From Fibrobacter sp. UWR2 (GTDB lineage Bacteria; Fibrobacterota; Fibrobacteria; Fibrobacterales; Fibrobacteraceae): a stretch of DNA of 64,000 bases. Position 1 is the first letter of the stretch; the number at the start of each line of letters is the position of its first letter. The notes beneath the pieces are model-generated. The model saw only the letters and a list, made by a program, of their open reading frames with translations. It made no database searches and was not told where the DNA came from. A program made the translations under genes and the position numbers. This document shows, piece by piece, positions 1-64,000 of this stretch. The DNA lies in the NCBI RefSeq assembly GCF_002210285.1, contig NZ_MWQE01000001.1, forward strand, positions 930,001 through 994,000, read 5' to 3'.

Positions 1-1
1 C

Positions 2-133
2 AGGCGCGTTGTCCACGGGCGCGTCTTTAGGCAGCGCGAACGTCAGTATATCTATTACGACGAGTGGATCAAGTGGCACAAGGAAGTGCTGCCCAGGAAT
101 ATCCGGGCGATGCACCGCCATAAGGAACTCTAG
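2..133 (+). CDS. C-terminal end of a truncated CDS, unknown product
   Basis: An open frame enters from the left edge and stops at TAG 131-133, giving 43 residues rich in Arg, His, Trp and Tyr and ending in RAMHRHKEL. The codons are GC-rich like neighbouring genes, which supports a real gene cut by the window edge. The stop overlaps by four bases the stop of the convergent gene on the minus strand. No family can be assigned from so little sequence. Confidence 0.55.
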   Translation, partial: RRVVHGRVFRQRERQYIYYDEWIKWHKEVLPRNIRAMHRHKEL

Positions 134-729
134 AATTTCGGATAGCCGTCCTTGAGGCGCTCGTCGTAGACGGCGCGTTCACCGCCGATAAACTTCGGGC
201 GGGTGCGGGCGGCGATAACGGATGCCTGCCCGATGGTCTTCTGCAAAAGGCGGAGGGGGACAGCGACTTCTTTCAGGTGCATCCCGATGAGGGTGCCGCC
301 GATGTCGAGGCCCGCATCGGCCCTGATATGCTCGATGGCTACTGGATTCCTGAATGCCTTGTAGCAGGCGGTGGCAAACGACCCGCCTGCCTTGGGCTGC
401 GGGACAACGTTCACGATGTCGGCATTCGGAACGGCCTCGTGCTCGATGATGATGGCCCGGTTCAGGTGCTCGCAGCACTGTGCGGCGATGTAGATGCCGC
501 GCGGTGCGAATACGCCCTGGAGCGCTTCGAAAATGGCCTTGCCGGCCTCGGGTACGGAATGGCTCCCGAGCTTTTGCCCGAGCGTCTCGCTGGTACTGCA
601 GCCGATGACCACGATTTGGCCTTTTCCGAGGTGTGCTGCTTCTACGAGTTCTTCAGCAATGCGTTTTGCGTCGCCTTGGATCTGTTCCAGGATGCTTTTG
701 TCGTCAATTTCGTAAGTTATGCCCGCCAT
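130..729 (-). CDS. TIGR01440 / DUF436 (YwlG-like, UPF0340) family protein
   Basis: The 199-residue protein matches the small UPF0340/YwlG family throughout. It has the IVVIGCSTSETLG segment near residue 45, the AAQCCEHLNRA segment near residue 85, the PQPKAGGSFATACY stretch, and the glycine-rich DIGGTLIGMHL near residue 145. The family is conserved in Firmicutes and some other bacteria. Its biochemical role is not established, so none is proposed. The start is supported by an AAGGAG Shine-Dalgarno site about 8 bases upstream, and a TATCTTTT box lies further up in the 125-base gap before the divergent radical SAM gene. Confidence 0.85.
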   Translation of the reverse strand: MAGITYEIDDKSILEQIQGDAKRIAEELVEAAHLGKGQIVVIGCSTSETLGQKLGSHSVPEAGKAIFEALQGVFAPRGIYIAAQCCEHLNRAIIIEHEAVPNADIVNVVPQPKAGGSFATACYKAFRNPVAIEHIRADAGLDIGGTLIGMHLKEVAVPLRLLQKTIGQASVIAARTRPKFIGGERAVYDERLKDGYPKF

Positions 730-854
730 CTTAGGCTCCTTTTTTGTTTCGCAATAAAAGATAGGTAAAAATTGTGAGGATGATGCTTGCTTTTTTGTTC
801 ACTATGTGTTATATTTATACTGCACAAAGGTTCAAGTGAATAAATGAGTATAGT

Positions 855-2162
855 ATGGATGTCCGTGAAAAGCTGAATATTCTTTCTGCCGCCGCCAAGT
901 ACGATGTTTCGTGTACATCGAGCGGTTCGCGTCGTTCTGCACCGCCGCGAGGCCTGGGCGATGCTTGCCCAGCTGGTATTTGCCACACGTGGTCTTCGGA
1001 CGGGCGCTGCGTTTCGCTCCTGAAAATACTGCTTTCGAATGCCTGCAAGTACGACTGCGCGTACTGCGCGAACCGCCGGAGCAACGATATCCCGCGGGCG
1101 ACATTCACCCCGAAGGAGGTTATAGACCTCACGCTGGAATTTTACCGCCGTAACTATATTGAGGGCCTGTTCCTGAGTTCTGCGGTGGTGGGCTCGCCGG
1201 ATACCACGATGGAGAGGCTCGTAAGGGTGGCGAAGGAACTGCGCAGGGTCCACAGGTTCGGCGGATATATCCACCTGAAAAGCATTCCGGGGGCATCCGA
1301 GGCGCTGCTACACGAGGCGGGGCTCTATGCAGATCGCACCAGCGTGAATATCGAGGTCCCGTCGGAGCGGTCGCTTACATACCTCGCGCCCGAGAAAAAC
1401 TACGCCTCCGTGTACGCTCCGATGAATTACTTTGCCGAACGCAAGATTGAATATTCGGCGGGCCGTATCGGGCGCTACACCCCGAATTTCTTGCCTGCGG
1501 GGCAGAGCACGCAGATGATCGTGGGAGCCTCGGGCGAGAGCGACTTGCAGATTCTTACACTGTCGGCGGGGTTCTACAAGCAGCAGCGCCTGAAGCGAGT
1601 GTACTTCTCGGGATACGTGCCAGTCAATGCCGACAAGCGCCTGCCTGCCTTGACCACCAAGCCGCCTCTGGTGCGCGAACACCGGCTTTACCAGGCGGAC
1701 TGGCTCATGCGCTTCTACAAGTTCGACTACGACGAGATTCTCGACGCGAAGCACCCGAACCTGGACCTGAATCTCGACCCGAAGGCGGGCTGGGCGCTGA
1801 GGCATCCGGAGTTCTTCCCGGTTGACCTTCAGACGGCGGACTACGAGATGATTCTGCGGGTTCCCGGTATCGGCGTAAAGTCGGCGCAACTTATAGTCTC
1901 GAGCCGCAGGTACTGCAAGATACGCCTAGAAACCCTCAAGAAGATGGGTGTCGTCCTCAAGCGGGCGAAATACTTCATCTACCATCCCGACATACCCGCG
2001 GGTGTCCGGCAGTTCTATCCCGAGATGATACGCCCCCTGTTGCTCGCTCCCGCGAAGTCGCAACAACTGGATCTGTTCAACCCGCCAACTACGCTCGCGC
2101 TGCCTTCGCCGACGCTTGCGCCGGCAGCAACAACTGGACCGCAACTTTTGGCGGTAGGGTAA
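855..2162 (+). CDS. Putative DNA modification/repair radical SAM protein (TIGR03916)
   Basis: A 435-residue radical SAM enzyme. The 4Fe-4S binding cysteines are seen in CKYDCAYC (C64, C68, C71), a CX3CX2C spacing. A helix-hairpin-helix-like motif (VPGIGVKSAQLI) near residue 335 suggests nucleic-acid contact. The family is known as a two-gene cassette with a TIGR03915 protein, which is exactly the next gene, four bases downstream. Inferred role: a DNA base modification or repair reaction; the substrate is not known. The C-terminal ~25 residues are low-complexity (Pro/Thr/Ala) and probably dispensable. A TATATTTA box about 35 bases upstream is a likely promoter. Confidence 0.88.
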   Translation: MDVREKLNILSAAAKYDVSCTSSGSRRSAPPRGLGDACPAGICHTWSSDGRCVSLLKILLSNACKYDCAYCANRRSNDIPRATFTPKEVIDLTLEFYRRNYIEGLFLSSAVVGSPDTTMERLVRVAKELRRVHRFGGYIHLKSIPGASEALLHEAGLYADRTSVNIEVPSERSLTYLAPEKNYASVYAPMNYFAERKIEYSAGRIGRYTPNFLPAGQSTQMIVGASGESDLQILTLSAGFYKQQRLKRVYFSGYVPVNADKRLPALTTKPPLVREHRLYQADWLMRFYKFDYDEILDAKHPNLDLNLDPKAGWALRHPEFFPVDLQTADYEMILRVPGIGVKSAQLIVSSRRYCKIRLETLKKMGVVLKRAKYFIYHPDIPAGVRQFYPEMIRPLLLAPAKSQQLDLFNPPTTLALPSPTLAPAATTGPQLLAVG

Positions 2163-2166
2163 GCCC

Positions 2167-2940
2167 ATGTCTATCTGTATTTCATACGATTCTACATTCG
2201 ACGGCTTCTTGAGCGCTGTCTTCGAAATCTATTCTCAGCATCTTGACGTGGAAAGATTTGTTCCGGACCGCGATACCGATGCGGTTGGCGATCTGTTCCA
2301 ACAGAATTTCCGCGTGGAGACGAACGAGGATTCCGCGATGCGCTTGCAGCGTGCCATCGTGAACCAGGCGAGCGGGGAAGTGCTCTCCCTGCTCAATGCT
2401 GCGTTCCTCTCCGAGGAGGAGGGGGTTGAGATGCAAATACTTGCCTTCCTCCGCAAACTTTTTGCGGGCGACGACCCGAATTACGGTAAGAATCCCGCAT
2501 CTCCCGAGATGCTCCCGCTGTACAAGCTTGCGGGCTCCGTGCGGCACGAGGCCGGCAACATGCTCGGTATGGTGCGCTTCTCGAAGGCTCCTGGGAATTT
2601 CTATGTGGCCAGGATCGAGCCGAAATACGATATCCTGCTCATGCTGGAATCTCATTTTACCAACAGGTTTGCCGAGGAAAAGTGGGTTATCTACGATGCG
2701 AAACGCCGTTACGCGTTGCTCCATGAACATGCCGGAGCGTGCCGTGTGGTCGATATTTCCGACGATGCGGCCTTGGTGAAGGCAATCAATACGGATGACT
2801 TTACTCGGCTGTGGCAGGACTACTACAAGTCCATCGCCATCAAGGAACGCGAGAACCCGCGGCTGTTGCGCCGTTGCTTGCCAGTGCGTTACTGGAAAAA
2901 CTTGCCTGAACGCCAGACTGCCTGTAACCTTGCCCTCTGA
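2167..2940 (+). CDS. TIGR03915 / DUF4130 family putative DNA metabolism protein
   Basis: The 257-residue protein is the usual partner of TIGR03916 radical SAM proteins. Recognisable features are the N-terminal YDSTFDGFLSAVFEIY and the central KLAGSVRHEAGNMLGMVRF block, followed by YDILLMLESHFTNRF and the WVIYDAKRRYALLH stretch. DUF4130 resembles uracil-DNA-glycosylase-fold proteins in some analyses, so a base-processing role with the upstream gene is plausible but unproven. It follows the radical SAM gene by four bases and so is probably co-transcribed with it. A convergent terminator lies just after the stop. Confidence 0.85.
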   Translation: MSICISYDSTFDGFLSAVFEIYSQHLDVERFVPDRDTDAVGDLFQQNFRVETNEDSAMRLQRAIVNQASGEVLSLLNAAFLSEEEGVEMQILAFLRKLFAGDDPNYGKNPASPEMLPLYKLAGSVRHEAGNMLGMVRFSKAPGNFYVARIEPKYDILLMLESHFTNRFAEEKWVIYDAKRRYALLHEHAGACRVVDISDDAALVKAINTDDFTRLWQDYYKSIAIKERENPRLLRRCLPVRYWKNLPERQTACNLAL

Positions 2941-2950
2941 TCCCAAATAA

Positions 2951-2978
2951 AAAGAGCCCGCCGAATGGCGAGCTCTTT
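2951..2978. terminator. Bidirectional intrinsic terminator
   Basis: A 12-bp stem (AAAGAGCCCGCC with GGCGAGCTCTTT, one C-A mismatch) closes a GAAT loop between two convergent genes. A/T runs flank both sides, so it can serve the TIGR03915 gene on the plus strand and the outer-membrane protein gene on the minus strand. Confidence 0.85.
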
Positions 2979-2997
2979 AAATTTCAAGCCTTGGAGA

Positions 2998-4410
2998 CTA
3001 GTTGATGCGGCCGACAAGGTTGCCGGAGAGCATCCAGTCCTTCGTGCTGCCGAAGCTGTGGAAGCCGGCAGAGAGGCTGAAGCGGTCGGTAAATGCCTTC
3101 TCGACGTAGACGGCACCAAGGACGTCCTTCACGTGCTTGCCACCGGAAACGAACTCAGGATGTTCGTAGCGGTCGCCGATGTATTCGGCTTCGAGGATGA
3201 TGCGGTCTACGACGGGAGTTTCGATAGCGACACCGCCGGTAATGGGCATGACCATGTCGTCATCGGCACTCAGGTTCATGAGAGCCACTTCACCGAAGAG
3301 GCTGAGGGTGTTGATGATAGGAACGTTCACCTTGAGGGACACGTTGTGCTTGATTTCGGCATCGGAGTCGTAGACAACGTCGAAGATGTTGCTGCGGTAG
3401 CCGAGCTGGATCTTCATGTTGTTGAGCGCTTCGAGGTTGTGGAAGTTGAACACAGCGCGGAGGTCACCCTTGTTGAGGTTAGCAGACTGGCTGATGAAGG
3501 ACACGAACAAGTCCATCGTCTCGGACGGGGTGAAGCCGAACTGCAACTGGTTCTCGGAGGCCTGCGTAGACATGAAACCAGTCAGGTAGCCGTCGATGTA
3601 ACCACCGAAGTAGTCGCCGTTCTTGTCGGTGTTGTCCCAACGACCGACCTTGAAGCTGAACATTTCAGTTTCCTGCAAGGCCCAGGCTTCGTCAAGGCTG
3701 AAGTAGTCGTCTTCGTGGCCGTTCTGACCGTTGCGGAATGCTTCCTTCTTGGCGGACTTGGTTGCGTAACCTTCGTCCTTCAGGTCGCCGGGGTAGAAGG
3801 CAACGGCAATCTTGCCCTTGAAGTCTTCGCCTTCGGCGAGAACTGCGAAGTTGGCTTCGCCGTTCCAGGTTTCAAGGTTGTCTGCATACTTGTCGTCTTC
3901 GCTGGTCCAGAAGACCTTGCCGGCTTCCAATTCGAAGTCAGCATTGATGTCGAATGCGAGCTTCGGGGTCTCGAGCACGGCGTTCTGGATCATTTTTTTC
4001 TTTTTGCGGCGTTTTTTCTTCTTGGCCGGCTTCTGCTCGTCGGCAGCGGCAACCTGTTCTTCGGCTGCAGGTTCGGTAGCGGCAACTTCTGTTGCGGGAG
4101 CGGCTTCCTGGGCTGCTTCGGCAGCGGGTTCAGCAGCGGGGGCTTCCGGAGCGGCTTCGGCTACAGGTGCTGCCTCGGCTGCGGGAGCAGCTTCGGCGGC
4201 AGGCGCAGCTGCTTCTGTCGCGGGAGCTTCGGCTGCAGGTGCGGCCTTTTCAGCAGCGGGGGCTTCGGCTGCAGGTGCGGGAGCGGCCTCGGCAGCGGGT
4301 GCTGCAGCGGGAGCCTTCGCATCGGCAGCGGGAGCTGCGGCGGGTGCTGCTTCCGGAGCGGCAAAAACGGCTGCCGCCAGGATGCAAGAAGCGAGGATCA
4401 TCTTTTTCAT
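2998..4410 (-). CDS. Outer-membrane beta-barrel (porin-like) protein with Ala/Pro/Glu-rich arm
   Basis: The 470-residue protein starts at MKKMILASC. I chose this start over an upstream ATG at 4461 because AGGAG lies about 7 bases before it and a clean signal peptide follows. Residues 18-129 are almost only Ala, Pro and Glu. Residues 130-139 are ten consecutive Lys/Arg. Residues 140-470 show alternating amphipathic strands and a family-like FGFTPSETMDLFVSFISQS stretch, as expected for a porin-type barrel. The basic arm would face the periplasm and could bind peptidoglycan or anionic polymers, which is inference. The gene is divergent from the secreted-protein gene at 4532 and ends at a shared terminator. 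Confidence 0.75.
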   Translation of the reverse strand: MKKMILASCILAAAVFAAPEAAPAAAPAADAKAPAAAPAAEAAPAPAAEAPAAEKAAPAAEAPATEAAAPAAEAAPAAEAAPVAEAAPEAPAAEPAAEAAQEAAPATEVAATEPAAEEQVAAADEQKPAKKKKRRKKKKMIQNAVLETPKLAFDINADFELEAGKVFWTSEDDKYADNLETWNGEANFAVLAEGEDFKGKIAVAFYPGDLKDEGYATKSAKKEAFRNGQNGHEDDYFSLDEAWALQETEMFSFKVGRWDNTDKNGDYFGGYIDGYLTGFMSTQASENQLQFGFTPSETMDLFVSFISQSANLNKGDLRAVFNFHNLEALNNMKIQLGYRSNIFDVVYDSDAEIKHNVSLKVNVPIINTLSLFGEVALMNLSADDDMVMPITGGVAIETPVVDRIILEAEYIGDRYEHPEFVSGGKHVKDVLGAVYVEKAFTDRFSLSAGFHSFGSTKDWMLSGNLVGRIN

Positions 4411-4531
4411 CTCTGAATTCTCCTTTGGTAATTCAATATGCCAAAAGTTTAGTAAAAACAAGGTAACTTCGACGAAAAAACGTCAAAAAATCTGCTAAAA
4501 AAAGTTAGATTTCCCGCCTGAGAGGTTAGTT

Positions 4532-5608
4532 TTGAAAAGAATAGTCTGCTTTATCGTTACTTTGCTCGTTGCAATCACTTTTGCACAGGAAACACTCCCC
4601 GTATACCGTAAAATTGGGAACGCTGTTAGTGAATCAGCTCCCGTTGGTGAACTTTCCAAGTCCGACTGGATAAAGGAACTCCCTATTCCTAAGGACAAAG
4701 TACAGAAGGTCTCCTGGGTCAAGGAGACAGTCGAGGTGACCGACAAGAAGGGCCGCCCCGTGAAAGACAAGAAGGGCCGCGTCAAGACAAAGACCAAGAA
4801 GAAAAAGGTGGTGACCTGGGTCGAGGTGGACCCTAAGGAACCTCCGACATACGTGCCTATCGACTGTAAAATGGGTACAGTATGGGTGCGCCGTGCAGAA
4901 CTGGCTCGCTTCCAGCAGGAGGCGCTGGACTTGAGTGGCGAGTACGCCTCTGCGACGGGAAGCATCTTTTTGAAGAAATCCCCCAACAACCCCAAGCGGT
5001 TCGACGTGATTATCCAGAATGGTCCCGAGGGCAACCGCGCCGAAATCGAGATGGGCAATCTCGAAATCCGGGAATCTAACGGACGCGCGCGCTTTGCTTA
5101 CCAGGAAGAAGGCTGCTCGGTAGATATTGCCGTGACGGGCCGCAAGGTGAAAGTGGCTCAGCGCGGTTGTAACGAGTACAATGCCGGCCAGTACAAGCTT
5201 GAAGGTGACTACGAGAATTACAAGGGCAATACGCGCAAGGTCGTAAACTTCAATATGCCCGAGGTGGAACTCAAGTTCAAGAAGTTCCTCTGGTGCGGTA
5301 GCGGCTTTGACAGCTGCGAAGAGATGAAGGACGAAAACGGTGCCGTGTATATTACCTGGAGCAAGGGTGGCAAGGGATTTATCGAGCGTAAGGCGGGCGA
5401 GACCGTGCATACCTACAGGCCCTTTGAACCGGTGATTCCGCACAAGCGTGAATTCTACAAGGGCGAAAAGCCTATCGCCATCAAGACCAAGCGCACCGAT
5501 ATGGCGGGCGAGTGGATGATCTGGTACTATTACCCGAAGGCCGAGCGCTTCAAGATGGTGCGTGCCGGCATGCGCGAAGACATCGCCTACATGGAAATCT
5601 ACGAGTGA
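4532..5608 (+). CDS. Secreted protein of unknown function
   Basis: Starts with TTG; a GAGAGG Shine-Dalgarno site sits about 6 bases upstream and a TAGATTTC box before it. The 358-residue product opens with a clear signal peptide (KRIVCFIVTLLVAITFA). A basic segment near residues 70-90 (KKGRPVKDKKGRVKTKTKKKK) looks like a linker. The rest is a mixed, strand-rich region with several cysteines (CKMGTVW, GCSVDIA, RGCNEY, WCGSGFDSCEEM), compatible with a periplasmic or surface fold. I do not recognise a family. Its stop overlaps the GTG start of the next gene (GTGA), so the two are translationally coupled. Confidence 0.7.
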   Translation: MKRIVCFIVTLLVAITFAQETLPVYRKIGNAVSESAPVGELSKSDWIKELPIPKDKVQKVSWVKETVEVTDKKGRPVKDKKGRVKTKTKKKKVVTWVEVDPKEPPTYVPIDCKMGTVWVRRAELARFQQEALDLSGEYASATGSIFLKKSPNNPKRFDVIIQNGPEGNRAEIEMGNLEIRESNGRARFAYQEEGCSVDIAVTGRKVKVAQRGCNEYNAGQYKLEGDYENYKGNTRKVVNFNMPEVELKFKKFLWCGSGFDSCEEMKDENGAVYITWSKGGKGFIERKAGETVHTYRPFEPVIPHKREFYKGEKPIAIKTKRTDMAGEWMIWYYYPKAERFKMVRAGMREDIAYMEIYE

Positions 5609-6054
5609 TAAGGGATATCGGACAGAGCCGCGTTCTTTTCTTGGATTCCGGCCCGCTGGTCCGGCTGTTGCAGATGCATCCCGATTTTTACCCGGCAGTG
5701 TCGGGTGTACTTGACATGGTGTACGAGAAGAATATTCAGGTTCTTGTGTCGCCTATTACTTTGTTTGAAATTGGCTGCCACGCATTCGAGAATGGTGAGG
5801 GCGTGCTGGCGCGCCAGTACCGCGAGTTCTTCGAGCATTCGAAGAACGTGAAGGTGTGTCCGGTGAATGCCGAAATCTCGGTGAAGGCGGCCGAACTCTA
5901 CGCCGCTTCGCAGAAGACGAACCACAAGATTACCGAAGCAGAGTCCCTGCGCCTTGCGACCGCGTTTGTGAACGGAGCCGACTGCATCCTTACTGAATGT
6001 GCGAATTTCCGCACCCTTACCGACGCCCTCGTCGTGACTTTGGACGAAGTCTAG
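5605..6054 (+). CDS. PIN-domain protein
   Basis: The GTG at 5605 overlaps the previous stop as GTGA. This start gives 149 residues beginning VIRDIGQSRVLFLDSGPL, which is more natural than longer upstream extensions that run inside the previous gene. The PIN acidic residues are visible: D14 (FLDSGP), E55 (TLFEIG), E113 (AESLRLATA) and D126 (NGADCIL). PIN proteins are Mg-dependent RNases, often toxins of VapBC pairs. No antitoxin-like gene is adjacent, and the coupled partner is a secreted protein, so a classical toxin-antitoxin role is doubtful. Confidence 0.82.
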   Translation: MIRDIGQSRVLFLDSGPLVRLLQMHPDFYPAVSGVLDMVYEKNIQVLVSPITLFEIGCHAFENGEGVLARQYREFFEHSKNVKVCPVNAEISVKAAELYAASQKTNHKITEAESLRLATAFVNGADCILTECANFRTLTDALVVTLDEV

Positions 6055-6075
6055 CAAAAAAAATGCTATTTTATA

Positions 6076-6097
6076 CCCCGTAAAATTACGGAGTTTT
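6076..6097 (+). promoter_or_regulatory. Hairpin over the gatB Shine-Dalgarno region
   Basis: CCGTA and TACGG (6078-6082 and 6087-6091) form a 5-bp stem with an AAAT loop. The 3' arm runs into the CGGAG that serves as ribosome-binding site for gatB (ATG 6099). The hairpin could tune translation, or be a leftover terminator followed by a T run. Confidence 0.4.
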
Positions 6098-6098
6098 T

Positions 6099-7553
6099 AT
6101 GTCAAACTATTGTCCTGTTATCGGTCTTGAAATCCATTGCCAGCTCGCGACGAAGACGAAGATGTTCTGCGGCTGCGAAATCGAAGTGAATACGACCCCG
6201 AACAAGCACGTTTGCCCTGTCTGCCTCGGTATGCCGGGTGCCATGCCCGTGCCGAACAAGAAGGCGGTGGAATACGCGATTCGCCTGGGCCTCGCCCTGA
6301 ACTGCGAAATCGACCTGAACGCGATGTGGACCCGCAAGAACTACTTCTACCCGGACCTGCCGAAGGGCTACCAGATTACCCAGACGGGCGGACTTCCGGT
6401 GTACGACCACCCGATCTGCAAGAACGGCTGGCTCGAAATCGTCAAGGAAGACGGCACCAAGAAGCGCGTGGGCATTACCCGTATCCACATGGAAGAAGAT
6501 GCCGGTAAGCTCATCCACGACATGAGCCCGACCGATTCCCATTTTGACGCGAACCGCTGCGGCACTCCGCTTTGCGAAATCGTGACCGAACCGGATATCC
6601 GTAGCCCCGAAGAAGCCGTGCTCGTCTTGAAGAAAATCAAGCAGACGCTGGAATACACCCGTGTTTCGAACGCCAACATGGAAAACGGCAACATGCGCTG
6701 CGACGGCAACATTTCTCTGCGTGCTAGCGAAGATGCTCCGTTCGGTATCCGCGCCGAAATCAAGAACCTGAACAGCTTTACGAACCTCGAAAAGGCTCTC
6801 TACTGCGAAATGAACCTGCAGGCCTCGACGCTCGACGCCGGCAAGGAAGTGGAACAGTGCACCAAGCGTTACGACCCCAACGCGGACAAGACCATCGTTA
6901 TCCGCAGCAAGGAAGACGCCCACGACTATAAGTACTTCCCGGAACCGGACATGGTCCGCCTCGTGACCGACCCGGCCTTCGTGGAAGAAATCCGCCGCAC
7001 GCTTCCGGAACTGCCGGATGCCCGCCGCAAGCGCTTCATGGACGACTTCGGTGTTTCGGAATACGACGCCATGGTGCTCACGGAAGACCGCGATGTGAGC
7101 GAATGGTACGACACCGCCGCGAAGAACTGCAAGAACGGCAAGGTGCTCGCCAACTGGGTGATTACCGAACTTTTGGCCAAGGTGAAGGAGCTCGAAGGTG
7201 GCCTCAATGCCCTCAAGATCAAGCCCGAAGACCTCTGCAAGCTCGTGAACCTCATCGCCGACAACACCATCAACGGAAAGATTGCAAAGACGGTCTTCGC
7301 CGAGATGTTCGAGACCGGCAAGGATCCCGAAGCCATCGTGAAGGAAAAGGGCCTTGTGCAGGTGACCGACACCGGTGCCATCGAAGAAGTGGTACGTGCC
7401 GTCTGTGCCGAAAACGCCGCCCAGTTCGCCGAATTTAAGGCAGGCAAGGTCGCTCTGAAGGGCTTCCTCGTGGGTATGACCATGCGCAAGTCCGGCGGCA
7501 AGGCCAACCCGGGCCTCGTGAACCAGATCCTCGACAAGCTCGCGAAGGAATAA
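6099..7553 (+). CDS. gatB: Asp/Glu-tRNA(Asn/Gln) amidotransferase subunit B
   Basis: A 484-residue GatB, the usual length. The N-terminal GLEIHCQL motif, the metal-site cysteines around FCGCEIE and HVCPVCLGMPGAMPV, the RKNYFYPDLPKGYQITQ stretch and the C-terminal YqeY-like helical domain (LVNLIADNTINGKIAKTVFAEMFETG) are all present. GatB binds misacylated tRNA and delivers it for transamidation with GatA and GatC. gatA lies 9 kb away on the other strand, and gatC is not in the window. The stop overlaps the next ATG as TAATG, implying coupling to a small membrane protein. Confidence 0.97.
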   Translation: MSNYCPVIGLEIHCQLATKTKMFCGCEIEVNTTPNKHVCPVCLGMPGAMPVPNKKAVEYAIRLGLALNCEIDLNAMWTRKNYFYPDLPKGYQITQTGGLPVYDHPICKNGWLEIVKEDGTKKRVGITRIHMEEDAGKLIHDMSPTDSHFDANRCGTPLCEIVTEPDIRSPEEAVLVLKKIKQTLEYTRVSNANMENGNMRCDGNISLRASEDAPFGIRAEIKNLNSFTNLEKALYCEMNLQASTLDAGKEVEQCTKRYDPNADKTIVIRSKEDAHDYKYFPEPDMVRLVTDPAFVEEIRRTLPELPDARRKRFMDDFGVSEYDAMVLTEDRDVSEWYDTAAKNCKNGKVLANWVITELLAKVKELEGGLNALKIKPEDLCKLVNLIADNTINGKIAKTVFAEMFETGKDPEAIVKEKGLVQVTDTGAIEEVVRAVCAENAAQFAEFKAGKVALKGFLVGMTMRKSGGKANPGLVNQILDKLAKE

Positions 7554-7912
7554 TGATTGAAGCGAAAGAAACGAACCGGAGCTTCAGGGGTGGCCTTCTA
7601 GCCGTCCTTGTGCTTGCGTTCTCGTTTCTTTTTGCGACTCCTTCTTTTGCGGCGGACGAAGCGGTCCCTAACAAGTGCGATAGTCTTAACATCAGTACGT
7701 TGAACCTGAGCAAGGAGGAAATTGCCGATATTTGCGGCATCGATTCCACGAAACTTGCCCAGGGGCCTACGCTCCAGGAACTGAATGAAGAAGACCCCAA
7801 GTACATCAAGCGCGAATACGATCATCGGCAACAGGTTGTTGTCGGCAGCGTCGTGATGCTCTGTGTGGCGCTGGCCATGGTTCTGATGAACAACTATAAT
7901 CCGAAACGGTAG
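7553..7912 (+). CDS. Small membrane/secreted protein of unknown function
   Basis: 119 residues, starting inside the gatB stop (TAATG). It has an N-terminal hydrophobic segment (LLAVLVLAFSFLFATPSFA, signal peptide or anchor), a soluble middle with two cysteines (NKCDSLN, ADICGID), and a C-terminal membrane segment (VVVGSVVMLCVALAMVLM) ending NNYNPKR. No known family is recognised. Coupling to gatB suggests steady housekeeping expression rather than a related function. Confidence 0.65.
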   Translation: MIEAKETNRSFRGGLLAVLVLAFSFLFATPSFAADEAVPNKCDSLNISTLNLSKEEIADICGIDSTKLAQGPTLQELNEEDPKYIKREYDHRQQVVVGSVVMLCVALAMVLMNNYNPKR

Positions 7913-7953
7913 CGCTTATTTACAGATAAATTAAACAACGCTGCTGTCATGTA

Positions 7954-7987
7954 CGGCCTCCTTGTTCTTGAGGGGGGGGCTTTTCCC
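7954..7987 (+). terminator. Weak terminator-like hairpin containing a G8 run
   Basis: GCCTC (7957-7961) can pair with GAGG near 7970 and is followed by a run of eight G (7972-7979) and CTTTTCCC. It is a poor intrinsic terminator, but the only one visible after the gatB operon. Confidence 0.35.
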
Positions 7988-7993
7988 TTGTAT

Positions 7994-8126
7994 TATACGA
8001 GTTGTATAGTATTTTGTATTTTACTGCTTGATTTTTGGCAAAAATGATGTATTTTTATTAAAAACGTTGATTTTGTATAGTATTTTTCTGTTGACTTTCG
8101 AAAAATAAAAACGTATATTAGTATAC
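7994..8126 (+). promoter_or_regulatory. AT-rich promoter with repeated palindromes upstream of the TIGR02147 gene
   Basis: TATAC-N5-GTATA lies at 7994-8008 and GTATA-N4-TATAC at 8113-8126, the latter touching the ATG at 8127. A 14-base direct repeat TTGTATAGTATTTT occurs at 8002-8015 and 8073-8086. A TATATTAG box (8114-8121) is 5 bases before the ATG. The arrangement looks like an operator for the downstream DNA-binding-type regulator, possibly autoregulatory. Confidence 0.5.
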
Positions 8127-8960
8127 ATGAAGTCGATTCTCGAATATAAGGACTACCGCCTGTATATACAGGACTATTACGACGAGCGCAAGCGCTTGGG
8201 CGCGTTCTCGTGGCGCGAGTTCTGCAAGAGTGCCGGTTTTTCTTCGCCTAATTTTTTGAAGCTTGTTTGCCTAGGCGAAAGTAAACTGGGCAAGTCCAAG
8301 ATCGAGAATGTCGCAAATGCTATGGGACTAGTCGGTTTTGAGAAAGATTATTTCCGCGAAATGGTCACGTTCTGCAACGCGAAGCAGGATCCCGTCAAGA
8401 AGGCTGCCCTTATCGAAATGCAGAAGATTGCAATGGAACACAAGGTGCGCGTCGTTGACGGAGATGCCTTCCAGTATTATGAATCCTGGAAGTACCCTGT
8501 TTTGAGGGAATTAATCCCGATGATGCCGGGCGCCAACCCTCGTGACATTGCCGAGGAATGCAAGGAGCATGTGTCCGCCGAAGAAGTCCGGGACATTTTG
8601 AATTTCTTGCTCAAGGCTGGATTCCTGAAGAAGGACGGGGAGAAGGTCTATTCGCAGACGGAGCAGACCGTCATCGGTTCGAAAGAAGCTTTGCCCATTG
8701 CCATCCGTTCCATGCACAAGGAGATGGCAAACATGGCGGCCCGAGCCGTTGACCGCTATTCTCCGAATGAACGCTATTTTACCGGGGTCACGCTTAGCGT
8801 GAATGAAGAAGCGAACCGGAGGATTATTGCAGAAATCGATGCATGCTGCAAGAAGGTGCTTTCTATCGCGAATGAATACCAGGACCAAGATCAAGTTTGT
8901 AGAATTAATTTTCAGTTTTTCCCGGTAACGGATAAGGTTAAGGAGACGCGCCATGCTTAA
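8127..8960 (+). CDS. TIGR02147 (Fsuc_second, DUF4423-type) regulator-like protein
   Basis: A 277-residue member of a family first described as a large paralogous set in Fibrobacter succinogenes. Diagnostic parts are the N-terminal YKDYRLYIQDYYDERKR, the FSWREFCKSAGFSSPNFLKLV block that reads like a helix-turn-helix, and the C-terminal TGVTLSVNEEANRRIIAEI. The family is annotated as likely transcriptional regulators; the DNA target here is inferred to be its own upstream palindromes. The 3' end overlaps the first lipoprotein gene by eight bases, so regulator and lipoproteins form one operon. Confidence 0.88.
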   Translation: MKSILEYKDYRLYIQDYYDERKRLGAFSWREFCKSAGFSSPNFLKLVCLGESKLGKSKIENVANAMGLVGFEKDYFREMVTFCNAKQDPVKKAALIEMQKIAMEHKVRVVDGDAFQYYESWKYPVLRELIPMMPGANPRDIAEECKEHVSAEEVRDILNFLLKAGFLKKDGEKVYSQTEQTVIGSKEALPIAIRSMHKEMANMAARAVDRYSPNERYFTGVTLSVNEEANRRIIAEIDACCKKVLSIANEYQDQDQVCRINFQFFPVTDKVKETRHA

Positions 8961-9702
8961 GAATCTTTCTCTTATTATAGGTACTCTTTTTTCTATAAGC
9001 ATGGTTGCGTGCTCCGACGATAATGTCGCGGGCGGTACCATAGATCCGAGTACGATTGCTAAGATTAGCAGCTCGTCGGACGCCGTTAAGGTTGTGTCGA
9101 GCAGCAGTATGAGTGAAACCGAAAACGGGGTGGTTGCCCCTGAGACGGAAAGCAGCAGCTCGGGTGAAAGTAATCATTCGATAAAGCCTGACGTGAGCAG
9201 TTCGAGTGGTCGCGCCGTTATGGAAAGCAGCAGTTCACTTGAAGATGGCCAGAGTGATGTTTTGCCGATAGATGAGTCCTCTTCATCGGAAAAGGATCGG
9301 TCTAATGTCATCTTGCGGCCTAGAAACTTCTCTCTCGAATGCTCGGTAGATGTTGTCAAGGTGGACACGGACGAGCCTGCTGTTTCTAGCGATGTGCTGG
9401 CACCCTATGCCTCCAAGTCTGTCGCTGCGGATTCGGTCAATATCTTGATTAGCGATTACTTTAATATTCCGTGCGGCGAAAGCGAGGCGGAGGCCTTTAT
9501 GGAATGGGCCAATACTCCGGGATATACCTCACTCGGCCTTAATTACGATACGTTGTATGTCAAAGTCATTCGGAGTAAGGGTATGTCGTATGATTGTTCG
9601 TGCGTGGCGCGTGTGCAGTTTACGCTGGATGCGGAGTACTCCGACATTAAATACACGGTGCTTGAACAAAGAAATGCAATTCAACTGAAAGAGCTTGAAT
9701 AA
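8953..9702 (+). CDS. Poly-serine lipoprotein with one CxC domain
   Basis: 249 residues. AAGGAG precedes the ATG, which lies inside the end of the regulator gene. The signal ends in a lipobox (SMVAC, lipidated C20). Residues ~35-115 are a linker of SSSS clusters. Residues ~120-249 are a domain with the pattern I..yf.iPC....gDTLyVk....C.C...v.FtLd...sDIkYtvle, shared with the three following lipoproteins. The protein is predicted to be anchored in the outer membrane with the domain projected outward. Function unknown. Confidence 0.75.
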   Translation: MLKNLSLIIGTLFSISMVACSDDNVAGGTIDPSTIAKISSSSDAVKVVSSSSMSETENGVVAPETESSSSGESNHSIKPDVSSSSGRAVMESSSSLEDGQSDVLPIDESSSSEKDRSNVILRPRNFSLECSVDVVKVDTDEPAVSSDVLAPYASKSVAADSVNILISDYFNIPCGESEAEAFMEWANTPGYTSLGLNYDTLYVKVIRSKGMSYDCSCVARVQFTLDAEYSDIKYTVLEQRNAIQLKELE

Positions 9703-9712
9703 GGAGGCGACC

Positions 9713-10807
9713 ATGAAAAAGATACTTGCTACAGTAGCGACTTTGTCGCTCGTGCTTATTGCCTGTGGGGACGATGCTTCTTCGACGGCGCCGGATCCGG
9801 TTACCGGTAGCGAGAGTTCCTCGTCTGAAACGGTCCTGTCTTCGGGGGTAGAATCCTCTTCGGGTGCGAAGTCTTCGTCTTCGACAAAGGAACCCTCGTC
9901 GAGCGAAACTCCGGAATCTTCCTCTTCGTTGAAGCTCCCGGTGGAATCGTCTTCGTCGGTGATTGTGCCTGTGGACCCGCATCAGGTGATTACGGATGCC
10001 AACGGCCAGTGCAATTCGAAGGGATTGACTCGCGATCCTATGGTGGATGCCGGTGAGGATGAGGCTATCCCTCCGGTGGCCTATCGCCATGTCGGTACCG
10101 AACGGACGGGTTTTACCCTGGAAAACCTGATGATTACCTGCGGCCTTGTCGTTGATACCCTGGATGTCAATGTCTCGGGAGATACGGTTTACGTGAATGC
10201 GACGTTCGACCGCTCGAATGCGATGAGGTGCATTTGCGATTTCAAGATTGAATTTGCTGTAGAAAACAGTGACGCCTACGCGCAGGCGACAGTCCTTGTC
10301 TTTGGTGATGCTCACAGCGACGGCGGCACGCCTGACATCATGCAAATTGTCGATATGGACGTGATTTCTGTCGAAGAGGCTACGGGCCGCAAGCAGGCGA
10401 AGGACATCAATCTCTCTTGCAAGAACGACAGACAGACGGCCAGGAGGCTCACGACGGCGAGCAACACGCTCCTCCCTGTAAAGGTCGACACTACGGAGAA
10501 GGCTTCCGTTGCTGGCCGTAAGGTGGGCGATGACGGGTACGATACCATCGTTATTCCCGAAGTGACGATGCCTTGTGGAATTGTTTATGAACGTTTCGAT
10601 GTCTATGCATCCAACGGAACGCTCTATGTTGAACCGGTCGAGGCTGCGGATAGTCCGGTAACCAATTGCATTTGCCCGACACGGGTGTCCTTCAGGATAG
10701 AGCAGAACGAGGCGTTCTCCAATACGCATTATCTCGTGTTCAGCAGGGGAGAGCCGATGCCTTTGGTGGAAACCGTTCCTGTAGATGCATCTGATTTGAA
10801 TGATTAA
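9713..10807 (+). CDS. Poly-serine lipoprotein with two CxC domains
   Basis: The start at MKKILATVATL is chosen over an ATG at 9695 because AAGGAGG precedes it and the signal peptide is then normal (lipobox LIAC). The product has 364 residues: a Ser-rich linker to about residue 85, then two tandem domains. Each has a C near the middle (LMITCGLVVDTLDV; VTMPCGIVYERFDV) and a CxC near the end (CICDFKIEF; CICPTRVSFRIE). They match the domain in the neighbouring lipoproteins. It lies 10 bases after the previous stop, in one operon. No known family is recognised. Confidence 0.72.
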   Translation: MKKILATVATLSLVLIACGDDASSTAPDPVTGSESSSSETVLSSGVESSSGAKSSSSTKEPSSSETPESSSSLKLPVESSSSVIVPVDPHQVITDANGQCNSKGLTRDPMVDAGEDEAIPPVAYRHVGTERTGFTLENLMITCGLVVDTLDVNVSGDTVYVNATFDRSNAMRCICDFKIEFAVENSDAYAQATVLVFGDAHSDGGTPDIMQIVDMDVISVEEATGRKQAKDINLSCKNDRQTARRLTTASNTLLPVKVDTTEKASVAGRKVGDDGYDTIVIPEVTMPCGIVYERFDVYASNGTLYVEPVEAADSPVTNCICPTRVSFRIEQNEAFSNTHYLVFSRGEPMPLVETVPVDASDLND

Positions 10808-10839
10808 TGTTTGACTTTAATTGAAGAAGGAAAATGAAT

Positions 10840-12216
10840 ATGAAAAAGTATTTTGCATGCGCTGCTGCGCTTTCGCTTATGGTTGCCGCCTGCGGGGACG
10901 ATACGTCTTCGAACGTCAATGGTGGAGATCCTGGGACGCCGTCTAAAAAGACCGGGATTGCCCATGCAGGGGACTGCAGTGTCTTTACGCCCTGGGAAGG
11001 GGAGGGCGAGGCCTTCGTGATAGGCTCGAAAGGTAGTGGCTACCAGGTTCTTCTGCCGAAGATGAATTACAACGTTGACTTGTGCGACGAATGCCTGTAC
11101 GAACGTTCCGGCGACACCCTGCACATCTCGGATTCGGATACGATGAGAGTTGCCCTGAACTGGTTCTGCACGACGGACTTTACGTTCGATATCTCCGATG
11201 CGGATGCCGATATCAAGTATTTCACATACGAGAATTCGGTATACAAGATTGTGAAGGGCCCCGCTCCGGAAAAGATTTCTTCGGGCATGGTCGTCTCTTC
11301 TTCCAGCGAGAATTCGTCTTCGAGCGAGTCGGTCAAATCGTCTAGTTCGCAGGGCGGGTCTTCTGCAGGGCAACCGGAATCGTCTTCAAGTGTTGAGCCG
11401 GGCTCTTCGTCCGGCGTGACCCCGCCGAGTTCATCTTCGCGCCAGATCTACAACGGTCCCGTTCCGCTGAAGAGCATTACGGCGACCTGCCACGAAGAAG
11501 TATGGACGAATGATCCGGTTGAACCCGAACCGCCTGCGGCGTATTTCAGTGTCTCCAACAGCTTCGCGCAGATTGACTTGCTCAATGTCAAGCTCTCCCT
11601 TGCCTGCGATTCCGCCTTGCAGAAGGCGTTCTGGGATAACCTGAATGCGGACAATACCGTGGCGTCGGTCATCGGGGATACACTTTTTGTGAATATCGAC
11701 CGTTCCGAACAGAAGGGTGTGGAATTCATGTGCGGCTGCACGGCCGATGTGAAATTCACGTTTGACGAAAACTATGCCGTCTTCGGCTATACGGCGTTTG
11801 AAAACAATAGGCCGCCGCTTGAGCTGGGACATAGGCTGATCAACCAGCCGGATCCGGGCTACCAGAAGATAACCAAGGCAGAGGCTCAGTGTATGGGGAA
11901 CGATTCCCCCGACGATCCGATGGTAGATGCCGCCCTCCCGCCTGTGGCGCACATGTATGTGAATGGTGATTCTGCGCAGATTGTCATTGAACAAGTCATG
12001 GTTACTTGTGCGTCGATAATCGAGAGTGTCGAAGCTCAGGTAAAGGACAGTGTACTTTACGTGACTCCGCATTACGATACCTCGGCCCCGCAGGCGGATT
12101 GCATCTGCAATACTAAGGTTTCCTTCAACGTGGAGGCAAGAATCCCGTTTACCGAGGCGACCAAGCTGGTGTATGACAATGATCCCGGCAACAAGATGCG
12201 CTTGATTGTGGAATAG
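10840..12216 (+). CDS. Poly-serine lipoprotein with three CxC-type domains
   Basis: I favour the ATG at 10840 over 10834 because GAAGGA then has normal spacing. About 458 residues with lipobox VAAC. The first domain (~40-145) ends SDADADIKYFTYENSVYKIVKGPAPEK and is nearly a copy of the whole next gene; it has kept only one cysteine of the CxC (WFCTTDFTF). A Ser-rich linker (~150-205) follows, then two more domains with CGCTADVKFTF and CICNTKVSFNV. Internal duplication and linker insertion explain the architecture. Function unknown; surface lipoprotein by inference. Confidence 0.72.
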   Translation: MKKYFACAAALSLMVAACGDDTSSNVNGGDPGTPSKKTGIAHAGDCSVFTPWEGEGEAFVIGSKGSGYQVLLPKMNYNVDLCDECLYERSGDTLHISDSDTMRVALNWFCTTDFTFDISDADADIKYFTYENSVYKIVKGPAPEKISSGMVVSSSSENSSSSESVKSSSSQGGSSAGQPESSSSVEPGSSSGVTPPSSSSRQIYNGPVPLKSITATCHEEVWTNDPVEPEPPAAYFSVSNSFAQIDLLNVKLSLACDSALQKAFWDNLNADNTVASVIGDTLFVNIDRSEQKGVEFMCGCTADVKFTFDENYAVFGYTAFENNRPPLELGHRLINQPDPGYQKITKAEAQCMGNDSPDDPMVDAALPPVAHMYVNGDSAQIVIEQVMVTCASIIESVEAQVKDSVLYVTPHYDTSAPQADCICNTKVSFNVEARIPFTEATKLVYDNDPGNKMRLIVE

Positions 12217-12224
12217 GTGGAACT

Positions 12225-12683
12225 ATGAAAAAGGAACTTGCTTTTGTTGCGCTATTGGCGCTCTTGCTTATGGCCTGCAGTGGCGATTCGCCGGCAGGTT
12301 CCGACCAGGATTCTTCACGAGAAGTGAAGATGTCCTTCAGGGGCTGCTACGAAAACCTTTCCAAGAAGGTATCCTTGCTGAAAGAGGGCTCGGACGATTT
12401 GCCGTTGGCATATCTGTATCACGAAGACGGCCAATACCGGTTGATGATTCCGAAAATGCATGATTATTGCGGATTTGAGAAGGTGAAGATGGATGTGGAA
12501 CGTTCTGGCGATACGCTGAGAATCGATGTCACGGCGATGATCCCGACGGAGTGCCTGTGCGTGAGTGACCATTGGTTCGATATAGAGGCGAGGGACGCGG
12601 ACATCAAGTACTTTGCGCACGCTCCTTACAATAAAAAAGAGACGGTGTACAAGGTGGTGCCCGGCCCGGCGCCAGAAGAGTGA
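12225..12683 (+). CDS. Lipoprotein with one CxC domain, no poly-serine linker
   Basis: 152 residues with lipobox LLMAC. Apart from the signal, the protein is a single domain: QYRLMIPKM ... ERSGDTLRIDV ... CLCVSDHWFDIEARDADIKYF ... VYKVVPGPAPEE. The same order and several identical words occur in the first domain of the preceding protein, so one derives from the other by duplication. It is the minimal version of the domain and the last gene before a strong terminator. Confidence 0.72.
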   Translation: MKKELAFVALLALLLMACSGDSPAGSDQDSSREVKMSFRGCYENLSKKVSLLKEGSDDLPLAYLYHEDGQYRLMIPKMHDYCGFEKVKMDVERSGDTLRIDVTAMIPTECLCVSDHWFDIEARDADIKYFAHAPYNKKETVYKVVPGPAPEE

Positions 12684-12707
12684 ATCGCCCTAAATTTCTT
12701 AGAACCC

Positions 12708-12731
12708 AAGGAGGCCCTGCCTCCTTTTTTT
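12708..12731 (+). terminator. Intrinsic terminator of the lipoprotein operon
   Basis: AAGGAGGC and GCCTCCTT form a perfect 8-bp stem with a CCT loop, followed by a T run. The T run merges with the TATATTTG box of the next gene, so terminator and promoter touch. Confidence 0.88.
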
Positions 12732-12738
12732 ATATTTG
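12731..12738 (+). promoter_or_regulatory. TATATTTG -7-like box, leaderless start predicted
   Basis: The box ends five bases before the ATG at 12744. There is no clear Shine-Dalgarno site, and a terminator stem lies immediately upstream, so transcription must begin at or next to the start codon. Confidence 0.55.
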
Positions 12739-12743
12739 GGGTC

Positions 12744-13478
12744 ATGAAATACACAGACGAAGCAAAACAGAATTTCAAGGCCCTCTCCAAGAACCCCTAT
12801 CCCGGACGTGGCATCGTCCTCGGCGAAAGCGCCGACGGCAAGTCCTACGTTCAGGTCTACTGGATCATGGGCCGTAGCGTCAACAGTCGCAACCGCGTGT
12901 TCGAAATGGAACCGAAGACCGGCTTCATGAAGACGAAGGCCTTCGACGAATCCAAGCTCACGGACCCGCACCTGATTATCTACTACCCAGCGCGCCACAC
13001 TGCCGACGTCCAGATTATCACGAACGGCGACCAGACCGACACGATTTATGACGCCATCAAGCTCGGCGGCACCTTCGAAAGCGCCCTCCGCACGCGCCAG
13101 TACGAAGACGACGCCCCGAACTTCACGCCGCGTATTTCCGGCATCCATTACAAGAACGCAAGCCCCGCCGTGTACAAGCTCTCCATCCTCAAGAGCAGGG
13201 GCAACAGCGAAGAAGCCGGTTGCGAACGCATGACGTTTGAATACGAGAAGGCCCTGCCGGGTCTCGGCCACTTCATCAGCACCTACGAAACTGACGGCAG
13301 CCCGATCCCGAGCTTCAACGGCTTCCCGAAACTGATGCCGATCTTCGACAACGCCGAGGTCACGCTCAAGAAGTACTGGGCCGCCCTCGACAAGGACAAC
13401 AAGGTCTCCCTGATGGTCAAGTGGATTGACAAGAAGACCTTCAAGGCCAAGACCCTGATCGTGAATAAAAATAAATAG
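12744..13478 (+). CDS. IMP cyclohydrolase (PF07826 family)
   Basis: The 244-residue protein carries the family landmarks: NPYPGRGIVLG near residue 17, VYWIMGRSVNSRNRVF near 38, KLTDPHLIIYYP, IITNGDQTDTIYDAI near 95, and NFTPRISGI. It closes FAICAR to IMP, the last step of de novo purine synthesis, in organisms that use the stand-alone PurO-like enzyme rather than the C-terminal part of PurH. No other purine gene is nearby. The stop is one base from the convergent ogt stop. Confidence 0.9.
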   Translation: MKYTDEAKQNFKALSKNPYPGRGIVLGESADGKSYVQVYWIMGRSVNSRNRVFEMEPKTGFMKTKAFDESKLTDPHLIIYYPARHTADVQIITNGDQTDTIYDAIKLGGTFESALRTRQYEDDAPNFTPRISGIHYKNASPAVYKLSILKSRGNSEEAGCERMTFEYEKALPGLGHFISTYETDGSPIPSFNGFPKLMPIFDNAEVTLKKYWAALDKDNKVSLMVKWIDKKTFKAKTLIVNKNK

Positions 13479-13479
13479 T

Positions 13480-14037
13480 TTATTCTAAGTCAAGTTCATT
13501 CTGAATGGCGCCTTCCATGCACAGGAGGCGCCTTTTTAAGTCGGTGCCGAGCGTGTAGCCGCCAATCTTGCCGCGGCTTGTGACCACGCGGTGGCAGGGG
13601 ATTATGACCTGCAGCGGGTTGTTGTGCAGGGCGTTCCCGACGGCGCGTTCTGCTTTCGGGTGCCCGATGGCTTCGGCGACCTGCTTGTATGTCCACGTCT
13701 TGCCGTAGGGAATGTTCCTGACGGCCTCGAATACCTGGACCTGGAATTCCGTTCCCGGAATCTGGATGGACACGCTGAATTCCTGCAACTTGCCCGCGAG
13801 GTAGAGGTTCAGTTCCTTCACGACGGTGCGGTAAGTCTTTACGGCAGCACCCTTCAATCCGGAGTCTTGCTCGGCGGCAGCGTATGCGCAGGCCTTTACC
13901 GTGCTCGGGACGATGGCGGAATCTTCTGCGCCCGCAAACTGCAGGCCGCACAGGTAGCGCCCTTCGAACGAGAAGGTCCATTGCCCCCACATATTGCGGT
14001 GGCAGACCGTCTGAATGCCTTTAACCTGCTTTGCCAT
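13480..14037 (-). CDS. ogt: Methylated-DNA--protein-cysteine S-methyltransferase
   Basis: 185 residues. The active site IIPCHRVV (C148), the preceding RAVGNALHNNP and the following GKIGGYTLGTDLKRRLLCMEG are typical of Ogt/MGMT, which transfer the alkyl group from O6-alkylguanine to their own cysteine. The DNA-binding helix region (FEAVRNIPYGKTWTYKQVAEAIG) precedes it. A TATATTTA box ends four bases before the ATG, with no Shine-Dalgarno site. Confidence 0.96.
   Translation of the reverse strand: MAKQVKGIQTVCHRNMWGQWTFSFEGRYLCGLQFAGAEDSAIVPSTVKACAYAAAEQDSGLKGAAVKTYRTVVKELNLYLAGKLQEFSVSIQIPGTEFQVQVFEAVRNIPYGKTWTYKQVAEAIGHPKAERAVGNALHNNPLQVIIPCHRVVTSRGKIGGYTLGTDLKRRLLCMEGAIQNELDLE
13507..13537 (+). 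terminator. Terminator of the IMP cyclohydrolase gene inside the ogt 3' end
   Basis: GGCGCCT (13507-13513) and AGGCGCC (13526-13532) form a 7-bp stem followed by TTTTT on the plus strand. It is embedded in the coding sequence of the convergent ogt gene. Confidence 0.65.
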
Positions 14038-14041
14038 GCCA

Positions 14042-14049
14042 TAAATATA
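14042..14049 (-). promoter_or_regulatory. TATATTTA -7-like box of ogt
   Basis: On the minus strand TATATTTA is followed by TGGC and then the ogt ATG (14037). The four-base gap predicts a leaderless transcript. Confidence 0.5.
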
Positions 14050-14099
14050 CGCATTTATTTGCTATTATTTAAGCAGATTAAGTTCAACAGAGGAGAAAA

Positions 14100-15983
14100 A
14101 TGAAAAAAGAGCGTGTTATTCTCGGTGTATATGGGCATGTTTTGGCATGGATGGCGTGCGCTTTCCTGTTTTGGGGCTGTGGTGATGATGACAGCTTCTC
14201 ACCGGTAGCTAGGGATCGTGGCTACGACTATGCGTACACGACGGCGGATGGCTTGTCGAAAACTCCGTGCAACGATATGCGCGAAGGCCGCGATGCCGTT
14301 ATCGGCCGCGACAAGGACCATTACGAGTGTCGCTTTGACCGCATTGATTCCGTCTACATCTGGGTTGGTTACGACGATACGCTTACGGCCGAGGGGCGCG
14401 AGTTCAAACGCTCCGAATCATCGAGCAGCGAAGGGTCTTCGGATAGCGGAAGCTCGTCGAGCATCAGGAACTCGTCCAGCAGTTATTCCAGCAGTAGTTA
14501 CTCCAGCAGTAGTTACTCCAGCAGTTCTCGCTACAGCTCTTCCAGTTTTTATTTGGATACCGCCTGGTCCTTTAATAAAAGCAGTGTCGGCCAGGGGTCC
14601 ATCACTTTTACCTTGACCTCCAAGGACGAGTTGCTCAACCCGGACGTCGAATACGGAGTGATGACGGATGAACGCGATGGCCAGGTCTATAGGACGGTAA
14701 TCGTTGGAAACAGGGTCTGGATGGCCGAGAACCTCAATTTTGCGGGCAACGACGATTATCCGCTTGTGCTCGAACGTTCGACTTGCTTTAATTTCGATGA
14801 TGACAACTGTGCCTTGCTGGGTCGCTTGTATTCACGTGAAGCTGCTATGGACAACGTCTACTGCATGCTCGGTGCCCCCTGCGATATCGGTGATACCTTG
14901 GTTCGCGGTGTGTGTCCCAAGGGATGGCATATTCCATCTAACGATGAGGCCACTGCTCTAACATACGCTTTTGGCGATGATCTTGATGGCGTGCGGTCTG
15001 TAAAGGGATGGGGAACGTCTTATGGCGTAGGGACTAACACTTCGGGCTTTTCGATGCCGGCATCGGGGTGTCTCGATTTCGATGATTATAATTTTAAAAA
15101 CGCAGGAAAGACTGGATACGTTTGGGCCTATATAAAAGGGTCGAGTATGAGATACCTGATTTTCCGCGGATCGGATCATGATGTGATTATACATTCCGGT
15201 TACACTGACAATATTTTTGTCTCGGTCCGCTGTATATCGGATGACACCTTGAATATCGCCTTGTCATCTTCGTCGATACGCTCTTCCAGCAGCGTTTCGT
15301 CCTCGTCGAGCAGTTCCTTGTCTTCATCGAGCGTTGGATTGACTTCACCTTTAACGGAAAAGGGCGAACAGTTTAACCCCGATATTGAATACGGTACTAT
15401 GACGGACCCTCGTGATGGCATGACATACAAGACGGTCGAAGTCAACGGGCGAACCTGGATGGCCGAGAACCTGAATTTTGCAGGCGACGAAGATTTTCCG
15501 CTTCAGAAGCAATATTCTCTTTGCTACGAAGATAAGGATGAAAATTGTGAACTGTATGGCCGACTGTATTCCCGCGAAGCAGCGATGAATTCTACTGCGT
15601 GCGCGTATAATACAAGTTGCAGTCCGGCAGACCCTCTTCAGGGCGCATGCCCGACGGGGTGGCATATCCCGTCAGAGAGTGAAGCTACGGAACTGAAAGA
15701 CTTGGTTTCAACCTCATTCCTGGAATTGCTATCGGCGAAGGGCTGGGGTAACGATACACTGGTCGTTGCTGGAGAAGATACATATGGACTTTCCTTTATA
15801 GGTTCCGGATATAAACTAGGCGATATTTTTAAGAACATGGGCGTGAATGCTTTTATGTGGGCCAATATTGCTGGTAACACTCAGCGCTACTTTGGAATCA
15901 ATGTGGAGAAAAAGGAAGTGTTTGTCCATAGTGGCTATAACAGTAACATTATTTATGCCAATGTCCGCTGTGTGAAGGACTAA
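14100..15983 (+). CDS. Lipoprotein with two Fib_succ_major (TIGR02145) domains
   Basis: 627 residues. GAGGAG lies just before the ATG, and the signal ends in a lipobox (LFWGC). A Ser/Tyr linker (SSYSSSS repeats, ~105-150) precedes domain 1 (~175-385) and a second SSSS linker (~390-420) precedes domain 2 (~425-627). Each domain has YG(V/T)MTD(E/P)RDG, WMAENLNFAG, a C...C..lgRLYSREAAM block, CP(K/T)GWHIPS and a final VRC. The fold is related to FGly-sulfatase/DUF1566-like domains and is used by Fibrobacter in many surface lipoproteins; the ligand is unknown. The 3' end is closed by a shared terminator. Confidence 0.9.
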   Translation: MKKERVILGVYGHVLAWMACAFLFWGCGDDDSFSPVARDRGYDYAYTTADGLSKTPCNDMREGRDAVIGRDKDHYECRFDRIDSVYIWVGYDDTLTAEGREFKRSESSSSEGSSDSGSSSSIRNSSSSYSSSSYSSSSYSSSSRYSSSSFYLDTAWSFNKSSVGQGSITFTLTSKDELLNPDVEYGVMTDERDGQVYRTVIVGNRVWMAENLNFAGNDDYPLVLERSTCFNFDDDNCALLGRLYSREAAMDNVYCMLGAPCDIGDTLVRGVCPKGWHIPSNDEATALTYAFGDDLDGVRSVKGWGTSYGVGTNTSGFSMPASGCLDFDDYNFKNAGKTGYVWAYIKGSSMRYLIFRGSDHDVIIHSGYTDNIFVSVRCISDDTLNIALSSSSIRSSSSVSSSSSSSLSSSSVGLTSPLTEKGEQFNPDIEYGTMTDPRDGMTYKTVEVNGRTWMAENLNFAGDEDFPLQKQYSLCYEDKDENCELYGRLYSREAAMNSTACAYNTSCSPADPLQGACPTGWHIPSESEATELKDLVSTSFLELLSAKGWGNDTLVVAGEDTYGLSFIGSGYKLGDIFKNMGVNAFMWANIAGNTQRYFGINVEKKEVFVHSGYNSNIIYANVRCVKD

Positions 15984-16023
15984 TGGTAAAGCTGGCGCGA
16001 ATGACGCTATACTGAGTATAAGA

Positions 16024-16049
16024 AAAGGCTCGCTATCACGCGAGCCTTT
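16024..16049. terminator. Bidirectional terminator between convergent genes
   Basis: AAAGGCTCGC and GCGAGCCTTT form a perfect 10-bp stem with a six-base loop, between the end of the lipoprotein gene and the end of gatA. Confidence 0.88.
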
Positions 16050-16067
16050 GTCATGCAGCGCCAAAGA

Positions 16068-17486
16068 CTACTTGTTCAGTGCCTCGGTCGCGGCGGCGAT
16101 GGAGAGCAGGTCCGTTTCCTGGAACGGCTTGCCAATCCACTGCAGACCGACGGGGAGCCCGCCAGCCTTGCCGCACGGCACGCTCACGCCCGGGAGGCCC
16201 GAGAGGTTCAGGCTCACGGTGTAGATGTCGCTGAGGTAGACGGCCATCGGGTCGGACTCGTTCATGCCGCACTTGAGCGGGAGTCCCGGCATCGTGGGGC
16301 TTGCAATCACGTCGCAGCTTTCGAAAGCCTTGTTGAAGTCGTCGGTGATGAGGCGACGGACCTTCTGGGCCTGCACGTAGTAGGCGTCGTAGAAGCCTGC
16401 GCTAAGAACGTAGCTTCCGAGGAGGATGCGGCGCTGCACTTCCTTGCCGAAACCTTCGCTGCGGGACTTGGCGTACAGGTCAAAGAGCTTGCGGGCTTCC
16501 TTGCTGCGGTAGCCGTAACGCACGCCGTCGTAGCGGCTGAGGTTAGAGCTTGCTTCGGCAGTAGCAATGATGTAGTAGCTGGACACGGCGTGGCTGATGT
16601 GCGGGAGGCTCACTTCCTTGAGCGTGGCGCCTTCGGCTTCGAGCTTCTTCAGCATGCTTTCGATGGCGGCCTTGCATTCAGCGTCGAGGCCTTCGCCGAA
16701 GTATTCCTTCGGAACGCCGATGACCTTGCCCTTCACGCCGGCGTTGAGCTTTGCGGTGAAGTCTTCGGGTTCGCGCGTGCTCGTGGTATTGTCGTGCGGG
16801 TCGATACCGCAGATGGCATTAAGGAGCGTGGCACAGTCGGCGACGGTAGAACCGAAGGGGCCGATCTGGTCCAGAGAACTTGCGTAGGCGAGCAGGCCAT
16901 AGCGGGACACGCGGCCGTAGGTGGGCTTAAGGCCCACGACGCCTGTGCACGCGGCAGGCTGACGAATGGATCCGCCGGTATCGGAGCCGAGCGCACAGGC
17001 GACCGTGCCACTGGCCACGGCTACGGCCGAACCGCCGCTGGAGCCACCCGGAACGCGGGTTTCGTCGAGCGGGTTGATGACCTTGCCGAAATACGAGGTC
17101 TCGTTGCTCGAGCCCATCGCGAATTCGTCCATGTTCGTCTTGCCCACGATAACTGCACCGGCGGCCTCGAGCTTTTCGATGGCGGTTGCGGTGTAGGGGG
17201 CCACAAAGTTCTTGAGAATCTTGGATGCCGCTGTGGTGCGCGTGCCTTCGATGCACATGTTGTCCTTCACGGCGACGGGGATGCCGTCGAGCGCTCCGAG
17301 GCTCTTGCCTTCGGCGCGGCGCTTGTCCGATTCCGCGGCCTTCGCGAGGGCGCGTTCGTTCAATACGCTGATGTATGCATTCAAGTTCTTGGTAGATTCA
17401 ATTTTTGCGAGAGAGTCTTGTGCGAGAGCGACCGCCGATGTCTCGCCGCTGGCGAGCTTGGTGCTCAAATTCTTGATGGTTTCCAT
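16068..17486 (-). CDS. gatA: Asp/Glu-tRNA(Asn/Gln) amidotransferase subunit A
   Basis: 472 residues when started at METIKNLSTKL (17486). This start is preferred over one seven codons upstream because it overlaps the previous stop as TAATG and has GGAGG about 10 bases before it. The amidase signature is complete: the lysine in IPVAVKDNMCIEGT, the GGSSGGSAVAVASG loop and the serine in DTGGSIRQPAA form the Ser-cisSer-Lys triad that releases ammonia from glutamine. It works with GatB (6.1 kb) and a GatC outside the window. Confidence 0.97.
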   Translation of the reverse strand: METIKNLSTKLASGETSAVALAQDSLAKIESTKNLNAYISVLNERALAKAAESDKRRAEGKSLGALDGIPVAVKDNMCIEGTRTTAASKILKNFVAPYTATAIEKLEAAGAVIVGKTNMDEFAMGSSNETSYFGKVINPLDETRVPGGSSGGSAVAVASGTVACALGSDTGGSIRQPAACTGVVGLKPTYGRVSRYGLLAYASSLDQIGPFGSTVADCATLLNAICGIDPHDNTTSTREPEDFTAKLNAGVKGKVIGVPKEYFGEGLDAECKAAIESMLKKLEAEGATLKEVSLPHISHAVSSYYIIATAEASSNLSRYDGVRYGYRSKEARKLFDLYAKSRSEGFGKEVQRRILLGSYVLSAGFYDAYYVQAQKVRRLITDDFNKAFESCDVIASPTMPGLPLKCGMNESDPMAVYLSDIYTVSLNLSGLPGVSVPCGKAGGLPVGLQWIGKPFQETDLLSIAAATEALNK

Positions 17487-17815
17487 TACCTGTTTCCTCC
17501 GGACCACTTCATGATGTAGATGGCGATAATCATGCCAACGATGCTCACGACGTTAATCTTGAGGCCAAAGCCCAGCGCGAACTTAACCATGTAGAGGTCC
17601 AGGACGATTGGATCCGCCTTGTCTCCCAGGAAGCCGAGATTCAGGTCGAAGGAGGCGACAAAGAAGTTGCGCACGATGTTGTCGTAACCGCCCGCATTCA
17701 TGAGTTCGCCGAGTTCCCCGAAGAGAAGCCCGAGGCATTCACCGAGCACTCCGCCGATGATGAGGCCGAGCACGATAAAGAGGATGAGTCGTCCGAAGGT
17801 GTTTCTGTTAGTCAT
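17486..17815 (-). CDS. DUF4321 small membrane protein
   Basis: 109 residues with two hydrophobic segments (LILFIVLGLIIGGVLGECLGLLF and FGLKINVVSIVGMIIAIYIM) and an LDLYMVKFALGFGLKIN motif near the end, as in DUF4321 proteins. Function unknown. It is upstream of and translationally coupled to gatA through TAATG. Confidence 0.75.
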   Translation of the reverse strand: MTNRNTFGRLILFIVLGLIIGGVLGECLGLLFGELGELMNAGGYDNIVRNFFVASFDLNLGFLGDKADPIVLDLYMVKFALGFGLKINVVSIVGMIIAIYIMKWSGGNR

Positions 17816-17871
17816 GTTAGTTAATATAGAAAAAGGATATTCATTTCACATTTCGCATTTCACATTAAACA

Positions 17872-18546
17872 CTACTTTATGCTCCAGTCGATGGGTTCGA
17901 GGCCCTTGCTCTTGAGGTATTCGTTCGCCTTGCTGAAGTGCTTGCAGCCGAAGAACCCGCGGTAGGCCGAAAGCGGGCTCGGGTGCGGTGCCGTAAGTAT
18001 CAGGTGGCCGCGGTTGGGGGCCACAAGTGCCTGCTTTTTGATGGCGAAGCTGCCCCAGAGCAGAAACACGAGGTTCTCGCGCACTTCGGAGAGGCGCTGG
18101 ATGACGGTGTCGGTGAACTGCTGCCAGCCGATTCCCGCGTGGCTTGCCGCCATGTGGGCGCGGACCGTGAGCGATGCGTTCAGCAGGAGGATTCCCTGGT
18201 GTGCCCAGCTTTCGAGGTTCCCGTGCGGTGGCGGGTTGATGCCCAGGTCGTCGTGCAGTTCCTGGAATATGTTGATGAGTGACGGGGGAGGCTCGATACC
18301 CATGGGCACCGAGAAGCACAGCCCGTGCGCTTGGCCTGGATTGTGGTAGGGGTCCTGCCCGATGATGACCGCCTTGACCTTGTCGACGGGGCAGTAGTCG
18401 AGTGCCGCGAAAATCTTGGAGCCGGGTGGGTAGACGACGTGGTGTTCTGCCCTTTCCTGCAAGAGTTTTTCTTTAATTTGTTTGAAATACGGCTGCTCGA
18501 ACTGGTCGGAGAGCAAGTTCAGCCAGGATTGTTCAAGTTTTACCAT
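17872..18546 (-). CDS. ung: Uracil-DNA glycosylase
   Basis: 224 residues, family-1 UNG. The water-activating loop GQDPYH (D65) and the minor-groove loop HPSPLSAYRGF are intact, as are GLCFSVP, LLLNASLTVR and LLWGSFA. The enzyme removes uracil from DNA for base-excision repair. It lies four bases after the THUMP-like methyltransferase gene on the same strand and is probably expressed from that gene's promoter; the spacer is occupied by a palindromic repeat. Confidence 0.97.
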   Translation of the reverse strand: MVKLEQSWLNLLSDQFEQPYFKQIKEKLLQERAEHHVVYPPGSKIFAALDYCPVDKVKAVIIGQDPYHNPGQAHGLCFSVPMGIEPPPSLINIFQELHDDLGINPPPHGNLESWAHQGILLLNASLTVRAHMAASHAGIGWQQFTDTVIQRLSEVRENLVFLLWGSFAIKKQALVAPNRGHLILTAPHPSPLSAYRGFFGCKHFSKANEYLKSKGLEPIDWSIK

Positions 18547-18547
18547 G

Positions 18548-18600
18548 TTGTCATGCCCGCCCGTTCGGCCAGCTCAGGGCAGGCTCCGGTGGGCATCTCC
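18548..18600. repeat. Dispersed palindromic repeat, TCAT...ATCTCC type, copy 1
   Basis: TCATGCCC (18551-18558) and GGGCATCTCC (18591-18600) bracket a 32-base core. The flanks TCAT and ATCTCC recur in the copy at 61.7 kb, and a shorter form is at 56.9 kb. The TCA supplies the stop codon of the methyltransferase gene on the minus strand, and the element encodes that protein's last ~16 residues. Confidence 0.6.
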
Positions 18601-19867
18601 TTGTTAGAATTGCGATTTTCTCGCCGTGGAAGCGTGTGTAGAATAGTATGGCGGAATTCTTTCCCTTGGGCTTGAGGCGTTTTGCTTCGGCATCGGGGTC
18701 GAGTTTCACGCCGCGCAACTTGAGCGTGATTTTCCCGATGTCGTGTTCCTTGAGCATGCTGCGGACTGCTCCCGTAGCTATTTCTGTGTGGGCGAGAATC
18801 TCGTAGCTCGTGAATGCGGGTGCGGGGAGCATCCTGTCGCTAGAGACATATGCGATGCCTTCCGAGATCAGGTGCGCGTCTTGGTCGTGGGCGAGGGCTG
18901 CATCGCTGAAAAGGCGGCTGCGGATAAGCACCGGCGCGGGTTCCGCGATGTACTTGCCGATTCCTCCTAGGGACAGGTCGCTCCGGCTTGTCGCCGTGCG
19001 GTAGGTACGGTCCTTGCCTTCGAGGCTGTCGTTCCTGTCGAGTTTCTCCTGTAGGTCTTCGTCGAGGGTTTCTAGCGAGCGGTCGCGTTTGCGGGTCCAT
19101 TCGGCTGCAGTTTCGCCGTTCTTGTCGATGATGACAGCGCGGATAGTATCGGGGCTCTTCGCGAGTTCCCCGAAGAGTACCAGGCATTCGCGGCAGTCGC
19201 TGTGTCCGCCCAGGTAGAGGATTTCTGTGCCGTCCGGGATTTCGGCGGGCGGGTAACCGGGCGGGAGTTTCGCCATACCGCCCTTGTAATGCTTGCTGAT
19301 TTCTACGACTTCTTCGAGCGTGGGCGTGAGGTTGCGCAGGTCTCGCTGGTTCTCGCCTTCGATGGCGCGGCGAGCTGGGTCGATGGTGAAGAAGGCTGCG
19401 CCTTCAATGGAACGGGCATCGGCGCACTTGACGGAAGCGTCCTTCCCGAACGCCTGCAAGTTGTGTCTGTACATCGCGAGGCGGTTTTCATCCAGGTCGA
19501 TGCCGGTGAGTTGTAGCGATGCGGGCAGGTAGAAACTGTCGCCGCCCATGCCGCAGCAAAGATCGTTCACTGAACCTTCGCGGGGCCACAGGTTTGCCTT
19601 CCAACGCCCGATATCTTGTGCGGTGCTCTGTTCCAGCGCGAGCTTGTTGCACAGGAGGAACATCCTGCGGGCCGTCTCTTTATTGGCGAACTTTTCGCGG
19701 AACTTGGGCACGAGCGCCATGTAGTCCATGATGGCGGCGCGGTCCTCGTTGCTGTAGCCAGCCTTGTGGAGCGCAGTCGAAACTTGCAACGCATCCCATT
19801 TGCGTGTAAGGGCTTCTTCAATAAAGCCCTGAACGGTATCGGATGCGAGCAAATCCCATGGTTGCAT
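18551..19867 (-). CDS. Class I SAM-dependent methyltransferase with THUMP-like domain
   Basis: 438 residues. The N-terminal helical part is followed by a Rossmann SAM-binding motif (VNDLCCGMGGDSFYLP near residue 100, then TGIDLDENRLAMYRHN) and FFTIDPARRA, the usual catalytic-region motif of this family. The C-terminal ~100 residues (MLKEHDIGKITLKLRGVKLDPDAEAKRLKPKGKNSAILFYTR) match the THUMP-like domain. An RNA-modification role is likely but the target is unknown. The tail RRCPPEPALSWPNGRA looks foreign and is encoded by a dispersed repeat. A TAAATTTA box lies four bases before the ATG. Confidence 0.85.
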   Translation of the reverse strand: MQPWDLLASDTVQGFIEEALTRKWDALQVSTALHKAGYSNEDRAAIMDYMALVPKFREKFANKETARRMFLLCNKLALEQSTAQDIGRWKANLWPREGSVNDLCCGMGGDSFYLPASLQLTGIDLDENRLAMYRHNLQAFGKDASVKCADARSIEGAAFFTIDPARRAIEGENQRDLRNLTPTLEEVVEISKHYKGGMAKLPPGYPPAEIPDGTEILYLGGHSDCRECLVLFGELAKSPDTIRAVIIDKNGETAAEWTRKRDRSLETLDEDLQEKLDRNDSLEGKDRTYRTATSRSDLSLGGIGKYIAEPAPVLIRSRLFSDAALAHDQDAHLISEGIAYVSSDRMLPAPAFTSYEILAHTEIATGAVRSMLKEHDIGKITLKLRGVKLDPDAEAKRLKPKGKNSAILFYTRFHGEKIAILTRRCPPEPALSWPNGRA

Positions 19868-19871
19868 GGTG

Positions 19872-19879
19872 TAAATTTA
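19872..19879 (-). promoter_or_regulatory. TAAATTTA box of the methyltransferase-ung operon
   Basis: On the minus strand the box is followed by CACC and then the ATG at 19867. There is no Shine-Dalgarno site, so a leaderless start is predicted. Confidence 0.45.
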
Positions 19880-19933
19880 AATTATTTGCACACTTTTATT
19901 AGTTATGGATTGCCGATAGTCAAACTTTTAGTT

Positions 19934-19941
19934 TAGATTTA
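19934..19941 (+). promoter_or_regulatory. TAGATTTA box of the GH53 gene
   Basis: The box is followed by GGGT and the ATG at 19946. ATTG (19909-19912) lies 21 bases upstream, similar to a Bacteroidota -33 TTTG. A leaderless start is predicted. Confidence 0.45.
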
Positions 19942-19945
19942 GGGT

Positions 19946-21433
19946 ATGGGATACAAACAGGGTTGTTTTAGAGTGCGGCACTTGTGCCGTTTTGGGTGTG
20001 TCGCAGCGATGGTCGCGGCCGAGGCTCTTTTCGTTGCATGTGGCGGTGATTCCGGCAGCGGTGCAGGGTATGATTTTGAAATAGTCGGGGATTCCTCTTC
20101 GGGCTTGTCCTTGCCCGATTTGGGCGACTCGTCCGAAGTGCAACCCTTGTCCAGTTCAGGTATTTCTTCTGCGATTGCTTCGCTGTCCTCTTCTGCAATG
20201 GAGCCTTCGCTTTCGTCAACTGTGGAACCTCCCAAATCTTCTGCGGTTGAACCTCCGCGTTCTTCTTCGGGCATGGAACCCCCGCGTTCCTCGGATTCGC
20301 GCCCCCCGCATTCATCTTCGGCGCACAATCCTCCGCCGTCTTCGGAAACAGTTCCCCCGCCGTCATCTGCATCCGAACCTCTGCTCGACTTCGGTTTCTA
20401 CACTGGCGCCGACATCTCGACCGTGCAGGAATACGAGCGCTTCGGTGCGAAGTTTTTCGATGTTGACGGAACCGAGAAGGACATCTTCACGCTCCTCAAG
20501 GATCACGGCTTCAACGCCATCCGTTTAAAGACTTTTGTAAGCCCGAAGGCAAAGTACGGCTATGCCGCAGCGGGTTGCGAGCACGATGCCGAAGCTTATG
20601 CCGACAAAGACCACATTGTCGCCTATGCGAAAAAAATCAAGGCGGCGGGCATGGCCTTTTTGCTTGATATCCACTACAGCGACAATTGGGCCGATCCTGG
20701 TAAGCAGATTATTCCCGAGCGCTGGCGCAAGGTAAACAGTTCCGACGCTCTCGCCGATTCCGTCTATGCCTACACCCTCGATTTGATGAATGCGCTCAAG
20801 CAGGTGAACGCGGTTCCTGAGATGGTGCAGATTGGCAACGAGACGACTCCGGGCATCCTCATCCATGTGCCGAACAACAAGACGGACTGCTGGGGCAACA
20901 ATGTAGACAAGGCTTCTACCGCCATCAACGGCGACATGGGTACCTCGAGCGGCAAGGCGAATGCGGCCAAGTACTTCAAGGCGGGTATCAAGGCGGTCAA
21001 GGAAGTCTCTCCTTCGACAAAGACCGTGCTGCACATCGAACGCATACGCCAGGCGAATACCGTCACCTGGTGGATGACGGAAATATTCAAGAACCAGAAG
21101 GTCCCCGCTGACGTGATGGGATTCTCCGCCTACACGGCGTATGGCGACAAGGCTCCCGATGACTGGAAATCGCTCTTCCAGACGGTCACTTCGAGCTATC
21201 CGAATCTTGAATTCATCGTCGCGGAATACAACGGCGGCGATGCGGACAACCACTACAATTTTGACGGTTCGCGCAAGCGTACGACCGAGATGGTAAAGGG
21301 GCTCGACCGCTGGATAGGCACGTTCTTCTGGGAACCGACGCTCGGCGGTGCCTGGGGCCCCGCGCTCTTCGACTGGAAGGGTAGCAACCTGCAGGCGAAC
21401 AGCAAGGCCTTCGAAGAATTCCCGATGCGGTAG
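19946..21433 (+). CDS. Glycoside hydrolase family 53 endo-beta-1,4-galactanase lipoprotein
   Basis: 495 residues. The signal ends in a lipobox (LFVAC). A Ser/Pro/Glu-rich linker with PPRSS/PPSS units runs to about residue 150, and the GH53 barrel fills the rest. Landmarks are FYTGADIST, NAIRLKTFV, LLDIHYSDNWADPGKQ, VQIGNETTPG with the acid/base E299, and FIVAEYNGG with the nucleophile E427. The enzyme cuts beta-1,4-galactan side chains of pectin or arabinogalactan at the cell surface. The lipid anchor and long linker suggest it stays attached to the outer membrane. It is transcribed alone, divergent from the methyltransferase gene. Confidence 0.93.
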   Translation: MGYKQGCFRVRHLCRFGCVAAMVAAEALFVACGGDSGSGAGYDFEIVGDSSSGLSLPDLGDSSEVQPLSSSGISSAIASLSSSAMEPSLSSTVEPPKSSAVEPPRSSSGMEPPRSSDSRPPHSSSAHNPPPSSETVPPPSSASEPLLDFGFYTGADISTVQEYERFGAKFFDVDGTEKDIFTLLKDHGFNAIRLKTFVSPKAKYGYAAAGCEHDAEAYADKDHIVAYAKKIKAAGMAFLLDIHYSDNWADPGKQIIPERWRKVNSSDALADSVYAYTLDLMNALKQVNAVPEMVQIGNETTPGILIHVPNNKTDCWGNNVDKASTAINGDMGTSSGKANAAKYFKAGIKAVKEVSPSTKTVLHIERIRQANTVTWWMTEIFKNQKVPADVMGFSAYTAYGDKAPDDWKSLFQTVTSSYPNLEFIVAEYNGGDADNHYNFDGSRKRTTEMVKGLDRWIGTFFWEPTLGGAWGPALFDWKGSNLQANSKAFEEFPMR

Positions 21434-21527
21434 TTCTTTTTACACCTAAGATGGCACAAAGATGGTGCGTCGTTCCGTGAAATTACGTGTTTTTCTGTTT
21501 TTTTGTCCGGATTAACTTGTTTGTGAT

Positions 21528-21535
21528 TATATTAA
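21528..21535 (+). promoter_or_regulatory. TATATTAA box upstream of the large repeat protein
   Basis: The box is followed by GGGT and the ATG at 21540. A TTTG (21502-21505) lies 22 bases upstream, matching the TTTG/TAnnTTTG promoter layout of Bacteroidota. Confidence 0.45.
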
Positions 21536-21539
21536 GGGT

Positions 21540-24107
21540 ATGAAGTATTTGTATTCCATGCTTTTGCTGTTGTTGTTGGCTGGCTTCGGCTTTGCCGCGG
21601 TAGGCGACACGCGGACTATCACCTATTACCTGAACGGGGGCGTGAATGACCCCGCGAACCCGGATAGCTATGTCGTCATAAAAGCAGATTCTAGCGAATG
21701 CACGATTACGCTCCAGGAGCCGACCCGCGAAGGTTCCCGGTTTCTGGGCTGGTTTAAAGAAGCTTCCACCGGTGTTTTTTACGACGCTCCCCAAAAAAGT
21801 ATATCCCGTTGCAGTGGAGACAAATACACGCTAACAGCGCTTTGGGCCCCTGCAGTCAAGGAACCCCAGTTAAGTGTTGACAGCTGTTACCAAATCACCT
21901 CCAAGGAGGAACTTTACGCCATCCCCAAACTTTCCACCTTTGCTTGCATAGAACTCCAGAACGATATCGTGGTCAATGAAAATCTGCTGGATGCGGAAGG
22001 GAACCCGGACTCCACCCGCAATGACATCATGTACTGGCAGCCTTTTGTATTTGGCGGAATATTTGAGGGCAACGGCCACACCATTTCGGGGCTTTATACT
22101 AAAAAACAGTATGAAGCCGGGTTTTTCTCTAAGCTTTATGAAGGCGCCGGCAAGCCCCCCGTCGTAAGGAACTTGGGTATTAAGGATTCCTATTTTGAAG
22201 GTACCCGTTATGCAGGAGGTATTGTCGGCTATATAGACCAGTCGGCGCTTCTTGTCAATGTTTTTAGCGAGGCGACGGTTGTCGCGCGCGGTAGCGCCGG
22301 CGGCATTGCCGGTGCAATTATAAGCGAGGAAGACTGGTCGTGCCTTTGTGCTCCGCCTCCCTTGGCAAAGCCTGCCCTAGCAAAGCCCGAATGGCCCACG
22401 ATGAACCCGAGCAACGTGACTCAGATTATCAACGCCTACAATGCGGGCCGCGTTTCCGGTGCATCTCGCCCATATGATGGAACCGGAGGCATTGTCGGTC
22501 AAGCGCAGGATTTAACCCTCGAGAACGTATTCAACATCGGAACTGTTTCTGATGGCGGCGATGCCATTTTTGGCCTTCATAATCTTGAATGGTGTTACTA
22601 TGACAGTTCCCGCCACCATGTTGAAATCAAGAACACCTACTATGCCGGCGATGGGGCAGCCCAATACGGTGGATCAAAGGCGACTGCGGACGAATTCAGG
22701 GACGGGACCGTTCTAGGGAAATTGCAGGAGGGCACCTATGGTGCCGCGTGGGAACAAAGCGTGGGCGTAGATCTGCATCCGGTTTTAAGTTCTAAGGTGA
22801 AGTATTACCTTGATTACAAACTGAACGGCGGCGTGAACAGCGATCAAAATCCCAAGTACTACACGGGCGATTCCTCCGTTATTTTGGCAAATCCCACAAA
22901 GGAGGGCGACACCTTTGAAGGGTGGTTTGCCGACAGCCTGTATAAGGAACGGATTGACACCATCAAGGCCGGTAGCAAAAAATACTACACCCTTTACGCC
23001 AGGTGGGAGAGCGAATATCTTGTGACCTATGTTGCCAATGGCGGCATGGAGCCCGAAATCAATCCCTCGCGCTGGTCCTCGGATTCCGCGGCCTATACAT
23101 TAAAGGGGCTTGAAAAAGTAGGCTACACTTTTGACGGCTGGTATGCCGATTCCACGTTCAAAACGCCTGTGAAAGAGCTTGCGAAGGAACGCCACGACGA
23201 TATCACGTTATATGCAAAGTGGATAACGAACAACTATAAGATCACGTACCACTTGAACGGTGGCGAGAATGACCCCGTTAATCCGGCAACATTCAATTTC
23301 GACACCGACATCACCTTAAAAGAACCGACCCGTGAAGGCTTTGTTTTTGTAGGCTGGTTTGACAAGCTCACTTATTCCAGCGAAATCAAGAGTTTCGGGA
23401 AAACGTCCTACTACAGCCGCGATTTCGACCTTTATGCGCACTGGTATCCCGAACCCAAGAAGCCCGCCAAAAACGAAAACGGCTGCTACATCCTCTCGGA
23501 TCGCAATGAACTGTACTGGTTTGCATTGTATACGAGCAACAAACTTGATAACGACAAAGTGACAGAAGCCCACCCCTGCGCCTGGCAAACAAACGACATT
23601 GTCGTCAACGAGGCCCTCGTGGACGCCGACAGCAACTGGGTGGACGGAATTGTATTGTGGCACCCTATTGGTGTTCTGAACCGCGGCGACACGACCCCTG
23701 TTTATTACGCCAACAACCACAGTATTTCGGGACTATTCATCAATGATCATTACAGCCAAGCCGTATGGGAAGAATTTTTCTGGCCGGCGGAGAATAAAGG
23801 TTCTTACCCATATTTCGTGAACAGTTGCGTAAACACTGGCAATGGTACCATTTGGTCGAAAGACATTCCAAAGCAATCGCTTCGTACAATTTCCACGGCG
23901 CTCGCGTTTGGTGTCAGAGCCGTGAATCGTTCACTACAGGTCTATGGCGCCCAGATAGGCGCAAAAGCAAGAGTGTTTGATATGCAGGGCCGCGTAATTG
24001 CCCGCGGACAAGTGGATGCCGGCGGAAACGTCGCGTTTGAAATGCGCCGTGCAGGCAATTATCTGGTTCAAGTGGGCCGCCAGGCGCACAGGGTCAATGT
24101 GAAATAG
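21540..24107 (+). CDS. Secreted repeat protein: Listeria-Bacteroides (InlB B-type) repeats, GLUG-like module, C-terminal sorting-like tail
   Basis: 855 residues with a signal peptide (residues 1-19). Four copies of the YxLNGGxNDxxNP...GWFxD...LYAxW repeat lie near residues 25-100, 420-500, 500-570 and 570-650. Between repeats 1 and 2 is a GLUG-like region (NGHTISGLY ... YAGGIVGY ... NAYNAGRVSG ... GGIVGQ). A second, shortened copy of its beginning (CYILSDRNELY ... NDIVVNEALVDAD ... NHSISGLF) follows repeat 4. The last ~75 residues (VFDMQGRVIARG ... YLVQVGRQAHRVNVK) resemble type IX secretion type A sorting domains. Surface adhesin or scaffold is the likely role; no catalytic site is seen. Confidence 0.8.
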   Translation: MKYLYSMLLLLLLAGFGFAAVGDTRTITYYLNGGVNDPANPDSYVVIKADSSECTITLQEPTREGSRFLGWFKEASTGVFYDAPQKSISRCSGDKYTLTALWAPAVKEPQLSVDSCYQITSKEELYAIPKLSTFACIELQNDIVVNENLLDAEGNPDSTRNDIMYWQPFVFGGIFEGNGHTISGLYTKKQYEAGFFSKLYEGAGKPPVVRNLGIKDSYFEGTRYAGGIVGYIDQSALLVNVFSEATVVARGSAGGIAGAIISEEDWSCLCAPPPLAKPALAKPEWPTMNPSNVTQIINAYNAGRVSGASRPYDGTGGIVGQAQDLTLENVFNIGTVSDGGDAIFGLHNLEWCYYDSSRHHVEIKNTYYAGDGAAQYGGSKATADEFRDGTVLGKLQEGTYGAAWEQSVGVDLHPVLSSKVKYYLDYKLNGGVNSDQNPKYYTGDSSVILANPTKEGDTFEGWFADSLYKERIDTIKAGSKKYYTLYARWESEYLVTYVANGGMEPEINPSRWSSDSAAYTLKGLEKVGYTFDGWYADSTFKTPVKELAKERHDDITLYAKWITNNYKITYHLNGGENDPVNPATFNFDTDITLKEPTREGFVFVGWFDKLTYSSEIKSFGKTSYYSRDFDLYAHWYPEPKKPAKNENGCYILSDRNELYWFALYTSNKLDNDKVTEAHPCAWQTNDIVVNEALVDADSNWVDGIVLWHPIGVLNRGDTTPVYYANNHSISGLFINDHYSQAVWEEFFWPAENKGSYPYFVNSCVNTGNGTIWSKDIPKQSLRTISTALAFGVRAVNRSLQVYGAQIGAKARVFDMQGRVIARGQVDAGGNVAFEMRRAGNYLVQVGRQAHRVNVK

Positions 24108-24225
24108 CACCCTCGCCGCAGCGGGTTAAAGAATTCCTGTTTCCCCCTGTACACAGAAAAAGACCGAATTTGTTCGCATTTTCGGCTGAATTCTTGTATT
24201 TTTAAGCAAAAACAAAGGATGGAAT

Positions 24226-25404
24226 ATGGACAATTTTAATTTCTACAGCCCCACGGAATTCGTATTCGGCATGGGCCGCGAAAACGAATGCGGTGAACTC
24301 GTCAAAAAGTATGGCGGCACGAAGGTGCTTATCCACTACGGTGGCGGTTCCGCCGTGCGTTCGGGGCTCATTGACCGCGTGAAGGCGAGCCTTGATGCCG
24401 CAGGAATCCCGCATGTGGAACTCGGCGGCGTGAAGCCGAACCCGCACGATTCGCTCGTGTACAAGGGCATCGAGATTGTCCGCCAGAACGGCATAGACTT
24501 TATCCTTGCGGTGGGCGGCGGCTCTACGATTGATAGTTCCAAGGCCATCGCGATGGGTGTTCCTTATAAGGGCGATTTCTGGGATTTTTACGAGGGCAAG
24601 GCCTCGGCGGCATGCGCGCTCCCGATTGGTGTGGTGCAGACGATTGCGGCTGCCGGTTCCGAGGGCAGCGGCGACTCCGTGGTGACCAAGGAAGACGGCA
24701 TGCTCAAGCGCGGCGCGAGCAGCGAACACATTCGCCCGAAGTTCGCCGTGCAGAATCCGGCGCTCCTTTGCACGCTGCCTGCCTACCAGACGGCCTGCGG
24801 CATTACCGACATCATGGCGCACGTCTTTGAACGCTACTTCACGAATACGCTCGAAGTGGAAATCACCGACCGCCTTTGCGAGGCGGTGCTCCTCACGATG
24901 GTGAAGGAGGGTCCGCGCGCCATTGCCGACCCCGCCAACTACCAGGTGCGGGCAAACATCATGTGGGCGGGGACGGTAGCCCACAACGGTGTTGTGGGCT
25001 GCGGGCGCAGTCAGGACTGGAATAGCCACGCCATCGAGCATGAACTTTCGGCGCTTTACGACTGCGCCCATGGCGCGGGCCTTGCGGTCATCATGCCCTC
25101 CTGGATGGAATACGTGGTAGACCACAACGTGATGCGCTTTGCGCAGATGGCGACCCGCGTGTTCGGCTGCCAGATGAACTTCGAGAACCCGAAGGCCACC
25201 GCCCTCGAGGGCATCAAGGCCTTCCGCCGCTTCCTGCATTCCATCGGCATGCCGATTAACTTTGCAGAACTCGGCGCGAAGGAAGAGGATATCCCGAAGA
25301 TGGTCGAAAAACTGAACCCAGGTGACGGCTGGGGCTTCGTGCCGCTCAAGGCGAAGGACGTGACCGCGATTTACACCATCGCCGCGCATGCAACGCTTGA
25401 ATAG
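24226..25404 (+). CDS. Iron-containing alcohol dehydrogenase (butanol-dehydrogenase type)
   Basis: 392 residues. The NAD(P) loop is AVGGGSTIDSSKAIA near residue 95. Metal ligands are visible in GITDIMAHVFERYF (Asp, His) and WNSHAIEHELSALYDCAHGAGLAV (two His). N-terminal FNFYSPTEFVFGMG is typical of the YqdH/YugJ-like NADH/NADPH-dependent butanol dehydrogenases, which reduce aldehydes to alcohols or the reverse during fermentation. AAAGGA precedes the ATG, and a TATTTTTA box lies further up. It is a single-gene unit with no pathway genes next to it, so the physiological substrate is open. Confidence 0.93.
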   Translation: MDNFNFYSPTEFVFGMGRENECGELVKKYGGTKVLIHYGGGSAVRSGLIDRVKASLDAAGIPHVELGGVKPNPHDSLVYKGIEIVRQNGIDFILAVGGGSTIDSSKAIAMGVPYKGDFWDFYEGKASAACALPIGVVQTIAAAGSEGSGDSVVTKEDGMLKRGASSEHIRPKFAVQNPALLCTLPAYQTACGITDIMAHVFERYFTNTLEVEITDRLCEAVLLTMVKEGPRAIADPANYQVRANIMWAGTVAHNGVVGCGRSQDWNSHAIEHELSALYDCAHGAGLAVIMPSWMEYVVDHNVMRFAQMATRVFGCQMNFENPKATALEGIKAFRRFLHSIGMPINFAELGAKEEDIPKMVEKLNPGDGWGFVPLKAKDVTAIYTIAAHATLE

Positions 25405-25463
25405 CCTTTTTTGAATCGCAGCGCAAGAAGCAAACAACTTTTGCAATCTGTTCTGGGATAGTT

Positions 25464-25471
25464 TATATTTA
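25464..25471 (+). promoter_or_regulatory. TATATTTA box with TTTG 20 bases upstream
   Basis: TTTG (25440-25443), 20 bases, TATATTTA, 8 bases, ATG 25480. This is the best match in the window to the full Bacteroidota-type promoter. Confidence 0.5.
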
Positions 25472-25479
25472 AGGCAAAT

Positions 25480-26349
25480 ATGAATTATCGGACGTTTGTA
25501 AAGCTGTTTGCTTTTTTGTTGGGTGCATTTTCGCTTTCGTACTCTTGCGATGGCCGCTCTGCGTGCGAAGGCGGCTGTGCCATTTTCCTCAATGTCCTCG
25601 ATTTGAGAAATAATCCGCAGATGGAGGAATTGTTTGTTTCCATTGATGATTCCCTATATGCGAGAAAAATCAATAACGGGTTTCAAAAGTTAGAACTGGC
25701 TGGGTTGTGCGGGTGTGATCCTGGTGGATTTTTCCTGGAGTCCCGTCACAAGGATTTAATGGATTCCGGTTGGGCCCTAAACTGGTGCGGAAATCCTGAT
25801 TCTATTGTTATTTTTAACGATTATAGTGAGGGAATGAATGAATCTGTGGTGCGGAGTAATTCAGTCTTGTCGCATAATATAAGCGCGTTGAAAAAGTTCA
25901 TCAAGGATAACGGTTGTCCGGTTGATTCCGTCTATGAGATTTTGGCAGACGATTTGAAAACTGAAAATGCGAAAAAGGGAATTTATGTTACCGATTTGAA
26001 TATACGCGATAGAGATGTTGTTGTCCCCGCTTATGTACAGGTCTTGAAATCGTATCATTCAAACGGTAAACTTGCGAATAAAATTCAGTTTAAGAATGGT
26101 AAACGTAATGGGGTAGATATTTGGTATTACCCAACAGGGAAGAAATTTAAGGTGACGAATTATAAAGACGGGGTGCGTCATGGAAACGAAATAGAATATG
26201 ATGAATCGGGTCGGAAAACGTACGAGGAACCCTATAGGAATGGAAAATCACATGGCGTAAAAAAGTATTACCGTGAAAATGGACAAATTTGGGCAAAGCA
26301 GAAATTTGAGGATGGAAAGGAAGTCCCCTTGGAAAGGATAAAATACTAA
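25480..26349 (+). CDS. YwqK-type (MORN_2 repeat) exported protein
   Basis: 289 residues. An N-terminal signal (FVKLFAFLLGAFSLSYS) ends next to a cysteine (C23), possibly a weak lipobox. The central part is Cys-containing and unassigned. Residues ~185-285 contain four MORN_2-like units of the form (Y)xxNGKxxNxxxFKNGxRNGxxxxYYxxGK, found in the YwqK family, sometimes labelled antitoxins of a toxin-antitoxin system. No toxin is next to it and the protein is exported, so that label should not be taken as function. Confidence 0.72.
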   Translation: MNYRTFVKLFAFLLGAFSLSYSCDGRSACEGGCAIFLNVLDLRNNPQMEELFVSIDDSLYARKINNGFQKLELAGLCGCDPGGFFLESRHKDLMDSGWALNWCGNPDSIVIFNDYSEGMNESVVRSNSVLSHNISALKKFIKDNGCPVDSVYEILADDLKTENAKKGIYVTDLNIRDRDVVVPAYVQVLKSYHSNGKLANKIQFKNGKRNGVDIWYYPTGKKFKVTNYKDGVRHGNEIEYDESGRKTYEEPYRNGKSHGVKKYYRENGQIWAKQKFEDGKEVPLERIKY

Positions 26350-26352
26350 GCA

Positions 26353-26383
26353 AAAAAGTCCTGGGTTTAACCCAGGACTTTTT
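26353..26383. terminator. Bidirectional terminator before pheT
   Basis: AAAAAGTCCTGGG and CCCAGGACTTTTT pair perfectly over 13 bp with a TTTAA loop, between convergent genes. Confidence 0.92.
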
Positions 26384-26405
26384 AAATGTTGCATAACTCG
26401 CGCTA

Positions 26406-28841
26406 TTATCGCAGGGCGATGTCGCCGTTGGCGACGAGCTTGTCACGCAGCTTGTTGTGGGCTTTGTTGACTTCGTCGTCGGTAAGCGTGCGGTCCATGG
26501 CCTGGTAGGTGAGGCTGTAGACCATGTTCTTCTTGCCGGCTTCGATCTTGTCACCTTCGTAGATGCTCTTGAGGGTAATCTTCGCGAGGTTCTTGGGGTT
26601 GAGTCCCTTGATACGGGCGACGATGTCTTCGTGGGTCATGGACTTCGCAACTTCGAGCGAGATGTCGCGGCTAGACGGCACCTGGCGGCTGAAGGCCTCG
26701 AACACGATCTTCTTGTGGGTGGCGTGTTCCATCTTGTCCATGTCCAGCTCCATCATGTAGGTGGTGTAGCTGATGTCGTTCGCGGCCATCACGGAGGGGT
26801 GGAGTTCGCCCATGGTGCCGAGCACCACGCCGTCGGCGAGGATTTCGGTCTGCTTGCCCGGGTGCAGGAAGATTTCGGGCTTGGCCGGCACGCGGAATTC
26901 AACCACGAGGCCCACGCGCTTGAGGAAGCTCTGCACGAATCCCTTGAAGGCGGCAAAGTCAATCTGGGCGGGCTTGTCGTTGAGCGGGTTCACATCGAAG
27001 TTCCCTGCAATCGTGAGGGCGACGAGGTTCGATTCGTCGAAGCCCGGGTCGCGCACGTCCTTGCGGTCGCGCTTGAACTGGCCCTTGGCCACTTCGAACA
27101 GGCGCACGGAACCGGGGCGGTTCTTCTCGTTCTCGGCAACGCTCTTGAGGAGGTTGGGGAGGAGGCTGGTCGGAACCACGCCGAGTTCATCGGAAAGCGG
27201 GTTGAGGAGCGCTGCGGGCTTGCTGCGGCGGTCGTCGCTTTCGGGGCCAAAGAGGGCCTCGGTGCGGGCCTTGCTCGTGAAGCGCAGGCTCAGGCATTCA
27301 TGCAGACCCATCGCAGAGAGTGTCTTGCGGATCTTGCGGTTCAAGACTTCAATCGGCGGAAGCTCGTTCGGCTGCATCTTGAAGGACGGCAGCGTGTACG
27401 GGATGTTGTCGAACCCGATAAGGCGGGCGACTTCTTCGATGAGGTCCACTTCGCGTTCGAGGTCGGGGCGGAAGCTCGGGATCTTGAACGTGATGGCGTC
27501 CGCCGTCTTGGAGACGACTTCGAGGGCGATGCCCGTGAGGAACTTTTCCACCTGGGCCATTTCGAGTTTCATGCCGATAACGCGTTCGGCCTGAGCGATG
27601 CGGAGCGTTACCACGTTGTTTTCTTTCTTGTGGTCGTCGCCGGTGTATTCGACGGTGCCCTTGAGGATGCGTCCACCCGCGACTTCCTGGATGAGGGCGC
27701 AGGCGTACTTGCTGTATTCGTCCTGGGTCGCAAAGTCGATTTCGCGTTCAAAGCGGTAGCTGGAGTCGGTCGAGATGCAGAGGCGCTTGGCCTGCTTGCG
27801 GACGACCGTCGGGTTGAACCAGGCACTCTCGAGGAACACGTTCTTGGTGGCATCGACAATTTCGGACTCGACGCCGCCCATCACGCCGGCAACGCAGGCC
27901 GGACGGTCGCCGTCGCAAATCACGAGGTCGCTTTCCAGCAGTTCGTGAGCGGTGTGGTCGATAGTTTCAATCTTTTCGCCCTTCACGGCGCGGCGGACCT
28001 TGATCTTGTTGCCGTGCAGCTGGTCCATGTCAAAGCTGTGGAGCGGCTGGCCAACGTCCATCAGAATGAAGTTCGTGATGTCGACGACGTTGTTGATGCT
28101 GTTCATGCCGACAGCGTGCAGGAGTTTTGCAAGCCAAGCCGGAGACTTTTCGACCTTCACGTCCTTGATGACGCGGCCCACGTAGCGGGAGCAGCCGCAA
28201 CCCGGAACCACTTCGAGGCTCACGGCGGAGCTGGCGGCTTCGGAATCTTCCTTGAGTTCGTAGGCGAGCGGCTTGAGCGGACGGTTGAACTTGGCGGCGA
28301 GTTCACGGGCGACACCGCGGTGGCTGAGGGCATCCGGGCGGTTCGGGGTGACGTTCAGTTCGAAGCAGACGTCGTAGAGGCCGAGGCTCACGAACGGGGT
28401 GCCAGCCGGAATGCTGTCGTCGAGAACCATGATGCCTGCATGGTCGTCACTGAGGCCGATTTCGTCTTCGGCGCAAATCATGCCGAAGCTTTCCACGCCG
28501 CGGATCTTGGACTTCTTCATCTTGAGCGTGCCGCCGTCGGGGAGCGGGAGTTCAGCGCCAATCGGGGCGAGAACCACGGTCTGGCCTGCGGCTACGTTCG
28601 GGGCGCCGCACACGACCTGGAGCGTTTCCTTGCCATCGTTCACGGTGGTGATGTGCAGGTGGTCGCTGTCCGGATGGGGGTCGCAGGTAAGAACCTTCGC
28701 TACAACGAGCTTCTCGTAGACCTTGCCCGGTTCCTCGGTGCCTTCGACTTCGAGACCGATGGAGGTGAGCGCCTTTGCAACTTCTTCCGCATTTTCCGGA
28801 AGATCAACGTGACGTCTGAGCCAATTCAAAGAAACTTTCAT
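26406..28841 (-). CDS. pheT: Phenylalanyl-tRNA synthetase beta subunit
   Basis: 811 residues, starting MKVSLNWLRRHVDLPE. An AGAGGA site six to seven bases upstream fixes this start, although the frame stays open far upstream through the divergent rib genes. Domains in order: B1 helices, EMAP/tRNA-binding OB fold (VVAKVLTCDPHPDSDHLHI ... VCGAPNVAAGQ), B3/B4 editing domain (GVARELAAKFNRPL), B5, catalytic-like core and the C-terminal ferredoxin-fold anticodon domain (FEAFSRQVPSSRDISLEV). The usual partner pheS is not adjacent on either side. Confidence 0.96.
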   Translation of the reverse strand: MKVSLNWLRRHVDLPENAEEVAKALTSIGLEVEGTEEPGKVYEKLVVAKVLTCDPHPDSDHLHITTVNDGKETLQVVCGAPNVAAGQTVVLAPIGAELPLPDGGTLKMKKSKIRGVESFGMICAEDEIGLSDDHAGIMVLDDSIPAGTPFVSLGLYDVCFELNVTPNRPDALSHRGVARELAAKFNRPLKPLAYELKEDSEAASSAVSLEVVPGCGCSRYVGRVIKDVKVEKSPAWLAKLLHAVGMNSINNVVDITNFILMDVGQPLHSFDMDQLHGNKIKVRRAVKGEKIETIDHTAHELLESDLVICDGDRPACVAGVMGGVESEIVDATKNVFLESAWFNPTVVRKQAKRLCISTDSSYRFEREIDFATQDEYSKYACALIQEVAGGRILKGTVEYTGDDHKKENNVVTLRIAQAERVIGMKLEMAQVEKFLTGIALEVVSKTADAITFKIPSFRPDLEREVDLIEEVARLIGFDNIPYTLPSFKMQPNELPPIEVLNRKIRKTLSAMGLHECLSLRFTSKARTEALFGPESDDRRSKPAALLNPLSDELGVVPTSLLPNLLKSVAENEKNRPGSVRLFEVAKGQFKRDRKDVRDPGFDESNLVALTIAGNFDVNPLNDKPAQIDFAAFKGFVQSFLKRVGLVVEFRVPAKPEIFLHPGKQTEILADGVVLGTMGELHPSVMAANDISYTTYMMELDMDKMEHATHKKIVFEAFSRQVPSSRDISLEVAKSMTHEDIVARIKGLNPKNLAKITLKSIYEGDKIEAGKKNMVYSLTYQAMDRTLTDDEVNKAHNKLRDKLVANGDIALR

Positions 28842-28955
28842 CTTTTTCCTCTTTAGCACGAAACTTGCCGCAGTTCGTTTGTCTGCCGCAAATAAGTGCC
28901 TGCTAAATTTTCGGACGTAAATGTAGAAAAAAAGGATGTTTTTTCGTGTAATTTC

Positions 28956-28963
28956 TATATTTG
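28956..28963 (+). promoter_or_regulatory. TATATTTG box of the riboflavin operon
   Basis: The box ends seven bases before the ribE ATG at 28971. With no leader there is no room for an FMN riboswitch. Confidence 0.5.
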
Positions 28964-28970
28964 TCCGCGT

Positions 28971-29570
28971 ATGTTTACGGGAATTATTCAATCTACCGGC
29001 GAAATCGTCTCGATAGAGTCTCGAGGTGATGCGCTCTCGATGCGCCTCAAGTCGCCGGGCTTTTTCAAGAATTGCAAACTGGGCGACAGCGTCGCGAACG
29101 ACGGTGTGTGCCTTTCCATTGAATCTTGTACCGAAGATGAAGCCACTTTTTGCCTGATGCACCAGACGGTCGAAAATACCGCCTTCAAGCAGGCTGCCGT
29201 CGGCAAGTTGGTCAATCTGGAACTTCCGTGCCGTGCCGATAGCTTCATGGGCGGGCACTTCGTGATGGGCCATGTGGACTGCATTACCGAGGTTATCCAG
29301 GTGACTCCACGCGAAACGGGCGTGGAAGTCGACCTGAAGATGCCTGCGGACCTCAAGCGCTACATTATCCGCCGCGGTTCCATCTCCCTGAACGGAATCA
29401 GCCTTACGGTGGCCGAAAAGTTCGAGAATTCCATCCGCGTGTGCATCATCCCCGAGACGCTTGCCCGCACGAACCTGCGCAACTGGGTTGCCGGGACCAT
29501 CGTGAACGTGGAAGTGGACATGCTCGGCAAGTACATTGAAAATTATCTGAAGGAACGTGACCTTGCTTAA
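28971..29570 (+). CDS. ribE: Riboflavin synthase alpha chain
   Basis: 199 residues starting [15 protein letters not shown], the canonical N-terminus, which excludes an earlier in-frame start at 28896. Two lumazine-binding beta-barrel repeats are seen, each with a [13 protein letters not shown] or [13 protein letters not shown] motif. The enzyme dismutates two 6,7-dimethyl-8-ribityllumazine molecules into riboflavin. It is the first gene of ribE-ribBA-ribH, and the next gene starts within its 3' end. Confidence 0.96.
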
Positions 29571-30801
29571 TACGATTGAAGAGGCCATAGAGGATTTTAA
29601 GAACGGCAAGTTTTTAATCGTGGTCGATGACGAGGACCGCGAGAACGAGGGCGATTTTGTCATCGCCGCCGAGAAGATTACGCCCGAAAAGGTGAACTTC
29701 ATGCTCCACGAGGGCCGTGGCGTGCTCTGCTGCCCGCTGCCTATCAAACGTTGCCATGAACTGAACCTCACGCGCCAGACCGCCGAGAATACCTCGATTC
29801 TGGGCACCCCGTTCACCATCATGGTGGACAAGATTGAAGGCTGCACCACGGGTGTTTCCGCCCACGACCGTGCGGCGACCATTCTGGCGCTTGCCGACCC
29901 GAACTCGAAGCCGAGCGACTTTGGCCGTCCGGGGCATATTTCGCCCCTCTACGCGCAGGAAGAAGGCGTTTTGCGCCGCGCGGGACATACCGAAGCGGCT
30001 GTGGACCTCGCGAAACTTGCAGGACTCCGCCCTGCGGCTGCCCTCATCGAGATTATGAACGAGGACGGTACGATGGCCCGCATGCCGCAACTGCAGGAAG
30101 TGGCGAAGAAGTTCGGCCTCAAGATTATCTCCATCCGCGACCTTATTGACTACCGCCTCAGGAACGAGAAACTGGTGCAGCGTGTGGCCGCCCCGCACGT
30201 GCAGACCAAGTACGGCGACTTTACCGCCTACGCTTACAAGAGCAAGACCGACGGCGTGGAACATGTGGCCTGGGTCGCGGGCAACCCCGACTTCAGCAAG
30301 CCGGTTTACGTGCGCGTGCACAGCGAATGCCTTACGGGCGATATTTTCGGGAGCCTCCGCTGCGATTGCGGCGAACAGCTCGCCTCTGCCATGAAGTTTA
30401 TTGGCGAGCATGGGGGAGTGTTCCTGTACATGCGTGGTCAGGAAGGCCGCGGCATCGGGCTCTGCAACAAGTTGCGTGCATACGAACTGCAGGAGAAGGG
30501 CATGGACACGGTCGAGGCGAACCTGCACCTCGGGTTCAAGTCCGATTTGCGCCAGTATGGTACCGGCGCCCAGATCCTTGCGGACCTCGGTGTGAAGGAA
30601 ATGCGCCTGCTCACGAACAACCCGAGCAAGATTTCGGGCATCTCGGCCTACGGGCTCAAGATTGTGGAACGCGTCCCCATCGAAGTCAAGCCGAACAAGG
30701 AAAACCTTTTCTACCTGCTCACGAAGCAGAAGAAGATGGGACACCAGTTGCATTTGGATGGCGCTGCGTCTGACGAAAAAGTTTTAAAAGAGGAAAAATA
30801 A
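29557..30801 (+). CDS. ribBA: Bifunctional 3,4-dihydroxy-2-butanone 4-phosphate synthase / GTP cyclohydrolase II
   Basis: 414 residues from a GTG that overlaps the end of ribE, with AAGGAAC just upstream. The RibB half shows [14 protein letters not shown] near residue 22 and [23 protein letters not shown]. The RibA half shows the zinc cysteines in [19 protein letters not shown] near residue 265 and the [12 protein letters not shown] catalytic loop. It supplies both branches that feed lumazine synthase, encoded next. Confidence 0.96.
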
Positions 30802-30802
30802 G

Positions 30803-31267
30803 ATGGCTAAAGAAATCAAGAATTCCCTGAATGGCTCTGGCCTCAAGATTGCGATTGCTGTCGCCCGCTTCAACGAGGTGGTGACGGACAAGCTTCTGGA
30901 AGGTGCGCTCCGCCAGCTCGAACTGCTGGGCGTTGCCGACAAGGACGTGACTGTCGTGCGCGTCCCGGGTGCGTTCGAACTCCCGGGTGTGTGCCGCAGG
31001 CTCGCTGATTCCAAAAAGTACAATGCCGTGATGGCCATCGGCGCAGTGATTCGTGGTGAAACAAGCCACTACGACGTGGTGGTGAACGCCTCTACCGGCG
31101 GTGTTGCTAGCATCGCTGCCGAGGGCAAACTGCCGGTGATTCTCGGAATTCTCACGACCGATACCGTTGACCAGGCGATGAACCGCGCTGGCCTCAAGGC
31201 GGGAAACCTCGGTGCCAACTGGGCATCTACCGCCGTCGAAATGGCAAACCTCTATAAGTCCATCTAA
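30803..31267 (+). CDS. ribH: 6,7-dimethyl-8-ribityllumazine synthase
   Basis: 154 residues, the usual subunit length. Motifs: VARFNEVVTDKLLEGA, VRVPGAFELP, AIGAVIRGETSHYDVV with the catalytic His, and VILGILTTDTVDQAMNRAG. It condenses the RibB and RibA/RibD products. GAGGAAAAATAAG gives a ribosome site right after ribBA. No ribD gene is in the operon. Confidence 0.96.
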   Translation: MAKEIKNSLNGSGLKIAIAVARFNEVVTDKLLEGALRQLELLGVADKDVTVVRVPGAFELPGVCRRLADSKKYNAVMAIGAVIRGETSHYDVVVNASTGGVASIAAEGKLPVILGILTTDTVDQAMNRAGLKAGNLGANWASTAVEMANLYKSI

Positions 31268-31285
31268 CAAATAAAGACTACGATT

Positions 31286-31732
31286 ATGCAAAAAAGTTTT
31301 CGACCAGCCCGCGTCTTTGCCATGCAACTCCTGTATGCCATGGAAATCACGGGCCAGACAGTGGGTGAGGCGCTTCCGGGAGTCCTCGAAGGCCAGCCCA
31401 TTGATGACGAACAGAAAAAGTATGGAATGAAACTTGTGGACCTGGTGCTTGCCCATCGCGCAGAACTCGATGAGGAAATCAAGACGGCGACCGTCCATTG
31501 GGAAATCGAACGCATGGCATGCCTCGACCGCATCGTCATCCGTATTGCCATGGTGGAACTGCTCTACATAACCGAGACGCCTATCAAGGTGGTGCTCTCG
31601 GAAGCAATCCAGATTTCGGGCAAGTTTAGCACGGAAGATTCGGGCTCGTTTGTGAATGGTCTTCTTACAGGTTTTATGCAGAAGCGCAACATTGTCGTAG
31701 GTTCGACGAAGGGAGGAAAAAAGAATGATTAA
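31286..31732 (+). CDS. nusB: Transcription antitermination factor NusB
   Basis: 148 residues, all helical. The N-terminal RPARVFAMQLLYAMEITG and the C-terminal VVLSEAIQISGKFSTEDSGSFVNGLLTGF are the standard NusB signatures (boxA RNA and NusE binding). The ribH-nusB order is common in many bacteria. The basic C-terminal tail overlaps the next start by eight bases. Confidence 0.94.
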   Translation: MQKSFRPARVFAMQLLYAMEITGQTVGEALPGVLEGQPIDDEQKKYGMKLVDLVLAHRAELDEEIKTATVHWEIERMACLDRIVIRIAMVELLYITETPIKVVLSEAIQISGKFSTEDSGSFVNGLLTGFMQKRNIVVGSTKGGKKND

Positions 31733-34700
31733 GGAAAAATGGATGAAGCATATTTTTGCGGGTATCACGGGCCTTGTCGCCCTGATCGTTTACTCGCTTA
31801 CGATGGCTCCTACGGTAAGTTTTTGGGACTGCGGTGAGTTCGTTGCCTGTGCAAACACGCTGGGCATTCCGCATCCTCCTGGAACGCCGTTCTTTGTCTT
31901 CTTTGCCCGTGCCGTCATCGTGATTCTCCCGTTCGTGGGTGAAATCGCGAAGCGCGTGAACTACATCTCGGTGTTCAGTTCCGCGGCGACTGTCTATATT
32001 ACGGCGCTGTTCGCCTGGGAATTCCTCGCTACCGTCCTCAAGACGGACGCTCTTGCCGAGAAGATTTCCGGAAAGGTCCGCAACATCGTGCTTGCGACTT
32101 CCGCTCTCGTTGCCGGCTTCCTCCTGACGTTCTCCGACACGTTCTGGTTCAATGCCGTCGAAGCCGAAGTCTATGGCCTCGCGATGTTCATCTTGATGCT
32201 CATCTCTTACCTCGGTCTCGTCTGGTACAACAAGCGCGAAGATTCTTCGAGTGACCGCATCCTTATCTTTATCTGCTACATCGCGTTCCTCGGCGTGGGT
32301 GCCCACCTTTACACGATGCTTACCGTTCCGGCGGTTTTCGTGCTCATGCTCGTTGCCCAGCCTAAGAAGATTTTTGAACGCCTGCCCATCTGGATTACGG
32401 GTACGCTCCTCTGTTCCGTAATCTACATGGTGTCTGCATTTATCGAAATTTCGCTCGTGTGCCTTGTGGTGCTTGCGATTTTCACTGTCGTGAAGCCGTT
32501 CTCCCCGAAGATGAACCATGCGGTCAAGCTCTCGCTCGCCTTTGCGTTCTTCGCCCTGATTGGCTACAGCACGCACCTCTACATTCCTATCCGTTCGGAA
32601 CTCAACCCGATTATCGACGAGAACGACCCGGAAATCAACATTCGCGATGACGAGGGCAACCTTCAGCTCGGTAACCTGTTCAAGAGCGGCAACTGGGAAG
32701 CGTTCAACAACTTCGTGGAACGTAAGCAGTACGGCTCCGAAAGCATGCTCAAGCGCGCGTTCTACCGCCGCTCCCAGCTTGCACACCAGGTGCTCTCTTT
32801 CCCGAACATGAGCTACGGTGGCTACCAGATGGCGCAGTACCTGCCCTACAAGGTGGGTGGTGTGAACTTCGCAAACGGCGTCTATACCTTTGACAAGGGT
32901 GATAACGTTCCTCTTGAAAGGTTTGGACACAAGTTCCGGACCCAGATGGACCTCATGGGCGATCATGTATTCCCGCAGCTCATGGTGTTCCTCATCTTTA
33001 ATGGTCTCCTGGTCCTTGTCTGCGTCTTCGTATGCAAGCGCAACAGGCACCTGGGAATCTTCCTTTCCGTGCTCTATGCGCTCTGTTCGCTTGGCCTGCT
33101 TTTCTACATCAACTTTGCCGATGGTACCCGTATGGAAGGCCGCGAACACGACTACTGGGTGTCGGTGATGAACAGGAACGTGGCCGACCTGAATACGATG
33201 GGAGCCGGCATTTCGCAGGTCCCTGACCCGAACGAACTTATCGACTTGCGTCAGAAGATTGAACACGGCAAGTACCGCATCGAGATGATGAAGCAGCGCG
33301 GTGTTGCTGCCGGAGAAATATCGAAGAAGGAACGCGAAGTCAGCGGCTATGAAAACAGCGCTGCATGGACCAGCTGGAAGAAGATTGAAAACGGCTTCGC
33401 CCAGCGCGGCCTCCGAGCCCCGTTCCCGGAGCCGGTCCACATGGAAGTGCGCGAACGTGATTACTTCTATACGCCGGCATTTATCTTCATGAGCATGATG
33501 TTTGGCATTGGTGCCGGTATTCTCGTGCTCCTTGCAGCAACGACTGCTACGACTGCCGCCTTCGTTACTCCGATTGCTGCAGCCCTTGCCGTAGTTTCGT
33601 TTGCGGTTCCCTGCATTTCGAACTACCAGGAACACGACCGTTCTGGCCTGTGGGTCCCGTGGGATTACGCCTACAACCTGCTGAATAGCTGCCGCCCGAA
33701 CGCAATCCTCTTTACGAACGGCGACAACGATACCTTCCCGCTGTGGTTTGCGCAGGAAGTGGCCGGTATCCGTAAGGACGTGCGCGTGGTGAACCTCTCG
33801 CTCGGCAATACCGACTGGTATATCAAGCAGATGCTCGATAACGAACCTGTGCTCAAGCTCAGCTACAACAAGAAGACTATCGATAGCGACATGGTGCTCG
33901 ACAATAGTTCTGTCCAGAACCCGAACCATTCTGTTGCAACCTGGGTGGGCAGGGCAAACCGCCTTATGCCGCAACTCAAGAGTCGCATCGAACAGATGGA
34001 AGGTCAGGAACTTTCTGCTGCCGATTCCGCGAAACTCCTTACGTTCAAGACGCACTACCAGGTATGGGATGCGTTCGTCGACTGGGCTAAGCGTACTCGC
34101 AGCGGCACGATGCTCACGCAGAATAAGCTCGTGATTGACCTTGCGCTGCAGAACATGGACAAGCCGATCGAAATCTCCACGACGGTCGGTACATCGAACT
34201 TCATGGGGCTCGAGAAGTACATGGTGCAGGAAGGCCTTGTCTATAATTTGGTGAAGGGCGACCTTAAGCCGAAGCGCAACGCCTTCGATGCGAAGTATGC
34301 TGCCGACCTCATCGACAACGTCTACAAGTTCCGTGGCCTGGGCGATGGAACTGCCTACATCAACGACGAGACGTCGCGCCTGCTTTCGAGCTATGTCTCG
34401 CTGTACCTGCAGATTTCGTTCGATGCCCGCGAGAAGATTGCGGACCTTCGCATGAGCAAGCCGTTTACCGCAGAAAAGAAGGCTCAGGCCGACAGCCTCT
34501 GCGCATCCGCAATCAAGTACCTCGACCTCGGCAAGAAGCAGTTCACCGACGAATGGCGCGTCTACTGGGCGGCAGCATTCGTCTACGATATTGTGGGCGA
34601 GAAGCAGAAGGCTCTTGACTATCTTGACGAAGGCCTGAAGAATGTTCCTGAATACGACGAGGGTGGCCGTGGCAGGCTCCTGATGAGCGTGGAACAGATC

Positions 34701-34808
34701 AAGAACAGCCCCGAAAAGCCGATGGTTATCGAAGAGGAAACCAAGCCCGCGGAACCCGTGGATTCGGCTACGTCCGATTCCGCACCGGTTGTTGCCGCCG
34801 CCAACTAG
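31725..34808 (+). CDS. DUF2723 multi-pass membrane protein (O-mannosyltransferase-like)
   Basis: 1027 residues. The N-terminus (TMAPTVSFWDCGEFVACANTLGIPHPPGTPFF) is the DUF2723 signature with the acidic residue expected in the first loop of GT-C type enzymes. About ten to twelve membrane segments fill residues 10-200, 220-300, 410-470 and 580-640, followed by a ~380-residue soluble C-terminal part with TPR-like helices and an acidic/Ala tail. DUF2723 includes the eukaryotic O-mannosyltransferase TMEM260, and these enzymes use polyprenyl-phosphate sugars. Two adjacent GT2 genes of the DPM type support such a role here, though acceptor and sugar are unknown. Confidence 0.85.
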   Translation: MIKEKWMKHIFAGITGLVALIVYSLTMAPTVSFWDCGEFVACANTLGIPHPPGTPFFVFFARAVIVILPFVGEIAKRVNYISVFSSAATVYITALFAWEFLATVLKTDALAEKISGKVRNIVLATSALVAGFLLTFSDTFWFNAVEAEVYGLAMFILMLISYLGLVWYNKREDSSSDRILIFICYIAFLGVGAHLYTMLTVPAVFVLMLVAQPKKIFERLPIWITGTLLCSVIYMVSAFIEISLVCLVVLAIFTVVKPFSPKMNHAVKLSLAFAFFALIGYSTHLYIPIRSELNPIIDENDPEINIRDDEGNLQLGNLFKSGNWEAFNNFVERKQYGSESMLKRAFYRRSQLAHQVLSFPNMSYGGYQMAQYLPYKVGGVNFANGVYTFDKGDNVPLERFGHKFRTQMDLMGDHVFPQLMVFLIFNGLLVLVCVFVCKRNRHLGIFLSVLYALCSLGLLFYINFADGTRMEGREHDYWVSVMNRNVADLNTMGAGISQVPDPNELIDLRQKIEHGKYRIEMMKQRGVAAGEISKKEREVSGYENSAAWTSWKKIENGFAQRGLRAPFPEPVHMEVRERDYFYTPAFIFMSMMFGIGAGILVLLAATTATTAAFVTPIAAALAVVSFAVPCISNYQEHDRSGLWVPWDYAYNLLNSCRPNAILFTNGDNDTFPLWFAQEVAGIRKDVRVVNLSLGNTDWYIKQMLDNEPVLKLSYNKKTIDSDMVLDNSSVQNPNHSVATWVGRANRLMPQLKSRIEQMEGQELSAADSAKLLTFKTHYQVWDAFVDWAKRTRSGTMLTQNKLVIDLALQNMDKPIEISTTVGTSNFMGLEKYMVQEGLVYNLVKGDLKPKRNAFDAKYAADLIDNVYKFRGLGDGTAYINDETSRLLSSYVSLYLQISFDAREKIADLRMSKPFTAEKKAQADSLCASAIKYLDLGKKQFTDEWRVYWAAAFVYDIVGEKQKALDYLDEGLKNVPEYDEGGRGRLLMSVEQIKNSPEKPMVIEEETKPAEPVDSATSDSAPVVAAAN

Positions 34809-34823
34809 CCTAGAGGTGTCGTG

Positions 34824-35744
34824 ATGGATTTAAGCATGGTCATTCCGGTCAAGGAAGAAAGCGAAAACCTTCCGGAGTTGCTGAAAGAAATCGTCGCTGC
34901 CATGGAGCCTACGGGCTTCACGTACGAGGTTATCGCCATCGACGACGGCAGCCGCGACAACACGTGGGAAGTTCTCGAGAACCTCTCGCACGAATACCCC
35001 TTCCTGAAAGGATTCCGCTTCCAGTTCAACTGTGGCAAGGCTGACGCGCTCGCCTTCGGCTTCTCGAAGGCGACGGGGCGCTATGTGGCGACCCTCGATG
35101 GCGACCTGCAGGATGACCCGCTCGAAATCCCGAAGATGATCAAGATCTTGGAAGACGGTTACGACTTGGTCTCGGGCTGGAAGGTCCGCCGCCTGGATCC
35201 CTGGCACAAGACGCTCCCTTCCAAGCTGTTCAACCTGACCGTTTCTGCCGTGTGCGGCAAGCGCCTGCACGATTTCAACTGCGGCATCAAGGCGTACCGG
35301 CATTCCGTGGTGCGCTATATTGAACTTTACGGTGACTACCACCGCTTTATCCCCGTGATGGCCAAGTGGCAGGGTTTCCGCATTACCGAGATGCCCGTCG
35401 CTCACCGTGCCCGCGTTCATGGGGTTTCCAAGTACGGCATTTCGCGTCTCGTTTCCGGGTTTCTCGACCTGGTCTCGCTCATGTTCATGCGCAGCTTCTC
35501 GACCAAGCCCCTGCATTTCTTTGGCCTTATCGGGCTCGTGTTCATGGTGCTTGGCCTAGGCGTATGTGGCTACTTTGGTTACGAGTGGTTCCAGACGGGA
35601 GCCATGCATGTGCGTCCGCTCCTGTTGGCGGGCGGGTTCTCGCTGGTGATGAGTGTGCAGTTCTTCTCGCTGGGCCTGCTTGCCGAGATGCTCAACGGGC
35701 GCAAACGACGGATTTATCCTATTGCCGAAACTTTTGGCGAGTGA
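34824..35744 (+). CDS. GT2 glycosyltransferase, polyprenyl-phosphate sugar synthase type (GtrB/DPM-like)
   Basis: 306 residues from ATG 34824 (GAGG upstream; the GTG at 34821 is less well placed). The GT-A domain shows MVIPVKEESENLPELL, YEVIAIDDGSRDNTWEVL, YVATLDGDLQDDPLEIPKM (DxD region) and HDFNCGIKAYR. Two C-terminal membrane helices follow (FGLIGLVFMVLGLGVCGYFGY; LLLAGGFSLVMSVQFFSLGLLAEM). Such enzymes move a sugar from a nucleotide donor to undecaprenyl phosphate. It probably provides a lipid-linked donor for the upstream DUF2723 protein. Confidence 0.88.
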   Translation: MDLSMVIPVKEESENLPELLKEIVAAMEPTGFTYEVIAIDDGSRDNTWEVLENLSHEYPFLKGFRFQFNCGKADALAFGFSKATGRYVATLDGDLQDDPLEIPKMIKILEDGYDLVSGWKVRRLDPWHKTLPSKLFNLTVSAVCGKRLHDFNCGIKAYRHSVVRYIELYGDYHRFIPVMAKWQGFRITEMPVAHRARVHGVSKYGISRLVSGFLDLVSLMFMRSFSTKPLHFFGLIGLVFMVLGLGVCGYFGYEWFQTGAMHVRPLLLAGGFSLVMSVQFFSLGLLAEMLNGRKRRIYPIAETFGE

Positions 35745-35777
35745 GTTTTGTAGATTATTGCGAGTCGGAGTATAGTT

Positions 35778-36491
35778 ATGGTGTTTCCTAAGAGTCTTGT
35801 TATCATTCCCACCTACAATGAGAAGGAAAATATCCTCCTCATTATGTCGGCTATTTTGGAGCAGAACGACTGCCTCGAGATTCTCGTGGTCGATGATGGT
35901 AGCCCCGACGGTACGGGCGACCTGGTAGAAGCGGAGTCTACGAAGAATCCGCGAATCCACCTAATCCGCCGAAAGGGGAAAATGGGGCTCGGCTCTGCCT
36001 ACGTGACGGGTTTCAAGTGGGCGCTTGAACGCGATTATCAGCGCGTGTTCGAGATGGATGCCGACTTTAGCCATAGCCCGACGGATTTGAACCGCTTCTT
36101 GGAAACCGCCGAAAATGCGGACCTCGTACTCGGTAGCCGTTACCAGGATCACCGCATTAGCGTAGTGAACTGGGACTTGCGCCGCCTTATCCTGAGTTAC
36201 GGAGCAAACGTCTACACCCGTATTGTGACGGGACTGCCGATTAGCGATGCTACCGGCGGCTTCAAGTGTTTCCGTCGTGAGGCCCTGCAGGCGCTGAACC
36301 TCGACAAGATGAAGAGCGATGGCTATTGCTTCCAGATCGAGACGACCTTCAAGATCTGGAAGAAGGGACTCCGCGTGAAGGAAATCCCCATCGTGTTTAC
36401 CGACCGTACCCGCGGAACCTCGAAGATGAGCGGCGGAATCATTTCCGAAGCGTTCTTCCTGGTGCTCAAGCTTCGTCTCGGACTCGCGTAA
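35778..36491 (+). CDS. Polyprenol monophosphomannose synthase-like GT2
   Basis: 237 residues without membrane helices. Motifs are SLVIIPTYNEKENI, EILVVDDGSPDGTGDLV, FEMDADFSHSPTDLNRFL (DxD) and the SDATGGFKCFRREAL and FTDRTRGTSKMSGGII stretches diagnostic of the Dol-P-mannose synthase family. It transfers mannose (or a similar hexose) to a polyprenyl phosphate in the cytoplasm. It stands between two other GT2 genes in one operon. Confidence 0.9.
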   Translation: MVFPKSLVIIPTYNEKENILLIMSAILEQNDCLEILVVDDGSPDGTGDLVEAESTKNPRIHLIRRKGKMGLGSAYVTGFKWALERDYQRVFEMDADFSHSPTDLNRFLETAENADLVLGSRYQDHRISVVNWDLRRLILSYGANVYTRIVTGLPISDATGGFKCFRREALQALNLDKMKSDGYCFQIETTFKIWKKGLRVKEIPIVFTDRTRGTSKMSGGIISEAFFLVLKLRLGLA

Positions 36492-36496
36492 CGCTC

Positions 36497-38188
36497 ATGT
36501 ATTCCTGTTCCGTCATCATCGTTGCCTATAATTCCTGCGACTTCATTCCGGCTTGCTTAAAGTCGGTGCGCGATGCGTGCGCCGATATCGATGCCGAAAT
36601 CATCGTGTTGGACAACGGATCGAAGGAACCTATTCTTCCCGAGATAAAGAAATTCTTCCCGGAAGTCATCTGGATTGACTCCAAGGAAAACCTCGGCTTT
36701 GGTAAGGGGTGCAATCTTGCCGAAAAGCGGGCGACGAAACCGTACCTGTTCTTTATCAACCCCGACACCATTGTGTCGCGCGATTCCTTTACCAAGGTGC
36801 TCGACTTTATGGAGGTACACCCGGAATCGGGCACTGTGGGTTGTCGCATTCTGAACGAAGACGGCTCGCTCCAGTGGGCATGCCGAAGGTCTTTCCCGAC
36901 GATTGTTTCGGCTGTGTCCAAGACCATCGGGCTTGCGGCGCTTTTCCCGAAGAACAAACTGCTTGCAAGCTACAACATGACGTACGCCGACCCGGATGAA
37001 GTGACCGAGGTGGACGCCATCAGTGGATCGTTCTTCGGTATCCGTCGCGATGTCTACGAAAAGCTGAATGGCTTTGACGAAGACTTTTTCATGTACGGTG
37101 AAGACCTCGACCTCTGTTTCCGTACGAAGCAGATGGGGCTCAAGAATTATTACACCCCGTCTACCAATATCCTGCATTTCAAGGGCCAGAGCTGCCGTAC
37201 CCGCCGCTGGGATTCCTACCTGGATTTCTACAAGGCAATGCTCATCTTTGTGAAGAAGCACAAGGATCTTTACTTTGTCCCGAATTTCCTCGTGTCCTTC
37301 GGTATCATGTTCGCGGCTTTTGTGGGCATGTTCTCGCGCCTGATTCCGAAGTTCTGGAAGATGTTCCTGGATTTTGGCGTGATGGCGCTGTGGGCGTTTA
37401 CGTTCCTGAACTATGGGAGTATTCGGTCGTATGCGTGTTTCCAGGATCCAAGCTGCCTTGAAAGTGGATGTGCCGCGACGGATACGGTTATTAAGCATTC
37501 CATTATGGATTTTGCCCAGTTCGAAGACTGGTGGCTTGTTGGTATTGTCGCTGTTATAAACTTTGTGTTCTTGATGTTCCGCGGGGAATATACGGAATCT
37601 AGCCTGAAGGGCGAAAAATTCTTGCGGTACCTTGTGCCGCTGAACCTGCTTGCGGTGGGCGGGTATGTGGCTTTCCGATACTTTACACAGGTGCCGGTCA
37701 TTGAAGGCGATCTGAACTCGTTGCCCTATGATTCGTATGGGATAACGGTTTTCGTCTGCTCCAGCCTCTTTATCCCGCTGGCCCTCTTCGCATGGCGTCG
37801 CGTCGCATTCTGGATAAACTATTTCTACCGCATCTTCGCCAAGAAGCGTCACCGTTCCATTCTGCTCGGTGGCCGCGAGGATTCCCTCAGCAACTGGTTC
37901 GACAGCTATAACGTGATTCCGGGAATCGAGATTCTCGGCTGCGTGAGCGGGGAACCCGAAAAGCTTTCCGAAGAGAACCGCAAGCACCTTCTGGGCCCCC
38001 TTTCCGACATGGAATCCATTTGCGCCCGGACTGGGTGCCGCGAGCTGCTGGTAGTGTCGAATTTTTCGGGTTATCGCGAGGATTTCGACATAAAATGGCT
38101 TGATAAGCTTGGCCTGAAGGTCTATTTGCTCATCGGGAACGGAAAAAACGGCAATTTTGCCCTCGTAGACCTCAAATATCTGCGTTAG
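36497..38188 (+). CDS. GT2 glycosyltransferase fused to membrane and nucleotide-binding-like domain
   Basis: 563 residues from ATG 36497, five bases after the previous stop; an open frame upstream lies inside that gene. Residues 1-270 are a rhamnosyltransferase-like GT2 (SVIIVAYNSCDFIPACLKSV, ENLGFGKGCNLA, FFINPDTIV, DAISGSFFGIRRDVYEKLNGFDEDFFMYGEDLDLCFR). Residues ~255-450 hold about five membrane segments. The last ~110 residues (RSILLGGREDSLSNWFDSYNVIPGIEILGCVSG ... LLVVSNFSGYR) look like the CoA_binding_3-type domain that precedes polyprenyl glycosylphosphotransferases, but no transferase domain follows. The fusion is unusual. Confidence 0.82.
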   Translation: MYSCSVIIVAYNSCDFIPACLKSVRDACADIDAEIIVLDNGSKEPILPEIKKFFPEVIWIDSKENLGFGKGCNLAEKRATKPYLFFINPDTIVSRDSFTKVLDFMEVHPESGTVGCRILNEDGSLQWACRRSFPTIVSAVSKTIGLAALFPKNKLLASYNMTYADPDEVTEVDAISGSFFGIRRDVYEKLNGFDEDFFMYGEDLDLCFRTKQMGLKNYYTPSTNILHFKGQSCRTRRWDSYLDFYKAMLIFVKKHKDLYFVPNFLVSFGIMFAAFVGMFSRLIPKFWKMFLDFGVMALWAFTFLNYGSIRSYACFQDPSCLESGCAATDTVIKHSIMDFAQFEDWWLVGIVAVINFVFLMFRGEYTESSLKGEKFLRYLVPLNLLAVGGYVAFRYFTQVPVIEGDLNSLPYDSYGITVFVCSSLFIPLALFAWRRVAFWINYFYRIFAKKRHRSILLGGREDSLSNWFDSYNVIPGIEILGCVSGEPEKLSEENRKHLLGPLSDMESICARTGCRELLVVSNFSGYREDFDIKWLDKLGLKVYLLIGNGKNGNFALVDLKYLR

Positions 38189-38255
38189 GCTTATCCATTT
38201 TCACAAAATAGAGTTATTTTTATATCAATCATAAGTGATTGATTATAAAGGCTTT

Positions 38256-38513
38256 ATGTTCGATTATAAACTTTTGGATATTCTTTGCTGCCCTGAAACT
38301 AGGGGGAGACTCGCTGTGGCGGATGATGCCCTCCTTTCCCTCCTGAACAAGGCTATTGCTGCCGGTACGCTCAAGAACGCCGCCGGTGAGAAAATTTCTG
38401 AACCTCTGACCGAGGCCCTCGTGAACGAGGCGGGCTCCCGAGCCTATGTCGTCCGCGATGGGATTCCTGTCCTTTTGTCTGACGAAGCTGTTCTGCTTCC
38501 CTTGGAGGGATAA
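38256..38513 (+). CDS. Trm112 family protein (YcaR/UPF0434-like)
   Basis: 85 residues starting MFDYKLLDILCCPETRGRLAV, with AAAGG before the ATG; a GTG seven codons upstream is less likely. The KLLDILCCPETRG start and SRAYVVRDGIPVLLSDEAVLL end are the Trm112/UPF0434 hallmarks, but only one of the two usual cysteine pairs is present. Bacterial members can act as partners of methyltransferases. Here it is one base from the acidic TPR protein gene. Confidence 0.85.
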   Translation: MFDYKLLDILCCPETRGRLAVADDALLSLLNKAIAAGTLKNAAGEKISEPLTEALVNEAGSRAYVVRDGIPVLLSDEAVLLPLEG

Positions 38514-41096
38514 ATGGCTGTTACTCTGGATACCCTGAAGAAGTCCATCGGCAAGAAGAAGGTCAAGTCCATGGCCTTTGCCTGGCTTGCGGACTACGAA
38601 AATATGGCGGGTGACTCGGATAACGCGCTTGCGCGTGTCGATGCCGGCCTCATGATGTATCCGGGCGATATTCCCGGCATGCTAGTCCGTAGCAAGATCT
38701 TGTTCCAGAAGGGCAATTTCGAGGAATGCATCAAGGAATGCGAAAAGGTTCTTGAAAAGGAACCGTTCTGCCTCTCTGCGCAGAAGCGCATGGGCGAGGC
38801 CTACGAACAGCTGGGTGACGAAAACGAACGTAACAAGTGCTATCGTCGCGTCCACGATATGGACCCGCTCGATACCTTCTGGAAAGAAGAATACGAGACC
38901 GTGTCCGATGTGGCTACGGGTGTTGCCGCTGGCGTTGTTGCCGGTGCCGCCGCCGATGCGATGGGCGATGCCGATTTCTCTATGCCCGATTTGGGCGATG
39001 TTTCTCAGGAATCTGCGGAGACGCTGTCCGAGACTGCGACAGACGATGCTTCTGCACAACAGCCAGCAGAAGAGGATTCCCTCTTCTCGAAGTCCCTGGA
39101 TATGGACATCGATGCTCCCGCAGAAGAGACTCCGTCCGCACAGGCTGCTTCTCCCTTCTCGTCGTTTGGCGACGAGGACGATCCGTTTGCAGCACTCGCC
39201 TCGCTTGGTGGCGAAGACAATTCCGTCGAGGAATCGGCAATGGATTCGCTCCAGCAGTCGCTGAATACGGCGCTTTCGGAATCTGGCGAAGAAGTCGGAG
39301 AGCAGGGGGACATTCCTGCTGGCGAAGAAATTTCTGGACACGATGTGGGTTCAGCATTTGCAGAAATGTTTGGCGAAGAGGACGACCTGGATTCCTTCGA
39401 CGATATTCCGTCAAGCAAGGCTTCTGCTCCGGCAGAACCTGCGGAACAGGCCGAATCTGCCAGCACATCGCCGTTTGCGCAGTTTGACTTGCCGACGAGC
39501 CTGGACGACGAACCGGAACAGTCGGCAGAGGATTCTGCGAAGAACGTCTTTGGCGAAGAAGTCGAGGACAAACCGCAGTCCGTGGACAGCGCCTTTAACG
39601 ATATCTTTGGCGAGGATGAACTCCCCGAAGAGAAGCCTTCGACCCCTGCAGTGCCGGAAGAGAAGGTCGACCTGGATTCCTGGAGCCCCGAACCTGCCAG
39701 CGAGGGTGGTCTTTTCGAAAAGTCCGCACCTTCCGATATGGATCTAGGATCGAACGAGGAATCGCTTGAACTCGAGGAACCCGCTGTCGAGGATAAGCCC
39801 GAAGAGACGCTTGAACTTCCGGAAGAAGACAAGATGGAAGACAAGCCCCAGAGCCTGGACAGTGCCTTTGCCGATATCTTTGGCGAAGACGAACTGCCCG
39901 AGGAACTGCCGCCCGCAAAGCCTGAAGAAAAATCCTCCGATGAGTTCGACCTTTCTAACTGGACTCCCGGTGGAGCACCTGCCGAAGAGTCGGCCGAACC
40001 GGCACAGGAAGAACTTGCTGCCGAAGAACCTGCGCTTGATTTGCCCGCAGATGAGCCGGCACTTGAGTTGCCTGCCGAAGAACCTGCGCTTGAACTGCCT
40101 GCCGAAGAACCGGACGAACCGCAACCTCTGGATAGTTCCTTTGCCGATGTCTTTGGCGAAGAGGTCAAGGATTCTACGAGTGAAGATGCTGCAAAGCAGT
40201 CGCTGGAAGGCGAGGGTATTGGTATCGACAAGGCGTTTGATGCCCTGTTTGCCGAAGAGGATGAACTTCCGGAAGAACATGCCGCTCCGGCTGCCGAAGA
40301 TGGCGTTACTGATAAAGTAAATACCGAAGAAACGGCTCCGGAAACTGCCGTAGACGCTTCTGCCGAAGAAGCGTTGCCGGAATCCGAGAAAGAAGAGATT
40401 GACAAGGAAGTGGGCGATGCCATTTCGTCGCTCTTTGCAAACGGCGATGACCTGCCTGTTGAAGGTGAAAAGACTGCTGCCGCCCCGACCGAAGAAGATA
40501 CGGGTGCGGAAATCGAGGAAGCCCCGCTTGCCGATGCCGCTCTTGAAGCGGATCTTGACAAGTCATTCAGCAGCCTGTTCGGTGAAGACGATGCACTTGA
40601 AGAAGATGTCGCTTCTGCTGCGCCTGCCGGCGAATCGCCTACTGAAGAAACTACTGCTGAATCTCCTGCCGGATCGTCTGAGCAGCCGGCTTCCGATTCC
40701 CAGGAACTTTCGGACAAGGATAGCCTTGCATCCGAATTCTCGGGCGCATTCAACCAGCTGTTCAATACCGATGACGATGCTCTCGATGAAAAGCCTGCAC
40801 CGTCTGGAAACAAGGGTGTCGACTTCCTGATGTCGGGCGATTCCGACGATGAGGTCTCTGCCGGACTCGTTGCCGACCCGACGGCACCTCTTGGCAAGTT
40901 GCCTCCCGATATCGATGAAAGCTTGAATACTCCGACACTTGCCGAAATCTATTTCGAGCAGGGCTGTTACGACAAGGCGCGCGACATTTACAAGGACTTG
41001 GCCAGCAAGGATCCTGAAAACGAGGCTATTGCCAAGCGTCTTGCCGAAATAGAGAAGGCGTACAACGCCAAGTTCGGAGGAGATTCTAATGGCTGA
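38514..41096 (+). CDS. Large acidic TPR protein with repeated FGEDE-type motifs, partner gene of pilT
   Basis: 860 residues, no signal peptide or membrane segment. Residues ~1-130 hold TPR-like helix pairs (VRSKILFQKGNFEECIKECEKVLEKEP). Residues ~150-790 are low-complexity, rich in Glu, Asp, Ala, Pro and Ser. A short motif (A/S)Fxx(I/L/M)F(G/A)E(E/D)(D/E)xL occurs about eight times (near bases 39349, 39588, 39859, 40134, 40229, 40421, 40562 and 40746). A C-terminal TPR (ESLNTPTLAEIYFEQGCYDKARDIYKDL) closes the protein. The layout recalls FimV-like pilus hub proteins without LysM. Its stop overlaps the pilT start by eight bases, so a role in type IV pilus assembly or polarity is inferred. Confidence 0.7.
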   Translation: MAVTLDTLKKSIGKKKVKSMAFAWLADYENMAGDSDNALARVDAGLMMYPGDIPGMLVRSKILFQKGNFEECIKECEKVLEKEPFCLSAQKRMGEAYEQLGDENERNKCYRRVHDMDPLDTFWKEEYETVSDVATGVAAGVVAGAAADAMGDADFSMPDLGDVSQESAETLSETATDDASAQQPAEEDSLFSKSLDMDIDAPAEETPSAQAASPFSSFGDEDDPFAALASLGGEDNSVEESAMDSLQQSLNTALSESGEEVGEQGDIPAGEEISGHDVGSAFAEMFGEEDDLDSFDDIPSSKASAPAEPAEQAESASTSPFAQFDLPTSLDDEPEQSAEDSAKNVFGEEVEDKPQSVDSAFNDIFGEDELPEEKPSTPAVPEEKVDLDSWSPEPASEGGLFEKSAPSDMDLGSNEESLELEEPAVEDKPEETLELPEEDKMEDKPQSLDSAFADIFGEDELPEELPPAKPEEKSSDEFDLSNWTPGGAPAEESAEPAQEELAAEEPALDLPADEPALELPAEEPALELPAEEPDEPQPLDSSFADVFGEEVKDSTSEDAAKQSLEGEGIGIDKAFDALFAEEDELPEEHAAPAAEDGVTDKVNTEETAPETAVDASAEEALPESEKEEIDKEVGDAISSLFANGDDLPVEGEKTAAAPTEEDTGAEIEEAPLADAALEADLDKSFSSLFGEDDALEEDVASAAPAGESPTEETTAESPAGSSEQPASDSQELSDKDSLASEFSGAFNQLFNTDDDALDEKPAPSGNKGVDFLMSGDSDDEVSAGLVADPTAPLGKLPPDIDESLNTPTLAEIYFEQGCYDKARDIYKDLASKDPENEAIAKRLAEIEKAYNAKFGGDSNG

Positions 41097-42189
41097 TCTT
41101 AGAATTGAACAGTTGCTCCGCGCCATGGTCGAAAACAAGGCTTCGGACTTGCATATCCGTTCCGGCGTTCCGCCTATTTACCGTATTAATGGCTCGTTGA
41201 CTAAGTTGTTCGAAACTCGCGTCGATTCGGCCATGATGGATTCCTTCATGGACGATATCATGAATCGCGACCAGAAGCAGCGCTTCGAGACGAACAAGGA
41301 ATGTGACTTTGCCGTGGGCGCCCGCGACATGGGCCGTTTCCGCGTGAACGTATTCCGCCAGCGTGGTACAATCGCTATGGTTATCCGCCATATCAAGGCG
41401 AAGATCCCTGCTTTCGAAGAACTCCATTTGCCCGAAGTCATTCGCGACATGGCGCTTACGCGTCGTGGACTTGTGCTTGTTACGGGTACGACGGGTTCGG
41501 GTAAGTCGACGACGCTTGCTTCCATGCTGGATTACATCAACCAGACGGAACCGGTGAATATCATTACGGTCGAAGACCCTATCGAATACCTGTACCGCGA
41601 CAACAAGGCGATTATCTCGCAGCGTGAAATCGGCGTGGATACGCTTTCTTATGCGAACGCACTGCGTGCCGCTCTCCGTCAGGACCCGGACGTGCTCCTG
41701 GTGGGCGAAATCCGTGACCTCGAGACGATGCAGATTGCGCTTACTGCGGCCGATACGGGCCACATGGTGTTTGCTACTATCCATACGACGAATGCGACGG
41801 AAACTATCCAGCGTGTGCTTTCGATGTACCCGCCGCACCAGCACGACGAAATTCGTATCCTTCTTTCTGAAGTACTTGCGGGAATCATTTCGCTGCGTCT
41901 GTTGCCGACTGCCGATGGCAAGGGCCGTGTGCCTGCTGCCGAAGTGCTCGTGAATACGGCTGCCATCAAGGAATACATCCGCGATAAGGATAAGCTTTCG
42001 ATGGTGGAACATGCCATTGCCGAAGGCCACATGCAGTATCGCAGCCAGACGTTCGACCAGGCTCTGCTCGAACTCTACAGGACAGAACAGATTTCGCTGG
42101 AAACAGCCATGAATGCCGCCACGAACAAGGACGATTTCGACCTCAAGATTCGCGGTATTTCTGGCACATCCGACCGCGGCTGGATGTAG
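41089..42189 (+). CDS. pilT: Type IV pilus retraction ATPase PilT
   Basis: 366 residues. The N-terminal NKASDLHIRSGVPPIYRI, Walker A GTTGSGKST, Asp box VEDPIEYLYRD, Walker B QDPDVLLVGEIRDLETMQIAL and the His box HMVFATIHTTNATETIQRVL are complete. The AIRNLIRE-type region has diverged (AIAEGHMQYRSQTFDQALLELY). PilT hexamers depolymerise pilin and power twitching; in Fibrobacter this could serve surface movement on cellulose. The gene is coupled to the acidic TPR gene upstream. Confidence 0.96.
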   Translation: MADLRIEQLLRAMVENKASDLHIRSGVPPIYRINGSLTKLFETRVDSAMMDSFMDDIMNRDQKQRFETNKECDFAVGARDMGRFRVNVFRQRGTIAMVIRHIKAKIPAFEELHLPEVIRDMALTRRGLVLVTGTTGSGKSTTLASMLDYINQTEPVNIITVEDPIEYLYRDNKAIISQREIGVDTLSYANALRAALRQDPDVLLVGEIRDLETMQIALTAADTGHMVFATIHTTNATETIQRVLSMYPPHQHDEIRILLSEVLAGIISLRLLPTADGKGRVPAAEVLVNTAAIKEYIRDKDKLSMVEHAIAEGHMQYRSQTFDQALLELYRTEQISLETAMNAATNKDDFDLKIRGISGTSDRGWM

Positions 42190-42475
42190 TTTTCTTTTCC
42201 CGCATTTTTTTAAGGCTCTTGAAGTATGTTTGCTTCAAGAGCAGTTTTGTTCGCTCACACAATCACTTCGTTCCAGTGTTCGCTTAACGAAACGGCTCTC
42301 TATGCAAAAAAAGAAAAGAGTGTATCTAAAAAGGAATGTACGTTGCAGGGAAAATGTTGTTTGTCTGCCCTGCGAAGCCCTTGTGATTGTTAATCCCTAC
42401 GGGCTTCGCGAAAGTCGGGTAATTAATTAAACGGCTATAGATGTTGGAAATGTTTGCTTCAAGAGCCGTTTTATT
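42190..42475. other. Structured 286-base intergenic region with repeats and hairpins
   Basis: No gene is visible. GCTCTTGAAG and CTTCAAGAGC (42215-42224, 42233-42242) form a terminator-like hairpin after pilT, followed by AGTTTTGTT. A 17-base unit ATGTTTGCTTCAAGAGC is repeated exactly at 42226-42242 and 42450-42466, next to the end of the convergent nuclease gene. Between them GCAGGG/CCCTGC (42345-42373) and GCGAAGCCC/GGGCTTCGC (42372-42409) form two adjoining stems. Confidence 0.55.
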
Positions 42476-43228
42476 TCAATGCGGGCATTTTTCGTACACG
42501 AACGGATTGTGGTCGCCCTGTACCTTGAAGATGCGGCGGTCGCGTTCGCATTCCTTTTCGGTGACGGGGTACATCTTGTCCCAGGCTTCGAAGAGTTTGC
42601 GGTCCTGGTTCGATAGCTTCACGCCATACGTCTTTTCCATGTAGAAACTTGCGCGCGCGATGATCCCACGGGCTTCTTCGCGGGGCTGCGCCTTTTTTTC
42701 CTTAAAGTCGACGATGGTCTTGCAGCCGCCGTACATCGGTTCTGGATTGTTGGTCCACTGGCTATACATGAAGTTGTTGCGGTCCCCGTTCACCTCGCCG
42801 ATGGCGGGGTAGAGGTTGTGCATGTCGCCTTCCATCAGTTTGAACGTGGTGTCGTTCGCGCTGCAGTTCTTGCGACCGCCGTCCTTCCAGCAGGGCAGAA
42901 AGTGCCCCATGTTGTGGGCGGTTACCATGTGTTCCCACTCGATGCGTTCTGCCCGCTTGTAGCTTTTGCGGTTCGGGTTTTCGCGCGGCTTGAAATCGCA
43001 GCTGCTAAAGTCGACGTTCTTCTTGTCGTCGTATTTGCATCCGCAGTAAAGCGTCTCTTGCAAATCGCCGTAATATACGCGCCGCAGCTGTTTGCTTGCA
43101 TCGCGGTAGTTGTAATGGTGGGGTGCTGCTGTCGGGTCTACGCGCGCTTCGGAAAATGTTGCGAAAAGCGCAATCAGGGAAAGCGAAAAAATGACGGCTC
43201 GGCGCATTGGCTTGAAAGCGTTAAACAT
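42476..43228 (-). CDS. Secreted endonuclease I (EndA family)
   Basis: 250 residues from the ATG at 43228 (MFNAFKPMRRAVIFSLSLIALFATFSEA), an export signal; an internal ATG at 43207 is also possible. The EndA core is visible: HHYNYRDASKQLRRVYYGD, the Cys pair in LYCGCKYDDKKN, the catalytic RIEWEHMVTAHNMG, the GDMHNLYPAIGEVNGDRNNF loop and the C-terminal WDKMYPVTEKECERDRRIFKVQGDHNPFV. The family cuts double-stranded DNA and acts in the periplasm or outside. It is divergent from folC, with 57 bases between starts. Confidence 0.92.
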   Translation of the reverse strand: MFNAFKPMRRAVIFSLSLIALFATFSEARVDPTAAPHHYNYRDASKQLRRVYYGDLQETLYCGCKYDDKKNVDFSSCDFKPRENPNRKSYKRAERIEWEHMVTAHNMGHFLPCWKDGGRKNCSANDTTFKLMEGDMHNLYPAIGEVNGDRNNFMYSQWTNNPEPMYGGCKTIVDFKEKKAQPREEARGIIARASFYMEKTYGVKLSNQDRKLFEAWDKMYPVTEKECERDRRIFKVQGDHNPFVYEKCPH

Positions 43229-43273
43229 ATAGGCAATAAGGTTTGTAAAGAGGTTTCTTGAAAGTATAGTAAC

Positions 43274-43281
43274 TATATTTG
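43274..43281 (+). promoter_or_regulatory. TATATTTG box of folC
   Basis: The box is followed by GCGC and the ATG at 43286. There is no Shine-Dalgarno site, so a leaderless start is predicted. Confidence 0.55.
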
Positions 43282-43285
43282 GCGC

Positions 43286-44653
43286 ATGCAATTTGCCGGT
43301 ATGGAATATCTGGAATCGCGCCTGATGTTTGGGATGGTTCCCGGGCTCGAATCGACGCGTGCGCTTTGCGATGCTCTCGGTAATCCCGAAAAAAAGTTCA
43401 AGTCTATCCATGTGGTGGGTACGAACGGGAAGGGGTCTACGAGTTACTATCTGGCAGGCATCCTTAAGGCGCACGGGCTCAAGACGGGCCTGTATGTAAG
43501 CCCGCACCTGGTGAACTTGCGGGAACGAATCCGCGTAGATGATATCCCGATTCCGGCAGAAGATTTGGACCGCTTGCTACTAAAGGTGAAGGCTGCCGCA
43601 GATTCCGTGTCGGCGGGGCGTGTTGCCGCCGGTGCATCTCCGGTTGAGCCCACGTTTTTTGAAGTCCTTACGCTGGTAGCGTTCCTCTACTATGCGGAAC
43701 AAAAGATTGATGTCGCTGTGCTTGAGGCTGGCATGGGCGGCAGGCTCGACAGCACCGCTGTTGCCGGCGGCGAGATTGCCGTCGTTACAAGCATCGGGCT
43801 CGAACACACTGAAGTCCTCGGGCCTACGGAATCGGCAATCCTCCGCGAGAAGATGGGCGTTGTCGGTGAATCGCGCGAACGCGCCGCCGGGAAGCGCTTC
43901 GTTCTGGGCGGGCTTTCAAAGACGCTTCTCGACGAAGCGCTTGAGCATGCCGCCCAGCTCGGCTGTAAGTGTATCGTTCCCGAAATCCGCGAAGACATTG
44001 TGCTCCCGAACCTCGGGCACCATTACATCGAAAATGCGAGCCTTTCGCTGGCGGCAGCCGCGCAGTTTATAGACGGCGCGCAGTTTGCAACCGCCGCGCA
44101 GTTTAAATACGACGATGCCCTCGCGCTTAAGACTCTCGCGACCCGCTCGTGGGCGGGGCGCATGCAGGCGCTCATGGGCCCAGACGGCAAGGCGCGTATC
44201 ATTCTGGACGGGGCTCACAATTCGCATGCCGTTCGCCGCCTGGTGGAAACCTTGGACAAGTATTACCCGGGGAAAAAGTTCCACTGCCTGTTCGGCGCCC
44301 TCAAGGACAAGGATGTAGGGGAGATGCTCAAGCTCATGGCGCCTCATGTCGCCTGCTGGCATATTACAAAGACGCCTTACCCGCGCTTCCGTGAACTTGT
44401 TGACTTGCGTAGCGAAATGCAGGCGCTTGGCCTTCCGGTATCAAGCGAAGGCGAACTTTCCCGCAGTTATCTGGACCAGGTGCTGGCTGCGCGCGACAGT
44501 TCGGCTGGCACAATGGACGGCAATGCAGATGCCCCGCTCCTGATAACGGGTAGCCTCTATATGCTTGGTGCCTGCATAGAACTTCTGAAAGATGACTTTG
44601 CGGAACTGGAGTTTTTCCGCGGGCTCGAACCCACGACAAACGAACACCGCTGA
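43286..44653 (+). CDS. folC: Bifunctional folylpolyglutamate synthase / dihydrofolate synthase
   Basis: 455 residues. The ATP loop VVGTNGKGST near residue 55, the SPHLVNLRERIRV substrate loop, EAGMGGRLDSTAV, TSIGLEHTEVLG and ILDGAHNSHAVRRL are all present in order. The enzyme adds glutamate to dihydropteroate and then to folates. Its 3' end faces xseA with 22 bases between stops. The stretch DDALALKTLATRSWAGRMQAL is the usual linker to the C-terminal domain. Confidence 0.95.
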   Translation: MQFAGMEYLESRLMFGMVPGLESTRALCDALGNPEKKFKSIHVVGTNGKGSTSYYLAGILKAHGLKTGLYVSPHLVNLRERIRVDDIPIPAEDLDRLLLKVKAAADSVSAGRVAAGASPVEPTFFEVLTLVAFLYYAEQKIDVAVLEAGMGGRLDSTAVAGGEIAVVTSIGLEHTEVLGPTESAILREKMGVVGESRERAAGKRFVLGGLSKTLLDEALEHAAQLGCKCIVPEIREDIVLPNLGHHYIENASLSLAAAAQFIDGAQFATAAQFKYDDALALKTLATRSWAGRMQALMGPDGKARIILDGAHNSHAVRRLVETLDKYYPGKKFHCLFGALKDKDVGEMLKLMAPHVACWHITKTPYPRFRELVDLRSEMQALGLPVSSEGELSRSYLDQVLAARDSSAGTMDGNADAPLLITGSLYMLGACIELLKDDFAELEFFRGLEPTTNEHR

Positions 44654-44675
44654 CCGGCGCAAAAATGCGTCACAT

Positions 44676-45974
44676 TTAGCGAACGACGGATTCTACGGTT
44701 CCGTCCTTGAACCTTGTGCGCAGGGTATCGCCGGACTTTAGCTGGGCAGCGTTCCTTACGAACTTTCCGCTTGCATCAAGCGTGAGCGTATAGCCCTTCG
44801 CAATGATGTTCTGCGGGTCTACGCCCTTGACCTTTGTCTCGATGAGTTCAAAACGCGTTTTCGCGAGGTCAAGAATCTTTCGCGACCCCTGCTTCAAGCC
44901 TTCCGCATTGCGGTCGACCCGTGCGAATTCATCGCGCAGTACGAACCGTGTGTCTTTCTGGAGGTTGGCGCGGATAAGGGCGTGCCTTGTCTTTTCGGCC
45001 TGGATGCGTGCGGAAACCTTTTGGCTTAGCCGTAGCCCTGCACTGTTCAGTTGCTGAGTGCAGTTGGCAAGCGTGAGCCTTGTGGCGTTTGCAATTTCCT
45101 TTGCGGTCTCTATAAGCTTGCTCCAGCTTTCCTGTGCAATTTCGACAATGCGCTTGGCACAGTCTGTGGGCGTAATGCAGTAGACTCCTGCTACCTCGTC
45201 GAGCAGGCTTCGGTCAATTTCGTGCCCGATGCCCGTGAACACCGGAATGGGGTAGTTCGCTACCGCACGGCAGAGCGCTTCGCTGTCAAAATAGTTCAGG
45301 TCCGTTTTCGCACCGCCCCCGCGCACAATGCACACGATGTCAATTTCGTCGTTGTCACGCAGGGTTTCAAGTGCATTGAGTATGCTTGCTTCTGTAGAGT
45401 TCCCCTGCATGGTGGCAAATACGGGCACGACCCTGAACTTGAAGGGCGAAGCGTCGAGCCTTGTAGTAAAATCCTTGTAGGCCGCGGTGTTTTCGCCGGT
45501 AATGAGCCCTATGCACAATGGCATCAGGGGCAGGGGGAGCATCTTGTTCTTTTCGAGCAGGCCTTCGCTTGCAAGCCTTTTCAAGATGGCCATGCGCGTG
45601 AGGGCGAGTTCTCCGAGTGTATAGACCGGGTCGATGTCGAGGATCTTTGCCTGCAGTTTTCCGCTCGGGATATAGACTTCGGCCTTGATCTGGAAACAGA
45701 CCTTGAGTTGCTCCTTGATGGCAAACGGCGTTGCCGCATTTTCAGTTTTTGCGCGGAGGGCTGCAAACTGGCCGGCGAAGCAGGTGAGGTCTACGGTCGC
45801 GATGGGCTTGACATTGCCTTCTTCGAAGTCCGCGATGCTGATGTAGACGACTTTGCCCTTTTCTATGAGGCGCGTGATTACCCCGTGCACCCAAACTGCC
45901 GGCGTTTCGGCAAGCTTGTTCCGGATAGACGTCATGTATTGCATGACTGAGAATGTGCGAACGGGCTGGTCCAT
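44676..45974 (-). CDS. xseA: Exodeoxyribonuclease VII large subunit
   Basis: 432 residues. The N-terminal OB fold (VWVHGVITRLIEKGKVVYISIAD), the catalytic region (IGLITGENTAAYKDFTTRL ... RVVPVFATMQGNSTEASIL ... IVCIVRGGGAKTDLNYFDSEALCRAVANYPIPVFTGIGHEIDRSLLDEVA) and a C-terminal coiled-coil are in the family order. It degrades single-stranded DNA with XseB, whose gene is not here. The catalytic GIGHEID motif is intact. No clear Shine-Dalgarno site precedes the start. Confidence 0.93.
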   Translation of the reverse strand: MDQPVRTFSVMQYMTSIRNKLAETPAVWVHGVITRLIEKGKVVYISIADFEEGNVKPIATVDLTCFAGQFAALRAKTENAATPFAIKEQLKVCFQIKAEVYIPSGKLQAKILDIDPVYTLGELALTRMAILKRLASEGLLEKNKMLPLPLMPLCIGLITGENTAAYKDFTTRLDASPFKFRVVPVFATMQGNSTEASILNALETLRDNDEIDIVCIVRGGGAKTDLNYFDSEALCRAVANYPIPVFTGIGHEIDRSLLDEVAGVYCITPTDCAKRIVEIAQESWSKLIETAKEIANATRLTLANCTQQLNSAGLRLSQKVSARIQAEKTRHALIRANLQKDTRFVLRDEFARVDRNAEGLKQGSRKILDLAKTRFELIETKVKGVDPQNIIAKGYTLTLDASGKFVRNAAQLKSGDTLRTRFKDGTVESVVR

Positions 45975-46105
45975 GGTGTAAAGAAGAATAGTAAAATTTG
46001 TGATAAGTTGAAAAAAGAAATTTCAGGAAAATCTTCCATTTGCGATGTAAATTCGCTTTTACAACAAAATGATGGGAGGGATGGAGTAAATCTAAATTAA
46101 TAGTT

Positions 46106-46113
46106 TATATTTA
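46106..46113 (+). promoter_or_regulatory. TATATTTA box of the AT-rich surface operon
   Basis: The box is followed by TTAT and the ATG at 46118. No Shine-Dalgarno site is present and a leaderless start is predicted. Confidence 0.5.
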
Positions 46114-46117
46114 TTAT

Positions 46118-49100
46118 ATGAGAATTTATAATGAAGTAAAGAAATTTTTGATTTGTATTATAATAAGTGGTCTTTGTTTGGCAACTCAATCTTTTGCCAT
46201 AATCGTTGAGTTTAAGGATGAGCAAATTAATAATTCTTCAATGCTGGCTCTTCGAATGAGAGTTGTTAATGAAAGCAGTGTTACGCATAAGAATGTAAAA
46301 CTGCGCTATATTTTCTCGTATAATGTTGATAAACAAGTTGTTTTGGATTCTGGATATACGGCTGGAGCACATGTGACTCTTCAAATGGTGAATGATTCAC
46401 TTGGATATATAGAAATTTCAATAGATTCGATTAATCAAGGCTATTTCCCAAATAGTTCTGGCTTTTATCAAGGACTTCACTATTCAGATTGGAGCGAAAT
46501 AGGGAAACAGAGTCATCCAAGTTATAAGGGGAAATATAGTTTTGTAGAAAATGAGAATATTCTAGTGTATGAACATGGCTCCTTGATTTATGGAAATGAA
46601 AATATTTTGCCTAAGCCTAGATTAAAATTAAAAATTATTGGTTTTCAGCCAGAAGGAAATGCTTGGCTGGAAATAAAAAATTTTGAAAAGGATAAAATTT
46701 CTCTAGAGAATATAACGATTACAGGAAAAGATTCTGTGGAACATGCGCTGGGATTTGTTTCTCTAGATTCTATGGGTATTCTTCGTATTTGTAAAAATGA
46801 TTCTGCGTGTTATGGTGCTGACAATAAAATTATTTTGCCTGATTTTGCGTGGGGGCGCATTGGTGAGGCTTTGTTGAAAAAAGATTCGATTTTGCTTTCG
46901 TATGTGCCTTGGGGTGATGAGGGCGAGTTTGCAGAAAAGGCTGTTGCTGCCGGGATTTGGAAAAATGTTGAGGATTTTTTTCCGTCATCTATGTGGGTGG
47001 AATTTTATCCAGTAGAGTATAAAAAAAATGTATTCTTTCGTATATGTGAAAATTCGAGCGGAAAACAAACTAATGATTGGTTTAGCTTTACAGATAGAGA
47101 CAAGCCTATTTCGAATCAAAAAATTCCATTACCAATAAAATTATCAATGAATAAACCTCAAAATTACAGATTGACAGAGAATGATTCGGCAAAATTTGAG
47201 TGGTTGCCTGTAGAGCGTGCTTCTAAATATAGAATTGTTATACGAGATTCTGAGAAACAAATCATCTATGAAGAGGAAACGGAAAAAACGTCTGTTAAGG
47301 TGTCTTTGTCGGATGGAAACTATTCTTGGCTTGTATATTGTGGAGAGTATATAGATGGGGATGGAGATATTCTAATAAATGGAAGAGATGATGGATTTGT
47401 TGATGAACAGAATATGTTGTTGCTTTCTAAAAATATAGATTTAAATACATGGGGGGCTTTGGCTATTGATACGATAAAGGGATATAAGGATTCAAAATTT
47501 CTTTTCTTGGGGTATGGTCAAGATGCTCTTGAGTATAAGTGGGATGCCATTCATGCAGATATGCCAGAAGCAAGCAATGCTTATCGATGTTGGCTAGTTG
47601 CTGCACAAATAATGAATCATGTTTATGGAGGCAATGTTACTCAAGATGAAATATTGTTTGCGACTCGTTTTAATAATGATGAACCTCTTGTTTCTCCTTT
47701 TTTCCCCATAGGAGCAGATTCTGTAGATAGATTAAAAGCCCTTAGATTTGCGTTACAGACGGACAGCATAACTCAGTATGGGGGAACCCCGTCATATAGT
47801 ATTGTAAAAAAAGAGATAGATCAAGGTCGGCCTATATATGTTTCGTCTGTTTATTGGTCTGGTAGCGATTCTAAATATAAGGATCATGCGATGGTTATTT
47901 ATGGGTATGTTGGAAAATCAGATAATTATGCTTTTTTATATGCATTCGGTAATAATTATGGCTTTTTAACAAATTCTGTGGGGAAAACGGATTCGATTTC
48001 AGAATATCTTTTGGTAAAAGCAACAAAAGGCTCCGTTGCAATGCATGATTCTAGATTGGATATGGATTCTGATGGTGATGGTATTACGGATTTTGATGAA
48101 ATTGAAAGATTTGGTACAAATCCTTATAGCATTGATTCGGATGGGGATGGAATGGATGATAAAAAGGAAATTTTTGACTACACTATCAAATCCAAATATG
48201 ATAAAAAAATAGATATGACGTTCCCTGATCGTGCACAGACTGTTATGTCTAAAATCGCAAAAAAATCAAATGAAGATGGTGATGAATTTCGGAAAGAATC
48301 TGATAATGATGACAATGGTGATGGAATTAATGATGGCTTAGAAGGAAACGTGAATTTTCAAATAGATAATATGGATGTCCCATTAGATTACACTCTTTTT
48401 GCAAGAAGTCATCTTGTGTTAAATGATGGTGTTAAATGCTTTGATTTAGACGTCAAAAATAATATATTATGTCGAGTTGGAGTTGGGGGGGGGAATAATT
48501 TTTCATATAACTCGCAACAAACATTCTTTTTGATGGGAGTCAATTCGCGTATAGGTAATGCTGATGTTCGACTTCCTATTCTTGAGTCTGGACGGGCATT
48601 CTTGCGTAATTCTGCAATTATTCAAGGCGACTTGAATTTGCATATTCTTACTGCGGGAACGCAACCACATACTGTAGCTGAACTCGGTCAGGACGAACCA
48701 TATTTGGTAAGGCAAAGTAATGTGTTGATTGGTGGAAATATTAATTTAAAATATTACGAATATTATGGAAGTAACGATGACTGGAAAGGAAATTACCAGT
48801 GCAATTTGTCGAAATTTTATGATGTGCCCAATATGGGAAACAAGAGTGTTGATGGAGGTTCTTTCTTATTGACAAACGGTGCTTCGTATAGTTCATTGAA
48901 GATTCAAGGTAATTCAAGGTTGATAATTCCTCCAGGGGAGTTTTACATTGATTCCCTCTTGCAAATAGAATCGGGAACAAGAATAGAATTCTTGAATCCT
49001 GGAGAATCTTCAATTATTCATTTGAATGGCAAATTAATTTGGCGCCCACAAAATGATATTTCCTTGTCGGATGCCGCTTATTGGACAAATGTAGCAAGAG

Positions 49101-49324
49101 GCTTTAAATTGATTCAGCATTCTTCGGAATACATGCTTATTGAAGGTTTTTTTGGTGGAACGATTTATGCTCCGTTATCAGAGTTGATATTGGGACAGGT
49201 TAATAAAAAAATTTATGGAAGATTCCTTGCGAAGGATATTACAGTTCATCAATATGCAGAAGTATTTCGTGTGGATTATGATCCTATTTCGGAACAATCG
49301 TATGCAATAAGGAGTCTAAAATGA
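46118..49324 (+). CDS. Large exported protein with papain-like (C39-type) peptidase region and TSP3 repeats
   Basis: 1068 residues with an N-terminal signal (FLICIIISGLCLATQSFA). Residues ~365-415 look like a fibronectin-type strand module (KFEWLPVERASKYRIVI). Residues ~480-630 read as a papain-fold peptidase with candidate C491 (AYRCWLVAAQIM), H590 (KDHAMVIYGY) and N612 (AFGNNYGF). Residues ~648-685 carry DSDGDGITDFDE and DSDGDGMDDKKE calcium-binding repeats, with a further DNGDGINDGLEG. The remainder is strand-rich. A run of nine G at 48485-48493 encodes a Gly triplet near residue 790. The base composition is far more AT-rich than nearby genes. Substrate unknown. Confidence 0.7.
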   Translation: MRIYNEVKKFLICIIISGLCLATQSFAIIVEFKDEQINNSSMLALRMRVVNESSVTHKNVKLRYIFSYNVDKQVVLDSGYTAGAHVTLQMVNDSLGYIEISIDSINQGYFPNSSGFYQGLHYSDWSEIGKQSHPSYKGKYSFVENENILVYEHGSLIYGNENILPKPRLKLKIIGFQPEGNAWLEIKNFEKDKISLENITITGKDSVEHALGFVSLDSMGILRICKNDSACYGADNKIILPDFAWGRIGEALLKKDSILLSYVPWGDEGEFAEKAVAAGIWKNVEDFFPSSMWVEFYPVEYKKNVFFRICENSSGKQTNDWFSFTDRDKPISNQKIPLPIKLSMNKPQNYRLTENDSAKFEWLPVERASKYRIVIRDSEKQIIYEEETEKTSVKVSLSDGNYSWLVYCGEYIDGDGDILINGRDDGFVDEQNMLLLSKNIDLNTWGALAIDTIKGYKDSKFLFLGYGQDALEYKWDAIHADMPEASNAYRCWLVAAQIMNHVYGGNVTQDEILFATRFNNDEPLVSPFFPIGADSVDRLKALRFALQTDSITQYGGTPSYSIVKKEIDQGRPIYVSSVYWSGSDSKYKDHAMVIYGYVGKSDNYAFLYAFGNNYGFLTNSVGKTDSISEYLLVKATKGSVAMHDSRLDMDSDGDGITDFDEIERFGTNPYSIDSDGDGMDDKKEIFDYTIKSKYDKKIDMTFPDRAQTVMSKIAKKSNEDGDEFRKESDNDDNGDGINDGLEGNVNFQIDNMDVPLDYTLFARSHLVLNDGVKCFDLDVKNNILCRVGVGGGNNFSYNSQQTFFLMGVNSRIGNADVRLPILESGRAFLRNSAIIQGDLNLHILTAGTQPHTVAELGQDEPYLVRQSNVLIGGNINLKYYEYYGSNDDWKGNYQCNLSKFYDVPNMGNKSVDGGSFLLTNGASYSSLKIQGNSRLIIPPGEFYIDSLLQIESGTRIEFLNPGESSIIHLNGKLIWRPQNDISLSDAAYWTNVARGFKLIQHSSEYMLIEGFFGGTIYAPLSELILGQVNKKIYGRFLAKDITVHQYAEVFRVDYDPISEQSYAIRSLK
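48485..48493 (+). repeat. G9 homopolymer inside the peptidase-like gene
   Basis: Nine consecutive G in an otherwise AT-rich coding region, read as GGG GGG GGG. Loss or gain of one G would truncate the protein after about residue 790, removing its C-terminal quarter. Confidence 0.85.
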
Positions 49325-50673
49325 AAAAATGTTTAGCATTGCTTTTGTCTTTATTCTCGTTATGTTTGGCTGAACAAAAGTCAATCTTTGTGCAAGTGCC
49401 TCCAATGCGAAACTGGATTGCCGATGCTCCAGTTATAATTGATAATGAAGATGGAATTGCTCGTCAGATGCAAGATGCTGGTGGTAATGGCTGGTATAGT
49501 TATTCGTGGAGTATAGAGAATATTCCAGATGAATTTTTTATTTATTCTGCCATAGATAAATTATTTCAACATCCCATCGGAGTGCGTAGTTATGATAGCG
49601 ACGGTGAACAGGTCCCAATTATGTTTAAGTCGCTTGTAGAATCCTTTCCTGAAAATGATTCTTTTTGGTATATACTTGATAGTGCATGTTGGAATGATAA
49701 AAATGATGGCGGTCTTTATACCATTGATATGCGTGGGAGAGAAGTGTGCTATGGAAACGATTATCTTGCTGATGGTTCTACGGTTTTGTATGTTCTTGTT
49801 CCTGATTATAAGGAATGGATTGATGAAACTCCTGTTGTAGTTGATTCTGCAAATCACGATTATCGAAAGGTTATGTTTCCAGATAAGGATAGCTATGCAG
49901 GATGGTTTTATTACAAATGGGAAGATGATGAATGGGTTCCTGAGAACCTGCTTATTTATGCCCAAAGTGATAGTTTGCTGGAACGCCCAATAGGCTTGAA
50001 TGGGTTTGCTTATGGAGAGACTGTATTGCAGTCGCTCTCGCTTGGCTGGAGAACGCTGTACTTTTATCCAGATATGAATTATGAGTGTGAACCGCAGTGC
50101 TGTGGTGAACGTGAAATAAAGCGAATCTCTAGATATGATATAAGAAATTATTGTTCGTTACAGTGGCACTGCTTGAAAGACGATTTTAAACCTTCCTATT
50201 ACTTCTATTTTGAACCATCTGCGGTTGTTTTTTCTGTCTATGATAGAAATGATTCGCTTGTTGTGCCGGAACACCAATCGGTTGATTCTACAGAAATTGT
50301 GTATACAGACGGAAAAACAGTGGTTCTTGGAAATAAAATTCCATTGGCTGATGGTGATTATGTTTTAAAGTATTCCTTTTATCGTTATGGAACAGTTGTT
50401 GATGGACGGTTTAAATTTGCTGTGAAGAATGGCGAAAGAGTTGACCAGTCCGGAGTTTATGCAACGAGGAATATATCGCAATCCAATGTTCTGGTGTCTG
50501 GACGGAAGTTGCTTATTTCCGATAAAAATCATGACGAATATGCTGTTTTTAATCCGATGGGAACAATTATTGCTCGCGGGATGACTGAGGGGACTGTTTC
50601 TATACCGCTATTTGCTTCAGGATTGTATTTGGTCAGGATTGGTGGAGAAATTAGACGGATATTTGTGAAATGA
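49321..50673 (+). CDS. Exported repeat protein with sorting-like C-terminal tail
   Basis: 450 residues. It starts inside the previous stop (ATGA) with AAGGAG upstream, so both genes form one operon. A signal peptide (KKCLALLLSLFSLCLA) is followed by two related ~90-residue units: WIADAPVIID ... GWYSYSWSIENIPDEFFIYSAIDKLFQHPIG, and WIDETPVVVD ... GWFYYKWEDDEWVPENLLIYAQSDSLLERPIG. The middle has a Cys cluster (CEPQCCGE). The last ~60 residues (YAVFNPMGTIIARG ... GLYLVRIGGEIRRIFVK) match the tail of the protein at 21540 and resemble type IX sorting domains. Base composition is AT-rich. Function unknown. Confidence 0.7.
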   Translation: MKKCLALLLSLFSLCLAEQKSIFVQVPPMRNWIADAPVIIDNEDGIARQMQDAGGNGWYSYSWSIENIPDEFFIYSAIDKLFQHPIGVRSYDSDGEQVPIMFKSLVESFPENDSFWYILDSACWNDKNDGGLYTIDMRGREVCYGNDYLADGSTVLYVLVPDYKEWIDETPVVVDSANHDYRKVMFPDKDSYAGWFYYKWEDDEWVPENLLIYAQSDSLLERPIGLNGFAYGETVLQSLSLGWRTLYFYPDMNYECEPQCCGEREIKRISRYDIRNYCSLQWHCLKDDFKPSYYFYFEPSAVVFSVYDRNDSLVVPEHQSVDSTEIVYTDGKTVVLGNKIPLADGDYVLKYSFYRYGTVVDGRFKFAVKNGERVDQSGVYATRNISQSNVLVSGRKLLISDKNHDEYAVFNPMGTIIARGMTEGTVSIPLFASGLYLVRIGGEIRRIFVK

Positions 50674-50751
50674 TTCCCAGGATTATTAAATAATTTACGA
50701 ATAGTACTGATCTGTTTTACATATTTTGTATAGATTATATAGGAAATTGTC

Positions 50752-51333
50752 ATGGATCGCTTATTTTTTGTTGCCTTGACCTGTGCCACAATGCTTGTTG
50801 TCTGTGGTGATAATAGTAACAACCCTGCTTCGGGCGGGGAAGATTCTCCGTCTACACCGTTTGGGGGCTCGTCCCGCTATGGGACCATGATGGGATGCGC
50901 GTGATGGTCAGACCCATAAGACTATTCAGAATGACGACCAGATCTGGATGGCCGAAAACCTCAGGTACGAAGTTCCTACTGGGAACAGTGCGTTCTATGA
51001 GAATAATCCCAATTCGAAGTACGGGCGTCTATACACTTGGGCTGGTGCCGTAGGCAAAACAAATGATGAATGCGGTTTCGGGCACCTTTGCGAACTTTCT
51101 GGTAGGGTGCAGGGCGCATGCCCCACGGGTTGGCACCTTCCTTCGAGGGAAGAACTCGAGATGCTTGTCGCTGCGGTCGGTGATACTTCCGATGCGGGCA
51201 CTAAGCTCAAGTCCAAGAGTGGGTGGGACTCCGAAGGCAATGGAACCGATGAATTTGGGTTCTCCATGGTCCCGGCGGGCTATATCGGGCTTGACGAAAC
51301 GGATATTCCATCCGCTGCGTTAAAGATGAGTAA
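50752..51333 (+). pseudogene. Decayed Fib_succ_major lipoprotein gene
   Basis: An ATG at 50752 with AGGAA upstream opens a lipoprotein signal (MDRLFFVALTCATMLVVC). The frame stops at TGA near 50902. In the next frame the domain continues (ARDGQTHKTI, WMAENLRYEVP, YGRLYTWAGA, CPTGWHLPSREELEMLV, GFSMVPAGYIG) until about 51310, so one extra base lies near 50893. The expected segment after AGY is missing, and the typical end SIRCVKDE plus TAA appears in a third frame at 51310-51333. One frameshift plus an internal deletion explain all this. Confidence 0.82.
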
Positions 51334-51400
51334 AATTTTTATTACTTGTTTTTGATAAATTATTAAAAAAGAGCGTAAGAAAAGTATTTACTTATATGTG

Positions 51401-51425
51401 ATGGCCTGTTCGCAGGCCTCTTTGT
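51401..51425 (+). terminator. Terminator with UUCG tetraloop
   Basis: GGCCTG and CAGGCC pair around TTCG, followed by TCTTTGTT. It closes the pseudogene region before the next operon, whose TATATTTA box (51426-51433) starts immediately after. Confidence 0.75.
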
Positions 51426-51467
51426 TATATTTATTCACGATTGGTTTAACCTTATAAGGAGTATTCG

Positions 51468-51863
51468 ATGAAATACAGAATTTTTGCAGCGGGCCTAGCC
51501 GTTACGGCGCTCGCATTCCTGTCCGGCTGTGCTGGTAGCGTAAACGCCTCCAAGTCGATTGAATTTGCCGACGCCAACAAGACTATTGCCGAAGAGGTGA
51601 AGGCTGACGCCTCCCAGATGGAATCGGCTAACGCAAAGCTTGATTCTGCAAAGGCCTTGCAGGCCGATGGCGAAGAAGAGGAAGCTGCCGCCCTCGCTGA
51701 ACAGAGCACCCTTGAATACAGGCTTGCTGTTGCAAACGCTGAACGCGATGCCGCCAAGAAGGAAGACGAACGTGTCGAAAAGGAACTTCGTGGTGATGTC
51801 GAAAGAAAACTCATTTACCAGAGCATCCTTGATAAGGAAGTTAAGAATGGAGGGGCCAAGTAA
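51468..51863 (+). CDS. DUF4398-like helical lipoprotein
   Basis: 131 residues. AAGGAG lies before the ATG, and a clear lipobox (AFLSGC) is present. After lipidation the protein is one long Ala/Glu/Lys-rich helix (SIEFADANKTIAEEVKADASQMESANAKLDSAKALQADG) typical of DUF4398 proteins, which occur next to OmpA-family genes. It is probably a periplasm-facing outer-membrane lipoprotein that pairs with the OmpA protein encoded next, to which it is coupled by TAATG. Confidence 0.78.
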   Translation: MKYRIFAAGLAVTALAFLSGCAGSVNASKSIEFADANKTIAEEVKADASQMESANAKLDSAKALQADGEEEEAAALAEQSTLEYRLAVANAERDAAKKEDERVEKELRGDVERKLIYQSILDKEVKNGGAK

Positions 51864-53032
51864 TGAAGATGAAGAATTTGTTTGCCATTAGCGCATTTGC
51901 CGCTTCTTTCTGCTTTGCTGCAGAAGAGACTGCCCCGGCTGCCGAGGCCGCCGAAGTTGCTGAACCGAGTGCTGTTGAGACCTGCAAGGCCTCGATCGAT
52001 GCCGCCTCCAAGGACATTCCTGCGAACGCCATTGCGGCAAAGTATTCCCTTGCCGCTGCCAAGGCGACTCTTGCCGATTTGGATGCCGCCAATAACGACG
52101 ATCCGGAATCTGAAAAGACCGCGGCCCTTGCCGCCAAGTGCGATATCTATGCAAAGATTATTGCTGCTCAGGTTGAAACCCAGAAGCTGCGCAACCATAC
52201 CGCCGAGAACTGGGAAAAGCGTGCCGCCACGGCCCGCTCCATCGAAGCTATCCAGGAACAGATTGGCCAGGCCCGTAGCGGTAAGGTGAACGACCTCGAA
52301 GCCGAAAAGGCCAAGATGAAGGACCAGGAAGCCCGCCTCCAGGCCGAAATGCAGCAGAATCAGGAAAAGTTCCAGGCTGAAGCTGCCGCCAAGGAAGCCG
52401 CCCTCAAGGCTGCCAACGAACGCGAAGCCAACCTCCAGAAGCAGCAGGCCGACTTGCAGAAGCAACAGGCTGACCTGCAGAAGCAGCTCGAGGCCGAAAA
52501 GAAGGCCCTCGCTGAGGAACGCGCCAAGGCCGAAGCCCGCCAGGCCGAAGCCATGAACAAGCTGAACGAACTCCAGTCCAAGCTCATCCAGGTGACGAAG
52601 GACGCCCGCGGTATTATCCTGTCCATGTCCGACATCCTGTTCGACGTGAACAAGGCTTCCCTCAAGGCCGACCTCAAGACGAGCCTTGCTAAGGTTGCCG
52701 GTATCCTTTCTGTGTACCAGCAGTTCAACGTCTCCATCGAAGGTAACACCGACAACACGGGTTCCGAAGAGCACAACATGAAGCTCTCGCAGCAGCGTGC
52801 CGACAACGTGATGAAGTTCCTCGTGGACCAGGGAATTGACGCTAGCCGCCTTACCGCCAAGGGTCTCGGCATGAGCATGCCGATTGCCGACAACAAGACG
52901 AAGGAAGGCCGCCAGAAGAACCGCCGCGTGGACCTCGTCATTCAGGACAAGGCCCTGCAGCAGAACGCCGAACCGGCAGCAGCACCTGCTGAACCGGCCG
53001 CCGCTCCGGCAGCAGCTCCTGAGGCTAAGTAA
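51863..53032 (+). CDS. OmpA-family peptidoglycan-binding protein
   Basis: 389 residues. It has a signal peptide, then a ~120-residue helical region similar in style to the upstream DUF4398 protein, and a Gln/Lys/Glu coiled coil with exact QKQQADL repeats (residues ~165-235). The OmpA C-terminal domain follows (ILFDVNKASLKADLKTSLAKVAGIL ... SIEGNTDNTGSEEHNMKLSQQRADNVMKFLVDQGI ... GRQKNRRVDLVI), with the Asp/Arg residues that bind diaminopimelate, and an Ala/Pro tail. It likely links outer membrane and cell wall. It has no beta-barrel, so the coil replaces the usual anchor. Confidence 0.88.
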   Translation: MKMKNLFAISAFAASFCFAAEETAPAAEAAEVAEPSAVETCKASIDAASKDIPANAIAAKYSLAAAKATLADLDAANNDDPESEKTAALAAKCDIYAKIIAAQVETQKLRNHTAENWEKRAATARSIEAIQEQIGQARSGKVNDLEAEKAKMKDQEARLQAEMQQNQEKFQAEAAAKEAALKAANEREANLQKQQADLQKQQADLQKQLEAEKKALAEERAKAEARQAEAMNKLNELQSKLIQVTKDARGIILSMSDILFDVNKASLKADLKTSLAKVAGILSVYQQFNVSIEGNTDNTGSEEHNMKLSQQRADNVMKFLVDQGIDASRLTAKGLGMSMPIADNKTKEGRQKNRRVDLVIQDKALQQNAEPAAAPAEPAAAPAAAPEAK

Positions 53033-53035
53033 CCG

Positions 53036-53242
53036 ATGGCAAAGACCGTCACCGCCATGGAGGCGAGGCAGAATTTCGGCAACTTGCTGAATCAGGTCTC
53101 GCTCTCGCAAGAAGAAATCGTGATTGAGCGTGCGGGCAAGCCGCTCGCGCGTCTCGTGAACGTTTCCTCTGCGCGTTCCGGCGGTGAACTGGACTTCCGC
53201 GATATCGGCAAGCTTCCGAACGGTATATGGGAGGAGCGCTAG
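53036..53242 (+). CDS. Phd/YefM-type antitoxin-like protein, no toxin partner
   Basis: 68 residues. VTAMEARQNFGNLLNQVSLSQEEIVIERAGKPLARLVNV is the Phd/YefM N-terminal DNA-binding fold. It follows the OmpA gene by three bases. The expected toxin is not downstream: the next features are the leucine leader and leuA. It may be an orphan regulator or a remnant. Confidence 0.82.
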   Translation: MAKTVTAMEARQNFGNLLNQVSLSQEEIVIERAGKPLARLVNVSSARSGGELDFRDIGKLPNGIWEER

Positions 53243-53291
53243 GTTGCGGGCATCCCGAGGCCGGCCCCTTGCCATTTCACCCGAAACTTTG

Positions 53292-53299
53292 TATATTCT
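53292..53299 (+). promoter_or_regulatory. Promoter of the leu leader
   Basis: CTTG (53268-53271), 20 bases, TATATTCT, then five bases to the leader-peptide ATG at 53305. The layout matches the other leaderless-type promoters. Confidence 0.5.
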
Positions 53300-53304
53300 A
53301 TAGC

Positions 53305-53364
53305 ATGAGAAAGATCCTTAACCTTCGACTTCTACTTTGCATCGCGCACGGAGCGAGGTTTTAG
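53305..53364 (+). CDS. Leucine-rich leader peptide of the leuA attenuator
   Basis: A 19-codon frame, MRKILNLRLLLCIAHGARF, ending TAG 53362-53364. Five of codons 5-11 are Leu (CTT, CTT, CTT, CTA, CTT). It lies between a promoter box and an intrinsic terminator, 140 bases before the isopropylmalate-synthase gene. This is the arrangement of amino-acid attenuator leaders, where ribosome stalling at Leu codons signals leucine shortage. Confidence 0.75.
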   Translation: MRKILNLRLLLCIAHGARF

Positions 53365-53430
53365 GCTATTTCATTTTGAATAGGAATTAACTTAAAGGGC
53401 CCGCTTCCGTGACGAAGCGGGTTCTTTTTT
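53315..53430 (+). promoter_or_regulatory. Transcription attenuator: competing hairpins and terminator
   Basis: The terminator stem is 53394-53407 with 53414-53427, loop CGTGAC, then T residues. An antiterminator can form between GGAGCGAGG (53350-53358) and CCCGCTTCC (53400-53408), 8 of 9 positions pairing with one G-U. A protector hairpin can form between CCTTAACCT (53316-53324, over the first Leu codons) and AGGTTTTAGG (53356-53365). Stalling at Leu codons would free the antiterminator arm; a ribosome at the stop codon would cover it and allow termination. Confidence 0.68.
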
Positions 53431-53500
53431 ATGGCAAAATGCTATTTTTGAACAGGAAAAAGAACTTTGCGGCGCATGGAAGCCGGCAAGGAGATAAAAA

Positions 53501-55060
53501 ATGAACGAGAATAACGCAAGACAACCCTTCTTTTACGATGTCACCCTGCGTGACGGCAACCAGGCGCTCCCGAAGCCCTGGAACAACGCCCAGAAAAAGG
53601 ACGTTTACCTGCAGCTGCTCAAACTCGGCGTGCAGGGTGCCGAAGTCGGCTTCCCGGCTTCGTCCGAGATGGATTTTGAATCGTGCAAGGAACTGGCGCA
53701 GCTCACCGCGAAGATGGCCGAGGAAGGCGACGAGGTGGCAAAGCGCGTGGTTGTCTCGGGCCTGGCCCGCTGTGTGGAAAGTGATATCCAGCGCTGCTGG
53801 GAGGCGGTTCAGTTTGCGCCGCACCCGCGAATCCATATCTTCCTTGCGACAAGCCAGCTCTCGATGGAGCACGTGTTGCACCTGACCCCTGAACAGGTCA
53901 AGGAAAAGGCGGTTCACTGCGTGAAGTTTGCGAAGTCGCTCGTGGGCGACAAGGGCGATGTGGAATTCAGTGCCGAGCATTTCGGTGACTGCCTCGAGAA
54001 CATGGATTTTGTGATTGACGTGCTGAAGGCCGTGGTCGAAGCCGGTGCGACGACCATCAACCTGCCGAACACGGTGGAACGCTACCGCCCGTTGCTGTAC
54101 GTGAACCAGATCAAGCAGGTGTACGAGGCGCTGCCGAAGGACATCACGATTTCGGTGCACTGCCACAACGACCTGGGCATGGCGACTGCCGCCACGGTCG
54201 AAAGTTTCTTTGTTGGCGCAACCCAGCTGGAAGTTGCCCTGAACGGCCTGGGTGAACGCTGCGGCAACACGAACTTCTACGAAGTCGCGGTCGCTCTGCA
54301 CAATTCCGGCGTAGAGACCGGCCTGCACATGGAACGCATTTACGAAACGGCCATCTTGATTTCCCAGTGGTCGGGTATCAGCATTTACTCCCGCGCTCCG
54401 CTGATCGGTGCCGAAGCCATCGTGCACCGTAGCGGCATCCACCAGGATGGCGCCTCCAAGACGAAGGACATGAAGAAGGGCGCCTACCGCCCCATCGACT
54501 ACTCCATCATCGGCCGCCACCAGAACGACGCCCTGAGCTTCACGAGCCAGAGCGGGCGTACCGCCGTGTACGAGATTATCACGAAGTTCGGCTACAAGAT
54601 GACGCTCGCCGAAGCCGCCGAACTGCAGCCGGTGTTGAAGGCCTGCAGCGAAAAGGAAGGCGAACTCAGCGCCGAACGCGTGCTGGACGTGTTCCGCGAG
54701 CAGCGCGTGAACGTGAACGGCCGCCTGGTGTTCAACAACATCGAGGTCATCCCCGACGAGAACCGCTTCATTTTCCACTTCAAGAAGGACGGCGAACCGC
54801 TGGTGAGGTCCATTACGGCGGAAGGCCCGATCGAGGCCGCCCTCATGCTCATGCGCGAAATCGGCATGCCGGTGGAACTCGTCAAATACCGCCAGCTCGT
54901 GGTGCCCGAGAAGGACAAGCTGTGGGCGGGCCGCGGGCTTAGCCGCGTGCAGCTGAAGGCGAACGGAGCCGAGGTGGAAGGTCGCGGCGTCTCTAGCGAT
55001 ACGCTCAAGGCCAACATGCGCGCCATCTTCGGCGGCGTGAACCTCTTGTACAAGAAATAA
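53501..55060 (+). CDS. leuA: 2-isopropylmalate synthase family protein
   Basis: 519 residues with AAGGAG before the ATG. The HMGL-like TIM barrel begins YDVTLRDGNQALPKPW and includes the metal-site HCHNDLGMATAATVESFFVGATQLEVALNGLGERCGNTNFYEV. The linker SGIHQDGASKTKDMKKGAYRPIDYSIIGR and a C-terminal LeuA-dimer-like regulatory domain (~380-519, with GRGVSSDTLKANMRAIFGGVN) follow. It condenses acetyl-CoA with 2-oxoisovalerate in leucine synthesis. The leucine leader upstream supports this over homocitrate or citramalate synthase. Confidence 0.88.
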   Translation: MNENNARQPFFYDVTLRDGNQALPKPWNNAQKKDVYLQLLKLGVQGAEVGFPASSEMDFESCKELAQLTAKMAEEGDEVAKRVVVSGLARCVESDIQRCWEAVQFAPHPRIHIFLATSQLSMEHVLHLTPEQVKEKAVHCVKFAKSLVGDKGDVEFSAEHFGDCLENMDFVIDVLKAVVEAGATTINLPNTVERYRPLLYVNQIKQVYEALPKDITISVHCHNDLGMATAATVESFFVGATQLEVALNGLGERCGNTNFYEVAVALHNSGVETGLHMERIYETAILISQWSGISIYSRAPLIGAEAIVHRSGIHQDGASKTKDMKKGAYRPIDYSIIGRHQNDALSFTSQSGRTAVYEIITKFGYKMTLAEAAELQPVLKACSEKEGELSAERVLDVFREQRVNVNGRLVFNNIEVIPDENRFIFHFKKDGEPLVRSITAEGPIEAALMLMREIGMPVELVKYRQLVVPEKDKLWAGRGLSRVQLKANGAEVEGRGVSSDTLKANMRAIFGGVNLLYKK

Positions 55061-55072
55061 TCCGGAGTCTCC

Positions 55073-55411
55073 ATGCTCGAACAACTGAAACGCCCATTTA
55101 AAAAGCACTACGAAAAGTACCGTTCCAAGGTGGAAGGCTTTGTAGGGCCGGTCAAGGAATCGGCGTCGAAGTTGCTCGCGATGATCCCGAAGGGGGAGGC
55201 TTTCGCGGGTTCCGAAGATTTGGGCCAGGAATCCGATGGTTCCACTTCCGGCGGCAAGCCCGGATTGCTTGCCAAACTCAAGAGTTTCAAGCAGTCGCTC
55301 AAGGGCCTTTCCGATTTCCAGAAGTTGATTCTCCTGACGATTGCAGTCGTGCTCCCTGCGGGCATCCTCATCGCGGTGGCGCTCGCAAGCATGCTGAAAC
55401 GCAAGAAGTAG
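55073..55411 (+). CDS. Small membrane protein of unknown function
   Basis: 112 residues, 12 bases after leuA. It has a basic N-terminus (LKRPFKKHYEKYRSK), a Gly/Ser-rich middle and one C-terminal membrane helix (LILLTIAVVLPAGILIAVALASML) ending KRKK, so it is probably tail-anchored in the inner membrane. No family is recognised. Co-transcription with leuA is likely from the spacing but says little about function. Confidence 0.6.
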   Translation: MLEQLKRPFKKHYEKYRSKVEGFVGPVKESASKLLAMIPKGEAFAGSEDLGQESDGSTSGGKPGLLAKLKSFKQSLKGLSDFQKLILLTIAVVLPAGILIAVALASMLKRKK

Positions 55412-55437
55412 TTTTTTTGTTGTAAAGAGGAGGAGAA

Positions 55438-56424
55438 ATGGTGAAATCAATTTTAAGGTTGTCTCCGTGGAATTTGCTGGCCTTGGTCGGTGCTTTTGCC
55501 TGCACAATGCTTGTCTCTTGCGGAGACGATGAAAGCGATGTCTTCCTGGCGCGCCCTAAAGCGGATTCGTCTGATGTTTCGTCTTCTTCCACCCAATCAT
55601 CCTCGTCTTCGGACAGGTATTCTTCGAGTGTGAGGTCTTCTTCGTCGGTCACACCGCAGTCGAGCTCAAGCGAGACAAGGGTGTCTAGTAGCAGTTCCGA
55701 AATTTCTTCTAGTTCGTATAGCAGTAGTATAAGCGTGGCTTATGTGGAACCTTGTAGAGGCGAGGGCTTTGACGATTGCGAATATGGAACTTTGATTGAT
55801 GACCGTGATGGACAATCCTACAAGACCGTGAAAATTGGTGATGTGTGGTGGATGGCCGAGAATCTGAATTTTGCTTATTTGTGGCCGACCGCTAATTTGG
55901 ATTCCTCCAGTTTCTGTTATGAAAATGATTTTTCGAATTGTGAGGAATATGGTCGCTTGTATATGTGGAGTGCCGCGATGGACAGTGCTGCTGTTTATAG
56001 CGATGACGGCATAGGATGCGGGTATATTCACGGTTGCAATCCCGCTGAGAGGGTGCAGGGTGTTTGCCCTCAGGGTTGGCATGTGCCTACACGGACGGAA
56101 TTTAATGTTCTTTATGAATCCGTAGGCGGTAAGGATGCTAAGCGAAAATTGATGACTGTCGATGAATGGAGCAGTTGCGGTACTGGGTGTACTGATGCTT
56201 ACGGATTCTCTGTTCGACCTGCAGGTCTCTTTAATGACAGCCTCACATACTACAAATACTTGGGCGATAATGCGCTGTTTTGGAGTTCTACTCCGGTACA
56301 AAATGGAAATTCAACCTCTACTGCCTTTTATTTGTACCTTAATTTCTACGCGGGATTTAGTTACTACGACGATGATGGCGCTAATCGCGCGTACTCCGTT
56401 CGTTGCATTAAGGACGAGGACTAA
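55438..56424 (+). CDS. Fib_succ_major (TIGR02145) lipoprotein
   Basis: 328 residues with GAGGAGGAG before the ATG and a lipobox (MLVSC). A Ser-rich linker (~40-95) leads to one domain with the full motif series: YGTLIDDRDGQSYKTVKIGDVWWMAENLNFA (written here only as a reference span, residues ~118-148), a C...C.eYGRLYMWSAAM block, CPQGWHVPTRTEFNVLY, a Trp-Ser-Ser-Thr element and the final YSVRCIKDED. A surface-exposed lipoprotein of unknown ligand. Its stop overlaps the aminotransferase start (TAATG). Confidence 0.9.
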   Translation: MVKSILRLSPWNLLALVGAFACTMLVSCGDDESDVFLARPKADSSDVSSSSTQSSSSSDRYSSSVRSSSSVTPQSSSSETRVSSSSSEISSSSYSSSISVAYVEPCRGEGFDDCEYGTLIDDRDGQSYKTVKIGDVWWMAENLNFAYLWPTANLDSSSFCYENDFSNCEEYGRLYMWSAAMDSAAVYSDDGIGCGYIHGCNPAERVQGVCPQGWHVPTRTEFNVLYESVGGKDAKRKLMTVDEWSSCGTGCTDAYGFSVRPAGLFNDSLTYYKYLGDNALFWSSTPVQNGNSTSTAFYLYLNFYAGFSYYDDDGANRAYSVRCIKDED

Positions 56425-57701
56425 TGCTTTCTTCCCGCTTGCCTAAAGATCTTTCTCCGTCGCCGTTCTTTGCCGAACTGGAACGCGCAAAGGCGAGTGC
56501 GAAAAAGGATGCTGCCGAGGGTGGGCTCCCGTTCATCGACATGACGGTAAGTTCGCCAGTAAAGGCGGGCTTGCCGATTGACATGGATGTAGCGGTGGAG
56601 GAATCTCGCAAGGATTTCGGTTGCTGGAATCCGGATGCGGCGGGCTGGAAGTCTGCGCGCGAGGCGGTGGTGGAATATTACCGCGAACGTGGTGGCAACT
56701 TTGATGCGGGCCAGATTATCCTTACCGCGAGTACGAGCGAGGCCTATAGCGTCTTGTTCAAGGCATTCTGCGACCCGGGCGACGTAATCCTCACGCCGAT
56801 GCCGGGCTACCCGCTGCTTGATACGCTAGCGCAGCTAGAACATTTGGAATGTGCACCGTACTTTTTAAGTCTTAAACGGGAGAATAAAAAAAAGATCCCC
56901 GCCTGCGCGGGGATGACATCGGGCGTGGATTTTCGATTCATACTCGATACCGACAGCCTGCTGGCTGCTCCCGAGAAAGCGAAAATTCTGCTGCTCGTTT
57001 CACCGCATAATCCGACGGGCCATTGCATCTCGCGCGAGGAATGGAACGAAGCGGTCCGTTTCTGTGAAGAGAACAATTTGATTCTCGTGGTGGACGAAGT
57101 TTTTGGCGACTATGCTTTCTCTGACAAAGTAAAGCGCAGTTGGGAGTATGGGTCCTATCGCATCGACGAAGCCTCTCTTCAGGAAGACTCTGCGAATTCT
57201 GATGGTCCCAAGTGCCCCATTTTCTGGCTGAACGGCCTCAGCAAGGCTGTGGGTTCTCCGCAACTCAAATTGGGCTGGATGGCATTCTATGCCCCGCGAG
57301 AACAGTTCGAACCTATCCGTGCGGCCCTCGAGTTTGTGGAAGATGCGTACCTGAGTGTATCCGCTCCGGCACAGGCGCTGGGGACTTCGCTCCTCAAACA
57401 GTCTGCCGCCTACGAGGCCCGCGTCAAGGAACGCCTGCAGCAAAACTGGCAGACCCTGCGTGAATCCTTCCCGGCAAAGTACTGCCCTGAGGTTCTCGGC
57501 GGCTGGTATGCGGTTATCCGCCTGGGGGAGGATGACGAGGAACTCACGTTCCGCCTGCTTCGTGAAAAGCATGTGCTGGTGCAGCCCGGGTTCTTCTTCG
57601 ACTTCGATGAAGACGGCTGGGTCGTGATCTCGCTCCTGCAGGAACCGTCGCTGTTTAAGGAAGCGGTGGAGAGAATTTTGTATATTACACGCGGAAATTG
57701 A
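56424..57701 (+). CDS. PLP-dependent class I/II aminotransferase with an in-frame repeat insertion
   Basis: 425 residues. The fold-type I features are visible: ILTASTSEAYSVLFKAFCDPGD, VSPHNPTGHCISREEW, ILVVDEVFGDYAF, and the PLP lysine in NGLSKAVGSPQLKLGW. The partner amino acid cannot be read from sequence; AspB/LysN-type enzymes are nearest in style. Residues ~150-165 (KKIPACAGMTSG) are encoded by a dispersed palindrome and lie in the variable segment just before the VSPHNPTG strand, so activity may survive. It is coupled to a lipoprotein gene and followed by a GT4 gene 12 bases on. Confidence 0.85.
   Translation: MLSSRLPKDLSPSPFFAELERAKASAKKDAAEGGLPFIDMTVSSPVKAGLPIDMDVAVEESRKDFGCWNPDAAGWKSAREAVVEYYRERGGNFDAGQIILTASTSEAYSVLFKAFCDPGDVILTPMPGYPLLDTLAQLEHLECAPYFLSLKRENKKKIPACAGMTSGVDFRFILDTDSLLAAPEKAKILLLVSPHNPTGHCISREEWNEAVRFCEENNLILVVDEVFGDYAFSDKVKRSWEYGSYRIDEASLQEDSANSDGPKCPIFWLNGLSKAVGSPQLKLGWMAFYAPREQFEPIRAALEFVEDAYLSVSAPAQALGTSLLKQSAAYEARVKERLQQNWQTLRESFPAKYCPEVLGGWYAVIRLGEDDEELTFRLLREKHVLVQPGFFFDFDEDGWVVISLLQEPSLFKEAVERILYITRGN
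56892..56920. repeat. Dispersed palindromic repeat, copy 2, inside a coding sequence
   Basis: ATCCCCGC and GCGGGGAT (56895-56902, 56907-56914) pair perfectly around CTGC. On the minus strand it reads TGTCATCCCCGC ... GCGGGGATCTTTT, with the TCAT and ATCT flanks of the other copies. Its plus-strand translation PACAGMT and minus-strand VIPAQAGI are the words usually produced by such repeats in other bacteria. Confidence 0.75.
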
Positions 57702-57713
57702 ACAGGTTTTATC

Positions 57714-58820
57714 GTGGCTGACAAGAAAAAGATTTTGCTCATCAACTGGCGCGACATCAAGAACCCGGAAGCGGGCGGCGCCGAACTGTACTTTCACGAG
57801 ATTTTCAAGCGCATCAACGCCCGCAACTACGAGGTGACCGTCCTTTCGCATAGCGTGAAGGGCCTGCCTGCCGAAGAAGTGGTCGACGGCATGCGCACCA
57901 TCCGCACGGGCAACAAGTTCCTGTTCAACTACACGGCGCACCGCTATGCCCGCAAGCATCAGCACGAATACGACCTCATCGTGGAAGACCTGAATAAGAT
58001 TCCGTTCTTCACGCCTTGCAACACGAAGGTCAAGCGCCTCCACATGGTGATGCATTTTTTCCGCAAGTCGATTTTCCGCGAGGCGTTCTTCCCGATGGCG
58101 CTTTACGTGTACCTGATGGAACGTGCTGTGGCGCTCTTCTACAAGAACGAGAACTTCCTCGCCATTTCGCAGAGCACTGCCGACGAGATTGTCGACATGG
58201 GCATCAAGGCCAAGTGGATCGAGGTGGTGGAGCCGGGCATCGATACGGAGTACTTCCACCCGACCGAAAAGAAGGCTGACCCTCCGGTGATTTCTTATGT
58301 GGGGCGCCTCATGAAGTACAAGAATGCGCAGTTTGTTATCAACGCCATGCCGCGCCTCCGCGAACTGGTACCGGGCATAGTGCTCGAAGTTGCCGGTGGT
58401 GGCGACTACCGCGGCGAGCTTGAAAAGCTGGTGGACAAGCTTGGCGTGCGTGACTCCGTAAAGTTCCTCGGGCGCGTTTCCGAAGACGAAAAACGTGACC
58501 TCCTGAGCAGGTCTTCGCTGTTCATCAACCCCTCCTTCAAGGAAGGCTGGGGCATCAATAACATCGAGGCGAACCTCTGCGGCACGATTTCGATGAGCAA
58601 CAACGTCGCTGGCCTCAAGGATTCCGTGGTGGACGGCGTGACTGGCCTCCTGTATGAGAACGACGACCCCGAGGGCTTCTGCCAGAAGGCTGCGGCCGTG
58701 TTGCACGACAGGAACCGCCTCTCCGAGCTCGAACACAACGCCTGCGAGCGCGCCTTGACCATGAGCTGGGACGCTATGGCCGAAAAAATGGAAAAAGTTA
58801 TTGAAAAAGCGCTGAATTAG
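57714..58820 (+). CDS. GT4-family glycosyltransferase
   Basis: 368 residues from a GTG. GT-B fold: the N-terminal half has EAGGAELYFHEIFKRI, and the C-terminal half has ISYVGRLMKYKNAQFVINAMPRL, LEVAGGGDYRGELEKL and the donor-binding FINPSFKEGWGINNIEANLCGT (the E-x7-E region). No membrane helix or signal is present. It probably acts in the cytoplasm on a lipid-linked or surface glycan; the sugar is unknown. It lies 12 bases after the aminotransferase stop. Confidence 0.9.
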   Translation: MADKKKILLINWRDIKNPEAGGAELYFHEIFKRINARNYEVTVLSHSVKGLPAEEVVDGMRTIRTGNKFLFNYTAHRYARKHQHEYDLIVEDLNKIPFFTPCNTKVKRLHMVMHFFRKSIFREAFFPMALYVYLMERAVALFYKNENFLAISQSTADEIVDMGIKAKWIEVVEPGIDTEYFHPTEKKADPPVISYVGRLMKYKNAQFVINAMPRLRELVPGIVLEVAGGGDYRGELEKLVDKLGVRDSVKFLGRVSEDEKRDLLSRSSLFINPSFKEGWGINNIEANLCGTISMSNNVAGLKDSVVDGVTGLLYENDDPEGFCQKAAAVLHDRNRLSELEHNACERALTMSWDAMAEKMEKVIEKALN

Positions 58821-58843
58821 CGATTTTTGACAGAAAATTTTGT

Positions 58844-58851
58844 TAAATTTC
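58844..58851 (+). promoter_or_regulatory. TAAATTTC box of the structured RNA
   Basis: The box ends five bases before G58857, the first base of the closing stem P1 of the RNA. TTGACA (58827-58832) lies upstream. Confidence 0.5.
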
Positions 58852-58856
58852 CGCGC

Positions 58857-59030
58857 GTGATTGCCCCTTGCGGTTTATCGTTGCGGCGAAAACTGCCTTG
58901 CTCCAATTTCCTGAGCCGGACTAGGTCCGCTGGATAGGAGCCCTCCTGGCCGTCAAGCTTCCATAGAAGCGCTATTAAGATGGCCCTAAACAACACACAC
59001 ATGCAATCACCCCTTCGGCGGGTCTTTTCC
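58857..59030 (+). ncRNA. Four-way-junction structured RNA, family not recognised
   Basis: P1 GTGATTGC/GCAATCAC (58857-58864, 59003-59010) closes a multiloop. P2 is GCGGTTT-A-TCG/CGA-AAACTGC (58870-58896). P3 has TCCT/AGGA enclosing CGGAC-TAG-GTCCG (58909-58939). P4 has GGCCGTC/GATGGCC enclosing GCTTC-CATA-GAAGC (58948-58985). A CCCCTTCGGCGGG hairpin and TCTTTT follow, suggesting an end near 59030. It may be an independent small RNA or a cis-acting leader of the gene at 59072. It does not match the consensus words I know for SRP, RNase P, tmRNA or common riboswitches; 6S RNA cannot be excluded. Confidence 0.65.
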
Positions 59031-59071
59031 AGCCTTCCGATGTGGCCAACCCTTACTTATGAGGTGCCCAG

Positions 59072-59656
59072 ATGGAAAACTACATCGCAATTGCTCTGTC
59101 GCTCGTCGCAGTGATTTTGAGCATCGTTATCCTGACTAAGGTTAACAAGATTCTCGACAATCTCCATACTCCGATTGTTAAAAAGCTCACCCCGGACATG
59201 AACTTGAAGCCGAATTCCCGCCGCCCCGTCGGTGCCCAGGAAATGGCTCAGCGCGGTGACCGTAATAACAAGGACCATGGCAAGGATCGTCAGAATAATA
59301 AGGACGCTCGCGGTGACAAGCAGGCCCAGCCTGCCCAGAATCGTGACCGCAACGAACAGCGCTCTGATCGTGGCCAGCGCCGTGACCGCCGTGAAGGCCG
59401 TCCCGACCGTCCGCGCCGCGAATTCAATAAGCCGGCCGAAGCTACTGCTCCTGCAGCTGCCGAAGCCCGCCGCCCGCTCGCTCCGCGTATCCCGGTTGAA
59501 ACCCCGGCTGCCCCCGCAGTCGAGGCCGCTCCCGCTGTTGCCGCTCCTGCCGCTGCTGAAGTTGCCCCGGTCGAAACGACTTTCGACCCGAGCAAGGTCC
59601 GCTATGGCCGCCGCAACGTGATCAAGAAGGCTCCCGAACTCGCTGACGAAGCCTAA
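59072..59656 (+). CDS. Single-pass membrane protein with Arg/Asp-rich and Ala/Pro-rich tail
   Basis: 194 residues. An N-terminal membrane helix (YIAIALSLVAVILSIVIL) is followed by a ~75-residue region of alternating Arg, Asp, Asn and Gln (GDRNNKDHGKDRQNNKD; RSDRGQRRDRREGRPDR), then an Ala/Pro/Glu stretch and a conserved-looking end FDPSKVRYGRRNVIKKAPE. The RD/RGQ composition is like disordered RNA-binding tails, so a membrane-tethered RNA-binding protein is conceivable, but this is inference. GAGGTG precedes the ATG, and the gene starts 40 bases after the structured RNA. Confidence 0.65.
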   Translation: MENYIAIALSLVAVILSIVILTKVNKILDNLHTPIVKKLTPDMNLKPNSRRPVGAQEMAQRGDRNNKDHGKDRQNNKDARGDKQAQPAQNRDRNEQRSDRGQRRDRREGRPDRPRREFNKPAEATAPAAAEARRPLAPRIPVETPAAPAVEAAPAVAAPAAAEVAPVETTFDPSKVRYGRRNVIKKAPELADEA

Positions 59657-59678
59657 TTCCGCGGAAAATTGCGAAATT

Positions 59679-59709
59679 AAAAATCCCTCGGCTCTGCCGA
59701 GGGGTTTTT
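59679..59709. terminator. Intrinsic terminator between convergent genes
   Basis: CCCTCGGC and GCCGAGGG pair perfectly around TCT, with AAAAAT before and TTTTTA after; the stem extends through A-T pairs. It can serve both strands. Confidence 0.9.
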
Positions 59710-59764
59710 AATTTATATGTGCCTAGGACTCGCGTGTCATGTTCACGCTTTTTGAACCTGCGGT

Positions 59765-60361
59765 CTAGAACTTCTCGTCGTAACGGTCGTCGAATCCTTC
59801 GTCGTACTCGTTGTCGTAATCGTCTTGGTCGGGGAACCCGGTTTCAAGTTCCGTATAGCTCGGCTCCTCGATGGCGACCACCTCGACCTCGAACGTGAGG
59901 TCCTTGCCGGCGAAGGGGTGGTTCCCGTCTACGAGTACGGAATCGCGGTAAATCTCCTTTACCGTATAGATGCCGTCGCTCTCGTCCTTGTCGAGGTTCA
60001 GGTCTTCGATGAATTCGTCGGGTGTCTCGGGTAATTGGAATTCGCGGATGTCATCGTCTTGGAACATCTCGAGTTCCATTCCGATCCAGAGTTCGCCGAC
60101 CTCCTGCAGTTCCGACTTGGGAACCTTCATGATGAGGTCGTCGCGGTATACGCCGTACCCGAGGTTGGCAGGAATATCGACGGAAAATTTTTCGCCAAGT
60201 TTCCTTCCGGCAAGGGCGGCTTCAAGCCCCGGAATGATGTTGTTGTAGCCGTGAATGTACACGAACGGGTGAGTTGGCTGTATCTCTTCCAGGATGCGGC
60301 CGCTCTTTTCCATGAGTACGTAGGCTATACTGACCTTGGTCTTGTCTTCGATGACTTCCAT
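59765..60361 (-). CDS. FKBP-type peptidyl-prolyl isomerase, SlyD-like
   Basis: 198 residues starting MEVIEDKTKVSIAYVL at 60361. The FKBP half-domains (PFVYIHGYNNIIPGLEAALAGRKLGEKFSVDIPANLGYG ... ILVDGNHPFAGKDLTFEVEVVAI style) flank an insert-in-flap region, here an acidic helix-rich insert (MFQDDDIREFQLPETPDEFIEDLNLDKDE). The tail is Asp/Tyr-rich (DDYDNEYDEGFDDRYDEKF) instead of the His/Cys metal-binding tail of SlyD. Cytoplasmic folding helper by family. The start is only 30 bases from the divergent phosphoesterase start, with a TATATTTG box between. Confidence 0.9.
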   Translation of the reverse strand: MEVIEDKTKVSIAYVLMEKSGRILEEIQPTHPFVYIHGYNNIIPGLEAALAGRKLGEKFSVDIPANLGYGVYRDDLIMKVPKSELQEVGELWIGMELEMFQDDDIREFQLPETPDEFIEDLNLDKDESDGIYTVKEIYRDSVLVDGNHPFAGKDLTFEVEVVAIEEPSYTELETGFPDQDDYDNEYDEGFDDRYDEKF

Positions 60362-60369
60362 ACGGGGGG

Positions 60370-60377
60370 CAAATATA
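60370..60377 (-). promoter_or_regulatory. TATATTTG box of the FKBP gene
   Basis: On the minus strand TATATTTG, then eight bases, then the ATG at 60361. Anything further upstream is already coding sequence of the divergent gene. Confidence 0.55.
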
Positions 60378-60378
60378 T

Positions 60379-60386
60379 TAAATTTT
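60379..60386 (+). promoter_or_regulatory. TAAATTTT box of the phosphoesterase gene
   Basis: TAAATTTT, then CCTCC, then ATG 60392. It lies one base from the opposing FKBP box. Confidence 0.5.
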
Positions 60387-60391
60387 CCTCC

Positions 60392-61120
60392 ATGCTTTAC
60401 GGAATCTGTTCTGATATTCATTCCAACGCAACGGCTTTTGAGGCTGTGCTGCAGTCCATGGAAGATAACAAGGTCGAAAGGCGCGTGTGCCTGGGTGACC
60501 TGGTGGGCTACGGTGCGGACCCTGACGAATGTGTGAAATTGGCCCGCGACAATATGGACTTGTGCTTGATTGGCAACCACGATAGCGTAGCTATCAAGTA
60601 TGAATCGAGCGTAGGGTTCAACCCGTATGCCAAGCAGGCTATCGACTGGACGCAGGCGCACTTGAGCGATGAATCCGCGGAATACCTGAAGGCTTTGCCG
60701 TATATCCGCGAAGAAAACGACATTACGTTTGTGCATGCATCGCCGCTTTCTCCGGCGGACTGGGTGTACGTGACCGATCTCGAGGAGGCCCTTGATGCCT
60801 TCGACCATTTCCGCGGCACGTACTGCTTTATCGGGCATACGCATAGCCCCGTGATCGTGGCTAGCCGCCCGATGGCCATTCCCAAGATTCTCGATGAGTA
60901 CGAATATACCATTGCCAATACGGAACGCCTGCTGGTGAACGTGGGCAGCGTGGGCCAGCCGCGTGACCGCGACTGCCGTGCCAGTTGGTGCCTGCTCGAT
61001 ACCGAGACGAAGTGTGTCCGCATTATCCGCGTGGAATACGACGTTTTCCGCACGCAGGAACGCATGCGAAAGGCCGGTATGCCCGAATTCCTTATCGAAC
61101 GCCTGAGTGTGGGCCGCTAG
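60392..61120 (+). CDS. Metallophosphoesterase (YfcE/MJ0936-like, calcineurin fold)
   Basis: 242 residues. The metal-binding motifs are in order: ICSDIHSN near residue 8, CLGDLVGYGADPDECV near 35, LIGNHDS near 58, FVHASP near 110 and FIGHTHSP near 145. The family hydrolyses phosphodiesters or phosphomonoesters with two metal ions. The substrate is not predictable; long versions of this type occur beside diverse genes. rlmH follows after four bases, so the two are probably co-transcribed. Confidence 0.9.
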   Translation: MLYGICSDIHSNATAFEAVLQSMEDNKVERRVCLGDLVGYGADPDECVKLARDNMDLCLIGNHDSVAIKYESSVGFNPYAKQAIDWTQAHLSDESAEYLKALPYIREENDITFVHASPLSPADWVYVTDLEEALDAFDHFRGTYCFIGHTHSPVIVASRPMAIPKILDEYEYTIANTERLLVNVGSVGQPRDRDCRASWCLLDTETKCVRIIRVEYDVFRTQERMRKAGMPEFLIERLSVGR

Positions 61121-61124
61121 CCCC

Positions 61125-61586
61125 ATGAAATGGGTTCTTGCAGTTTTCGGTAAGGCCGGCTCGCCGTTCGTTGCGGACGAGGTGGACAAGTACGTGAAAC
61201 GCCTGCGTGGGGGAGTGTATCCGCTGGAAGTGGTGGAACTGAAGGAATCAAAACTGGATGACCGCTTGCAGTCGCTTGCCCAGGAGGCAGCCCTGTTCGA
61301 GAAAAAATTTCCCAAGTCGGAATACCGCCGTGTTATTTTGTCTGAAGAAGGCAAGCTTATGGACACGGTGAAACTCTCGGACACGCTCCGCGACCGCTTC
61401 CCGGGGAATATCGTGTTTTTGATCGGGTCGGCCTACGGCATCGACGAGAACCTGAAAAAGACGGCGGATTTGCTGCTTTCGCTTTCTCCACTTACGTTTA
61501 CGCACGACCATGCCCGCGTGCTTTTTGCCGAACAGCTCTACCGCGTGCAGATGGTGATGCAGAACCACCCATATCATCACAGGTGA
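61125..61586 (+). CDS. rlmH: 23S rRNA (pseudouridine-1915-N3)-methyltransferase
   Basis: 153 residues from ATG 61125 (MKWVLAVFGKAG), close to the usual 155. SPOUT-class features are FLIGSAYGIDENLKKTADLLLSLS and the C-terminal FTHDHARVLFAEQLYRVQMVMQNHPYHH, the RlmH signature. The protein binds SAM and methylates pseudouridine 1915 of 23S rRNA. The usual LDxxGk motif is here LSEEGKLMDT. The last codons CAC AGG TGA overlap a TCACAGGT unit repeated 96 bases downstream. Confidence 0.93.
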   Translation: MKWVLAVFGKAGSPFVADEVDKYVKRLRGGVYPLEVVELKESKLDDRLQSLAQEAALFEKKFPKSEYRRVILSEEGKLMDTVKLSDTLRDRFPGNIVFLIGSAYGIDENLKKTADLLLSLSPLTFTHDHARVLFAEQLYRVQMVMQNHPYHHR

Positions 61587-61712
61587 CCGCACGGGCTAAG
61601 TTCGGGTATTGAATTGCTCCGGTTTGCCCGTGCTCTCGCCACCGCTCCAGCTTAACGCATGGAGCTTGTGGCTCACAGGTAATCATCGTCATGGCGGGCT
61701 CGACCCGCCATC
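61587..61712. repeat. Palindrome-rich intergenic segment including dispersed repeat copy 3
   Basis: Three inverted repeats follow rlmH: GCACGGGC/GCCCGTGC (61589-61596, 61626-61633), GCTCCA/TGGAGC (61644-61649, 61660-61665) and ATGGCGGG/CCCGCCAT (61691-61698, 61704-61711). The last is flanked by GTC and CTCCC, matching the TCAT...ATCTCC family. TCACAGGT occurs at 61577-61584 and 61673-61680. The segment may also end rlmH transcripts. Confidence 0.6.
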
Positions 61713-61758
61713 TCCCTTCATTTTTCTATATTTGCGCGCGTAAAAATCGGGATTCTTT

Positions 61759-63324
61759 ATGAACGCAGAAATCGAGAAACGCCGCACATTCGCCATCGTC
61801 AGCCACCCGGACGCGGGTAAGACCACCATTACCGAGAAGTTCCTGTGGTATGGGAACGTGATTCGCGAGGCGGGCCACGTGCGCGCGAAGGCGAACCGTA
61901 GCTACACCGTGAGTGACTGGATGAAGATCGAACAGCAGCGTGGTATTTCGGTCTCGAGCTCCGTGCTGAACTTCCCGTTCGAAGGTTGCATGTTCAACCT
62001 CGTCGATACCCCGGGGCACCAGGACTTCTGTGAAGATACCTACCGCGCCCTGACTGCCGTGGATGCTGCCCTCGTGCTTATCGACAGCGTGAACGGCGTG
62101 GAAAAGCAGACCATCAAGCTCATGGATGTGTGCCGCATGCGCCACACCCCGATTATCACGTTCATCAACAAGATGGACCTTGATGGCCGCCATGTGTTTG
62201 ACCTGCTCGACCAGATTGAAAACATTCTGCACATCAAGACGGCTCCGTTCACCCTCCCGATTGGTGTGGGTAAGCTTTTTAAGGGCGTCTATTCCATCGC
62301 CGAGAACACCTTCCACACCTTCAACAAGGAAGAAGGCCACCAGGAAATCATCCAGATGGAAGGCCCGGATGACCCGCGCCTCGTGGAAATGTGCGGCGAG
62401 AACTGGGTGAACCAGTTCAAGGAAGAATACGAGATGGTCACTGGCGGTATGGACCCGTTCGACCACGAGAAGTTCCTGAAGGGCGAGATGTGCCCCGTGT
62501 TCTTCGGTTCTGCGGTGAACAACTTCGGTGTGCGCCAGCTCTTGAACGCTTTTGCCAAGCTTGCGCCGCCCCCGATGGTGCGCGAGACCGACAAGCGCCC
62601 GGTCAAGCCGGATGAAGATGCCTTCAGCGCGTTCGTGTTCAAGATTCAGGCCAACATGGACCCCAAGCACCGCGACCGTACGGCATTCCTGCGCATCTGC
62701 TCGGGTAGCTTTACCCGCGGCGAGAAGGTCTATCACGTGCGTACGGGCAGGGACATCCGCCTGGCTGCCCCGACGGCGTTCCTCGCGAAGGACAAGGAAG
62801 TCATCGACCACGCCTGGGCGGGCGATATCGTGGGTATCAACGACCCGGGACTCTTCCGCATCGGCGATACGCTGACCGACGGCGAGAAGATGAACTTCAC
62901 GGGCATCCCGGACTTCGCTCCGGAACACTTCGCCCGCGTTACCTTGTTGAACCCGCTCAAGTCTAAGCAGATGGCGAAGGGCCTTGCCGAACTTTCCGAA
63001 GAAGGTGCAACCCAGCTTTACGAACCGCTCAAGTCTGCTATCCCCGTGATTGGCGTGGTGGGTGAGCTTCAGTTCGACGTGCTCAAGTTCCGCCTGCAGA
63101 GCGAATACGGCGCCGATGTGTCGCTGGATCGCGTGCCCGCTCACGGAATCCGCTGGGTGTCTGGCCCCGAGAAGGACATGGGCAAGTTCGCCGAGGAATA
63201 CGCGATGGACTGCATGATGGACAAGGAGCGTAACCTTGTCTGCTTGTTCCCGAACGAGTACCGCTTGAACCTCGCGATGAAGAATTACGAGAACCTGAAG
63301 TTCGCGGAGACCTCGCAGGGCTAA
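61759..63324 (+). CDS. prfC: Peptide chain release factor 3
   Basis: 521 residues. G-domain motifs: SHPDAGKTT (P-loop), QRGISVSSSVLNF (G2), DTPGHQDF (G3), NKMD (G4). The N-terminal EIEKRRTFAIVSHPDAGKTT, the WVNQFKEEYEMV insert and the C-terminal IGVVGELQFDVLKFRLQSEYGADV are specific to RF3 rather than EF-G. It recycles RF1/RF2 after termination. A TATATTTG box about 25 bases upstream of the ATG is the probable promoter. Confidence 0.97.
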   Translation: MNAEIEKRRTFAIVSHPDAGKTTITEKFLWYGNVIREAGHVRAKANRSYTVSDWMKIEQQRGISVSSSVLNFPFEGCMFNLVDTPGHQDFCEDTYRALTAVDAALVLIDSVNGVEKQTIKLMDVCRMRHTPIITFINKMDLDGRHVFDLLDQIENILHIKTAPFTLPIGVGKLFKGVYSIAENTFHTFNKEEGHQEIIQMEGPDDPRLVEMCGENWVNQFKEEYEMVTGGMDPFDHEKFLKGEMCPVFFGSAVNNFGVRQLLNAFAKLAPPPMVRETDKRPVKPDEDAFSAFVFKIQANMDPKHRDRTAFLRICSGSFTRGEKVYHVRTGRDIRLAAPTAFLAKDKEVIDHAWAGDIVGINDPGLFRIGDTLTDGEKMNFTGIPDFAPEHFARVTLLNPLKSKQMAKGLAELSEEGATQLYEPLKSAIPVIGVVGELQFDVLKFRLQSEYGADVSLDRVPAHGIRWVSGPEKDMGKFAEEYAMDCMMDKERNLVCLFPNEYRLNLAMKNYENLKFAETSQG

Positions 63325-63345
63325 AAAACGTATTTTTTCGACGGT

Positions 63346-63380
63346 ATTGCTCCCGGCTTAAACCGGGAGCATCTTTTTTT
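63346..63380 (+). terminator. Intrinsic terminator of prfC
   Basis: TGCTCCCGG and CCGGGAGCA (63348-63356, 63363-63371) pair perfectly around CTTAAA, followed by TC and a run of eight T. The ...ATCT flank resembles the dispersed palindromes, so the terminator could have arisen from one. Confidence 0.9.
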
Positions 63381-63417
63381 TGTAAAAAAATATAGTTTTA
63401 CAAAAAAGGGGTCTTTT

Positions 63418-64000
63418 ATGTTATTGGAAAAGGTTTCTTTCCGGCGTTTCCTTTGCCATGCCACTGCAACAATGGCTTTCCTTCTTGCGGCCTGCGGTGG
63501 TGATAACGGGTCGAGCAGTCCTACTGAAGGTAATGGGCCGCAACCGGTGTCTGTCGAGACGGAAACGTCCAGTGGCTTGTATAGTCAGCCCGCTGATGAA
63601 AAAGGTTCAAGTTCGATATCGTCATCCAGTAACAAGGTACTGCTAATATCGTCGTCTTCGATGGATTCTGTTCCGTCCTCATCGTCATTCGAACTGCCTA
63701 GCGTGAAGGTGGATTCAATTCTTGATTCCCGTAATGGGATGAACTACAGGACGGTTAAGATCGGTTCGCAGACTTGGATGGCCGAAAACCTGAACTACGC
63801 AACAGAGACCAGCTTATGTTATGACCATGATGTAGTCAACTGTGCTAAGTTTGGACGCCTGTATGAATGGCCTGATGTGGATACGGTATGCCCGGCAGGG
63901 TGGAAATTGCCGTCGAAAGAGGATTTCGATATCCTGCTAGAGGCCGTTGGTGGCGCGGAAATAGCGGGTAAGATGCTGCGGTCTTCCTCGGGCTGGTATA
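63418..64000 (+). CDS. Fib_succ_major (TIGR02145) lipoprotein, cut by the window end
   Basis: The ATG at 63418 has AAGGGG upstream. The signal ends in a lipobox (LLAAC). A Ser-rich linker (SSSISSSS, SSSSMDSVPSSSS) follows, then the domain begins: LDSRNGMNYRTVKIGSQTWMAENLNYA (residues ~102-128), CYDHDVVNCAKFGRLYEW, CPAGWKLPSKEDFDILL. The frame is still open at base 64000, so the C-terminal part of the domain is missing from the window only. Confidence 0.88.
   Translation, partial: MLLEKVSFRRFLCHATATMAFLLAACGGDNGSSSPTEGNGPQPVSVETETSSGLYSQPADEKGSSSISSSSNKVLLISSSSMDSVPSSSSFELPSVKVDSILDSRNGMNYRTVKIGSQTWMAENLNYATETSLCYDHDVVNCAKFGRLYEWPDVDTVCPAGWKLPSKEDFDILLEAVGGAEIAGKMLRSSSGWY

Follow-up and report, generated by a model that had tools for sequence, protein, structure and literature searches.

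Most documented cases of phase variation come from pathogens and from Bacteroides. The closest described systems to the locus presented in this work are the poly-G and poly-C loci of Neisseria, Campylobacter and Helicobacter. A review puts the mutation rate of SSR tracts at 100–10,000 times the basal one (PMC11868660). A good example is gonococcal NgoAV: in the sections of PMC9577141 that deal with it, HsdS1 has 208 of 410 residues owing to a polyG tract, and the hsdS tract ranges from 6 to 9 G across strains of Neisseria gonorrhoeae. No literature on phase variation in Fibrobacter was evident in the portions of open-access full text covered, and the available sections of PMC12228718 and PMC3711429 describe none in this genus. 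The mechanism considered here is known already; the phylum and the type of gene appear to be new within the open-access literature searched.

The DNA that we analysed, hereafter the window, is a stretch of 64,000 nucleotides (64 kb), positions 930,001–994,000 of its contig. Its longest run of G or C is a G9 tract inside ORF1, a gene for a predicted secreted protein (Table 1). A sequence-only reading had pointed to nine G within a coding region of roughly 35% GC, and this is borne out: the count is exact, and ORF1 has 35% GC, compared with 53% for the window. The gene lies in a low-GC island, with 34–37% GC over 46.0–50.0 kb, 41% up to 51 kb and 53% in the surroundings. The next-longest run in the window, a G8 at 7972–7979, is outside every listed ORF of at least 60 codons.

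We propose, with a probability of about 0.56, that this tract is a poly-G contingency site and that the secreted peptidase may be phase-variable. The tract is a homopolymer of at least eight bases within a reading frame, and the computed effect of a one-unit indel is to switch the product: a stop follows at 48498 or 48533, at most 12 codons on, and approximately 264–275 residues are lost, close to the ~280 claimed by the earlier reading. In the proposed mechanism slipped-strand replication would add or remove one G, the ORF1 product would then be either whole or cut no more than 12 codons past the tract, with the greater part of the C-terminal beta domain missing, and a clonal population would become a mix of ON and OFF cells. 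We infer, as part of this proposal, that tract length would vary in the population, that truncation would inactivate the protein and that selection would keep the tract.

Table 1. Features of the ORF1 locus (positions in the window) and orphan peptidase pieces at related loci (positions in the named locus).
Feature	Position	Strand	Basis or remark
ORF1, 1068 codons, secreted CBM3-like / papain-like peptidase protein	46118..49324	+	
ORF1 signal peptide, residues 1 to ~27	46118..46198	+	By eye; helix 2–23 in AlphaFold model; cleavage site inferred
CBM3-like beta-sandwich, ~residues 28–175	46199..46642	+	Foldseek; position inferred from element order
Papain-like (C39/C10-type) peptidase core, residues 488–614; Cys491, His590, Asn613	47579..47959	+	Weak sub-cut-off Pfam, conservation, Foldseek
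TSP3-type calcium-binding repeats, ~residues 650–745	48065..48352	+	Pfam below cut-off, alignment
C-terminal beta domain, ~residues 760–1060	48395..49297	+	Alignment, AlphaFold model; slippage would lose most of it
G9 tract	48485..48493	+	Codons 790–792 (Gly-Gly-Gly) of ORF1
Shine-Dalgarno AAGGAG of ORF2	49309..49314	+	Six bases before ATG
ORF2, 450-aa partner protein	49321..50673	+	ATGA overlap with ORF1
Orphan C-terminal piece	L146:7175–7366		
Orphan C-terminal pieces	L150:5389–5550, 6491–6850		
Orphan C-terminal piece	L152:4484–4756		
Orphan C-terminal piece	L153:1253–1522		
Orphan C-terminal piece	L290:6835–7026		

What would be lost by such a truncation? The domain order predicted for ORF1, with inferred borders, is signal peptide, CBM3-like, lamin-tail-like, Ig-like, papain-like peptidase, TSP3 repeats and C-terminal beta domain. 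In a Foldseek search of the PDB with the AlphaFold model of the protein (pLDDT 73, pTM 0.42), CBM3 modules are the top matches (best E 5.7e-6; TMt 0.59–0.76 over ranks 1–25), and 26 matches reach E ≤ 0.001, of which 25 go by the name of a CBM3, CBM3-like or cellulose-binding module and the other is a cellulase. By this comparison the beta-sandwich has the fold of a CBM3 module; the Pfam CBM3 profile gave no match in ORF1 at E ≤ 1. Lower in the Foldseek results are a lamin-tail domain (E 0.018) and cathepsin L and staphopain (E 0.04–0.07). Pfam scores stay under their cut-offs for C39_2 (PF13529; 20.7 against 24 bits) and C10 (PF01640; 14.3 against 26 bits), and the TSP3 matches are likewise sub-threshold. 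The catalytic triad is conserved in an alignment of 18 proteins (ORF1 and 17 homologs, 27–40% identity), His590 and Asn613 being invariant and Cys491 present in at least 90%. One peptidase homolog, L043, carries Asn at the position of the catalytic Cys and, as a natural variant, is probably inactive. Slippage would remove nearly all of the beta domain, whose C-terminal part ranks with the most strongly conserved segments of the family, and this counts in favour of a contingency site.

How surprising is a G9 tract in such a gene? The probability of a G run of at least nine in ORF1 is ~0.010 under synonymous shuffling (20,000 trials), ~0.006 under codon shuffling and 0.015, 0.008 and 0.156 under Markov models of orders 1, 2 and 3, the last of which largely learns the tract itself. 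A chance of ~1% is not negligible genome-wide, and this counts against a contingency site. The main rival explanation is chance: the gene would be accessory, low in GC, private to its species and under weak constraint, and the tract no more than three GGG codons in a glycine-rich loop that varies. Such a tract would slip like any G9, but without a role or selective maintenance. We consider this a serious possibility, if one short of an even chance. It gains some support from the codon usage of ORF1, in which GGG makes up 15 of the 86 glycine codons. The genus background, however, argues against it, as runs of seven or more are strongly avoided elsewhere in coding sequence. Our control set, made up of 20 segments, each 20 kb long, of 18 further Fibrobacter genomes (277 ORFs, 344 kb coding), contains no G or C run of at least seven where 9.5 were expected (7.32 of length 7, 1.73 of length 8 and 0.48 of length 9 or more, with none of each observed), a result in favour of a contingency site. 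In the coding sequence of the window 4.0 such runs were expected, and the single one observed is the ORF1 tract. This tract is an exception to the genus background, as a contingency locus should be. The source genome (3.28 Mb in 20 contigs) holds eight tracts of at least nine G, and only the one in ORF1 is clearly within a long gene.

Homopolymers are error-prone in some sequencing methods, and the length of the run could in principle be an error of assembly or consensus. We regard this as extremely improbable, because a length of nine leaves the 1068-codon frame open and aligning over its full length with homologs.

The homologs lend chance some support. No G run is found at the aligned site in any of 29 homologs or 31 named loci (0/60, in sets that overlap: L030 and L285, and L031 and L296, for example, are each the same gene twice), which counts against a contingency site. 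The 31 named loci, obtained by an alignment-based scan of genome contigs, are all from Fibrobacter or Fibrobacteraceae records, on which ground we assign the source to Fibrobacter, and are 24–42% identical to ORF1; they do not include the copy of the source species, and a contig scan with the single protein gave no relative. Residues at the tract site vary between homologs (ASDEN, VGGDGN, SESG), as expected of a variable loop, and the homolog with VGGDGN has a Gly-rich loop there but no tract. Over these loci the G9 is a private trait of the source species, not kept at the same site in orthologs. Retention at the same site is not a strict criterion for contingency loci. The source copy of ORF1 is in frame, a further point against a contingency site.

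The same loop could be read in another way, as a fixed Gly-Gly-Gly turn needed by the beta domain, with a DNA run that is incidental and stable. In the AlphaFold model the glycines do lie in a loop of this C-terminal domain and border a low-confidence segment (792–800). That said, glycines are not conserved at this site, and Gly3 can be encoded without three identical GGG codons, and we think a functional turn quite unlikely. The sequence-only reading had also named conserved glycine codons as a sign against phase variation; this check points neither way, since the loop is not conserved and the tract occurs in this species only.

A second member of the family favours a contingency site. In the homolog from the cultured strain Fibrobacter intestinalis ATCC 43854 (L290, NZ_FUWU01000009.1) the match to query positions 28–82 is in frame 1 and ends at base 3165, and the match to positions 83–1056 is in frame 2, from base 3167. 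The junction is a G8 tract (3166–3173), which sits at a different position in the gene from the G9 of ORF1, and a 973-codon frame (3146–6067) is open across and past it. It is unlikely that the frame of a 3-kb gene would break right at an 8-base tract by accident. As sequenced, L290 is a relative in the alternative frame at a tract, which speaks against a chance origin of the tract in ORF1.

Frame changes inside the main match are found in two of 61 loci (window included), L290 and L056. The break in L056 is without a G tract of eight or more and L030/L285 has one nonsense codon; both count against a contingency site, and they illustrate that the family decays in ordinary ways too. Out-of-frame copies could also in part be assembly errors, which counts on the same side. 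Decay of this kind, with nonsense and frameshifted copies and orphan C-terminal pieces, is in keeping with a chance tract. In L036, L038 and L293 a stop falls just where the match begins and nowhere else, and L306 has additional C-terminal pieces downstream.

Other arrangements were seen in the family. In L031 (reverse strand) and L296 (2890–2901) a G12 lies ~90–100 bases upstream of the start of the peptidase homolog, and is a possible promoter-level switch. The last 54–126 residues of the peptidase also occur as orphans (43–61% identical), directly 5′ of small secreted partner genes (Table 1); L290 has a full peptidase and partner, then a C-terminal piece and a second partner. These pieces look like cassettes, and their conserved 3′ end could serve as a recombination site.

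The earlier reading also claimed that slippage would uncouple the next gene. ORF2 does overlap ORF1 by ATGA, but its own Shine-Dalgarno sequence means that its translation need not depend on ORF1, so that translational uncoupling is doubtful; a polar effect of ORF1 truncation on ORF2 is possible. A T9SS type A tail (TIGR04183) is weak in ORF2, at 12.7 bits against a cut-off of 23, and the AlphaFold model of the protein is uninformative (pLDDT 51). Overlaps of the ATGA type recur in several homologs (L036-L038, L049, L053 and L290) with a different partner gene. A fixed two-gene system of peptidase and ORF2 was rejected, as the best ORF2 homologs do not neighbour full-length peptidases and the 29 homolog loci yielded no match to ORF2 (0/29). 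Further 3′, a FISUMP-type lipoprotein gene (50753–51355) has its signal-peptide start and the motif MAENLRYE in different frames, and seems to be broken.

Long G tracts are widespread in the genus, with at least one G9 in 79 of 80 Fibrobacter genomes. We collected 178 distinct tracts of nine or more G (103 of length 9, 44 of 10, 21 of 11, four of 12, three of 13, two of 14 and one of 17), a sample that is blind to gene content and comprises all tracts of some genomes and the first one or two of others. Tracts were called intragenic when at least 40 codons lay on each side and at least 180 in total, either in the frame as sequenced or after a shift of one. This rule was passed by 27/178, from which we dropped ten by judgement (L075, L168, L173, L178, L180, the first tract of L198, L215, L225, L236 and L255) for overlapping or antisense frames or because the tract probably precedes the true start (L173 is possibly a real gene), leaving 17. 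Local GC is at most 0.40 at eight of these 17, compared with 9.5% of random coding positions (binomial ~1e-4), which counts in favour of contingency sites. Four (L109, L210, L230 and L251) are out of frame as sequenced.

Which genes host these tracts? Besides ORF1 with its CBM3-like and papain-like peptidase domains, Pfam identifies four Acyl_transf_3 genes (L095, L109, L198, L203) and a GDPD gene (L163). There is an HsdS gene with Methylase_S domains (L210), a TonB_C (TonB-like) gene (L230), a subtilase-like gene below the cut-off (L251) and two surface-type proteins with no Pfam match in the parts scanned (L083, L190). Four more (L164, L171, L227, L262) we take, from a motif, to be FISUMP-type. 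By eye, L234 is phage-type and L233, with a G9, is a housekeeping Mrp-type ATPase, which counts in favour of chance. The intragenic tracts gather in typical phase-variable classes despite their low GC, which argues for contingency sites and against chance.

The acyltransferases are a convenient example. Acyl_transf_3 genes number 3–13 per genome in 80/80 genomes, by rough arithmetic ~0.2–0.3% of coding DNA, and carry 4/17 of the intragenic tracts (G9–G11, one gene out of frame). These four proteins share 16–26% identity with one another, and their tracts fall at alignment columns 187, 261, 267 and 312 of 410, so that most if not all of the tracts arose independently. The four genes are candidates for phase-variable surface acylation.

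Tract lengths differ between species. The 25+25 bases that flank the L187 G11 and the L211 G9 are identical, a point in favour of contingency sites, and like flanks with unlike lengths are also found for L194 G10 and L243 G9, L096 G10 and L170 G9, and L071 G9 and L123 G11; all of these pairs are between species and may lie outside genes, which counts against. DNA searches across the genus with three other tract-bearing genes, aimed at their close orthologs, returned source copies only, plus three short weak L203 matches, and also count against. The phase variation suggested by the earlier reading is thus strengthened by L290, out of frame at its G8, and by genus tracts in phase-variable classes, but no length variation was observed at the ORF1 locus in a data set of one genome per species.

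A general role of G tracts in Shine-Dalgarno placement was rejected: a G9 lies 4–12 bases 5′ of an ATG, at or beside the Shine-Dalgarno position, in only 4/178 cases (L016, L072, L118 and L219; a fifth automatic match, L198, is intragenic), with none on the opposite strand. The L016 tract, from the source genome, is ahead of a glycan-type gene in a region of 37% GC. A multi-copy element, TTTTACAAT-G9/10-TATGGACTTTGGCAGGGGC, occurs in L024, L117, L206, L208 (two copies), L214 and L217; the L024 copy, also from the source genome, is ahead of a FISUMP-type gene.

These results raise a wider idea, for and against which we see the odds as even, that of a genus-wide Fibrobacter phasome. Species-private poly-G contingency loci would turn on and off the acyltransferases of the surface, CBM3-like peptidases and further proteins located there, and an HsdS (a phasevarion), with ORF1 as one member. 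By varying surface and methylome, cellulose-adherent gut cells would hedge against phages, hosts or substrates. If main fibre degraders of herbivore guts do switch the acylation of surface glycans, the specificity of DNA methylation and proteases associated with cellulose, then clonal cultures are mixed, which matters for the phenotyping of strains, for resistance to phages and for adhesion to cellulose.

Finally, we return to the known systems. ORF1 shares the conserved Cys-His-Asn of the Pfam C39_2 and C10 papain-like peptidases, with weak similarity in profile and, tentatively, in fold. It differs from them in scoring below the Pfam cut-offs, in having its core between a CBM3-like domain and TSP3 repeats, and in belonging to a family seen here only in Fibrobacter or Fibrobacteraceae records. 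Like the poly-G and poly-C loci of Neisseria, Campylobacter and Helicobacter, the candidate loci of Fibrobacter have G8–G12 inside the frames of surface genes, where an indel truncates the product, and some related genes are out of frame. Unlike them, the ORF1 tract is private to one species of the Fibrobacterota, no variation in its length was observed, and the gene encodes a CBM3-like peptidase and not a known phase-variable antigen. The nearest parallel in the genus, not a gene of the window, is L210 (G043:C14), where a G9 divides a type I restriction HsdS into parts of 201 and 209 codons in different frames, both of which have a Methylase_S domain. It shares the hsdS1/hsdS2 design of NgoAV, and by this analogy is a candidate phasevarion in Fibrobacter.
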